Assembly (NCBI GenBank): GCA_014381985.1
Contig: JACNKP010000047.1
Location: 1 to 41,622, forward strand
Source of the DNA: SAR92 clade bacterium
Lineage (GTDB): Bacteria > Pseudomonadota > Gammaproteobacteria > Pseudomonadales > Porticoccaceae
Direction of reading: 5' to 3'
DNA length: 41,622 bases
Position numbers and translations under genes: made by a program. The notes beneath the pieces are model-generated. The model was not told the origin of the DNA, made no database searches, and worked only from the letters and a program-made list of their open reading frames with translations. Positions 1 through 41,622 of this stretch are shown piece after piece (position 1 is the first letter of the stretch; the number at the start of each line of letters is the position of its first letter).

Positions 1-421
1 AGACCAGGCCACCAGTCTCAGGGGTGTGCACTATTCGACGCTGCAGACCACTGTTCTACCAGCCCTGGTAATAGAGCGTGTCGCTGTTGGGTGCTCTTAA
101 ATTTCCTGCGGTTTCGGGGTTAACGAGATTGCCAAAACGATAGAGGCGGTTAACGGGAGCATACACTTGTTGGTTGTCTTCTACCTGATGTGTTTCGTTG
201 TGCATTTGGGTTGTCATTTCAACAATAGGATAGCCATATAAATAGGCAGACACACCGACATGGTAGGCCATTTTTTCGGCTATTATAGCGTCGTTTTTAG
301 CCTGTTGGTTGAGGACCAGATTAGCCGGGTTAAACAGCGTGATCACGGCAATAAGGACTAGGGCTAGGATAATAAAAAGGGCCTTAAGCCATTGTTTCGT
401 TTGCTTGGTTAGACGCGTCAT
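1..421 (-). pseudogene. DUF1254 family protein, interrupted by an in-frame stop and cut by the window edge
   Basis: The frame opens at ATG 421 behind an AAGAGGT ribosome binding site. It has an N-terminal membrane anchor (about residues 13-31) and then the DUF1254 hallmarks SAYLYGYPIVEM and NSDTLYYQGW. A TAG at 56-58 stops it after 121 residues. Beyond the stop the same frame stays open to the window edge and reads VHTPETGG. This falls in register with the family pattern H-x-P-[DE]-T-x-G that normally follows the tryptophan by about 11 residues (recalled, not aligned). I therefore read it as a full-length gene broken by a nonsense codon, although a truncated expressed peptide or a sequencing error is possible. 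DUF1254 proteins are exported or membrane-anchored and have no firmly known reaction. The start lies 15 bp downstream of the MFS gene, so the two are probably co-transcribed. Confidence 0.6.
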
Positions 422-436
422 TACAAACCTCTTGAT

Positions 437-1642
437 TTAACTCTCAGCAGATTGCAATTTAAGCGGTATTAATAAAGCCGCAGCAACTAAACATACTCCG
501 ATAAAAACAAAGAGCGCAACCTGATAGTTGCCAAAGGCGTCGTAGAGGCGTCCAACAATAGGGAAACTAGGCATCACTAAAAGAGTAATCAAGGGCCCCA
601 TTAAACCCATAGCTCGACCATAACTCGCCAGACCAAAGATCTTTGCCAGCATTGCGCCCCAAACCGGCAACATGCCACCGGTGGCCAAGCCCATGGTTAT
701 GGCCGCTATCGCCATGAAGGCAAAGCTCGGTTTAACCGCCAGTAGTGAAAAGCTGAAAATAACTAGTCCTATGGAAATCCACAATCCCAACTTAAGATTG
801 ACTTTGTCAGCAATCACCCCGAAAAAAACCTTCCCTATCAGTCCAAATACCGCAATTAGCATAATCAGTGTTGAGGCGCTTCCCTCGCCCATACCAGCCT
901 CGGCAACATAGGGGGTAATGTTAGCCAGAATCGCCGTGTAAACGCTGAATAGCAGGCCAAGCGTTCCGCCGATATACCAGTAGGCAGGATGGGTCAAAAT
1001 ATCCCTAGTTGTATAGTGCTTATTTTCACTGGCAGGTGGATCACCACCTCCAGCTTCCGGCTCTAACCCAATATCCGAGGGTTTGCCGCGAATACTGATA
1101 ACAGTCAGCGGAATAACCACTAACAAAATTGTTAAAGACAGGTTTTCTAGGCCTACTCGCCAGCCATCGCTTGCTACCCAGTAAGCAAATAGTGGCGGTA
1201 CAGCCACGCCACCCAGAGAACTGCCCACGGCAGAGATACCTAGAGCGCGACCGCGGCTTTTAGTGAACCACCTCGAGACCGTTGACGATGTTGCATGGGT
1301 GCCTGTTAGCGACATAGTCACCGACATGGTCAAACCGAACAGAAATACATATTCCCAGACGTCAGTGCTTTTTGATAGCAACCAGGTGCCACCGGAAAAA
1401 GCCAATAAGCCACCAGTTATCAGCCAGCGAACTGGGTATTTATCGACCAGAATTCCACCTATAGGCATTAACACCATGCTAAATAAAGTACCCGCCGTGA
1501 GGCTATACATTACCTCTTCCATGCTGACCCCGAACTCGGCGCGAACCGGAGCTATCAACAAACTGACTGCATAGCTAAAAAACCCAAGCGCAGCCATCTG
1601 CACGAGCATGGTGCCCGCTACTACATACCAGCCAAAAAACAT
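437..1642 (-). CDS. MFS transporter
   Basis: A 401-residue inner-membrane protein with about twelve hydrophobic segments in two halves, separated by a hydrophilic loop near residues 185-215. The motif-A-like loop GGILVDKYPVRW (residues 62-73) between helices 2 and 3, and a related FFGVIADKVN in the second half, identify the major facilitator superfamily. The length is typical. It starts at ATG 1642 and sits downstream of the SDR and acyl-CoA dehydrogenase genes on the same strand. Uptake of the acid or steroid that the cluster degrades is therefore a reasonable guess, but the sequence does not reveal the substrate. The 73-bp gap to the SDR gene is AT-rich and could hold its own promoter. Confidence 0.9.
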   Translation of the reverse strand: MFFGWYVVAGTMLVQMAALGFFSYAVSLLIAPVRAEFGVSMEEVMYSLTAGTLFSMVLMPIGGILVDKYPVRWLITGGLLAFSGGTWLLSKSTDVWEYVFLFGLTMSVTMSLTGTHATSSTVSRWFTKSRGRALGISAVGSSLGGVAVPPLFAYWVASDGWRVGLENLSLTILLVVIPLTVISIRGKPSDIGLEPEAGGGDPPASENKHYTTRDILTHPAYWYIGGTLGLLFSVYTAILANITPYVAEAGMGEGSASTLIMLIAVFGLIGKVFFGVIADKVNLKLGLWISIGLVIFSFSLLAVKPSFAFMAIAAITMGLATGGMLPVWGAMLAKIFGLASYGRAMGLMGPLITLLVMPSFPIVGRLYDAFGNYQVALFVFIGVCLVAAALLIPLKLQSAES

Positions 1643-1715
1643 ATGACACCTTCTTATTAATTATTAATATACTTTCATAAAGCCAATGAAACATATCCTA
1701 AAAGAGCCGTAGCCT

Positions 1716-2480
1716 TTAGCTCATATAGGCTTGTCCACCGTCTATGGCGATACTTTGGCCACTAATGTATGAAGATTCTGGTGAACATAGCATCGCCACA
1801 AATTGACCTATGTCTGTTTCGCAGTCACCCACACGTTGCAGAGGGATGCCTTTAATAAATTCGGCCGCTTCTTCTGGGCGGTGTTTCATCCAGTTTTTAA
1901 GGGCCGGTGAGTTTGCGTGAGGCAATATATTGTTGGCTCGAATATTGTCGGCACCCCATTCGCTGGCCGCTGCGCGAGTAAGGGCACGAATCGCATCTTT
2001 TTCAGCGGCATAGACACCATAATTAGCCATGTCCCAGCGTTTTGCCGCTGTGCTGGCCATGTTGATGATTGAACCACCCTGTAGCTTCAAATAGGGATAG
2101 CACAGCTGCATAAGGCGCAATGTGGCCATAGGGCCTACCATGAAAGCCTGTATGACTTTGTCGTCTTGTTGGTCGATTAAGGGCCCAATGGAGGTGGCAA
2201 CGGCGTTGTTGACCAAAATATCGATGGTTTTAAACTGTTGAGCGGTGTCTTGGGTCACACGCTTGAGGTCGTCATGATTGGCTACATCGCAGGCCATGGG
2301 TATGGTTTCTGTTGAAAAGCGTTGTTCGATGATTTTGCAGGTGGCTTGGCACTTTGAGAGGGTGCGACCAACCACCACGACCTTCGCACCCCGCGCTGCT
2401 AGGGCGAAGGCAATGCCTTGGCCTATGCCTTGGCCTGCGCCGGTGATGATGGCTACTTTGTCTTGTAAGGTGGTTAACAT
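1716..2480 (-). CDS. SDR family NAD(P)-dependent oxidoreductase
   Basis: A classical short-chain dehydrogenase/reductase of 254 residues. It has the cofactor motif TGAGQGIG (residues 13-20), NNAV (91-94), the catalytic Ser in INMAST (about 143), Tyr157 and Lys161 in YAAEK, and the usual C-terminus GQSIAIDGGQ. I chose ATG 2480 because it gives the standard N-terminus MLTTLQDKVAIITG four bases after the upstream dehydrogenase stop. An alternative ATG at 2507 would add nine residues and overlap that gene. The enzyme probably oxidises or reduces a hydroxy/keto group of a CoA-bound or steroid intermediate, as inferred from its position behind two acyl-CoA dehydrogenases. It could be an IpdF-like or 3-hydroxyacyl-CoA dehydrogenase, and I cannot decide which. 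Confidence 0.9.
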   Translation of the reverse strand: MLTTLQDKVAIITGAGQGIGQGIAFALAARGAKVVVVGRTLSKCQATCKIIEQRFSTETIPMACDVANHDDLKRVTQDTAQQFKTIDILVNNAVATSIGPLIDQQDDKVIQAFMVGPMATLRLMQLCYPYLKLQGGSIINMASTAAKRWDMANYGVYAAEKDAIRALTRAAASEWGADNIRANNILPHANSPALKNWMKHRPEEAAEFIKGIPLQRVGDCETDIGQFVAMLCSPESSYISGQSIAIDGGQAYMS

Positions 2481-2484
2481 TATT

Positions 2485-3624
2485 TTAGTAACCCATGAGT
2501 TGAGCATAGCGATTTTTGTGATAATCGCTGTCCCCTAAAATTTGTAGGCTTACCCTAGCTCTCTTTAAAAATAACCCTATATCGAGTTCGTCGGTTATGC
2601 CCATACCCCCATGCATTTGAATCGCCTCGTTGCTCACGTGCTGGTAACAATCGTTGATGAGTGTTTTGGCCAAGCTAGCCTGCAACGAGATGTCGGGGCT
2701 ATTCTTGTCTAGACTTGATAGCGCGCTGAGCACTGCAGATTTACTCCGCTCAAGTTGGCAGAACATTTGCGCAGCGCGGTGTTGTAGCGCCTGAAAGGTA
2801 CCAATTTTGACGCCAAATTGTTCTCGTTCCCGAAGGTATTGTAGGGTTCGGTCAAATACCTCTTGGCAGCCACCCAGCATCTCGGCAGAGATGGCAATAA
2901 CACCTCGGTCTAACACGTGCTGTACTATTGTGTGAGCACCGCCTAGCTCGCCAATCACTTGATCTTGTTTTACTCGCACATTGTTAAAGATGATATTGGC
3001 GGCATTGCGTCCGTCCATGTACTGTATTCTGTTTGTTTGAAGCCCTGCAGCGTTACTATCAACTAATACCAGTGACAGGCCTTTTGTGTCTCCAGGATTA
3101 CCAGAACTGCGCACCACAACCACTAACTTATCAGCGCTGTGTCCATCTAAGACAAAGACTTTTTCCCCAGTAATAGTCAGCTGTCCGTTTCGTTCCTTCA
3201 GGCGAACAGCAGTGTTAATAGGTTGATGGTGATGAGTCTCATCAATAGCCAGAGCCAGAGTGAGTTGCCCAGCGGCGATGGTTGGCAATAACGCTTGTTG
3301 TTGTGACGCTGTTCCGCCTAATTCTATCGCCGAGGCACCTAATACCACGGTGGAAAATAGAGGAGAGGCCGTTAGGTTGCGGCCCATGCTCTGCATGACT
3401 GCCCCTAGCCCCTTAAAGCCGAACCCAAAACCGCCAAACTCTTTGGGCATGAGAATCGATGGGACGCCAAGTTCTGTTAGTTGGTTCCACAGAATGATTG
3501 AATAGCCTTTATCGTCGTGGGTGTCTCTAAGACGCCGCAGTTGATCAGTAGGCGCGTTGGTACTTAGAAAGTCGTCGATAGTGTCTTTCAACAGACGTTG
3601 TTCTTCATTTAAAACCATACTCAT
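2485..3624 (-). CDS. acyl-CoA dehydrogenase, small (beta-like) subunit type
   Basis: A flavoprotein of 379 residues from ATG 3624, which has a GAGAAC ribosome binding site. A GTG at 3648 would add eight residues. The N-terminal helical domain begins MSMVLNEEQR, the middle beta domain includes ITGEKVFVLDGHSADKLVV, and the C-terminal helical domain ends with QMHGGMGITDELDIGLFLKR, the signature of the smaller partner in heteromeric acyl-CoA dehydrogenases. The adjacent upstream dehydrogenase is a different subfamily, of the larger partner type. In steroid and pimeloyl-CoA degradation such pairs form alpha2-beta2 enzymes (ChsE, FadE, PimCD types) in which only one subunit carries a full active site. 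Whether these two assemble, and on which substrate, is inference. The SDR gene follows after four bases, so co-transcription is near certain. Confidence 0.92.
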   Translation of the reverse strand: MSMVLNEEQRLLKDTIDDFLSTNAPTDQLRRLRDTHDDKGYSIILWNQLTELGVPSILMPKEFGGFGFGFKGLGAVMQSMGRNLTASPLFSTVVLGASAIELGGTASQQQALLPTIAAGQLTLALAIDETHHHQPINTAVRLKERNGQLTITGEKVFVLDGHSADKLVVVVRSSGNPGDTKGLSLVLVDSNAAGLQTNRIQYMDGRNAANIIFNNVRVKQDQVIGELGGAHTIVQHVLDRGVIAISAEMLGGCQEVFDRTLQYLREREQFGVKIGTFQALQHRAAQMFCQLERSKSAVLSALSSLDKNSPDISLQASLAKTLINDCYQHVSNEAIQMHGGMGITDELDIGLFLKRARVSLQILGDSDYHKNRYAQLMGY

Positions 3625-3674
3625 AAAACTGTTCTCATAAAATGGCACTCGTATCTATTTTGCTGGCCCTTTTG

Positions 3675-4865
3675 CTAAACGGGTAGCTGTAGAGCCTTGT
3701 TGGCAATAATATTGAGTTGAATTTCCGATGTGCCTCCAGCGATAGTATGAGCCTTGTTATAGGCCCAGTTCTTGACGGTCTTTTTTTCGCTTATGGAGAA
3801 TGTCTGATCATGCCAGCTCAACCCGCGATTGCCCATAATGGCCAGTAGGAGCTCATCCTTATGCTGTTGTTCTGATGTACTCAAATATTTCATGGTTAGC
3901 CCAAGACCTCCATCAATAACCCCGCTTTTATGTTGTTGATAGAGCCGAAGAGCACTTAAGGCATCGCCTTGGGCGCGCATTAAATGTTCGCTTAACTGAG
4001 CTCGCAGGCCGTTGTTAGACAGTTTGCCATTGCTATCCAGCCCTACATAGCGTTTGGCGATGGCGATAATATCGCCTTCTTCTTTTTCGACGATAGAGCT
4101 CATGATGCTCATCATATTGCGCTCGTATTTAAGTAACGCTTTGGCAACAGACCAGCCTTCATTGATGTTACCCACAAGGTTATTTTTTGGGACTTTAACG
4201 TCGTCAAAGAAGGTCTGACAGAACTCGTGGTCGCCATTAATCAGCTCCATGGGCCGGGCGTCAACACCTTCAGTGGCCATGTCAATGAGTAAAAAGCTAA
4301 TGCCTTGCTGTTTGGGGGCTTGATGGTCGGTGCGCACCAGGCAAAAGATCCAATCAGACTTGTCCCCCTGAGTGGTCCACATTTTGGTGCCATTGACGAT
4401 AAAGTGATTGCCTTTGTCCTCGGCTCGTGTTTTGAGCGATGCCAAGTCAGACCCAGCTGAGGGTTCAGAGTAGCCTTGGGCCCATCGGATCTCGCCTCGC
4501 ACAATTTTTGGTATATGTTCTTGTTTTTGCTCTTCAGTGCCGTACTCAAGTAGGGCGGGGCCAAACATCCAAAGCCCGATATCGTAAAGGGCAGGACGGC
4601 AACCGAGGGCTTTCATTTCTTGATCGAGTATTTTCGCCTGCTCGAGGGACATGCCACCGCCGCCGTATTGGGTCGGCCAAGAAGGGGCAGTCCATCCTTG
4701 GTCTCTCATGCGCTCGAACCAAAGCTTGGCATCCTCACAGTAAAAAGTGCGACGACGGCCGGCCCAGATTTGTTGGTCTTTGATAATGGGTTGGCGTTGG
4801 GATTCAGGACAATTGGCGATTAACCAATTACGAATGTCTAGCCTGAACTGTTCTGTTGTTTCCAT
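3675..4865 (-). CDS. acyl-CoA dehydrogenase, large (alpha-like) subunit type
   Basis: A protein of 396 residues starting at ATG 4865, preceded by AGGACC. The longer reading to 4937 adds a non-conserved stretch that would run through the operator. Landmarks are GWTAPSWPTQYGGGG (57-71), QGYSEPSAGSDLASLKTRAE in the flavin-binding middle domain, and the C-terminal AHTIAGGTSEIQLNIIA typical of PimC/FadE29-type large subunits. It oxidises an acyl-CoA to the 2-enoyl-CoA using FAD and passes electrons to ETF. It is followed after about 50 bp by the small-type subunit. The gene has its own upstream region with a candidate promoter overlapped by the AAAACATT-N8-AATGTTTT operator, so expression is probably repressed by the neighbouring TetR protein. 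Confidence 0.93.
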   Translation of the reverse strand: METTEQFRLDIRNWLIANCPESQRQPIIKDQQIWAGRRRTFYCEDAKLWFERMRDQGWTAPSWPTQYGGGGMSLEQAKILDQEMKALGCRPALYDIGLWMFGPALLEYGTEEQKQEHIPKIVRGEIRWAQGYSEPSAGSDLASLKTRAEDKGNHFIVNGTKMWTTQGDKSDWIFCLVRTDHQAPKQQGISFLLIDMATEGVDARPMELINGDHEFCQTFFDDVKVPKNNLVGNINEGWSVAKALLKYERNMMSIMSSIVEKEEGDIIAIAKRYVGLDSNGKLSNNGLRAQLSEHLMRAQGDALSALRLYQQHKSGVIDGGLGLTMKYLSTSEQQHKDELLLAIMGNRGLSWHDQTFSISEKKTVKNWAYNKAHTIAGGTSEIQLNIIANKALQLPV

Positions 4866-4908
4866 GATTCTGGTCCTAGCAAGGCGATTTTTCCATAGTG
4901 GCAGGGAA

Positions 4909-4937
4909 ACTATCGCAAAAAAACATTTAAGTTGCAA
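4909..4937 (-). promoter_or_regulatory. candidate sigma70 promoter of the acyl-CoA dehydrogenase genes
   Basis: On the minus strand TTGCAA (4932-4937) and GATAGT (4909-4914) are separated by 17 bases; each matches the consensus at four of six positions. The promoter lies about 45 bp upstream of ATG 4865, and its -35 region falls inside the palindromic operator at 4920-4943, as expected for a repressed promoter. Each box alone is weak; the placement is what supports the call. Confidence 0.35.
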
Positions 4938-4943
4938 TGTTTT
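4920..4943. promoter_or_regulatory. inverted-repeat operator, copy 1 (AAAACATT-N8-AATGTTTT)
   Basis: Perfect 8-bp arms are separated by eight bases (arms are nine bp if the flanking A/T pair is counted). The identical arms and spacer length recur at 7519-7542. The site sits between the TetR gene and the acyl-CoA dehydrogenase gene. TetR-family dimers bind such palindromes, so the adjacent regulator is the likely ligand (inference). Confidence 0.7.
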
Positions 4944-5002
4944 TAGACTTTAACTTAAGTGCTAGGTTTATAGAGATTCTCGATAGCAGGCGGAATGCGT
5001 TA

Positions 5003-5626
5003 TCAGCGGTGAATAATAGCCAGGAGTTGTTGTTTGATGCGCTCTATATGAATATCTTCAAAAGGCATATTAGGCTCTAGAATGCGGTCTATCGCGAAAC
5101 CGCCGAGAAAACGGTGGGTAAATCTTAGGGCTTCGTTAAGCCGTGCCTGTGGGACGTCATAGCCATCAAAGATCTCGACCATGCCTTTCAAATGCTCGTC
5201 CAGCCCATTGTTAACTCTAATTTGGCGCAGTGGTAGGTTGCTGTTGACACCGCGAGTAGCCATCACAATTTCGGAAAATGCAAAATAAAGATCACTTTTG
5301 TAGTGTTCCCAGACCTTATCTACAAAATGACTGACACGCTCTTCTAAGGTACCTTCCTTTATATCAGCCTGATCTAATGACTGAATATAAACATCGCGAG
5401 ACATTTCCATTACCGCGACCAATATCTCTTCTTTGTTGCCAAAATGATGTTGAACCGCGCCCCAGGTTATCCCTGCCTTTTTTGCAATAGCGGTAGAGCT
5501 AGCAGAGCTATACCCTGATTCGTTAATTAGCATGACAACTGCGTTTAGAATCTTTTCGCGGGTTGCTTTTGCTTTTAACGCCTGATGGCCATCTTTATTT
5601 TGTGTTCGTTTAACAGTCACAATCAT
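5003..5626 (-). CDS. TetR/AcrR family transcriptional regulator
   Basis: A DNA-binding repressor-type protein of 207 residues. The N-terminal helix-turn-helix (about residues 22-70) reads TREKILNAVVMLINESGY, then SSTAIAKKAGITWGAVQHHF, then GNKEEIL, which is the canonical TetR N-domain. The C-terminal half is a helical ligand-binding and dimerisation domain without a recognisable subfamily signature. It lies between the acyl-CoA synthetase gene and the dehydrogenase genes on the same strand. Two copies of one palindrome flank it, at 4920-4943 and 7519-7542, so it most likely controls both divergent operons and senses an acyl-CoA or steroid intermediate. The start ATG 5626 lacks a clear Shine-Dalgarno sequence, and a GTG two codons further on is possible. 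Confidence 0.93.
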   Translation of the reverse strand: MIVTVKRTQNKDGHQALKAKATREKILNAVVMLINESGYSSASSTAIAKKAGITWGAVQHHFGNKEEILVAVMEMSRDVYIQSLDQADIKEGTLEERVSHFVDKVWEHYKSDLYFAFSEIVMATRGVNSNLPLRQIRVNNGLDEHLKGMVEIFDGYDVPQARLNEALRFTHRFLGGFAIDRILEPNMPFEDIHIERIKQQLLAIIHR

Positions 5627-5732
5627 TCACTTTTAGAGTTAGGCGCAAATTGACAATGAGGCATTCTATACAGTTTGTTAGCTAATTTATATTCTCTTAC
5701 GGGTCTGATTTTTAAAATCATCATAATAGGGC

Positions 5733-7457
5733 TCACTGCGGACCATATAAGCGTTTAACTTGTTTCTTCACGACCTTGTTGCTTGCGTTCAAGGGAAAGG
5801 CCTGATCGGTAATAGTGACAATGCTAGGCACTTTGAAATTAGCCAGTTGTCCTCGAACGTGCTCTTGAACTAATTTTTCATCGATTTGAGCTAAATCCTC
5901 TGGGGCAACTCGCACAACCACCATCAATTCTTCGCCATATTGTTCACTGGGGATGGAAAATCCACAGACCTCTAGAACAGAGGGTAGGGATTGAATGATG
6001 TTTTCAATTTCTACAGGAAAAATGTTTTCACCCCCGCGGATCACCATATCTTTAGCACGATCGCAGATGAACAGACACTTATCAGAATCTAGATAACCTA
6101 TGTCGCCGGTTTTAAACCAGCCACCTTTAAACTCGTTTTCATTAGCCTCAGGATTATTGGTGTAGCCGGCAATGGTAGTGGGGCTCTTGATCCATATCTC
6201 GCCAGGTGTGCCCGGTTGCAATTCGATTCCGTTTTCATCACAAAAACACAGATCTACAATAGGGTTTAAAAACCCACTGGAACCACGCTTTAAGTCATAG
6301 AAGCAGCCAGTAAGTGAGGCTCCAGCCGCCCCGGTCTCGGTCATTCCCCAACCTGAACCAGGCAATGAGTCTGAGAATTTTTCCTTTAGTAGCTGAGCGA
6401 GTTTTGCGGGCGTTGCGGCACCTGCGCCACTAACATTGCTAATAGTACTGGTATCTACAGAGCTAAATTTAGGATGTCGAGCAAGCTCTAGCAGCATAGA
6501 AGGTGCGGCTACAAAAATGGTGATTTGTTCTTGTGTTATCAATTCGCAAGCTACGGCTGGGTCCCATTTATACATCAAGACGAGGCTCCTTCCACCGCGC
6601 AGGGTCAGTAAAAACTGAGCAAATAAGCCGCTAACATGAAACAGAGGTACGGTTATTAGGGCCTTTGAGGGTCTGCCGCTATTAAGATGTTTAGTGTAGG
6701 CGTCGATATTAGTCATGTAGGCGGCGGCGGCTACTGCTTCGAAGTTGGTCATCGACTGACAGCATTGGAAGTGTGTAAACAAGGCAGCCTTTGGCGATCC
6801 TGAGGTGCCCGACGTAAACATGATCATGGCTTCGTCATTACGATCAATTACAATCGCTGAGAGTGCGGAGCGCAATTCTATTTCGCACAGATCCATGACA
6901 CTGACATCACTGATGACATCACGATAGCTGTGACAGTTTAGAGGTAGTGTGCCTTGGTGGTGAACGACAATAGCTGTTAGTCCTAAGTCCTGAGGTTGAA
7001 TGATGTCTAGACGCTGTTGATCGCAAAATACGAACGCACAGTGTGCGTCTGCAAGGCTCTGTTGAAGTTCTTTTCGAGCGCCCCAGCTGTTAAGAGGAAC
7101 GGCAACTGCACCGACTGAGATTATGGCAAGAAAGGCAGCCATCCACTCCGGGCAATTGCGCATGGCTATGGCAACTCGATCACCTTTACCTATATTAAAT
7201 TGGCGGATTAGCTGTACGCCAAGAAGATCAGCTTGACGATGAAAATGGCTGAACGACCAGCGATCATCTTGGTATATAACAAATTCTTGCTCAGAGAACT
7301 GGCGGCCTGGGGCAAGCAGTTCGATGAGATTTTTAGGCGCATTGGCGTAAATACGGTAATCAACCCCCCCAGACTGGTGCGAGGTTATTTCAAATGGGGA
7401 GCCTGGTGCAGTGACAGCTTTAATGGCTTGATCAAATGGGGCGCTGAATCCTGACAT
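5733..7457 (-). CDS. class I adenylate-forming acyl-CoA synthetase (FadD type)
   Basis: A 574-residue AMP-forming CoA ligase from ATG 7457, chosen for its GGAAGGAC ribosome binding site seven bases upstream. All core motifs of the ANL superfamily are present: the P-loop-like MFTSGTSGSPK, then GWGMTETG, then GWFKTGDIGYL with DRAKDMVIRGGENIFPVEIE, and the catalytic lysine region NASNKVVKKQ near the C-terminus. It activates a carboxylic acid to its CoA thioester in two steps. Neighbouring genes suggest a steroid-derived acid (FadD3, FadD17 or FadD19-like roles) or a branched fatty acid, but the protein itself does not tell. It is the first gene of the leftward set and is transcribed from the divergent region that holds the perfect palindrome at 7511-7550. 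Confidence 0.93.
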   Translation of the reverse strand: MSGFSAPFDQAIKAVTAPGSPFEITSHQSGGVDYRIYANAPKNLIELLAPGRQFSEQEFVIYQDDRWSFSHFHRQADLLGVQLIRQFNIGKGDRVAIAMRNCPEWMAAFLAIISVGAVAVPLNSWGARKELQQSLADAHCAFVFCDQQRLDIIQPQDLGLTAIVVHHQGTLPLNCHSYRDVISDVSVMDLCEIELRSALSAIVIDRNDEAMIMFTSGTSGSPKAALFTHFQCCQSMTNFEAVAAAAYMTNIDAYTKHLNSGRPSKALITVPLFHVSGLFAQFLLTLRGGRSLVLMYKWDPAVACELITQEQITIFVAAPSMLLELARHPKFSSVDTSTISNVSGAGAATPAKLAQLLKEKFSDSLPGSGWGMTETGAAGASLTGCFYDLKRGSSGFLNPIVDLCFCDENGIELQPGTPGEIWIKSPTTIAGYTNNPEANENEFKGGWFKTGDIGYLDSDKCLFICDRAKDMVIRGGENIFPVEIENIIQSLPSVLEVCGFSIPSEQYGEELMVVVRVAPEDLAQIDEKLVQEHVRGQLANFKVPSIVTITDQAFPLNASNKVVKKQVKRLYGPQ

Positions 7458-7510
7458 GATAGTCCTTCCGCGATGTAGGTATAAGGATTGCCAACCGTAC
7501 CTGTTTAATA

Positions 7511-7550
7511 GCAATAATAAAACATTTTAATATAAATGTTTTATTATTGC
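7511..7550. promoter_or_regulatory. perfect palindrome containing operator copy 2, between divergent operons
   Basis: The arm GCAATAATAAAACATTT (7511-7527) and its exact complement (7534-7550) flank six bases, TAATAT. The core 7519-7542 is AAAACATT-N8-AATGTTTT, identical in arms and spacing to 4920-4943. It lies about 54 bp upstream of the synthetase ATG and 109 bp upstream of the racemase ATG, a good position to control both. It is too AT-rich and badly placed to be a transcription terminator for either gene. The remaining bases of this 201-bp gap show no other strong signal. Confidence 0.75.
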
Positions 7551-7658
7551 TAACCTCGAGTGAATCATGTTACTAGCCTCCAACTAACCTGTAGTATCAT
7601 TAGTAATAGTACATAAACATAAATTTTAACCAATAACACTACTAAATGAGGAGGCGCT

Positions 7659-8813
7659 ATGGGCCCTTTGTCAGGTAAGACGATTATCGAATTCGCTGGA
7701 TTGGGTCCAGGGCCATATGCAGGGATGATGTTGGCTGATATGGGTGCAGAGGTCATTCGTGTGGAGCGGCCAGGCGGCCAATGGTTAACCGTAGGCAGCG
7801 ATCCTAAGTACGACGTACACAATCGGGGCAAATACTCTATCTGTATTAACATGAAGTCAGAGGAGGGTATTGCCTGTGCTAAAAAACTGATCAGCAGCGC
7901 AGATGCACTAATTGAGGGCTATCGGCCCGGCGTTATGGAAAAACTGGGCTTAGGGCCCGATGAATGTTTGAAAATTAACCCTAAATTGGTTTATGGCCGC
8001 ATGACCGGTTGGGGGCAAACTGGGCCGCTAGCCCAGACGGCAGGACATGATATTAACTACATTGCGCTGACCGGGGCTTTGCATGCTATTGGCCAGAAGG
8101 GACAGAAGCCGACGATTCCGCTCAACCTAGTTGGCGATTATGGAGGTGGAGGCATGATGTTAGCCTTCGGACTGGTTTGCGCGCTTTTGGAGGCGCAAAA
8201 TTCAGAGCAGGGGCAGGTTATTGATTGCTCAATTGTCGATGGTGCTGTTAGTTTAATGGGTTTCTTTTACTCACAATTACAGGCTGGAATAGGGTCCGAT
8301 AAGCGGGGTGAAAATATGCTGGATTCTGGGGCGTTCTTTTACGATGTTTATGAAACTAGTGATGGAGGCTATATCTCACTTGGATCAATTGAACCGCAGT
8401 TTTTCAGGCTATTGGTAGACCTATTAGGTCTGGGCGAGATTGAAAGTAAAGAGTGGATTCAGAATCAGTGGGCTCCACAAACCTGGCCTCAAATGGCTGA
8501 TAAATTAGAGGCACTAATAAAAACTAAGAGTCGTGATGATTGGTGTAATCTGTTTGAAGGCACCGATGTCTGTTTTGCACCGGTTTTGTCGATGGACGAG
8601 GCGCGGCACCACCCGCATAACATTGCACGAGAAACCTTTGTCAATGATGGTGATGTATGGCAACCAGCTCCGGTTCCCCGCTTTTCCCGCACCGTTGTAA
8701 ATGCGGGGTCTACAGCGGTTGCTTTGGGTGAGAATAGTCAAACCATCTTGTTAAGCCTTGGCTATGGGCAAGAGGAAATTGACGCCTTATTGGCGACAGG
8801 TGCAATTGCCTAA
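7659..8813 (+). CDS. alpha-methylacyl-CoA racemase (CaiB/BaiF CoA-transferase family)
   Basis: A 384-residue member of family III CoA-transferases. It contains RPGVMEKLGLGP, GRMTGWGQTGP, AGHDINYIALTGALHAIG, NLVGDYGGGG and GSIEPQF. His130, Asp160 and Glu245 occupy the catalytic positions His126, Asp156 and Glu241 of the mycobacterial racemase MCR with a constant offset of four. This argues for racemase rather than true CoA-transferase activity. The enzyme interconverts (2R)- and (2S)-2-methylacyl-CoA, required before beta-oxidation of sterol side chains and pristane-like fatty acids. The start ATG has a strong GAGGAGG six bases upstream. It leads the rightward operon and is divergent from the synthetase, sharing the palindrome. 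Confidence 0.9.
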   Translation: MGPLSGKTIIEFAGLGPGPYAGMMLADMGAEVIRVERPGGQWLTVGSDPKYDVHNRGKYSICINMKSEEGIACAKKLISSADALIEGYRPGVMEKLGLGPDECLKINPKLVYGRMTGWGQTGPLAQTAGHDINYIALTGALHAIGQKGQKPTIPLNLVGDYGGGGMMLAFGLVCALLEAQNSEQGQVIDCSIVDGAVSLMGFFYSQLQAGIGSDKRGENMLDSGAFFYDVYETSDGGYISLGSIEPQFFRLLVDLLGLGEIESKEWIQNQWAPQTWPQMADKLEALIKTKSRDDWCNLFEGTDVCFAPVLSMDEARHHPHNIARETFVNDGDVWQPAPVPRFSRTVVNAGSTAVALGENSQTILLSLGYGQEEIDALLATGAIA

Positions 8814-8922
8814 TTGAGGCTTATAGTCTTGTTGGACGATGATTGAAAGTCCGGTGGTCCGCATATTAGCGACAAAGATGCTGCTTTAAATGTAGAGCGT
8901 TGTAACTAAATTCGGAGGCTTG

Positions 8923-9993
8923 ATGGAGACCCCTTTAACGAAACTTTTAGGTTGCCGTTATCCCGTTATTCAAACCGCGATGGGATGGGTGGCTGATGCT
9001 GGCCTTGTCAGCGCTACCTGCAAAGCGGGCGGCTTTGGCTTTCTGGCTGGGGCAGTAATGACGCCTGAGGAAGTTGAGCAGGGTATTTTGCAGATCAAAT
9101 CGGCAACAGACCAACCCTTCGGTGTTAATTTTCATATGTATACACCGGGTGCTGGTGAAATTATTGATATTTGTATTCGCCATCAGGTCAGAGCGGTTAG
9201 CTACAGCCGTTCACCCGATGCGTCTTCAGTGGAAAAGTTGAAAGCAGCGGGTATCGTGTGTATTCCAACGGTTGGTGCTTTAAAACATGCCGTTAAGGCA
9301 GTCGCGCTGGGTGCTGACGCCGTGGTCGTTCAAGGTGGCGAAGGTGGTGGTCATACCGGAAAGGTGGCAAGCACCATTTTATTGCCTCAGGTCGTATCGG
9401 CACTCGATGTTCCCGTTGTGGCTGCTGGTGGTTTTAAGGACGGTCGCGGGTTAGTCGCAGCTCTGTCTCTTGGTGCGGCTGGTATTGCTATGGGTACACG
9501 CTTTTTGTTAACTCAGGAAAGCCCTGTTCCTCTAACCACCAAACAATATTATTTAAAGACAGCAACTGAGCAGATCATCATTAGTACTAAACTCGATGGT
9601 ATACCTCAACGAATGATCCAAAACCAATACTTGAAAACACTCGAGGGAACATCAACGCTTGGGATGCTGCTGCTAGCCATAAAAAATGGCTTGGCTTTTA
9701 GTAAGTTAACCGGGAGTTCGTTATTTTCAATGTTGCGCTCAGCATGGGCAATGAAGGGATCAAGCGATTTAAGCCTGGGCCAAACGATGATGGCGGCTAA
9801 TGCTCCAATGATGATTCAGCACTCTATGGTCGACGGACATGCGGATCAAGGCATTATGCCCAGTGGACAAATTGCCGGCGCTATTGATGATCTGCCTTCT
9901 GTGGAAAATTTGATGAGCTCTATCATTAAAGAGTCTGGTGAGGTTATTAAGAGATTGGCCGAAGTGAATTCTGAAACCCTCGACCCTAACTAG
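8923..9993 (+). CDS. IpdC-like NAD(P)H-dependent flavin oxidoreductase (nitronate monooxygenase family)
   Basis: A 356-residue FMN-dependent TIM-barrel protein. ATG 8923 is preferred over TTG 8920 because the GGAGG at 8914-8918 leaves proper spacing only for the ATG. It begins METPLTKLLGCRYPVIQTAMGW, and has VVQGGEGGGHTG with the family's active-site-region His (residue 144) and AAGGFKDGRG followed by MGTRFLL in the phosphate-binding part. From memory the whole length, including MMAANAPMM and SGQIAGAIDDLPS, resembles mycobacterial IpdC (Rv3553), which acts in steroid C/D-ring degradation, more than true nitronate monooxygenases. It is followed by an EchA20-like gene, its usual functional partner. 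The family call is firm; the IpdC role is inference. The 109 bp before it hold no clear terminator. Confidence 0.85.
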   Translation: METPLTKLLGCRYPVIQTAMGWVADAGLVSATCKAGGFGFLAGAVMTPEEVEQGILQIKSATDQPFGVNFHMYTPGAGEIIDICIRHQVRAVSYSRSPDASSVEKLKAAGIVCIPTVGALKHAVKAVALGADAVVVQGGEGGGHTGKVASTILLPQVVSALDVPVVAAGGFKDGRGLVAALSLGAAGIAMGTRFLLTQESPVPLTTKQYYLKTATEQIIISTKLDGIPQRMIQNQYLKTLEGTSTLGMLLLAIKNGLAFSKLTGSSLFSMLRSAWAMKGSSDLSLGQTMMAANAPMMIQHSMVDGHADQGIMPSGQIAGAIDDLPSVENLMSSIIKESGEVIKRLAEVNSETLDPN

Positions 9994-10038
9994 GGCTAGA
10001 ACCATACACTACAACCTAAAAATTCAGGAGAGTCTATC

Positions 10039-10791
10039 GTGGCATTTGAAACCATAATTAAAGACGGCATAGCAGAGTTAGTTTTCAACAAACCGCCAGT
10101 CAATGCGTTTGACAGCCTTGAGTGGGCGAGTATTGCTCAGGTTATTAGTGAGTTGGGGGTAGATAACAAAGTTAATGTCATTGTCATTAGGGCTGAAGGC
10201 CGAGGATTCTGTGCCGGTGTTGATATTAAAGAGCTGGCTGCAGACAGCAGTAAGATCGTGGCTGTGAATAAGGGTAACTACGACACCTTCGAGGCGATTC
10301 ACCGTAATCCTAAACCTGTGATTGTGGCCTTGCATGGTTTTGTTCTAGGCGGAGGAATCGGTATTGCAGGTGCTGCAGATATTGTAGTTGCCTCAACCTG
10401 TGCTAGTTTTGGTGTGCCTGAAGTGGACCGCGGCGCCATGGGCGGTGGTGCCCATTTACAGCGACTATTCCCGGTGCAAAAAGTACGACATATGTATTTC
10501 ACAGGAGATTTTATCGACGCACAAGAAGCCTATCGCCTGGGCGCTCTTGAATCGGTCGTAGACCTTTCTGAGCTGCGTGACACGGCGATGGCAATATCCG
10601 CCAAGATAGCCACAAAAAGCTCTCCGATGATTCAATTAGCTAAGGAAGCCCTGACAGGCATTGAAGACGGCAATCTTGAAGATAAATATCGATGGGAGCA
10701 GGGTTTTACACTTCAGGCATACACCGAAGGCGACTCGCAAGAAGGGCGAGATGCTTTTGTCGAAAAACGTGATGCCAAGTTTTCTGACTAA
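10039..10791 (+). CDS. EchA20-like enoyl-CoA hydratase/isomerase (crotonase) family protein
   Basis: A 250-residue crotonase starting at GTG 10039 behind CAGGAGAG. It shows VIRAEGRGFCAGVDIKEL (48-65), GFVLGGGIGIAGAADIVVAS (100-119, oxyanion hole), FGVPEVDRGAMGGGAHLQRL (124-143), and the C-terminal YRWEQGFT and RDAFVEK. These features match, as I recall it, mycobacterial EchA20 (Rv3550), which hydrolytically opens steroid ring D in the HIP-CoA pathway. Ordinary hydratases would have a glutamate pair instead of this RGAMGGG stretch. It sits directly after the IpdC-like gene, which is independent support. The exact substrate in this organism is unproven. Confidence 0.85.
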   Translation: MAFETIIKDGIAELVFNKPPVNAFDSLEWASIAQVISELGVDNKVNVIVIRAEGRGFCAGVDIKELAADSSKIVAVNKGNYDTFEAIHRNPKPVIVALHGFVLGGGIGIAGAADIVVASTCASFGVPEVDRGAMGGGAHLQRLFPVQKVRHMYFTGDFIDAQEAYRLGALESVVDLSELRDTAMAISAKIATKSSPMIQLAKEALTGIEDGNLEDKYRWEQGFTLQAYTEGDSQEGRDAFVEKRDAKFSD

Positions 10792-10797
10792 TAAACT

Positions 10798-12030
10798 ATG
10801 GCCCTGAGTAAACCTTATCGACCCTGGCACTTCAGGCTCATCAATGCGATGGGCGAGTTGCTCAGTACAGTGGGAATACGGCCATCAATTCAGGCCGATT
10901 ATATTCTTAAAAAAGCCATTAAACAGTCTGGGTTTGATGATCTAGGGAATAACCCTGATTACGAAGGACTAGAGGTGTTAGTTGCCTCTATTGAGCGACA
11001 GTCAAAGCTTAATACGATTGGTAGATTAACGAGTCAGAAAATGTTTACCAGGTTTATGAGTAACCGATTACAGTTAGAAGATTGGTTTACCAATCACCCT
11101 GAAGAATTACAGCAAAAAATAGAAAAACCATTATTTATCATAGGCTTACCTAGAACGGGCACTACGATACTTCACAATTTAATGTGGCAGGATCCGAGTA
11201 ATAGAGCGCCTCTAATGTGGGAGATTAATGACCCAATGCCGCGGCCAGAAGCTGATCACTGGCATGATGATCCACGGATTGCCGTTAATCAAAATAACCT
11301 AGATACCTTAAACCGGTTAGCGACCAACTTTCTCGCTATCCATGAGGTAGCGGCGACCTTGCCTCAGGAATGTGTCGGTATTACGCAGCACATGTTTTAT
11401 GGCATTACGCTCTTTTTACATTGGCATGTCCCTGATTATCGACAATGGCTTTTGCAAACTGACCCAGAGCCGGCACTGCGTTATCATAAGCGTTTCTTAC
11501 AGATGCTACAGGCGACTAAAGCGGCAGACCGATGGCTGTTAAAGTCCCCAGGACATCTGAATGTATTACCCACTTTGTTTAAGGTGTATCCCGATGCCCA
11601 AGTGGTGTTCACCCATCGTAATCCGGTGGAGGTTATTGGTTCTATTTGCAGCCTTGTATGGAGTATTTCTGGGATGGCTTCAGATAAGGGCATGGACCCA
11701 CTAAAAATAGGACAAGAGCAGTCACTGAGTTGGAACCAGCTACTAGAGCGAGCGATGATAGATCGAGCAGCCTTACCTCAACATAAAGATCAGTTTCATG
11801 ACCTTTATTTTAGTGACCTTGTGGCTGACCCAGAGGGTTCAATTAAAGATATTTATAAAAATTTCAATTTGCCTCTACCTGATGACATGGGTCAGAGAAT
11901 CACCAATTTTTTGGCACAAAACCCACAAAACAAATACGGCAAGCATCATTATGACTTGGCTGACTTTGGCCTTAGTGAGGCAGGGGAGCGACAACGGTTT
12001 GATAAGTATATTCAGCAGTACCAGCTGTAG
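10798..12030 (+). CDS. sulfotransferase family protein (PAPS-dependent type)
   Basis: A 410-residue protein with the 5'-phosphosulfate loop IIGLPRTGTTILHNL (114-128) and the 3'-phosphate-binding segment VVFTHRNPVEVIGSICSLVW (about 268-287). These are the two landmarks of the Sulfotransfer_3-type family, which moves sulfate from PAPS to a hydroxyl group. The N-terminal 100 residues are helical and not recognised. It starts six bases after the crotonase stop and is clearly part of the racemase operon, so a hydroxylated steroid, lipid or other pathway compound is a plausible acceptor. Some members of this family are annotated without proven sulfotransfer. Its stop is only three bases from the converging rubredoxin-reductase gene, leaving no room for a terminator. 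Confidence 0.85.
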   Translation: MALSKPYRPWHFRLINAMGELLSTVGIRPSIQADYILKKAIKQSGFDDLGNNPDYEGLEVLVASIERQSKLNTIGRLTSQKMFTRFMSNRLQLEDWFTNHPEELQQKIEKPLFIIGLPRTGTTILHNLMWQDPSNRAPLMWEINDPMPRPEADHWHDDPRIAVNQNNLDTLNRLATNFLAIHEVAATLPQECVGITQHMFYGITLFLHWHVPDYRQWLLQTDPEPALRYHKRFLQMLQATKAADRWLLKSPGHLNVLPTLFKVYPDAQVVFTHRNPVEVIGSICSLVWSISGMASDKGMDPLKIGQEQSLSWNQLLERAMIDRAALPQHKDQFHDLYFSDLVADPEGSIKDIYKNFNLPLPDDMGQRITNFLAQNPQNKYGKHHYDLADFGLSEAGERQRFDKYIQQYQL

Positions 12031-12033
12031 GGT

Positions 12034-13689
12034 CTATCGGGCATGCATTATTGGCTGTAATACCCGGTTGAGCTCTTCTCTGAACCTTGTGCAGTCACCG
12101 GTGAGTGCATAACCTAGTAGTTGTCCCTGTACTGTTTTAAACAGAGCTTTAACGCCAGTTGGAGTATTAATCTCTATGTGCCACTGCCCGTCGGTTTTAG
12201 GGGGTGGCGATAGCGTGACTGGGAATAGAGTTGTTTTAACAACCACGGGCATAGTGCCGTAGTAAACGTCTTGCACATCTCCATTAAGGGTTGCGGCTAA
12301 TTTTTTAGCCCCTTCAATTAATGGTGCGACATAAAACAAGAGATGGCTGTCAACTTCGGCGCAGTCACCTAGAGCATAGACATTTTTGGCGCTAGTTTGT
12401 AACGCTCTGTCAGTTATGATCCCTCGGTTGGTTTGCAGCCCTGCAGAATTGGCCAGTGTAAGGTCTGGCCTTACGCCAACGGCCGATAGAACAATATCCG
12501 CGTCTACGAATTGGCCATTAGCAAGGGTTGCTCTAACGCCTATTGCCTGTGTATCAATTTTCTCAACAACCGTGCCAAAGTAAAAGTTCACGCCTGCTGC
12601 TTCTAGAGCATTTTTGACTGAATCAGAGGCAGGTTTTGGCATCAGAGTACCTAACACTGAGGGCAGAGGGTCAACCACGCTAACCTCATAACCACTTTGG
12701 ATGAGGTCGTTGGCGTATTCTGAGCCGATTAAACCACCACCAATAATAAGGACATGGTTTTTACCCTTCATGGCGTCCCGAAAGGTAGCGTAGTCCAGCA
12801 GATTGTTGATCGAGTAGACAGCGTCTAAACCATTGCCAGCCATAGGCAGTTCGATGCAACGAGCACCGGTGGCCAGTATGAGCTTGGAGTACTGGACAGG
12901 ACCTTTAGAGGTGAGCACGCTTTTGTTGTCGATATCGATATTCTCGATATTGGTATACACCTGAATGTCGGCTTGCAATTGCAGGGCCATTTCGCCAGCG
13001 TTAGCAGTGGCTAATTGGTCAGCGGTCTTCTGTTTATGATAGCCGGTAGATATGGCTGGTTTGTAATACATGCGGCCATCATCGCTTGTGATCATGACTA
13101 ACGGTGTAATGCTGTTTAACTTGCGATACTCGCGGGCAAGGTTATAACCCGCTAGGCCAGTGCCAATGATTACGATCGGTGCTTGGCTGTGCTCGATTGC
13201 TTCAGGAGATTCTTGTAGGCTGGCAGTCGCTGGTTCTCTACTTTGTGCGCTGACCGATATCATATCGAAATCTTGTTTGCCCACACCGCAGTCAGGACAC
13301 GTCCAGTCATCTGGAATATCTGCCCATCGGGTGCCAGCTAAAATGTCGTCATCAGGCCAACCTTTGGATTCGTCGTATACCCAGCCGCAGATAACACATT
13401 CCCAAATTTGGAACGGCTCTCCTGAATTATCGGCCACGGGAACAGCTTCGGGCAGTCCTTTAGGCTGTCTGGGTTTTTCTTCAGGGGTAGCAACCTTGGT
13501 GGCAATGGCAGAGAGACCGGTCTTAACCATCTCGAAATCTTGTTTTGTGACACCGCAATCGGGACAGCTCCAGTCTTGAGGGATATCATCCCACAGGGTG
13601 CCGGGGGCTATACCATCCTCAGGAAAACCTTGGGATTCATCGTATATCCAGCCGCATACTATGCATTCCCAGACACTAAAAGAAGTCAT
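12034..13689 (-). CDS. two rubredoxin domains fused to FAD-dependent rubredoxin reductase
   Basis: A 551-residue fusion. Rubredoxin 1 (about residues 5-55) has WECIVCGW and CPDCG (Cys 9, 12, 42, 45). Rubredoxin 2 (about 95-143) has WECVICGW and CPDCG (Cys 98, 101, 131, 134). After a linker, a pyridine-nucleotide disulfide-type flavoprotein begins at about residue 170 with [10 protein letters not shown] (FAD). It has a second dinucleotide fold, [14 protein letters not shown] (NADH), and [10 protein letters not shown] near the end. It resembles AlkG (two rubredoxins) joined to AlkT. The protein would carry electrons from NADH through FAD to iron centres and on to an oxygenase. No AlkB is in the window; the divergent neighbour is a Rieske oxygenase. 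ATG 13689 is preferred over 13704 because of a GGA seven bases upstream. Confidence 0.92.
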
Positions 13690-13832
13690 GATGGTTCCAT
13701 TCATTGATGTGATATCTTATTTTACAGGGGTAAAGGCATTAAGTTAAAGCAAAGAGGTGCATGATAAAGAATATTGAAATAAAGGGGGAATTGGTTGTCC
13801 TATATTTTTTAGCTGAACTACATCCAAATGGA

Positions 13833-13846
13833 CGATTCCAGAATCG
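13833..13846. promoter_or_regulatory. small inverted repeat upstream of the kshA-like gene
   Basis: CGATTC-CA-GAATCG has exact 6-bp arms and lies 45 bp before the Rieske oxygenase ATG, in the 202-bp divergent region. It could be an operator, but arms of this size also arise by chance. It is unrelated to the AAAACATT palindrome. Confidence 0.25.
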
Positions 13847-13891
13847 GTGCTATTACTATAACGTCTTAAACAATAAATATTTTGGAGATCA

Positions 13892-14983
13892 ATGATGGCG
13901 AAGTCTGCAGACTACAATTTAGGCCCCAATACTTTTCCGCGAGGCTGGTTTATTGTCGCTGAGAGCAACGAGCTAGATGCTGGACCATTGGCGGTAAGGT
14001 TTTTTGGTCAGGATTTGGCACTGTTCAGAGGGGCGAGCGGAAAAGCTGTGCTGTTAGATGCCTACTGTGGACATATGGGTACTCATTTGACTGACAGTAA
14101 AAGTTCGATGATTGTAAAAAATAATGAGCAGATCGAAGGAGATTCCATTCGCTGTCCGTACCACGGTTGGCGCTACAACGCTGAAGGTCATGTGGATGAT
14201 ATTCCTTATTCAGACGGACCTTGCCCAAAATCTGCTTCTATTAAATCCTATCCAGTGGTGGACAACATGGGTTGCGTAATGGCCTGGTACGACCCAGACG
14301 GCCGAGAACCCGATTATGAGCCGCCTAAACTGCCAGAATGGGATGACCCTCGTTGGGTTCGATGGGAACTTGACCATTTAGGTGAGCTAAACATCCATCC
14401 TCAAGAAATAATCGACAATATTGTTGATGTACAGCACTTAGGACCTACCCATGGTGCACCGAGTGAGTATTTCGAAAATGAAATTAAAGACCACGTCTGC
14501 ATCCAACGGCAAGGCGGACCTATGCAACTCTACCAGACCTATCTCAATACCAGTACTTGGTATACCGGCCCAGGCATATTGCTCTCCAAGCAAGAATTTT
14601 CAGGCATGGTTGTCTTTGAATTAATAGCTAATACTCCAGTTGAAGATGGCTTGGTAAAATGTTGGCATGGTTGTTTGGTCAAAGGCAGTGAAGACGTGGC
14701 GACTGAGGCTGATATAGTCATAGCCAAACAGTCACAGGCGGGTGCTTTGGAAGCGTTTAGTGCTGATTTTAATATCTGGCAAAACAAGCGACCAGCTTTA
14801 AAGATCCTGCAATTAAAAACAGACGGCCCTTTTCGAACGGGCAGGAAATGGTACTCGCAATTTTACGCAGCGCCAGCGGATGTTAGCGGAATTCAAAATA
14901 CCGTCAATGGTATACACCTAACAGAGGGTTTAAAAACCGCTGATCAGGCTGGGTACAACATTGATGAAGGACTCACCTTTTAA
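13892..14983 (+). CDS. kshA: KshA-like Rieske oxygenase (3-ketosteroid 9alpha-hydroxylase oxygenase component)
   Basis: A 363-residue Rieske non-heme iron oxygenase. The [2Fe-2S] ligands are CGH (Cys59, His61) and CPYH (Cys88, His91). The mononuclear iron site is DNIVDVQHLGPTH (His182, His187) with a likely Asp at about 292. FPRGWFIVAE, VRFFGQDLALFRG, GWRYNAEGHVDDIPYS and EYFENEIKDH are KshA-type segments, and the length is close to the usual 380. KshA hydroxylates C9 of androstadienedione-like 3-ketosteroids, which opens ring B. It needs a reductase, normally KshB, and none is present here. The alternative is a DAF-36-like steroid desaturase or another steroid oxygenase. GGAG upstream fits either of two consecutive ATG codons. 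It ends at a bidirectional terminator. Confidence 0.82.
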   Translation: MMAKSADYNLGPNTFPRGWFIVAESNELDAGPLAVRFFGQDLALFRGASGKAVLLDAYCGHMGTHLTDSKSSMIVKNNEQIEGDSIRCPYHGWRYNAEGHVDDIPYSDGPCPKSASIKSYPVVDNMGCVMAWYDPDGREPDYEPPKLPEWDDPRWVRWELDHLGELNIHPQEIIDNIVDVQHLGPTHGAPSEYFENEIKDHVCIQRQGGPMQLYQTYLNTSTWYTGPGILLSKQEFSGMVVFELIANTPVEDGLVKCWHGCLVKGSEDVATEADIVIAKQSQAGALEAFSADFNIWQNKRPALKILQLKTDGPFRTGRKWYSQFYAAPADVSGIQNTVNGIHLTEGLKTADQAGYNIDEGLTF

Positions 14984-15004
14984 GCAACCAGGTTTCCATT
15001 AGAC

Positions 15005-15033
15005 AAAAAGGAGGCTGTAAGGCCTCCTTTTTT
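15005..15033. terminator. bidirectional Rho-independent terminator
   Basis: The 11-bp perfect stem AAAAAGGAGGC / GCCTCCTTTTT has a six-base loop and a T-run on both strands. It sits between the convergent kshA-like gene and the symporter gene, so it can serve both. Confidence 0.9.
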
Positions 15034-15057
15034 ACACCAGTTGAATTAGCGTTATAC

Positions 15058-16833
15058 TCAGTGATTAGCGGTTGCCTTAGTGCCACTGGGAATGCGTATG
15101 TTGTCGACCAACTCTTGTACCGATTGTGGTGGTTTGGCCGTTAGGCGACTAACCGTTATGGCAATGACAAAGTTCAATATCATGCCAATAGTGCCAATAC
15201 CCTCTGGTGAAATACCCCATAGCCAATGTTCTGCGCTGTTAAGTTCCGGCGCGACAAACTTAAAGTAGGCAATATAGCTAAAGGTAAACACCAAACCGAC
15301 TAACATGCCTGAAATGGCGCCTTCTTTGTTGGCACGCTTGGAGAAAATACCAAGCAGTAACGCCGGAAACAGTGATGCCGCGGCAAGGCCAAAGGCAAAG
15401 GCTACCACTTGGGCCACAAAGGCTGGGGGGTAAATGCCAAACAGGCCAGCAATGCAGACCGCTGCAGCCGCAGCTATGCGAGCATAGAGTAACTCTTGTT
15501 TTTCGGTTATTTTAGGTAGTAAGGTTTTCTTTAACAGGTCGTGAGAGATTGAGCTGGAGATGACCAATAATAGACCTGCTGCTGTAGAAAGCGCTGCAGC
15601 TACCCCGCCAGCGGCAACGAGTGCGATGACCCAGCCGGGGAGGCCCGCAATTTCGGGATTGGCAAGTACCATAATATCTCGATCAATATACACTTCGTTG
15701 ATCGACTCTGTGGGCTGGTTGTTTAATAATCGCTCACCATGGGCGCCTGTATTTCCTTTAAACGATGGCTTGGTTGGCGAGAGGGCAGCGCCTGAGCCGT
15801 ATTGCATGATGCCGTCATTATTTTTGTCTTGCCAGGCGATCAGCCCAGTGTTCTCCCAGTTTCCAAACCATTCAGGGGCTTCGGCATACGGAGTATTATG
15901 TACTGTGTCGACCAAATTTAACCGCGCAAAAGACGCTACGGCAGGAGCTGTGGTATACAAAATTGCGATGAAGACCAAAGCATAGCCAGCAGAAAGGCGC
16001 GCATCAGATACCTTAGGTACGGTAAAAAATCGGACCAGTACATGGGGCAAACCAGCAGTTCCAAACATGAGTGCTGCGGTGATCGCAAAAACATCAATGG
16101 TTGATTTACTGCCCTCGGTATAAGCACTAAAGCCTAAGTCTAAGAGCACGCTGTCGAGCTTTTGTAATACAGACAGCCCAGATCCATCATTCACCTCAGA
16201 GCCAAAACCTAATTGCGGGATAGGGTTGTCTGTGATCATGATCGAGATAAATATAGCCGGCACCATGTAGGCAAAAATGAGCACACAGTATTGGGCAACC
16301 TGGGTGTAGGTGATGCCTTTCATTCCGCCGAGTACGGCGTACATGAATACCACTGCCATACCGATGATCACACCGGTACTGACGTCGACTTCTAAAAAGC
16401 GCGAAAAAACAATACCGACGCCGCGCATTTGGCCCGCAACATAGGTAAATGAAACGAAAATAAGGCAGACGACGGCAACGATTCGTGCGGCTCTAGAATA
16501 ATAACGCTCACCAATAAAGTCGGGGACTGTAAATCGGCCAAACTTGCGTAGATAGGGCGCTAATAAAAAGGCCAGTAAGACATAACCACCGGTCCAACCA
16601 AGGAGGTAGACAGAGCCATCTCTGCCCACAAAAGAAATAATTCCTGCCATAGAGATAAATGATGCAGCGCTCATCCAGTCAGCTGCGGTAGCCATACCAT
16701 TGACCACGGGGTGAACGCCGCCGCCGGCAACGTAAAAATCTTTTGTAGAGCTGGCGCGTGACCAGATGGCGATACCAATATAGAGGGCGAAGGATAACCC
16801 AACAAAAAGATAAGTCAGCATTTGAGTGCTCAT
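15058..16833 (-). CDS. sodium:solute symporter, VC_2705 type large subunit
   Basis: A 591-residue integral membrane protein of the SSS family with about thirteen hydrophobic segments. Typical stretches are ADWMSAASFISMAG in the early helices, GGMKGITYTQVAQY, and AGLPHVLVRFFTVP. It resembles acetate permease ActP but has the long periplasmic insertion (about residues 310-385) seen in the subfamily that pairs with a small DUF4212 protein. That partner is immediately upstream, with a four-base ATGA overlap. Such pairs import short organic acids with Na+; a monocarboxylate such as acetate is likely, but the substrate is not proven. It is convergent with the kshA-like gene. Confidence 0.93.
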   Translation of the reverse strand: MSTQMLTYLFVGLSFALYIGIAIWSRASSTKDFYVAGGGVHPVVNGMATAADWMSAASFISMAGIISFVGRDGSVYLLGWTGGYVLLAFLLAPYLRKFGRFTVPDFIGERYYSRAARIVAVVCLIFVSFTYVAGQMRGVGIVFSRFLEVDVSTGVIIGMAVVFMYAVLGGMKGITYTQVAQYCVLIFAYMVPAIFISIMITDNPIPQLGFGSEVNDGSGLSVLQKLDSVLLDLGFSAYTEGSKSTIDVFAITAALMFGTAGLPHVLVRFFTVPKVSDARLSAGYALVFIAILYTTAPAVASFARLNLVDTVHNTPYAEAPEWFGNWENTGLIAWQDKNNDGIMQYGSGAALSPTKPSFKGNTGAHGERLLNNQPTESINEVYIDRDIMVLANPEIAGLPGWVIALVAAGGVAAALSTAAGLLLVISSSISHDLLKKTLLPKITEKQELLYARIAAAAAVCIAGLFGIYPPAFVAQVVAFAFGLAAASLFPALLLGIFSKRANKEGAISGMLVGLVFTFSYIAYFKFVAPELNSAEHWLWGISPEGIGTIGMILNFVIAITVSRLTAKPPQSVQELVDNIRIPSGTKATANH

Positions 16834-17108
16834 GCTTCGTCCTCATCATCGGAAACACCAAATTGACGGTCAATAATTTTCATTCGCCAGGCGTAAATAA
16901 AGATGAGGGCCACAAAGACATAGATCGCTCCCTGCTGCGCAAACCAGAAACCAAGCTTAAAACCGAAGAGCGAAAATTGGTCTAACCAGTCCACCAGAAT
17001 AATGCCGCAACCAAAAGAGACGACAAACCAGACCACAAGTAACTTAGAGAGCAGGCTGACATTTGCCCTCCAATACGCCTTATTATTATCGCTAGAGGTG
17101 GTCTTCAT
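16830..17108 (-). CDS. DUF4212 protein, small subunit of the sodium:solute symporter
   Basis: A 92-residue protein with two transmembrane helices (about residues 19-41 and 56-78), the sequence NKAYWRANVSLLSKLLVVWF at the start, and an acidic tail VSDDEDEA. This is the DUF4212 family, which co-occurs with VC_2705-type symporters and is thought to be an accessory subunit. The ribosome binding site AGGAC precedes ATG 17108, and the stop overlaps the start of the large subunit, which suggests translational coupling. Confidence 0.92.
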   Translation of the reverse strand: MKTTSSDNNKAYWRANVSLLSKLLVVWFVVSFGCGIILVDWLDQFSLFGFKLGFWFAQQGAIYVFVALIFIYAWRMKIIDRQFGVSDDEDEA

Positions 17109-17143
17109 TTTTCAGTCCTATTAAGGGGTGGTTTGACGTGCCT

Positions 17144-18871
17144 TTAATCGGGGTAAAGTGATTGTAGCGCTTTACCTGATTTACTTTTTGACGCTGATTC
17201 ACGACTAAAGTTCGATTCTTTCTTGAGGCTTGCAAGTAATAAGGTCACATCTAGCGTTGTAGCTGGAACCCCATTGTGTTGATAGAGCTGTTGGTCCAGT
17301 TGAGCGAAGAGTTGGCTAATACTGGGGTTGCCCAAGAGGTCTCCGAGACTTTTTAGTGTACTTGGTGGATTCTCCGCAAACAGTGTTTTACCCCAGCGTA
17401 AAATAGCCTCTCTCATGGCCATCAGATTGTCATCTTTAGCCTCAGATTCAATAGCTCTGAGTTGCTGCTTAAGATTGAGTCGGGCAGAATCAGAGGATAA
17501 GGCAGCCTGTTGTGAGCGCGCAGCTAAGGCCTTACGTTTGCGGCCTATTAGTAGTGTAACAATCAAGGTCATTAGTAATGCGTTGAGGGCCAAAGATAGG
17601 TTCGTCATGAAAGATACTTTAGGTTTTGAAGCATCGGAGGCTAAAGTGGTCATTGCATCGTTGGTGCCTTGCATGACATTGTTGTCATTTGCGGCTACAT
17701 CGGCATTTTCACTTGGGCTAACCTGCAAAGTTATTGAGGGTAGGGACGCCACTCGCCGCTTATTACTATTGGTATCCCACCAAATCAGCTCGACTGCAGG
17801 TAAAGTGATTTCTCCAGAGTTATTGGGCACCAATGCCAGCGATTCGATGCGTGTTGCGGTCAATCCGTTGGTGGTGACTATTTCATCTAATTGTGGCTGA
17901 TCCGGGTAACCGCGATAATTATTCCCTTGGGGCTCTTGCAGAGGGGTAATCTGAGCGGCACTAAGCCCCTCGGCGCGTATTGTAATGGTACGTGTAACAG
18001 GTTCACCCACGGTAACTGAGTCAATGTCGCCACTCCACCTTTGCTCCATTGTCACCGAGGTGCTTGGCATCCATCCATCGACACTTGCTTGAGGGGGGCG
18101 AGCGGTTACCTCTAGGGATTTTGGCTCAGTATCCCGAACAATCTGGTTACCCCGATTATTGAAAACCCCAAATTGACTGCGATTATTTACCTCATAAGCG
18201 CCGAAACGTAAACTGGGGATGATTAACGGACCTTCTGATTGAGGGAAAATGGCATATTTGACCTCTAGTACGAGATAGTTTCTACCGTTAATGACTTTTT
18301 GATACTGAGTGTCTCCCAGCCTATGTAAGACGGCCTTGTCGATGGCTAGCTCGGACAGAGCAAAGTCCCGTAGTTGGACTGAGGTATACAGTCGATGCGT
18401 TAAAATGACCTGCTGCCCAACGTAGGGAGTGTTTGCGTCAACGGTAGTTTCGGTATAAATCGGTTGAGTCCCAGGGTTGGCGCTAGAGTTACTAGGAGCA
18501 GCGCGAACCCGTAACTCTATAGCATTACTCACCTCTTTCTTGAACGTTAGTGAGGGTATCAGTAGTATTCCTGCTCTCTTGGGACGTAGCTCTAAGGTCC
18601 AAGCTGTGTATGACTCAGTCTTTCCATTAACATTGGAGTAATTCTGTTGACGATTATTAGACAGCACCTCAAAGTCTTTGATAAGCGGCCCAAAATCAGG
18701 TTCGCCAGTAAACACTTGGCCGTCATAGCGCAGTTCAGCACGGAGGGTTTCATTGCTGTCTAATACGGTTCGATCAACCTTCGCAGTCAGTGCAGCATAA
18801 CTATCTGAAGCGACCATAGTGCCCAGGCAGAGGGTTGATATGATTAATAATCGTCTTAAATTAAGCTTCAT
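17144..18871 (-). CDS. batD: BatD family protein (oxygen-tolerance protein)
   Basis: A 575-residue protein with a signal peptide (about residues 1-28, cleavage near DSYA), a large beta-rich periplasmic part beginning with TAKVDRTVLDSNETLRAEL, and one transmembrane helix at about residues 425-443 followed by a cytoplasmic tail. Order and fold match BatD, the last gene of Bat operons. Bat proteins were linked to aerotolerance in Bacteroides; in proteobacteria the role is still unclear, probably in envelope stress or chaperone-like work with MoxR. It begins immediately after the BatB stop codon. Confidence 0.88.
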   Translation of the reverse strand: MKLNLRRLLIISTLCLGTMVASDSYAALTAKVDRTVLDSNETLRAELRYDGQVFTGEPDFGPLIKDFEVLSNNRQQNYSNVNGKTESYTAWTLELRPKRAGILLIPSLTFKKEVSNAIELRVRAAPSNSSANPGTQPIYTETTVDANTPYVGQQVILTHRLYTSVQLRDFALSELAIDKAVLHRLGDTQYQKVINGRNYLVLEVKYAIFPQSEGPLIIPSLRFGAYEVNNRSQFGVFNNRGNQIVRDTEPKSLEVTARPPQASVDGWMPSTSVTMEQRWSGDIDSVTVGEPVTRTITIRAEGLSAAQITPLQEPQGNNYRGYPDQPQLDEIVTTNGLTATRIESLALVPNNSGEITLPAVELIWWDTNSNKRRVASLPSITLQVSPSENADVAANDNNVMQGTNDAMTTLASDASKPKVSFMTNLSLALNALLMTLIVTLLIGRKRKALAARSQQAALSSDSARLNLKQQLRAIESEAKDDNLMAMREAILRWGKTLFAENPPSTLKSLGDLLGNPSISQLFAQLDQQLYQHNGVPATTLDVTLLLASLKKESNFSRESASKSKSGKALQSLYPD

Positions 18872-20707
18872 TTACCAGCGCTCTTGGTCAGGTGGTGATC
18901 GTTGTTGTTTTCTCTGTTGCGATTCATAGCGAAACTTTGCTCGCAGTAAACCGCCGGGATCGTCAGGTATACGACGCAGCATAGCGTCAATTTCTCGCTG
19001 TTCTTGTTTTTCCTCTTCGCTCATTTCAACCTCAGACGTTTGGCGCTCAGCCTGCTGTTCTGATTCATTTTGTTTGTTTTCGCTTTCTTGTTGTTCTTTA
19101 CTCTCAGACTCCTCGTCAGATTCCTCCTCAGATTCCTCCTCAGGGGTTGCTGAATCGTCTTGTTGTTCAGAGTCTTGCGCTGGGGGTTGCTGCTCACTAG
19201 GGTCGCCATTCTTATCAGACTGCTCAGAGTCCTGCTCTTGCTGCTGTTCCGAGGACTCCTGATCTTGTTGCTCCTGACTCTGTTCCTCTTGCTCTTGCTC
19301 TTGTTTTAGTTTTTCCAGGAGATCGCGATTAAAAATTGCATCTTCTAATTCAGGTTCTAACGCTAAGGCGCGCTCATAGGCCTCTATAGCGCTGGCAAAA
19401 TCACCAGACTTCGCTAGCGCATTGCCACTATTATAGAGGCCATTCGCTGTCTCATCGGTGAAGAAGGCTTCAGCCGCCGCCTCATAATCAGCAGCCCTGT
19501 AGGCTGCACTGCCGCGCCACTGAGAATTTGTAAACAAAGACTTTGCCCGCTCAGCATCGTCTAGTTCAAGAGCCTCTGCGCCTTGTTGATCGCCGGTCGC
19601 CCAAAGATCTTGCCATTCAAGAGCCTCTACTGAATTAGATTGAAATAGCAAAGGAGCCAAGAGTAAAACAACCACAGCACCTTTTCTAAACGTTAGCAGT
19701 AAAATTGGTATTAAAAGCAATGCCAGCAAGTATCCGCGATCGTTCCAGAGATCAAATGATCGATCAGTTTGTTGTGTTGAATCACTAAATAATGATTCCA
19801 TTGCCGCCAACAGATTATCAATATCACGGTCATCATTGCTAACGGTTTGATAGTTACCGTTGTTGGCGCTAGCAAGACGTCGCAAATCACTAATGTTGAG
19901 TTTTGGAATAATCACATTGCCACTGCGCGTGTCTTTAACAAAACCGCCAGACCCTAAAGGAATAGGTGCGCCGTTTTCTGTTCCTACTCCTAAAATCGAC
20001 AGCCGGTATTCACCTTTATCCTCAATAATGGATGTAATTTCAGAAATGGCAGAAGGGTCAACACCATCTGTAATCAATAATATATCAGCCTGTTGATAGC
20101 CACCACTGGTTGCTAAATTAACGGCGACCTGAATAGCATCTTCTACGTTACTTCCATACTGGGGTAGCAACCCAGGATGCAGTACGGGCACCAAACTGAC
20201 GATTGTATTGCTATCCTCGGTAAGAGGTGAAACGGTGTGAGCGTCACCACCATAGACCACAAGGCCGCTGACACCTTCAGTACGTCGTTTTAAAATATCG
20301 ATTAGTTTGTATCGCCCTCGTACCAATCGGCTGGGTGTTAGATCTGCAGCAAGCATCGATGGGGATAGATCAAAAACAATAATTAACGCGCTATCTTGCC
20401 TGTGCACAGGCTGAGGCAGTTGCTCCCATGTGGGTCCGGCAAGACTAGCAATACAAATAATCCAGGCAAGCGTTAAGGTGGTAATTAAGGATTTAGTGCT
20501 GAGGCCGTCACTTGGTGCTTTGCCTTGCATCAAAAAGGGCAGTAACTCGGGGTTAATGATGGTTGTCCAGTTGCCCGCATGATGCTTATGCCAGCTATAA
20601 AAAGCAACAATGAGAGCCACGGGAGCTAAGCCCAAAAACCACCAGGGTCGCAAGAAATGGAAGACCTGCCATGCGTTAAGAGCACTATCTAGAGTTAGAT
20701 CAAACAA
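18872..20707 (-). CDS. batB: VWA and TPR protein, BatB/BatC-like fusion
   Basis: A 611-residue protein starting at TTG 20707, which overlaps the BatA stop. It has N-terminal membrane helices, then a von Willebrand A domain (about residues 105-305) with the metal-site motif DLSPS (113-117) and a later TDGVD. Two more hydrophobic segments lie near 325-362. A TPR region (about 385-470) follows with GLYNSGNALAKSGDFASAIE. The next 110 residues are almost only Gln, Glu and Ser. The protein closes with the conserved RRIPDDPGGLLRAKFRYES. BatB (VWA) and BatC (TPR) are separate genes in Bacteroides but often fused in gammaproteobacteria. The acidic tail is probably disordered. Confidence 0.88.
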   Translation of the reverse strand: MFDLTLDSALNAWQVFHFLRPWWFLGLAPVALIVAFYSWHKHHAGNWTTIINPELLPFLMQGKAPSDGLSTKSLITTLTLAWIICIASLAGPTWEQLPQPVHRQDSALIIVFDLSPSMLAADLTPSRLVRGRYKLIDILKRRTEGVSGLVVYGGDAHTVSPLTEDSNTIVSLVPVLHPGLLPQYGSNVEDAIQVAVNLATSGGYQQADILLITDGVDPSAISEITSIIEDKGEYRLSILGVGTENGAPIPLGSGGFVKDTRSGNVIIPKLNISDLRRLASANNGNYQTVSNDDRDIDNLLAAMESLFSDSTQQTDRSFDLWNDRGYLLALLLIPILLLTFRKGAVVVLLLAPLLFQSNSVEALEWQDLWATGDQQGAEALELDDAERAKSLFTNSQWRGSAAYRAADYEAAAEAFFTDETANGLYNSGNALAKSGDFASAIEAYERALALEPELEDAIFNRDLLEKLKQEQEQEEQSQEQQDQESSEQQQEQDSEQSDKNGDPSEQQPPAQDSEQQDDSATPEEESEEESDEESESKEQQESENKQNESEQQAERQTSEVEMSEEEKQEQREIDAMLRRIPDDPGGLLRAKFRYESQQRKQQRSPPDQERW

Positions 20708-21692
20708 GTGAACCCCTTCTGCTGCGAGCTGCAGCTATGGCAAGACTCAAGATAAAACTAACCCCCAGAGGCCAATGGAATAGTGATGCTATAGGCCGAA
20801 TGGTTTCTGAGTTCTGCTCGATAGGCTCCAATTGATTAAGTTGTTGATAGATACCTGTCAGTTCTTTAGGGTCTCGGGCTCTAAAATAAATGCCACCGGT
20901 GGCGGTAGCAATGTCTATGAGTGTTTTTTCGTCCAAGTCAGCGCTTGGGTTGATAACATTTCGACCAAATAGCCCGCGAGATTCTTGACGCTCTGCGCCT
21001 ATGCCGATGGTATAGATTTTCACTTGAGCTCGACGTGCTAGGTCAGCGGCCTCTGTTGGGTTGAGTTCACCGGCATTACTAGAGCCGTCGGTCATTAAAA
21101 TGAGAACGCGGTGATCTTTGGGGCGATCTTGTAGTCGTTTAACCCCTAGCCCGATTGCGTCGCCGATAGCGGTGCCGTTGCCAGCAAAACCAATTTGCGC
21201 TTCTAATAATAGTGTTTGCATGGTCTCGCGGTCAAAGGTTAGCGGCGTTTGTAAGTAGGCTTTTTCACCAAATAGAATAAGGCCTAGCCGATCCCCAGTA
21301 CGCTTAATAACAAAGTCTCCAACTACCGCTTTCACCGCAACCAATCGATTGACTTGCTTCCCACCAATGACCATATCATCCCTCTCCATACTGCCGGAAA
21401 TATCTACGGCAATAAGAATGTCACGCCCATTGGCAGGTAGCGCTACTGGTTCGCCAACATACACTGGTTGAGCTACTGCCAGTAGAGTACACAGCCAGCA
21501 GACGGTGAGTAAAAAGAGCAGTACGCGGTTGTACCAAGTGGTTGCTTTTAAGGTTCCCTGATCACCCGCAGCGGCGGCCAATAGAGGGGCGCGCAAGGCC
21601 TGTATTTTTGTCTCTGAGGGTTTCCGTAACCATCGATAAACAAAAGGTAATGGAGCCAGCGCAAGCGCCCAAGGCCAGACTAAACTCAGCAT
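20700..21692 (-). CDS. batA: VWA domain protein BatA
   Basis: A 330-residue protein with N-terminal hydrophobic segments (about 1-18 and 56-78), a von Willebrand A domain with metal-site motif DISGS (97-101) and MTDGSSNAG, and a C-terminal transmembrane helix (about 305-322). The domain layout is that of BatA, which is anchored in the inner membrane and thought to interact with the second VWA protein. It overlaps its neighbours on both sides by a few bases (21686-21692 and 20700-20707), as expected for a tightly coupled operon. Confidence 0.88.
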   Translation of the reverse strand: MLSLVWPWALALAPLPFVYRWLRKPSETKIQALRAPLLAAAAGDQGTLKATTWYNRVLLFLLTVCWLCTLLAVAQPVYVGEPVALPANGRDILIAVDISGSMERDDMVIGGKQVNRLVAVKAVVGDFVIKRTGDRLGLILFGEKAYLQTPLTFDRETMQTLLLEAQIGFAGNGTAIGDAIGLGVKRLQDRPKDHRVLILMTDGSSNAGELNPTEAADLARRAQVKIYTIGIGAERQESRGLFGRNVINPSADLDEKTLIDIATATGGIYFRARDPKELTGIYQQLNQLEPIEQNSETIRPIASLFHWPLGVSFILSLAIAAARSRRGSLV

Positions 21693-22195
21693 TGGCTCTG
21701 CGCCTTAAGTTTATCCTCAGCATAATGGCGTTTAACCCAATGTTGGCTGCTGTCAAAGAGGTTGTCTATGATCAGATCTCTATTATGATCGTCTGAGGTC
21801 TTTCCGTAGAGCAGGATATCAATATTATCGGGTAGTAATTCAAATAGGGGTTTGTCACAGCTGCGTTGCAAAAATGCCACAAAGGCATTGAACTCGAGGC
21901 TACTGAAGAACTGGCTGGGGTAGGCGCTATTCACGGCCTGCTTCAGTATTTCAAAAACCATGACTATTTTTTGGTCATTGGTGAAGCTGAGTTCGTTATT
22001 AAGTAAAGTCAGTTTTTGAAGCGCCTGACGACGGTATAAATTGGCACGCCAGCGTTGCACAGCTTTACTAATAAACCAGATAGCGAGGGCAAGACAAAGA
22101 ACAATAAGCACCCACCATCCGGGCGCTAGTGGCCACCATGAGATGGGCTCGGGTAGGTGGATATCGCGAAGTTGTGCTAACGGATCGTTTTCCAT
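21686..22195 (-). CDS. DUF4381 domain-containing protein
   Basis: A 169-residue protein with one transmembrane helix (about residues 25-45), preceded by the short motif LRDIHLPEPISWWPLAPGWW that defines the DUF4381 family. The C-terminal part is soluble and helical. It has no known enzymatic function. It is found regularly between the DUF58 and BatA genes of MoxR/Bat operons, exactly as here, and is probably a membrane component of that complex. Confidence 0.88.
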   Translation of the reverse strand: MENDPLAQLRDIHLPEPISWWPLAPGWWVLIVLCLALAIWFISKAVQRWRANLYRRQALQKLTLLNNELSFTNDQKIVMVFEILKQAVNSAYPSQFFSSLEFNAFVAFLQRSCDKPLFELLPDNIDILLYGKTSDDHNRDLIIDNLFDSSQHWVKRHYAEDKLKAQSQC

Positions 22196-22198
22196 ACG

Positions 22199-23161
22199 TT
22201 AGTTGCCGCGCGCTTGGGTGCGACGCTTACCATAAGCTTTGTGTAATACGCTCATGACATTATCAGATGTATTGAAAGGCAGTAGACCGGCAGAGAGTTT
22301 TTCGCTCATTTTACGTAACCGTAATCCTCGCTCAGCATAAGCTAGCTGAAAACGTTCGCGCAATTTTTTATTGCTGGTGTCTAGCAGGGTCTGCCGCTGT
22401 CCATCACTGACCGCATAGAGAGAGGGCGGCGGTAACTGCTGTTCTATATCATCAAATACTTGGCAAAAGTTGAGATTGCCATGCCTGGCTAGCTCAAACA
22501 CATGACGCTCGCAGTCGTCATTAAGGTCATGAAAGTCGCTAACGATAAAAATGGTACTCCCTGGCAGTACAAAGCGGCGAGCCTCCTCAAGGATCTCAGC
22601 CAAACTGTAGAGGTCGGGTTGGGGGCCTTCGGTTTGCTGAATATCCAATAGTTTTGTACTGTATTCTTGAAGTCCATGTATAAACTGCAGTACAGCATGA
22701 TGGCTACGTCTAGCTTTGACATCCATCTGTTCTTGTTGGCCAAAGATCAAACCACCAGCACGATCATTCGCCGCTAGGCCAGCCCACGCAAGCGCGGCTG
22801 ATATTTCGCAGGCCACAACTGATTTAAGTCGCTGACTGCCAAAAAACATAGAGCTCCGTAAGTCGCTGATGACCAGAATGGGCCGCTCTCGCTCTTCGCT
22901 GAATATCTTTGTGTGTGGCACTTCTGTGCGTGCCGTAACCCGCCAGTCGATACTGCGAACATCATCCCCTGGCTGGTAAATACGCACTTGATCAAAGTCC
23001 ATGCCGCGCCCTCGAAATCGAGATTTATGACCACCAGCCAGCATTTGACGTGCTTGTATTTTGGGGAATCCAGTCAGTTCTCTCGCGCCATAACGCAACC
23101 TAATCATCTCAGATAAGCTGGCGGTGGCGGGATGCTCTTGGTCGTTATCGATCATACTCAT
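22199..23161 (-). CDS. DUF58 domain-containing protein
   Basis: A 320-residue soluble protein. The DUF58 signature IYQPGDDVRSIDWRVTAR lies at about residues 65-82 and is followed by a VWA-like fold with ILVISDLRSSM. No transmembrane helix is evident, unlike longer DUF58 proteins. In Bat operons the DUF58 protein works with the MoxR ATPase; its biochemical activity is not established. The gene lies three bases upstream of the DUF4381 gene. Confidence 0.9.
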   Translation of the reverse strand: MSMIDNDQEHPATASLSEMIRLRYGARELTGFPKIQARQMLAGGHKSRFRGRGMDFDQVRIYQPGDDVRSIDWRVTARTEVPHTKIFSEERERPILVISDLRSSMFFGSQRLKSVVACEISAALAWAGLAANDRAGGLIFGQQEQMDVKARRSHHAVLQFIHGLQEYSTKLLDIQQTEGPQPDLYSLAEILEEARRFVLPGSTIFIVSDFHDLNDDCERHVFELARHGNLNFCQVFDDIEQQLPPPSLYAVSDGQRQTLLDTSNKKLRERFQLAYAERGLRLRKMSEKLSAGLLPFNTSDNVMSVLHKAYGKRRTQARGN

Positions 23162-23171
23162 AGGTTGGGTC

Positions 23172-24125
23172 TTATGCCGAGGGCACGGTCTCTAGTAACT
23201 TGTCGATAACCTGGTTGGCGTTAATGCCACCGGCTTCAGCTTCAAAGCTAAGAATTAGACGATGCCTAAGCACATCATGGGCCACCGCTCGTATATCGTC
23301 TGGCGTAACAAAGTCGCGTCCTTCCATCCAAGCAAGTGCTCGACTGCATTTATCTAGGGCAATCGTCGCTCTCGGGCTAGCACCATAATCTAGCCATTGA
23401 CCTAGCTCACCGCTGTAAGCGGTTGAGTTGCGAGTGGCAAGAATCAGTTGCACCAAGTACTCTTCGACAGCTTCAGACATGTGAATTTTATTAACCTGTT
23501 TGCGCGCATTAAAAAGGCTCTTTTGCGTTAGCGGCTCAACTTTGGTTGTCGGCTCATTGAGCGCTTCTTGACGAGACAGTGCCAAGATTGCTCTTTCGGC
23601 CTCAGGTGCAGGGTAGTCCACTAGCACATGCATTAAGAAACGGTCCATTTGAGCTTCGGGCAGCGGGTAGGTGCCTTCCTGTTCAATAGGATTTTGCGTC
23701 GCCATCACTAAAAACAACTCGGGCAGCGGGTAGGTATTTTTACCCACCGATATTTGACGTTCTGCCATAGCTTCTAGAAGTGCCGATTGCACTTTAGCGG
23801 GCGCCCTGTTGATTTCATCTGCCAGCACTAGGTTATGGAATAGTGGGCCGGCTTGAAATTCAAAGGTACCTTTTTGAGGACGGTAGATGTCACTCCCTGT
23901 AATGTCAGCGGGAAGTAGGTCAGGGGTAAACTGGACCCGATGAAAGTCCGCTTCCATGCCTTCGGATAGAGTCTTGATGGCCTTGGTTTTTGCCAAACCT
24001 GGGGCTCCTTCGACCAGCAAATGTCCGTCGGCGAGGAGGGCAATCATCAATCGTTCTACGAGATGCTCTTGGCCGACAATCTTACTTGCTAGCCATTCTT
24101 TGAGTCGGTCAATATCTTGTTGCAC
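23172..24125 (-). CDS. moxR: MoxR family AAA+ ATPase
   Basis: A 317-residue AAA+ ATPase starting at GTG 24125 behind AGAGGT. Walker A is EGAPGLAKTK (39-48), Walker B is LVLADEINRAP, and the sensor region LFLVMATQNPIEQEGTYPLP is the MoxR hallmark. MoxR ATPases act as chaperones that assemble or activate enzyme complexes, here with the VWA proteins of the same operon. It is the first gene of the six-gene leftward Bat operon, and its promoter must lie in the 250-bp divergent region shared with the glutamate dehydrogenase gene. Confidence 0.94.
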   Translation of the reverse strand: MQQDIDRLKEWLASKIVGQEHLVERLMIALLADGHLLVEGAPGLAKTKAIKTLSEGMEADFHRVQFTPDLLPADITGSDIYRPQKGTFEFQAGPLFHNLVLADEINRAPAKVQSALLEAMAERQISVGKNTYPLPELFLVMATQNPIEQEGTYPLPEAQMDRFLMHVLVDYPAPEAERAILALSRQEALNEPTTKVEPLTQKSLFNARKQVNKIHMSEAVEEYLVQLILATRNSTAYSGELGQWLDYGASPRATIALDKCSRALAWMEGRDFVTPDDIRAVAHDVLRHRLILSFEAEAGGINANQVIDKLLETVPSA

Positions 24126-24375
24126 AATTTACCTCTACTGTGTGGGTCTGACGTTTTTAGGGGCGATGATTTTAATCGCTATACTGTCAACAAACAAATA
24201 CTGATGCAGTGATTTATACACTGTTTACATTCTGGTAACAAAACTGCAATTTAATGGATGAAAAAGCAACAATATTGATACACACGAAGATAGCTTTTTG
24301 TTACTTTAGAATAAGGTATTCAATGATGCCTATGCTAAAGACTTTTAAAAACCAAAAAGGTTGCATAAATTTCTC
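24126..24375. other. divergent intergenic region between moxR and gdhB
   Basis: A 250-bp AT-rich gap that must hold both promoters. An imperfect palindrome, TGTTTAC-ATTCT-GGTAACA, lies in the middle at about 24222-24240 and might bind a regulator, but two of seven positions mismatch. I see no RNA gene or coding frame here. Confidence 0.4.
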
Positions 24376-27300
24376 ATGGATGTGAAACAAGATAATCGAC
24401 GTAGTCAGCTTATCGATTCTTTGACTAAACTCGCTCGCGGCAAATTAAGCAAGTCTCGTGGTGCGCTATTTCAAAACTTTATCACTAACGCGATACATTT
24501 TTACCCTGATCAAGATTATTTAAATAGGCCGCCTGAAGATATTTTTTGGAATATTTGGGGTTTGTATAGTTTTGGTGAACTGTCTTTTGGCAGCAGTATA
24601 GAACGCTCTCTTAGCACTCATCAGGCCAAGGTAAAAGTGTTTAATCCAAGCGTCGAGAGCGATAGTTGGTCAAGTCAATACACTACAATTTATATCAATC
24701 AAAAAGACATGCCCTTTTTGGTCGATTCATTGCGCATGACGTTAAATAGGCGAGAGCTAAATATTTATACGCTGCAGAGCAATTTAGCCTGGGTTGTGAG
24801 AGACACTAACGGGGTGATAAAGGATGTGCATCCATCGTTTCTTGAAGGCGCAACTTATGAGGCATTCATTACCATTGAAGTAGATATGCTGACCGACCGA
24901 GAGTTGGAGGTTCTGCAACGAGAGCTACAGCTGGTGTTGGACGATGTTGATGCAGTGGTAGATGACTTTGAATTGATGCGCTTGCGCACGGATAGATTAA
25001 TTAAAGACCTCAAAGAAAATGCACCCAAGGTTGAGCAGTTAGAAGAGTCTATTGAATTTTTAGAGTGGATCAACAATGGCTATTTTGTTTTTACCGGCTA
25101 TGCGGAATTTGAGCTTAGCGTTGATGACGAAAAAGTGTATCTAAATGAAGTTCCAGATAGCGCTTGCGGCCTCTTGCGCAAGTATGGAGGTGACCTGCGC
25201 AAAGAATCTGTTGATCAATTGAGTGAGGGTGTTAAGTCACTCTACGAAGATGACCAGATTCTGACGGTGACCAAGTCCTCCAAACGCTCACGAGTACATC
25301 GTGAAGCGTACTCTGATTATGTTGTTATTAAACGTTTCAGCGATCAAGGCGAGCCTATAGGCGAGGTGCGGTTGCTGGGACTCTATGCCTCCCAGTTCTA
25401 TTCCTACAGTCCAAGAAGAATTCCAATACTCAGGCAAAAAGTTAATTGGGTTTTGGGCCGCGCTGGATTTAGTCCGACCAGCCATGATGGTAAAGCATTG
25501 CTAACGATCTTGGATTCGCATCCAAGAGAAGAGCTTCTGCATATTAGTCGAGAGATTCTCGCAGATACGGCGATTGGCATTTGGCAAATTTATGAGCGCC
25601 GTGTGGTAAAGGTGTTTGTTCACCCAGACCCCTTTGATAAATTTGTAAATTGTCTTGTGTATTTACCTCGTGAGTCATACAGCACCGATGTAAGAGAAAA
25701 AATACAACAGCGAATTGGTGTGGCCTTAGATGCAATAGAAAGCGAGTTTACAACGGAATTTATGCCTGACTCAGTGTTAGTAAGAGTTTATTTAGTGTAT
25801 AAAATTCAAAATAGACGTTATCTAGAGGTGGATGCCGAATCACTGCAGGGATTAGTAGAGAAAACCATCCGTGATTGGAGTGAAGAGTTTCATGACCAGG
25901 CACTGAAACAATTTGGCCCAGCCGAGGGTGCTACTCTGTCACGCCGATTCCAGCGAGCATTTTCTGGTGCTTACCGCGAGATTTATGAGCCTGACCTCGC
26001 CTTAAAGCATATAGCGTTGTTTGACTCACTAGAAAGTTTGGATGACGTAGCTATCGACTTTCAGCAAAATCAGGTAGGAGCCGACAATCATCTTCGCTTA
26101 ACACTTTTCCATAGAAGCGCACCTCTAGAACTGTCAGACATGATTCCGATGCTGGAGAACCTAGGATTTCGAGTGGTCATGGAGCGCCCTTATTCGATTC
26201 GGCCAGAGTCTGAAGATGCCATATGGATGCAAGACTTCGACTTAAGTTTCTCACTCGATGTCGGTGTTGATGTCTCTGCTGTGCAAAACAGCTTTAAAGA
26301 TGCCTTGCTGCGCGTTTGGCGCGGTGATGCGGAAAATGATAGCTTTAACCGCTTAGTTATTGGTGCCCGACTTGACTGGCGTGCGGTGGCAATGCTTCGC
26401 CTTTATGCCCGTTATCTGAAACAGCTGAGCGTGCCCTATAGCCAAGATTTTATTGCCGACACCCTGTCTAAGCATTTAGACATTACGCGAAATTTAGTAG
26501 CCCTGTTTAAAAGCTACTTTGATCCCCGCTATGCGTCTGAGGGGCAGTATGAAAGAGCCGAAGGCTTGGTGCTAAAGATACTTGGTGGGTTAGACCTCAT
26601 CGCTAATATTAGCGAAGATAATATTATTCGTGGCTACCTTGAATTAGTGCAAGCGACTCTGCGAACCAACTTTTTCCAAACCGTCGAAGACGGTACGTTT
26701 AAGTCCTACATATCAGTCAAGCTGGCCTCCCAGCAGATTAGCTTGGCACCCAAGCCACGTCCGGTTTATGAGATATTCGTCTACTCTCCACGAGTTGAGG
26801 GCGTTCATCTACGTGGAGGTAAAGTCGCCAGGGGTGGGCTGCGTTGGTCAGATAGGATTGAAGACTATCGAACAGAAGTGCTTGGCCTAGTCAAAGCCCA
26901 GCAGGTTAAAAATGCGGTTATTGTGCCCACAGGCGCCAAAGGGGGCTTTGTGGCTAAGCAGGCAAATCCTGCTGCTGGACGCGAAGCGTTTATTCAGGAA
27001 GGTATCGCCAGCTATATGCTCTATGTGCAGGCCTTGTTGGATATTAGCGACAACCTGGTGGATGAAAAGTTGGAGCCGCCCCCAGAGGTCGTGCGCCGGG
27101 ATGGTGACGACCCTTATCTAGTCGTGGCCGCAGACAAAGGTACTGCGACCTTTTCTGATATTGCCAATGAAATCTCTGAAGTAAATAATTTCTGGCTTGG
27201 TGATGCTTTTGCGTCAGGTGGCGGTAATGGTTACGACCATAAAGGCATGGGTATTACCGCGCGTGGTGCTTGGGTTGCCGTGCAACGACATTTTCATGAG

Positions 27301-29232
27301 ATAGGCATAGATATTCAATCCCAAGACTTTAGCGTTGTTGGTATTGGTGACATGGGCGGAGATGTGTTTGGCAACGGTATGCTGCTGTCTGAACATATCC
27401 AACTGCTGGCAGCCTTCAACCACCTGCATATTTTTGTCGATCCGGCCCCTAATGCTCAGGCAACATTTCCTGAGCGACAGCGGCTATTTGATACCCCAAG
27501 ATCCACCTGGGATGATTTTGATAAAACCCTAATGTCTCCAGGTAGCGCAGTGTACTCAAGAAGCGCCAAATCTCTAACACTAACGCCAGAGATTAAAATC
27601 CGCTTTGGAATCGACAAAGATAAGGTAACCCCTACAGAGCTAATTAATTGTATTCTTAAAGCTAAGGTGGACTTGATCTGGAACGGTGGCATTGGCACCT
27701 ATGTCAAAGCATCTTCAGAAAACAATGCAGAGGTGGGCGATCGCGCCAACGACGGATTGAGGGTCGATGGCCGTGAATTGCGCTGCCGAGTAATAGGTGA
27801 GGGTGGAAACCTTGGTATGACCCAGAGAGGAAGGGTAGAATTTTGCCTTCTCGGGGGCCTATGCAACACCGACTTTATTGATAACGCGGCGGGAGTAGAT
27901 TGCTCTGATCATGAGGTCAATATAAAAATATTACTCAATAAGCAGGTTTCCTCCGGACTTCTGGATATAGATCAAAGAAACACACTGCTGGCTTCTATGA
28001 CAGATGATGTAGCTGGATTGGTGTTAGACAACAATGTACGACAGACCAAAGCCATAAGTTTGGCGATGGCCCGAAGCAAACAGTATCATTCAGAATATCA
28101 ACGCTACCTTGGTTGGCTTGAGGAAGGGGATCAACTTGATCGAGATCTAGAATTTTTACCTAGTGATGATCAGCTTGTCGACAGAATTAATCGCCAACAT
28201 CCCAGTTGGACTCGGCCAGAACTGTCAGTGCTAATTTGCTACTCTAAAGTGGTGCTTAAAGAGGCTCTGGCTGAATCCAATTTGTTGACCGACCCTTGGC
28301 TTGCGCAGTCAGTTATAGATTACTTCCCTGCGGCTATAGTCTCTGGCTTTGGCGAGGCCGTAAAAACCCATCCTCTGGCCAATGAAATAGCCGCAAATCA
28401 AATCGTCAATGATCTTGTTAATCGGGTTGGCTTCAGCTTTTTCTTTAGGCAGATGGAATCGACTGGCGCATCCGCAGAAGACGTGATCAAGGCATACACA
28501 ATAGTCACTGAAGTGCTGGGTATTAAAAGTCTGTGGCAACAGGTCGAAGAGCATAATCCTCAATTACCTTCGGCCATCGAGCTAGAATTGCTACACATTT
28601 TGGTCAGGCTGACACGACGGGCCACGCGGTGGTTTTTACGTAATCATCGATTAAATCTAAGCTGCGAGTCTCTTATTGCACAGTATTCACAGCCCACTGA
28701 GGCCTTATTGTCGGAGCTTCCGGCCCTCCAAAAGGAACAGTGGAATGTTCTCTGGAGTGGCGAGCGTGATGAGCTCACAGACATAGGTGTAGAGCTTAAA
28801 CTAGCAGAGCGGCTTGCCGCCACTGACAGTATGTTCATGAGCATGGGGGTGGTTCAGATATCTCTAGCGCTAGACATACCAGTGCAGCAGGTTGCCGAAG
28901 TGTACTTTGGCCTTGGCGAATCCCTATCTTTAGATTGGTTTATGGCGCAAATAGTGGACTTGCAACCCGATAGCCGCTGGCAAGACTTGGCTCGTGAAAC
29001 CTACGTTGACGACCTTGAGAGTCAGCGGCGTAGGCTTACCGCTTGCCTGTGCAGGCTTGGTATGAGTGATTCCTCAGCAATGGAAACATGGCAAAATCAG
29101 CAACAAGAGCTCATTCACCGCTGGAAGTTAATGGTGAAAGACTTGCGTAAAGCATCCCAGTCTGACTTTGCAATGATATCAGTGGCTCTCAGAGAGCTCT
29201 TAGATCTAGTTCAGGCCTCTTTGGATACTTAG
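24376..29232 (+). CDS. gdhB: NAD-dependent glutamate dehydrogenase, large 180-kDa type
   Basis: A protein of 1618 residues counted from ATG 24376; a TTG at 24361 in the same frame would add five residues but is directly adjacent to AAAAAGG. It converts L-glutamate and NAD+ to 2-oxoglutarate, ammonium and NADH. The N-terminal half carries regulatory ACT-like regions. The catalytic part (about residues 790-1200) shows GGKVARGGLRWSDR, VKNAVIVPTGAKGGFV with the substrate lysine region, VVAADKGTATFSDIANEIS, and WNGGIGTYVK. The size matches the L-GDH/GDH2 class of Pseudomonas and Streptomyces. Transcribed alone, it would feed amino-acid nitrogen and carbon into the TCA cycle. A hairpin follows it. 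Confidence 0.96.
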   Translation: MDVKQDNRRSQLIDSLTKLARGKLSKSRGALFQNFITNAIHFYPDQDYLNRPPEDIFWNIWGLYSFGELSFGSSIERSLSTHQAKVKVFNPSVESDSWSSQYTTIYINQKDMPFLVDSLRMTLNRRELNIYTLQSNLAWVVRDTNGVIKDVHPSFLEGATYEAFITIEVDMLTDRELEVLQRELQLVLDDVDAVVDDFELMRLRTDRLIKDLKENAPKVEQLEESIEFLEWINNGYFVFTGYAEFELSVDDEKVYLNEVPDSACGLLRKYGGDLRKESVDQLSEGVKSLYEDDQILTVTKSSKRSRVHREAYSDYVVIKRFSDQGEPIGEVRLLGLYASQFYSYSPRRIPILRQKVNWVLGRAGFSPTSHDGKALLTILDSHPREELLHISREILADTAIGIWQIYERRVVKVFVHPDPFDKFVNCLVYLPRESYSTDVREKIQQRIGVALDAIESEFTTEFMPDSVLVRVYLVYKIQNRRYLEVDAESLQGLVEKTIRDWSEEFHDQALKQFGPAEGATLSRRFQRAFSGAYREIYEPDLALKHIALFDSLESLDDVAIDFQQNQVGADNHLRLTLFHRSAPLELSDMIPMLENLGFRVVMERPYSIRPESEDAIWMQDFDLSFSLDVGVDVSAVQNSFKDALLRVWRGDAENDSFNRLVIGARLDWRAVAMLRLYARYLKQLSVPYSQDFIADTLSKHLDITRNLVALFKSYFDPRYASEGQYERAEGLVLKILGGLDLIANISEDNIIRGYLELVQATLRTNFFQTVEDGTFKSYISVKLASQQISLAPKPRPVYEIFVYSPRVEGVHLRGGKVARGGLRWSDRIEDYRTEVLGLVKAQQVKNAVIVPTGAKGGFVAKQANPAAGREAFIQEGIASYMLYVQALLDISDNLVDEKLEPPPEVVRRDGDDPYLVVAADKGTATFSDIANEISEVNNFWLGDAFASGGGNGYDHKGMGITARGAWVAVQRHFHEIGIDIQSQDFSVVGIGDMGGDVFGNGMLLSEHIQLLAAFNHLHIFVDPAPNAQATFPERQRLFDTPRSTWDDFDKTLMSPGSAVYSRSAKSLTLTPEIKIRFGIDKDKVTPTELINCILKAKVDLIWNGGIGTYVKASSENNAEVGDRANDGLRVDGRELRCRVIGEGGNLGMTQRGRVEFCLLGGLCNTDFIDNAAGVDCSDHEVNIKILLNKQVSSGLLDIDQRNTLLASMTDDVAGLVLDNNVRQTKAISLAMARSKQYHSEYQRYLGWLEEGDQLDRDLEFLPSDDQLVDRINRQHPSWTRPELSVLICYSKVVLKEALAESNLLTDPWLAQSVIDYFPAAIVSGFGEAVKTHPLANEIAANQIVNDLVNRVGFSFFFRQMESTGASAEDVIKAYTIVTEVLGIKSLWQQVEEHNPQLPSAIELELLHILVRLTRRATRWFLRNHRLNLSCESLIAQYSQPTEALLSELPALQKEQWNVLWSGERDELTDIGVELKLAERLAATDSMFMSMGVVQISLALDIPVQQVAEVYFGLGESLSLDWFMAQIVDLQPDSRWQDLARETYVDDLESQRRRLTACLCRLGMSDSSAMETWQNQQQELIHRWKLMVKDLRKASQSDFAMISVALRELLDLVQASLDT

Positions 29233-29247
29233 TTTCAAAACAATATA

Positions 29248-29305
29248 GCTCAAGCGGTGACAGCATATTTGTCGTCGCTTGAGCGTGCATATGTCTAGCT
29301 TTTTC
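29248..29305 (+). terminator. probable terminator after gdhB
   Basis: A 14-bp RNA stem (29248-29261 with 29271-29284, including two G-U pairs) has a nine-base loop. A five-T run follows, but 15 bases after the stem. The hairpin is strong; the displaced T-run makes intrinsic termination less certain. It separates gdhB from the converging rmf gene. Confidence 0.5.
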
Positions 29306-29313
29306 TCTTCCAG

Positions 29314-29532
29314 TCAGTGGTTGAGGATTAGATTCCCAGCCTTCTGCTGGCAAGTACTGGTGTTATAGCCCGACCACCCATCTTCTCTCCCTTCACGCCA
29401 TCCGCGCAACCAGTGATAGGCCATTGTTGTGTCTTCTTGGTAGGGGCAGACGGACAGTGAACGTCCTTGAATTGCAATTTGGTACCCCTTTACATACGAA
29501 CGATGCTCAGGGTCTCTCTTGTGTTTCTTCAT
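29314..29532 (-). CDS. rmf: ribosome modulation factor
   Basis: A 72-residue basic protein. KHKRDPEHRSYVKGYQIAIQ, GRSLSVCPY and WLRGWREGREDG match RMF, which binds 70S ribosomes in stationary phase, promotes 100S dimers and protects them. The core equals the 55-residue E. coli protein; the extra C-terminal 15 or so residues are common in other gammaproteobacteria. ATG 29532 is chosen because AAGGAG is six bases upstream; the ATG at 29538 would touch the ribosome binding site. Expression is normally growth-phase and ppGpp dependent (known from E. coli). Confidence 0.92.
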   Translation of the reverse strand: MKKHKRDPEHRSYVKGYQIAIQGRSLSVCPYQEDTTMAYHWLRGWREGREDGWSGYNTSTCQQKAGNLILNH

Positions 29533-29777
29533 AGACATCTCCTTCTCTACTTAAATCAAAGTCGATATAGGTGTCATCTAGTGCCGCGTTGATAATTGGT
29601 TGAACCGCTGGGTTATAGATGAAGTCTTATTTTTAAACAAAATAGTGTAAAGACCTATATCATGTGCGCTTTCTTACACACTCAAAAATTTAGACTTGTA
29701 ATTGCCGCATTAGTTCAGATGTTTTTCGTCTATGTATGTCGGCATTTATATCTTAAAGTAATCAAAAGGATAATTAA
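29533..29777. other. divergent intergenic region between rmf and rlmKL
   Basis: This 245-bp AT-rich stretch must contain the rmf promoter (leftward) and the rlmKL promoter (rightward). A short frame within it has no recognisable product and no good ribosome binding site. No clear hairpin or RNA gene was seen. Confidence 0.4.
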
Positions 29778-31955
29778 GTGGCTCAGGTATCTTCGCAAAC
29801 AGATTGGCTCGCGACCTGCCCCAAAGGGCTGGAGTTGCTGTTGGCCGAAGAATTACAGGCTATTGGCGCTGAAGGGGTAAAGGAAACAGTGGCCGCTGTG
29901 CACTTTCAGGGTTCGATGGAAGTTGCTTATAGAGCTTGTCTTTGGTCCCGCCTAGCTAATCGTATTTTGATGCCCTTACATAGCTTTATGCTCAACGAGG
30001 CAGATGATTTATATCAGGAGTGTAATGACATTTCTTGGGAGTCTCATTTTTCGGCAGCGCAAAGTATTGCCATCGACTTTATTGGAACATCACGTCTGAT
30101 TGATAACACTATGTATGGTTCTCAGCGGGTTAAAGATGCCATTGTCGATCGTATACGCCGTATTGAGGGGGAACGTCCAAACGTTGACACCAAAAATCCT
30201 GATATCCGCATTCAGGTCCGTCAGCATAAAGGCAGGGTGACGGTTTCTTTAGATATTTCCGGAGAAAGTTTACATCGCCGTGGTTATCGTACAGGCCAAG
30301 GTACTGCTCCTATTAAAGAAAACTTGGCTGTGGCGCTGCTACTTAGGGCGAACTGGCCGGCTATGGCCGCCGAAGGTGGGGCGCTGCTTGACCCAATGTG
30401 CGGCAGTGGCACATTGATTATTGAAGGCGCAATGATGGCGGCAGATATAGCGCCAGGCATGCTTCGTGAGCACTATGGCTTTGATCAGTGGATACAGCAT
30501 GATGCGGAACTGTGGCAAAGCTTGATAGATGAAGCTCATCAGCGCAAAGCCACAGGACTTGAAAACCTAGAGCTCGACATTCGTGGTTATGATGCCAACC
30601 CGAGGGTGCTTGAATACACCACACAAAATATTGAAAATGCCGGGTTAGATGGGCATATTCGTTTGGCGCACAAACCGATAGACCAGTTTGGTAAACCAAC
30701 GGCAGAAAGGGGGTTGTTGTTAACTAACCCGCCTTACGGTGAGCGTTTGGGTGAGGTTGACGAGTTAATCCCCCTGTACCAAAAATTGGGCACAGTACTA
30801 CAGAAGAATTTTCAAGGCTGGCGGGCCGCTATTTTTACCGGAAACGTGGATCTTGGGCGTGAAACTGACCTATCACCGACGAAGCAGTACAGCCTATTCA
30901 ACGGCACTATTCCCTGTAAGTTGCTAGTATTTGAGGATATGACCTCAAAGTCTGCGCAAATTGCTGCGCGATTAAGTACCCCTGCGCCAGCACAGCAGTT
31001 AACCGAAGGCGCCAGAATGGTGCTCAATCGTTTGAAGAAGAATCAACGAAAACTCGATGGCTGGCGTAAAAAGTCGGGCATCAGCTGCTATCGTCTTTAT
31101 GATGCTGATATTCCTGAGTACGCGGTAGCTGTGGACATCTATGATCAGTCAATTTACGTTCAGGAATATGCGCCACCAAATACGATCTCTGAAAAGGTGG
31201 CCCGTGAACGATTCGGTGAAATCAAGCAGGCAGTCAAAGAGTTTTCAGCGAACTTTAGGGGTAAAATTCACTATAAAGAACGACGTCGCCAAAAGGGCGA
31301 CAGTCAATACGAGCGTCTCAATGATGGGCCTAGTGATACCATTCATGTCAGTGAAGGCAATGCACAGTTTGAGGTGAATCTGTCTGACTACCTAGACACC
31401 GGATTATTTTTAGACCATCGCCCAGTGCGAGGCCTTATTGGTGAGATGGTTAAAGGGAAAAGCTTTCTCAACTTGTTTTGCTATACCGCAGCGGCCTCCG
31501 TGCAGGCGGCGATGGCGGGCGCTAGCCATTCGCTAAGCATCGACATGTCAAACACATACTTGGACTGGGCGCAGCGTAATTTCGACCTCAACAGTCTGCG
31601 TTCAAGCAAGCATCAACTGCTCCGGGCTGATTGCTTAAAATGGTTGGAAATTGAAGGCGAGCTTTACGATGTCATCTTCTTAGATCCGCCTACGTTCTCT
31701 AACTCCAAAAAGATGGATTCTGTGCTCGATATACAGCGCGACCACGGTGACTTGATTCGCTCTTCAATGGCTAAACTTGTGCCTGGCGGCACATTGATTT
31801 TCTCTAATAATTTCCGTAAATTCAAAATGGACGAACTAACGGTACGCCAGTTTGACTGCCAGAATATTACGCCACAGACGTTGGATGTGGACTTCGTGCG
31901 AAATCCTAGAATCCATAACGTGTGGAAGATAAAACGCCGCGACACATTTGGTTAG
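29778..31955 (+). CDS. rlmKL: bifunctional 23S rRNA methyltransferase RlmK/RlmL
   Basis: A 725-residue protein starting at GTG 29778 with AGGA upstream. The order is an N-terminal THUMP domain (about residues 45-155), then the RlmL methyltransferase with LLDPMCGSGTLIIEGAM and the catalytic TNPPYGERLG. The RlmK methyltransferase occupies the second half, with FLNLFCYTAAASVQAAMAGA and FLDPPTFSNSKKM. It makes m2G2445 and m7G2069 (E. coli numbering) in domain V of 23S rRNA using S-adenosylmethionine. It is a single-copy gammaproteobacterial housekeeping gene of usual length. Confidence 0.97.
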   Translation: MAQVSSQTDWLATCPKGLELLLAEELQAIGAEGVKETVAAVHFQGSMEVAYRACLWSRLANRILMPLHSFMLNEADDLYQECNDISWESHFSAAQSIAIDFIGTSRLIDNTMYGSQRVKDAIVDRIRRIEGERPNVDTKNPDIRIQVRQHKGRVTVSLDISGESLHRRGYRTGQGTAPIKENLAVALLLRANWPAMAAEGGALLDPMCGSGTLIIEGAMMAADIAPGMLREHYGFDQWIQHDAELWQSLIDEAHQRKATGLENLELDIRGYDANPRVLEYTTQNIENAGLDGHIRLAHKPIDQFGKPTAERGLLLTNPPYGERLGEVDELIPLYQKLGTVLQKNFQGWRAAIFTGNVDLGRETDLSPTKQYSLFNGTIPCKLLVFEDMTSKSAQIAARLSTPAPAQQLTEGARMVLNRLKKNQRKLDGWRKKSGISCYRLYDADIPEYAVAVDIYDQSIYVQEYAPPNTISEKVARERFGEIKQAVKEFSANFRGKIHYKERRRQKGDSQYERLNDGPSDTIHVSEGNAQFEVNLSDYLDTGLFLDHRPVRGLIGEMVKGKSFLNLFCYTAAASVQAAMAGASHSLSIDMSNTYLDWAQRNFDLNSLRSSKHQLLRADCLKWLEIEGELYDVIFLDPPTFSNSKKMDSVLDIQRDHGDLIRSSMAKLVPGGTLIFSNNFRKFKMDELTVRQFDCQNITPQTLDVDFVRNPRIHNVWKIKRRDTFG

Positions 31956-31984
31956 GTTTATGATATTCCACGTGCCGCAATCTA

Positions 31985-33085
31985 ATGGGGGTTCTTTCGG
32001 TGGATAAGCCAAACATTCAAGCGCTGGGCGGCAATGGACCAGCTGATGATCCCACCTTTTTGGCCGAAATCGCCGCTTGGTGTAGCGAAAATAACAGTCA
32101 GTTTGATAGCTATGGCCACGGCAGTTTTATTGAGAGTTTTGAAGCTAAGGTTGCTAATTTATTGGGTTTTGGAGCCGCTCGATTTATGCCCAGCGGCGTT
32201 CTTGCTCAGTTAGTTGCTCTGAAAATATGGTGCGACCAATCTAGCTGCAATCACTTTGGGATGCATCCCACATCTCATCTAGAGCTTCATGAAGAGCATG
32301 CTTATGCTCACTTGTACCAATTGCGAGCAACACTAGTTGGCCCACAAGATTCGCCGCTTTTGGCAAAGCATATAAGAGGGCGAGAGGAAAACTTGGCGGC
32401 ACTGCTTGTGGAACTACCTATCAGAGAGTCTGGAGGCCAATTACCCAGCTGGCATGAACTCGAAGAACTCAAGGCTGAGGCTAAACATCAAGGTATGCGC
32501 TTGCATCTTGATGGAGCAAGACTATGGGAAGCGGGCCCTTTTTATGACAGAGACTACAAAGACATATGCCGCGGCTTTGATTCTGTGTACGTGTCTTTTT
32601 ATAAGGGTATTGGCGCGTTGCCGGGGGCCATGTTGCTTGGCTCTGAAGATTTTATTGATCAGTCCAAGCTTTGGCAGCGCAGGGCGGGTGGTACTATTCA
32701 GACCCTCGGGCCTCAGGTAGCCTCTGCAGCAATGCTCTTGGACAAGCGGCTCGCTTGTATGCCTGACTACTGGCGTCGTGCCAAACAGCTGGCAGTGATG
32801 TTTCAGGATATTTTAAATGTACGCTGTGTCCCTAGTGTGCCTCAGGTTAATATGATGCATATTTACCTGCCATTCTCAGCGGATAGCGCTAATGCGGCCA
32901 GAGATCAGGTGGTAGAAGAGCAGGGGATTAAACTTTTTGGTCGAGCCATGGTAGCAGGTGTTAAAGAATCTTATTTTGAGTTATCGGTTGGAGACAAATT
33001 GCTGGGCACTACCGATCAACAGGTCGCGGAGCTGTTTGAGCGCTTCATGAGTATTGGAAACCAAAAGGCACTGGCCCATGGCTAG
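31985..33085 (+). CDS. threonine aldolase / beta-eliminating lyase family PLP enzyme
   Basis: A 366-residue fold-type I PLP protein. The aspartate that binds the pyridine nitrogen lies in LHLDGARLWEA (about 170-180), and the Schiff-base lysine in SVYVSFYKGIGALPGAMLLG (about 200-219). SYGHGSFIESFEAKVANLLG and ARFMPSGVLAQL form the N-terminal cofactor region. The family cleaves L-threonine or related beta-hydroxy amino acids to glycine and aldehyde; the real substrate may be another beta-hydroxy amino acid. ATG 31985 has a poor ribosome binding site, and a GTG five codons later would also fit. It follows rlmKL by 29 bp. Confidence 0.88.
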   Translation: MGVLSVDKPNIQALGGNGPADDPTFLAEIAAWCSENNSQFDSYGHGSFIESFEAKVANLLGFGAARFMPSGVLAQLVALKIWCDQSSCNHFGMHPTSHLELHEEHAYAHLYQLRATLVGPQDSPLLAKHIRGREENLAALLVELPIRESGGQLPSWHELEELKAEAKHQGMRLHLDGARLWEAGPFYDRDYKDICRGFDSVYVSFYKGIGALPGAMLLGSEDFIDQSKLWQRRAGGTIQTLGPQVASAAMLLDKRLACMPDYWRRAKQLAVMFQDILNVRCVPSVPQVNMMHIYLPFSADSANAARDQVVEEQGIKLFGRAMVAGVKESYFELSVGDKLLGTTDQQVAELFERFMSIGNQKALAHG

Positions 33086-33114
33086 TTTAGATTTGCAACA
33101 TCAAGGAGTCTAAA

Positions 33115-33351
33115 GTGAACGCTGAAATCATTATCTATACTGGCCGTCAGTGCCATCTTTGCGATCAAGCCAAAGATATATTGTTGCCCTTACTGGATCA
33201 AAAAAAACTTCATCTTAGAGAGATTGATGTCGGTAGCGACGTGACTCTCCAAAAAAAGTACGGTCTGCGTATTCCTGTAATAGCTCTACCCAACGGGCAT
33301 GAAAAGGGTTGGCCTTTTACCGCCGCTCAAATTCTGCGCTTACTAGAATAA
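33115..33351 (+). CDS. glutaredoxin-like protein (DUF836 family)
   Basis: A 78-residue thioredoxin-fold protein with the redox pair Cys-His-Leu-Cys in GRQCHLCDQAKDIL near the N-terminus and a cis-proline-like IPVIALP. It starts at GTG 33115 with AAGGAG nine bases upstream. Small proteins of this family are called glutaredoxin-like, but their partners are unknown. It is probably co-transcribed with the PLP enzyme and converges on yaiI with a six-base gap and no terminator. Confidence 0.88.
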   Translation: MNAEIIIYTGRQCHLCDQAKDILLPLLDQKKLHLREIDVGSDVTLQKKYGLRIPVIALPNGHEKGWPFTAAQILRLLE

Positions 33352-33357
33352 GGTAGC

Positions 33358-33810
33358 TTAAGACGTAGATTGAGCAATATAGCGATCTAAGGCGTTGGCA
33401 AATTCCATGCGGTCTCGCTGGGTTAGGGGTGGTGGCCCTCCACCGACTTGAACGCCGCTGTTGCGCATTGAGTCCATGAAATCACGAATATTCAGCCGCG
33501 CCTTTATGTTCGCCTTGGTGTAGAGCTCGCCTCTTGGATTCAGCGCTTTGCCTCCTTTGTCAATGACCTCTGCAGCTAGTCGAATGTCGGCGGTAATGAC
33601 TAGATCATTTTCCTGAACCAATTCAACGATGTGGTTATCGGCAACATCAAAGCCCTGACTTACCTGAATAGAACGTACGGTGGGAATTCTAGGTATAGAC
33701 AAAGGCTGATTGGCCACCAGAATGACTTCAATTCCTGTGCGTTGTGAGACCCGGTAGAGGATATCTTTAATAACAGTTGGGCAGGCGTCCGCATCTACAT
33801 AGATTTTCAC
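33358..33810 (-). CDS. yaiI: YaiI/YqxD family protein (DUF188)
   Basis: A 150-residue protein from GTG 33810, which gives the family's standard N-terminus [11 protein letters not shown]. Upstream in-frame codons to TTG 33834 lack both conservation and a ribosome binding site. The conserved features are [36 protein letters not shown] and [12 protein letters not shown]. The aspartates suggest a PIN-like or metal-dependent nuclease fold, but no function is established. The length equals E. coli YaiI (about 150). Confidence 0.93.
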
Positions 33811-33872
33811 AATAGCGATTTTTCCTAGATTCAAAAGATCAATTGTAACCTAACTTAAACCTACAGACAGGC

Positions 33873-33900
33873 TTGTAAAGCATGGCATACAAGGTAAAAT
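33873..33900 (+). promoter_or_regulatory. candidate promoter of the thrS operon
   Basis: TTGTAA (33873-33878) and TAAAAT (33895-33900) are separated by 16 bases. It precedes thrS by about 60 bp and would leave the anticodon-like hairpin inside the mRNA leader. Prediction by eye only. Confidence 0.4.
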
Positions 33901-33923
33901 GGGCGCTTGATAATTTAATGCAT

Positions 33924-33944
33924 GTGGCCCTTGGTATGGGTCAC
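33924..33944 (+). promoter_or_regulatory. tRNA-Thr anticodon-arm mimic in the thrS leader (autoregulatory operator)
   Basis: The stem GTGGCCC / GGGTCAC has seven pairs, one a G-U. It closes a seven-base loop, TTGGTAT, with T at the position of U33 and GGT at 34-36, the anticodon of tRNA-Thr(GGU). It ends eight bases before the AGGA ribosome binding site of thrS. In E. coli, ThrRS represses its own translation by binding a leader hairpin that mimics the tRNA-Thr anticodon arm at nearly the same distance. The equivalence here is inference from structure and position. Confidence 0.6.
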
Positions 33945-33962
33945 CACTGATAGGAAAGTACA

Positions 33963-35891
33963 ATGCCCGCTATTACCCTGCCTGATGGTTCCAAACGCAT
34001 TTTTGAAAACCCCGTTTCGGTCGCTGACGTGGCCGCTGACATTGGCGCCGGACTGGCTAAGGCCACTCTTGCTGGTGTGGTCAACGGTGAGGTGGTAGAT
34101 GCTTCTTGTGTTATAGCTGAAGACGCTACGCTGTCGATTGTTACAGACCGCTCTGATGAAGCGCTGGATATTATCCGCCACTCTTCTGCTCATTTACTAG
34201 CTATGGCTGTTAAACAGTTATTCCCTTCCGCTCAGGTGACTATTGGACCGGTGATTGAAGATGGCTTCTACTATGACTTTGCCTTTGAGAGGGCATTTAC
34301 GCCAGAAGATCTGGAGGCTATTGAAGCGCGCATGACGGAGCTGGTTGCGGCGGACCACAGTATTGCGCGTGAAGAATGGGACCGCGATGAAGCGGTTGAG
34401 TTTTTTAAGGGCATTGGCGAGGAATATAAGGCGGAGATCATTGCTAGCATTCCAGCTGGAGAGCCTATCGGACTTTATCGTCAGGGCGATTTTATCGATC
34501 TATGCCGTGGTCCTCATGTGCCGTCGACGGCTAAGTTACCTGCGTTTAAGCTGACTAAAGTTGCCGGAGCTTACTGGCGTGGCGATAGCAACAACGAAAT
34601 GTTACAGCGTATTTACGGCACGGCTTGGGCCAATAAGAAAGAGCTAAAAGCCTATATTAATCGCCTTGCCGAAGCGGAAAAGCGTGACCACCGTAAAATC
34701 AACAAAAAGCTCGATCTATACCACATGCAAGAAGAGGCGCCAGGGTCAATCTTTTGGCATCAAAAGGGTTGGAGTATTTATAAAACCATTGAAGCGTTTA
34801 TGCGTGACAAACAGATTGAGCAAGGCTACCAGGAAATTAAAACGCCACAGGTAGTAGACTTTAGTTTGTGGGAAAAGTCTGGTCATGCGGACAAGTTTGG
34901 CGATGATATGTTTACCGTCACTACTGAAGATCGCAACTATGCGATTAAACCTATGAACTGTCCCTGCCATGTACAAGTTTTTAATCAGGGCTTGAAAAGC
35001 TATAGAGATCTGCCTCTGAGGTTGGCTGAATTTGGGTCTTGCCATAGAAATGAACCCTCGGGGTCTTTGCACGGTATCATGCGTGTGCGTTCTTTCACTC
35101 AAGATGACGGGCATATCTTTTGTACGGAAGATCAGATTCAGTCAGAAGTGGCGGAATTTATTGATTTTCTGCATGAGGTTTATGCTGAATTTGGTTTTGA
35201 TGAGATCATCTATCGCCTGTCGACGCGTCCTGAACAGCGCGTAGGTTCAGATAAAGATTGGGATCGAGCCGAAGAAGCCTTGGCTGAGGCTTTAGATGCA
35301 AAAAAACTACCTTGGCAAGAGTTGCCAGGAGAGGGCGCCTTTTATGGCCCTAAAATTGAATTTTCTTTAAAAGATTGCATCGGACGAGTGTGGCAATTAG
35401 GCACAGTTCAGGTTGATTTCTCAATGCCCGGTCGTCTGGATGCGCAATATGTTGCTGAAGATGGAAGTCGTCAAGTTCCAGTGATGTTGCACCGGGCAAT
35501 ATTGGGCTCATTTGAGCGTTTTATCGGCATTTTGATCGAACATTACGAAGGTGCTTTTCCGTTCTGGTTATCACCCGAACAGGCCGTTGTGATCAATATT
35601 ACCGACTCACAGGCCGAATATGCGCAAGAAGTGACCAAATTGTTGCAAAATAATGGATTTAGAGTCAATTGTGACTTGAGAAACGAGAAGATCGGCTTTA
35701 AAATTCGCGGTCATTCGATTCAGCGAGTTCCTTACATTCTCGTTGTTGGTGATAAAGAGAAAGAGTCGCGCACGGTGGCGGTCCGAACTCGGGATGGACA
35801 AGACCTTGGTAGCATCACTTTAGACCAAGTTAATAGTCTATTTACCGAAGCTCTAGGACGTCGCGGGCGTATTTTTGTAGAAACGGAGTAA
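33963..35891 (+). CDS. thrS: threonyl-tRNA synthetase
   Basis: A 642-residue class II synthetase. The order is a TGS domain (1-62, [17 protein letters not shown]), an editing domain with [16 protein letters not shown] and [11 protein letters not shown], the catalytic core with [12 protein letters not shown] (zinc cysteine), [20 protein letters not shown] (motif 2), [20 protein letters not shown] (motif 3), and a C-terminal anticodon-binding domain. The length is the same as in E. coli. It charges tRNA-Thr and edits mischarged serine. It heads the translation operon; infC begins six bases after its stop. The leader hairpin at 33924-33944 probably mediates feedback control. Confidence 0.98.
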
Positions 35892-35896
35892 AGCTT

Positions 35897-36424
35897 ATTA
35901 AAAAAGACAGCAAGCGGGCACGTCTTAATGACGATATTACCTCACCCGACGTTCGGTTGGTGGCCTCAGATGGTAGTCAGGTTGGTGTAGTGACTCTTCA
36001 GGAGGCACTAGATGCAGCACAGAAAGAGACCTTAGATTTGGTGGAAATTTCTCCAGATGCTGAGCCTCCCGTGTGCAAAATTATGGACTACGGCAAGCAT
36101 GTCTTTGATATAAAGAAAAAAGTTGCTCTGCAAAAGAAAAAGCAAAAGCAGACTCAAGTAAAGGAAATGAAGTTTCGACCCGGAACTGATCAAGGTGATT
36201 ACGACATTAAGTTACGTAACTTGGTTCGGTTTTTGGAAAATGGTGATAAAGCTAAAGTTACTCTGCGTTTTCGTGGACGTGAAATGGCTCACCAAGAGCT
36301 TGGTATGGCAATGATGAAACGTGTCGAAGCGGATCTCATCGAGCTCGCCCAAGTGGAGCAATACCCTAAGATGGAAGGTCGTCAAATGATCATGGTATTG
36401 GCCCCACGCAGCAAGAAGAAGTAA
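35897..36424 (+). CDS. infC: translation initiation factor IF-3, ATT start codon
   Basis: A 175-residue protein when started at ATT 35897. This reading gives [20 protein letters not shown], the conserved IF-3 N-terminus, with GGAG eight bases upstream inside the end of thrS. There is no in-frame ATG or GTG before it in the coding stretch, and starting at the later TTG 35957 would delete 20 conserved residues. The N-domain runs to about residue 80 ([13 protein letters not shown]-like), followed by a lysine-rich linker and the C-domain [19 protein letters not shown]-3 rejects non-standard start codons, and the AUU start lets it repress its own synthesis, as established in E. coli. Confidence 0.95.
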
Positions 36425-36433
36425 TTAACGCGA

Positions 36434-36470
36434 CCCGCGTTCAGCCACATGTTTTGGCAGGCTGTCCGGG
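36434..36470 (+). promoter_or_regulatory. hairpin in the infC-rpmI spacer, possible L20 leader element
   Basis: An outer CCCG (36434-36437) pairs with CGGG (36467-36470), and an inner CAGCC (36442-36446) pairs with GGCTG (36460-36464) across a 13-base loop. There is no T-run, so it is not a terminator. In E. coli, L20 represses rpmI-rplT by binding a structured region at this place. The analogy is positional only. Confidence 0.3.
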
Positions 36471-36514
36471 CGTATCTTCTTGTCAATTAACCTCACTATT
36501 ATTGGAGAAATGAA

Positions 36515-36709
36515 ATGCCAAAAGGTAAGACCCACAGTGGAGCTGCAAAACGCTTCAAAAAAACGGCTTCGGGCTATAAGCATAAACACCAGCACAAAAG
36601 CCATATTCTCACCAAAATGACTACAAAACGTAAGCGTCAATTGCGTGGCACGAGCATTCTAAATGCTTCTGATAAGCCTCGCGTAGATCGCATGTTGCGG
36701 AATGTTTAA
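36515..36709 (+). CDS. rpmI: 50S ribosomal protein L35
   Basis: A 64-residue, very basic protein, [20 protein letters not shown], with [16 protein letters not shown]. These are the L35 signature and standard length. A GGAG ribosome binding site lies seven bases before ATG 36515. It lies between infC and rplT, the universal order in this group. Its translation is likely coupled to rplT and subject to L20 feedback. Confidence 0.98.
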
Positions 36710-36740
36710 GTCACTTAACTAATTTTGGTAGGAGAATATT

Positions 36741-37097
36741 ATGGCTAGAGTAAAGCGTGGTGTTGAGGCTAATCGCCGACACAAGAAAATTTTAAAGCAA
36801 GCAAAAGGTTACTACGGAGCTCGTAGTCGCGTTTATCGCGTTGCCGTTCAGGCAGTAACCAAAGCAGGGCAATATGCCTATCGCGACCGTCGTGTTAAGA
36901 AACGTACCTTCCGCAGATTGTGGATTGCACGAATTAATGCCCAGTCTCGTGTGGAAGGTTTGTCATACAGCCGCTTCATTAATGGCCTAAGCAAGGCAGG
37001 TATCGAGCTAGATCGCCGTGTACTTGCTGATTTGGCTGTACATGATAAAGCAGCGTTTGGTGCGGTTGTTAATCAAGCCAAGGCCGCCCTGGCGTAG
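36741..37097 (+). CDS. rplT: 50S ribosomal protein L20
   Basis: A 118-residue basic protein, [18 protein letters not shown], with [29 protein letters not shown] and [21 protein letters not shown]. These are the complete L20 signatures at usual length. It binds 23S rRNA early in 50S assembly and, in E. coli, represses its own operon. The start is preceded by TAGGAG. A terminator follows 63 bp downstream. Confidence 0.98.
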
Positions 37098-37160
37098 TAT
37101 GAGCCTTAGTTAGGCGCTTAAACTGACTGCTTTTTTGCAGGTCAAAATAAAGCGAATCAG

Positions 37161-37196
37161 ATAGGGAATGGGCATTAGCCCTTTCCCTATTTTTTT
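37161..37196 (+). terminator. Rho-independent terminator or attenuator between rplT and pheS
   Basis: A 13-bp stem with one mismatch (37161-37173 with 37178-37190), loop ATTA and a seven-T tail. It lies 45 bp before the pheS start. In E. coli an attenuator with the Phe-rich pheM leader stands here; no leader frame with Phe codons was found, so it may simply end the rplT transcript. Confidence 0.85.
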
Positions 37197-37234
37197 ATCC
37201 AGAATATGATACCCATTACTGATAAATAAAGTGA

Positions 37235-38260
<1,026 letters not shown>

Positions 38261-38273
38261 GCTGGGATAACGT

Positions 38274-40658
38274 ATGAAATTTAGTGAATCTTGGTTACGA
38301 AAGTCGGTAAATCCATCGATCTCCACCGAAGAAATGGTTGCTCAGGTGACTATGGCAGGCCTGGAGGTTGAAAGTGTCGAAACTGCAGCGCCAAGTATGT
38401 CTGGCGTAGTGGTCGGCGAAATCATTAGCGTTGAGCAACACCCAGATGCAGATAAACTAAGAGTCTGTCAGGTGGTGGGAGGTGAAGCCCAAACACAGGT
38501 AGTCTGTGGTGCGCCCAACGCACGAGTCGGCATTAAAGTCCCCTTTGCTGTTGTTGGCGCGAAATTGCCTGGCGATTTCAAAATCAAAAAGGCCAAACTA
38601 CGCGGTGTTGAGTCTTTTGGCATGCTTTGCTCGCAAACCGAGTTGCAGTTAGGCGATGACGACAGCGGTCTGTGGGAGCTTCCTGTAGATGCACCCGTCG
38701 GTGCTGACCTAAGTGAATATTTAGATCTCAACGACAATATTATTGAGGTTGACCTTACGCCAAATCGTGGTGATTGCCTTAGTATTCGTGGTTTGGCCCG
38801 TGAAGTGGGCGTGCTTAATCAAGAGTCGGTCATACAGCAAGCCTGTGCCCCTGTGGCTGCGACTATAGCCGACAAGGTCAATGTGACCCTTGAGACTCCC
38901 GATGCTTGTGCGCGCTATGTAGGCAGGGTTATCCGCGGTCTTGATCTTGGTCAGCCGACACCCCAGTGGATGCAAGAAACATTACGTCGCAGCGGAGTGC
39001 GTAGTCTGGGCCCCGCCGTGGATGTGACTAACTATGTCTTGCTTGAATTAGGTCAGCCAATGCATGCCTTCGATCTATCTAAGATTGACGGCGATATTGT
39101 GGTGCGTATGGCCCGTGATGAAACACTAAAACTACTCGATAGTTCAGAGGTTACTGTAGATAAAACAACGCTTGTGATTGCTGACCAAAGCAAAGTGTTA
39201 GCAATGGCTGGAATAATGGGTGGCGATGAGTCATCTGTTGGAAATGGCACATCCGATATCTTATTTGAAAGTGCCTGGTTTAATCCTTTGGCAATAGCAG
39301 GTAAGGCGCGCAATTATGGCAAGCACACCGATTCATCTCATCGCTATGAGCGAGGGGTGGATTCTGAGCTTCAAGTTAGTGCTATTGAGCGCGCTACGGC
39401 TCTAATGCTCGATATCTGTGGCGGTAACCCTGGGCCAGTGTCAGTTACAGAGTCTGCGAAGCATTTGCCTACTCCAGCCACCATTAGACTGCGTGATGAT
39501 CGCTTGGCGCAGCAGCTCGGTGTCTCTATTGCTCCAGCGGATGTAGATGACATGTTAATGCGCTTAGGGCTGATACTGGTTGAACGAAATAATGAAAGCT
39601 CTGTTTGGCTTGCGCCCAGCTGGCGCTTTGATCTAGCGATTGAGCAGGACTTGGTAGAGGAAGTGGCTCGCATTTATGGCTACAACAACTTGCCAACGTC
39701 GACACCTATGATGGCCCTAGAGTTAGAGCCTAATGCTGAGAGTGTGCAGGGCATCAGTTTGTTTCGAGCCCAGCTCGTTGGTCGCGGTTACCAAGAGGTG
39801 ATTACCTATAGCTTTGTTGATCCAGAGCTACAAAAAATGATTGAACCAAATCTGGTTGCAGTGCCCCTGGTTAATCCCATTTCAGCAGATATGGGAGTTA
39901 TGCGCACTAGCTTATGGCCTGGCTTACTTAATACTGCTGTTTATAATCTTAATCGACAGCAGTCGCGGGTTCGAATATTTGAGGTTGGCCAGTGCTTTGT
40001 GCCTGGTCAAGAGGGTGCCTCAAGTTTGACCCAAAATACTATGCTGGGTGGATTGCTCTGTGGTTCACGATCTCCTATTGGATGGACCGCGGGCAAAGAT
40101 AAAGTCGATTTTTATGATATCAAGGGTGATATAGAGGGGTTAACGGGGCTAACGGGATTACAGCACACCTTCTCTTTTAATGCGGCGGTTCATCCGGCGT
40201 TACATCCTGGTCAGTGTGCCCAGCTTACTCGAAATGGTGAGGCTATCGGTTGGGTTGGACAATTACATCCGCGAATTAAGAGCAGTCTTGGCATTGATCC
40301 TGACGTATATCTGTTTCAGATTGATGCTGACAAGATCAGCGAAGTTAGGATCCCGATACACGAAGAAGTAAGCAAGTTCCCCGAAGTGAAGCGTGATTTA
40401 GCCTTCTTTGTTGAAGCGTCAATAGGGGCACAAACCTTAATCGATCATGCCAAGAATGTGGCGGGCGATCTACTAGTGGGTTTAAAGTTATTTGATGTGT
40501 ATCAGAGCAAAGATGTTGAAAACAAAGGAAAAAGTATCGCTTTAGGCTTGACGTTTCAGCATAGTTCGCGCACTCTTACCGACGAAGAGGTCAGTCAAGC
40601 GATTGACCGAGTGGTGTCTGAGCTTGCCGCAGAGTGTAAGGCTGAACTCAGAGCATGA
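38274..40658 (+). CDS. pheT: phenylalanyl-tRNA synthetase beta subunit
   Basis: A 794-residue multidomain subunit. It has an N-terminal tRNA-binding (EMAP-like) domain with EIISVEQHPDADKLRVCQV, then the B3/B4 editing domain with RSGVRSLGPAVDVTNYV and ELGQPMHAFDLSKIDG, the B5 region, a class II-like core (EEVARIYGYNNLP), and the C-terminal ferredoxin-fold anticodon-binding domain (SKFPEVKRDLAFFVE). The length is standard. It binds tRNA-Phe and edits Tyr-tRNA-Phe. Confidence 0.98.
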   Translation: MKFSESWLRKSVNPSISTEEMVAQVTMAGLEVESVETAAPSMSGVVVGEIISVEQHPDADKLRVCQVVGGEAQTQVVCGAPNARVGIKVPFAVVGAKLPGDFKIKKAKLRGVESFGMLCSQTELQLGDDDSGLWELPVDAPVGADLSEYLDLNDNIIEVDLTPNRGDCLSIRGLAREVGVLNQESVIQQACAPVAATIADKVNVTLETPDACARYVGRVIRGLDLGQPTPQWMQETLRRSGVRSLGPAVDVTNYVLLELGQPMHAFDLSKIDGDIVVRMARDETLKLLDSSEVTVDKTTLVIADQSKVLAMAGIMGGDESSVGNGTSDILFESAWFNPLAIAGKARNYGKHTDSSHRYERGVDSELQVSAIERATALMLDICGGNPGPVSVTESAKHLPTPATIRLRDDRLAQQLGVSIAPADVDDMLMRLGLILVERNNESSVWLAPSWRFDLAIEQDLVEEVARIYGYNNLPTSTPMMALELEPNAESVQGISLFRAQLVGRGYQEVITYSFVDPELQKMIEPNLVAVPLVNPISADMGVMRTSLWPGLLNTAVYNLNRQQSRVRIFEVGQCFVPGQEGASSLTQNTMLGGLLCGSRSPIGWTAGKDKVDFYDIKGDIEGLTGLTGLQHTFSFNAAVHPALHPGQCAQLTRNGEAIGWVGQLHPRIKSSLGIDPDVYLFQIDADKISEVRIPIHEEVSKFPEVKRDLAFFVEASIGAQTLIDHAKNVAGDLLVGLKLFDVYQSKDVENKGKSIALGLTFQHSSRTLTDEEVSQAIDRVVSELAAECKAELRA

Positions 40659-40696
40659 ATGTATTTAAGTCTACGAGATGGGACAGGTGTTACTAG

Positions 40697-40996
40697 ATGG
40701 GTGCGTTAACGAAAGCCGATTTGGCAGAAATGTTGTTCGATGATTTGGGCCTCAATAAGCGGGAAGCCAAAGAAGTCGTTGAAATGTTTTACGGTGAAAT
40801 CTGCACAGCCCTTGAAAACAATGATCAGGTCAAAATTTCTGGATTTGGAAACTTTGAGCTGCGTGACAAAAGTAGTCGTCCTGGAAGAAACCCCAAGACC
40901 GGTGAAGAAATACCTATTTCTGCGCGACGTGTCGTAACATTCAAACCTGGGCAAAAGCTCAAGGCTCGAGTTGAGGCATATGCTGGAACCAAGTAA
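40697..40996 (+). CDS. ihfA: integration host factor alpha subunit
   Basis: A 99-residue HU/IHF family protein, [20 protein letters not shown], with [25 protein letters not shown] and the beta-arm region [14 protein letters not shown]. It is IhfA rather than HU by length and by position after pheT, the usual gammaproteobacterial arrangement. It bends DNA as a heterodimer with IhfB. Its end overlaps the start of the downstream MerR gene. Confidence 0.97.
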
Positions 40997-41330
40997 CAAT
41001 AACCAACTCCCTGCCATTCCTGGCAAACGCTACTTTGCCATTGGTGAAGTCAGTGAGCTCTGTGGGGTCAAGCCTCATGTGTTGCGTTATTGGGAGCAAG
41101 AATTCCCGGGTTTGAGCCCGGTTAAACGACGAGGTAATCGTCGTTACTATCAGCGTCAAGATGTCGTATTGATTCGTCAGATTCGCTCTTTACTGCACGA
41201 GCAGGGGTTTACTATCGGTGGGGCACGTCAAAAGCTTGATGACACACCCGGTAAGAAAGAACTTACGCCCTACAAACAGCTTCTCGATCAGACAATTTCT
41301 GAATTAGAAGATGTTCTGAAAGCCTTATAA
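40980..41330 (+). CDS. MerR family transcriptional regulator
   Basis: A 116-residue protein from ATG 40980 (GAGG just upstream), overlapping the last 17 bases of ihfA. The winged helix reads [21 protein letters not shown] and then [21 protein letters not shown] short C-terminal helix, [16 protein letters not shown], replaces the effector domain of larger MerR proteins. Small MerR proteins regularly follow ihfA in gammaproteobacteria; their targets are not known. No metal-binding cysteines of the MerR/ZntR type are present. Confidence 0.94.
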
Positions 41331-41368
41331 TAAATTTCAAAATTTGATGTCAAAGAAATGCTTTTTGG

Positions 41369-41396
41369 TTGCAAAAAGAGCCTTTCGCTGTATCAT
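41369..41396 (+). promoter_or_regulatory. promoter of tRNA-Pro
   Basis: TTGCAA (41369-41374) and TATCAT (41391-41396) are separated by 16 bases, with a GC-rich discriminator, TGCGAC, just after. A start about seven bases downstream would give a short 5' leader. GC-rich discriminators are typical of stringently controlled stable-RNA promoters. Confidence 0.6.
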
Positions 41397-41410
41397 TGCG
41401 ACACTTAAAT

Positions 41411-41487
41411 CGGGGCGTAGCGCAGCCTGGTAGCGCACTACACTGGGGGTGTAGTGGTCGCAGGTTCAAATCCTGCCGTCCCGACCA
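41411..41487 (+). tRNA. tRNA-Pro (anticodon GGG)
   Basis: 77 bases with encoded CCA. The acceptor stem CGGGGCG pairs with CGTCCCG (one G-U). The anticodon stem CTACA/TGTAG holds the loop CTGGGGG, giving anticodon GGG. The T-loop GGTTCAAATCC is canonical. The discriminator base is A, as in bacterial tRNA-Pro. It stands alone with its own promoter and terminator. Confidence 0.97.
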
Positions 41488-41520
41488 CATATCAATCCAT
41501 TAGTATCCGCTGATGTCCTC

Positions 41521-41546
41521 AAGGCCCTGTTATTCAGGGCTTTTTT
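41521..41546 (+). terminator. Rho-independent terminator after tRNA-Pro
   Basis: The stem GCCCTG / CAGGGC with loop TTATT is followed by six Ts, 33 bases after the tRNA CCA end. Confidence 0.85.
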
Positions 41547-41581
41547 GTTTGTACTTAGTCCATAGGTGTTCATTTAAATCG

Positions 41582-41622
41582 GGTACAATCCCTAATAAAG
41601 ATGGTACAAATTGTGGTATTTT
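41582..41622 (+). repeat. GGTAC/GGTAT short repeats at the window edge
   Basis: GGTACAAT at 41582, GGTACAAA at 41603 and GGTATTTT at 41615 occur within 41 bases directly downstream of the tRNA-Pro terminator. Repeated GGTAC-like motifs are often found upstream of tyrosine integrase genes at tRNA-inserted islands. No coding frame follows inside the window, so this is only a hint. Confidence 0.3.

Follow-up and report, generated by a model that had tools for sequence, protein, structure and literature searches.

A conserved 24-bp palindrome as the probable operator of a proposed TetR-family regulator of steroid catabolism in a SAR92 clade bacterium

Which regulator acts at two identical palindromes flanking a TetR gene in a SAR92 clade bacterium, and what does it control? 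The window, that is, the whole stretch of 41,622 nucleotides analysed here, contains AAAACATT-N8-AATGTTTT exactly at 4920-4943 (site B) and 7519-7542 (site A), with the identical arms and spacing that an earlier note on this DNA had reported. The note had also claimed that there was no further copy; this holds for the window at up to three mismatches and fails for the genome, where two more sites lie on contig C24. The motif consensus, AAAACATTK-N6-MAATGTTTT, is a 24-bp palindrome. With a probability of about 0.8, it is the operator of the TetR protein encoded at 5003-5626, which would be an autoregulating repressor of steroid catabolism, mainly that of the C and D rings. The two palindromes in the window are very probably binding sites of the regulator that they flank.

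The TetR gene (5003..5626, minus strand, 207 aa) does lie between the two copies, which enclose it together with the synthetase gene. Candidate site A (AAAACATTTTAATATAAATGTTTT, 7519..7542) is part of a longer inverted repeat (7509-7527 and 7534-7552, 19 paired bases per arm) and was correctly placed between divergent operons, one of which the note had named after a racemase. On its minus-strand side the proposed synthetase-TetR operon begins with an AMP-binding acyl-CoA synthetase (5733..7457; PF00501, 213 bits), likely starting at the ATG at 7457. Its best NCBIfam model, CasG, gives 340 bits, below the cut-off of 750, and at 227.7 bits against a cut-off of 657 it is not assignable to FadD3. 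The supposed racemase, first in the plus-strand operon (7659..8813), belongs to CoA-transferase family III (PF02515, 297 bits). It is followed on the same strand by a flavoprotein resembling FabK and nitronate monooxygenases (8920..9993; PF03060, 246.6 bits), an enoyl-CoA hydratase of the PRK07938 family (10039..10791; NF005925, 362.9 bits, cut-off 260), which we take to be EchA20-type, and lastly a sulfotransferase-family protein (10798..12030; PF13469, 141 bits), whose gene was not found in the mapped locus of genome G030. The flavoprotein scores 232 bits with the FabK model, under its cut-off, and is IpdC-type by resemblance, IpdC being FabK-like according to the accessible part of PMC5380842. 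A KshA-like Rieske oxygenase (13892..14983, plus strand; 3-ketosteroid 9alpha-hydroxylase C-terminal domain, PF19298, 188.7 bits) is a neighbour from the pathway that lacks a site within the window.

Candidate site B (AAAACATTTAAGTTGCAATGTTTT, 4920..4943) is centred ~67 bp upstream of the ATG of the first of three minus-strand genes identified by profile matches: a pimC-like acyl-CoA dehydrogenase (3675..4865), a pimD-like acyl-CoA dehydrogenase (2485..3648) and a short-chain dehydrogenase/reductase (1716..2507). The first of these likely starts at the ATG at 4865 rather than at the TTG at 4937, which falls within site B. A block of ~26 bp at this site is invariant across four genomes, and phylogenetic footprints show invariant palindrome arms with drifting flanks. 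The note's placement of site B before the dehydrogenase genes is right; the candidate -35 box that it saw there is plausible, the minus-strand TTGCAA inside the site being invariant in four genomes, but was not listed by a promoter scan of the region. What the scan did give is a promoter-like site on the minus strand (7553-7524) that overlaps site A; in this region such sites are no commoner than in shuffles (4 versus 5.1).

Palindromes of this kind might be chance AT-rich sequence, or terminator or structural repeats serving no regulator. Shuffled windows averaged 0.53 matches at up to three mismatches, and 12 of 100 shuffles had at least two, so that a pair of such matches is not unusual for this window size; its exactness is unusual, exact matches being expected (first-order Markov) 4.6e-5 times per window and 0.0028 times per 2.5-Mb genome. 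The genome holds three exact copies, one with one mismatch and one with two, and the reversed-pattern control gives no exact match, one at up to one mismatch and two at up to two. Random occurrence genome-wide, which the earlier note had listed as evidence that would tell against its proposal, is therefore not what is found. Around the TetR genes of relatives, at eight loci of other families chosen by the TetR protein (47-66% GC; ~7 kb per side or to the contig end), there are 17 sites at up to three mismatches against a shuffle mean of 0.14, and none for the reversed palindrome. A chance or terminator origin is contradicted by these counts and by the invariant arms between drifting flanks; it was rejected as most improbable. 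Two weaker genomic candidates were set aside: the two-mismatch site C76:9807, which is inside an ORF, and a core-only site, C71:21824, with four mismatches to the full motif.

The remote sites, one exact and one with a single mismatch, are 9 kb apart on C24, a contig carrying steroid genes. One of them precedes a gene for 3-ketosteroid Δ1-dehydrogenase (KstD), and the KstD of this genome matches PDB 7p18 with 512 bits. Genes matching the HsaA, HsaC and HsaD models (302, 293 and 186 bits, each under its cut-off) share the contig, as do ipdAB-like genes. In a scan of C24:10000-81751 the sole further match at up to three mismatches was a three-mismatch site at 57137-57160; the hsa-like and ipdAB-like genes showed no site of their own at this tolerance and were dropped as direct targets. 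The note had offered steroid or lipid catabolism as the function, and the steroid option is strengthened by KstD at a remote site, the KshA-like gene in the window and the HsaA/C/D-like genes on C24.

The motif and the TetR gene occur together. Among genomes of the family, the exact motif is present in all eight with the TetR (E<=1e-20) and in 1 of 104 without it (Fisher 1.9e-11, a value that overstates the association, as the test ignores relatedness and the genomes are not independent). The exception, G033, has its motif on a contig that breaks off inside the synthetase gene; tetR follows that gene in the relatives of G033. With one mismatch allowed, matches turn up in 17 of 112 family genomes, eight of which have neither TetR nor exact copy, and the reversed control also matches in 12 of 112; the test was therefore limited to exact matches. 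Conservation beside orthologues of the regulator, a check that the note had proposed, holds for most of them. G066 is among the exceptions, with the TetR and a motif elsewhere in its genome and no site at up to four mismatches at the TetR locus. Site conservation and TetR co-occurrence together support the claim of an operator common to a small regulon around the TetR gene. Presence of the pathway alone was rejected as the cause of the co-occurrence: of four KstD genomes without a detected TetR, three are motif-free, namely G067 (KstD and EchA20-type homologues, no motif at up to one mismatch) and G004 and G005 (more distant KstD, 40-41% identity); the fourth is G033, with its motif at a contig end.

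A putative regulator at C24:33564-34706 adjoins the hsa-like genes. The palindromes might be operators of another pathway regulator such as this one, the TetR merely travelling with the pathway; in agreement with this, 8 of the 10 family genomes (out of 112) that have it also have the exact motif, and the TetR locus of G066 is without a site. However, G038 and G067 have this regulator with neither TetR nor motif at up to one mismatch, and G051 has TetR and motif with no copy of it detected, in a genome that is 80% complete. Other families have their sites clustered near TetR, and the co-conservation of helix and motif described below is a feature of TetR. The second regulator is thus less well supported than TetR as the cognate factor, and a regulator other than TetR is decidedly unlikely.

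The TetR protein has an N-terminal TetR_N helix-turn-helix domain (PF00440, 43.6 bits, cut-off 24) and an all-helical model (pLDDT 82.6) whose top Foldseek matches are TetR-type regulators. A palindromic site near the regulator's own gene, a trait of the family, is seen here in the two sites flanking synthetase-tetR and is conserved in relatives except G066. The recognition-helix segment, WGAVQHHFG, is identical in 14 of 14 TetRs compared (the best homologue per exact-motif genome), whose ligand domains drop to 26-42% identity, and homologues with an altered helix have degenerate sites nearby or none. The nearest folds include PfmR, FadR and FasR, with KstR at rank 24; by sequence, the solved structures that match best are 1vi0 and 3whb, the latter being FadR of Bacillus. 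This FadR and Thermus PfmR, which regulate fatty-acid metabolism as members of the TetR family, are the closest solved proteins in sequence and also stand high among the fold matches, but differ in sharing only ~20% identity in the fold alignment.

These matches, with window targets that are CoA enzymes and could serve fatty acids, fit a general fatty-acid or lipid regulator, PsrA- or FadR-like, with steroid genes as merely part of its targets. Such a role is unlikely, since the protein falls far below the NCBIfam cut-offs for PsrA of Vibrio (41.1 bits against 300), Bacillus-type FadR (50.1 against 200) and KstR (32 against 280), and since the four sites at up to one mismatch in the genome belong either to the window cluster or to the KstD-holding cluster of C24. 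Furthermore, in several genomes of four other families the sites are near KstD-like, P450, luciferase-like or TonB-receptor genes. AcrR also has a 24-bp palindromic operator with ACATT...AATGT half-sites, as in the present motif, but the AcrR equivalog is likewise missed (43.6 bits, cut-off 271) and TetRs of the AcrR/TtgR type differ in role, controlling efflux pumps.

Co-occurrence was also examined in a sample of 390 genomes of the order, including 18 hand-counted family members. The motif is present in 10 of 13 genomes with the TetR at E<=1e-35, a cut-off chosen after the list was seen, versus 2 of 377; at E<=1e-20 the figures are 10 of 21 and 2 of 369. G221 has an exact site with no TetR detected, and the exact site of G141, close to a glycosyltransferase gene, is probably due to chance. 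Near the TetR in Solimonas (L065, L066) and G270, and near two weaker homologues, there was no site at up to three mismatches. The whole genome of G270 lacks one at up to two, though its recognition helix is unchanged. An alternative operator was sought at the Solimonas loci by scanning for palindromes, which gave GC-rich repeats only. The Solimonas homologues came from a separate search; the class-wide search (E<=1e-35) matched the window's own genome alone among 369, hence there is no replication outside the order. In the four other families the site neighbours are for the most part unlike those of the window, being KstD-like, luciferase-like, P450 and TonB-receptor genes, and some sites (L092 11687, L094 13091, L095 7945) are inside mechanically called ORFs. 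The C/D-ring role may therefore be local.

Under the proposed autoregulating repressor, a TetR dimer on 7519-7542 would block both divergent promoters, acting by repression rather than activation. By covering the promoter of the synthetase-TetR operon it would therefore repress its own operon, and on the plus strand the CoA-transferase, IpdC-like, EchA20-like and sulfotransferase genes would be its targets. On 4920-4943 the dimer would lie over the -35 region of the predicted acyl-CoA dehydrogenase/SDR operon, and through the two remote sites it would also control a KstD operon and an amidohydrolase gene. The releasing ligand may be a CoA thioester derived from steroid breakdown, the C/D rings being its most plausible source.

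KstR2, in the portions of the literature available, is a TetR-type protein that responds to HIP-CoA and represses the HIP (C/D-ring) regulon in mycobacteria and rhodococci. The regulator proposed here would be alike in acting on C/D-ring catabolism through palindromes between divergent operons and in controlling its own operon; from the same portions, IpdC-like, EchA20-type, acyl-CoA dehydrogenase and acyl-CoA synthetase genes would be target types common to both. Unlike KstR2, it has a candidate site at kstD, and the putative C/D-ring genes behind site A are the IpdC-like and PRK07938-family ones, the ipdAB-like and hsa-like genes being siteless at up to three mismatches. No chain named KstR2 was among 47 PDB matches at E<=1e-6 in a profile search, which tells against orthology to KstR2, though some of these chains carry generic names. 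KstR, repressor of upper cholesterol catabolism, shares the TetR fold and steroid targets, but its equivalog is missed, as given above. In the accessible text of Kendall 2010 (PMC3068626) the KstR2 operator is AnCAAGnnCTTGnT, of 14 bp, and the KstR motif is also a 14-bp palindrome; the 24-bp palindrome differs from the former in sequence and length and from the latter in length. The note's statement that the motif is unlike the KstR2 operator is borne out.

Control of the 9,10-seco pathway has, according to the available part of PMC6678751, been worked out in mycobacteria (KstR, KstR2) and in Proteobacteria been studied chiefly in Comamonas testosteroni, the known regulators being TesR/TeiR, RepA and TetR. 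TeiR is LuxR-type, unlike the present TetR-type regulator, and the Comamonas TetR acts on 3,17beta-HSD. No description of the motif or of a matching regulator was found in the literature searched, as far as it was accessible, and on this basis the suggestion of an undescribed regulator/operator pair stands. It is possible, if somewhat doubtful, that an unreported steroid regulon extends across several families of one gammaproteobacterial order as a separately arisen counterpart of KstR/KstR2, in which helix and 24-bp operator were kept, the ligand domain (~26-42% identity) diverged and the targets were rewired. In the window's family these would then be KstD and C/D-ring genes, and elsewhere KstD-like, luciferase-like, P450 and TonB-receptor genes, with the operator staying constant and the sensed steroid varying. 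The proposed switch is found again next to steroid-degradation genes of related bacteria, in which the control of steroid breakdown has received little study. An operator readable from sequence offers a way to delimit the steroid regulons of uncultured gammaproteobacteria, could help to place unassigned amidohydrolase, luciferase-like monooxygenase, P450 and TonB-receptor genes in the pathway, and could be used for building steroid-responsive reporters.

A position table was made from 19 sites, all distinct in sequence, with duplicates between genomes counted once and with the exact site of G141 and all one-mismatch sites save three kstD ones left out. The conservation of the arms in it results from site selection, so that position 9 alone is informative; it is T or G in 35 of 38 half-sites.

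The palindrome AAAACATT-N8-AATGTTTT occurs as two exact copies in the window, at 4920-4943 (site B) and 7519-7542 (site A), with 4.6e-5 exact matches expected per window (Markov-1 estimate) and no further match there with three or fewer mismatches. Elsewhere in the genome (G000; 2.5 Mb on 82 contigs), a third exact copy, C24:63680-63703, precedes an amidohydrolase gene (PF04909), and a one-mismatch copy, C24:54679-54702, lies 56 bp before a KstD gene; both are intergenic and both on C24, a second contig with steroid genes. The reversed pattern, our control, has no exact match in this genome. A possible fifth site, a three-mismatch match at C24:57137-57160 (L005:11138-11161) before the FAD-protein gene C24_57222, is perhaps weaker or decayed; in genome G026 the corresponding position, before the orthologue of that gene, is occupied by an exact site (L037 7963).

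Behind site A lie the acyl-CoA synthetase gene (minus strand, ATG at 7457, to 5733) and, after a 106-bp gap, the TetR gene (5003-5626, minus strand). The plus-strand operon on the other side encodes a CoA-transferase III, a FabK-like flavoprotein, an enoyl-CoA hydratase of the PRK07938 family, which we take to be the EchA20 type, and a sulfotransferase. Site B lies ~67 bp upstream of a run of three genes, two for acyl-CoA dehydrogenases and then one for an SDR. Four genomes (G035, G036, G051 and G056) have a simpler order with a single site: synthetase, TetR, two dehydrogenases and SDR on one side (a 240-aa ORF preceding SDR in the first three), opposite the flavoprotein and hydratase. This arrangement supports TetR being a member of an operon under its own control. 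We infer that TetR acts by repression, and the placement of the sites leads us to propose that it would occlude the promoters there and also limit its own synthesis, as an autoregulating repressor of steroid (mainly C/D-ring) catabolism. Site A falls within a longer inverted repeat, 7509-7552, with 19 paired bases per arm, which G030 keeps only partly.

Among the 112 genomes compared in the window's family, TetR is found in eight (E<=1e-20), and the exact motif is present in all eight of these but in only one of the 104 others (Fisher 1.9e-11, a significance inflated by relatedness). In that one, G033, the site is 5' of the synthetase gene and the contig ends inside this gene, so TetR was probably lost to assembly. 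An EchA20-type gene is present in 10 of the 112, KstD in 12 and a second putative regulator, beside hsa-like genes, in 10. G067 has the EchA20-type gene and KstD without TetR or the motif at up to one mismatch, and G004 and G005, with a more distant KstD (40-41% identity), also lack both. The second putative regulator is present in G038 and G067, where TetR and motif are both absent, and absent from G051, where both are present. Though few, these discordant genomes point to TetR as the partner of the motif. Counting against this reading, the TetR locus of G066 has no site at up to four mismatches, its two sites (one exact, one with one mismatch) lying elsewhere. In the window's genome, this second putative regulator is a 381-aa protein adjoining hsa-like genes (C24:33564-34706; L049:5561-6706, minus strand), read as a regulator from its C-terminal end and with no Pfam match at E<=1e-5; it is a candidate regulator of the A/B-ring genes, themselves without a TetR site. 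The cluster is also present in L064 (PANE01000023.1), with proteins 70-87% identical to those of the window; the title of that record, Rhodospirillaceae bacterium, is probably a misnomer.

In a sample of 390 genomes of the order, 12 contain the exact motif, against one for the reversed control. The count for TetR is 21 at E<=1e-20 and 13 at E<=1e-35, and 10 genomes have TetR and the exact motif together. With the window's family (18 genomes) removed, the motif is present in 5/8 genomes with TetR versus 2/364 without at E<=1e-35, and in 5/16 versus 2/356 at E<=1e-20, co-occurrence statistics again inflated by relatedness. Searching ~7 kb, or up to the contig end, around eight TetR genes of other families gave 17 sites with no more than three mismatches, against a shuffle mean of 0.14 and none for the reversed palindrome. 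At least one site falls in seven of these eight loci, which are 47-66% GC, so the AT-rich palindrome is conspicuous there. Twelve chosen genomes were scanned in full at up to two mismatches to the K/M form, AAAACATTK-N6-MAATGTTTT: the nine bearing TetR (E<=1e-35) gave 28 sites versus 3 control matches, and individual counts were 9 versus 1 in G204, 2 versus 0 in G221, 2 versus 1 in G141 and 0 versus 1 in G262. The exact site in G141 looks like chance. In G221 an exact site occurs but no TetR was detected, which counts against our reading, as do the variation of target genes between lineages and the position of some sites in other lineages within mechanically called ORFs. Four genomes from other families have an exact site before a luciferase-like monooxygenase gene (L092 14849-14872; L093 10997-11020, overlapping the called start; L096 7652-7675; L098 6768-6791) adjoined by a KstD-like or P450 gene, which suggests that this monooxygenase has a part in steroid catabolism.

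At site B, four genomes share an unchanged block of ~26 bp, which includes the spacer, between diverging flanks. On the strand that encodes the dehydrogenases the spacer contains TTGCAA, plausibly a -35 box, which would account for its conservation. Three genomes show no change in the arms of site A, and three preserve the kstD site. All 14 TetRs compared, each the best homologue in a genome with an exact motif, have WGAVQHHFG as recognition helix, while their ligand domains, outside the window's own clade, show 26-42% identity. A one-mismatch site accompanies the unchanged helix of G247, and G316 (WGAVQHQFG) has one site with one mismatch and one with two near TetR; no site lies near TetR in Solimonas (WGAAQHHFG), G178 or the second homologue of G386. 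The helix is unchanged in G270, yet no site was found.

The best NCBIfam score of TetR is to ScbR (53 bits, cut-off 150), and the KstR, PsrA, FadR and AcrR models score it far under their cut-offs. Our literature search found no report of this regulator/operator pair. Pan et al. in 2015 reportedly dealt with a TetR of C. testosteroni. A survey covering 33 groups of proteobacterial regulators (PMC5343134) does not contain the word 'steroid' in its main text, and a Caenibius paper from 2026 puts forward other palindromes for a TetR of a bile-salt cluster (PMC12882949). The proposed way of working of our TetR resembles that of mycobacterial KstR2, but the KstR2 operator, AnCAAGnnCTTGnT (PMC3068626), differs; going by chain names, the 47 PDB profile matches include no KstR2. 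The predicted fold is nearest to TetR proteins including PfmR, Bacillus FadR and FasR; KstR ranks 24th (TM-scores ~0.5-0.75). As FadR and FasR structures hold acyl-CoA, by their entry titles, the likeliest inducer would by analogy be a steroid-derived CoA thioester.

The KstD-like protein scores 512 bits against the solved 3-oxosteroid 1-dehydrogenase 7p18, and the window's Rieske protein carries the KshA C-terminal domain. C24 encodes proteins with HsaA, HsaC and HsaD as best NCBIfam models, all under curated cut-offs, and a CoA-transferase (PF01144) that we read as IpdA-like. The synthetase is assignable neither to CasG (340 bits, cut-off 750) nor to the FadD3 family (228, cut-off 657). The content of the plus-strand operon fits the published HIP pathway, which employs IpdC, a FabK-like flavoprotein, and EchA20 (PMC5380842). 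The last gene of this operon, of the sulfotransferase family (10798-12030, plus strand), is two ORFs in G026 and missing from the mapped G030 locus, and so may be dispensable or limited to some strains. A fused protein (12034-13704) that joins two rubredoxin domains to a rubredoxin-reductase-like part adjoins the KshA-like oxygenase (13892-14983). The mapped G066 locus showed no such protein; in G030, G035, G036 and G056 it also lies beside a KshA-like oxygenase, and it could be an electron donor replacing a KshB-type reductase.
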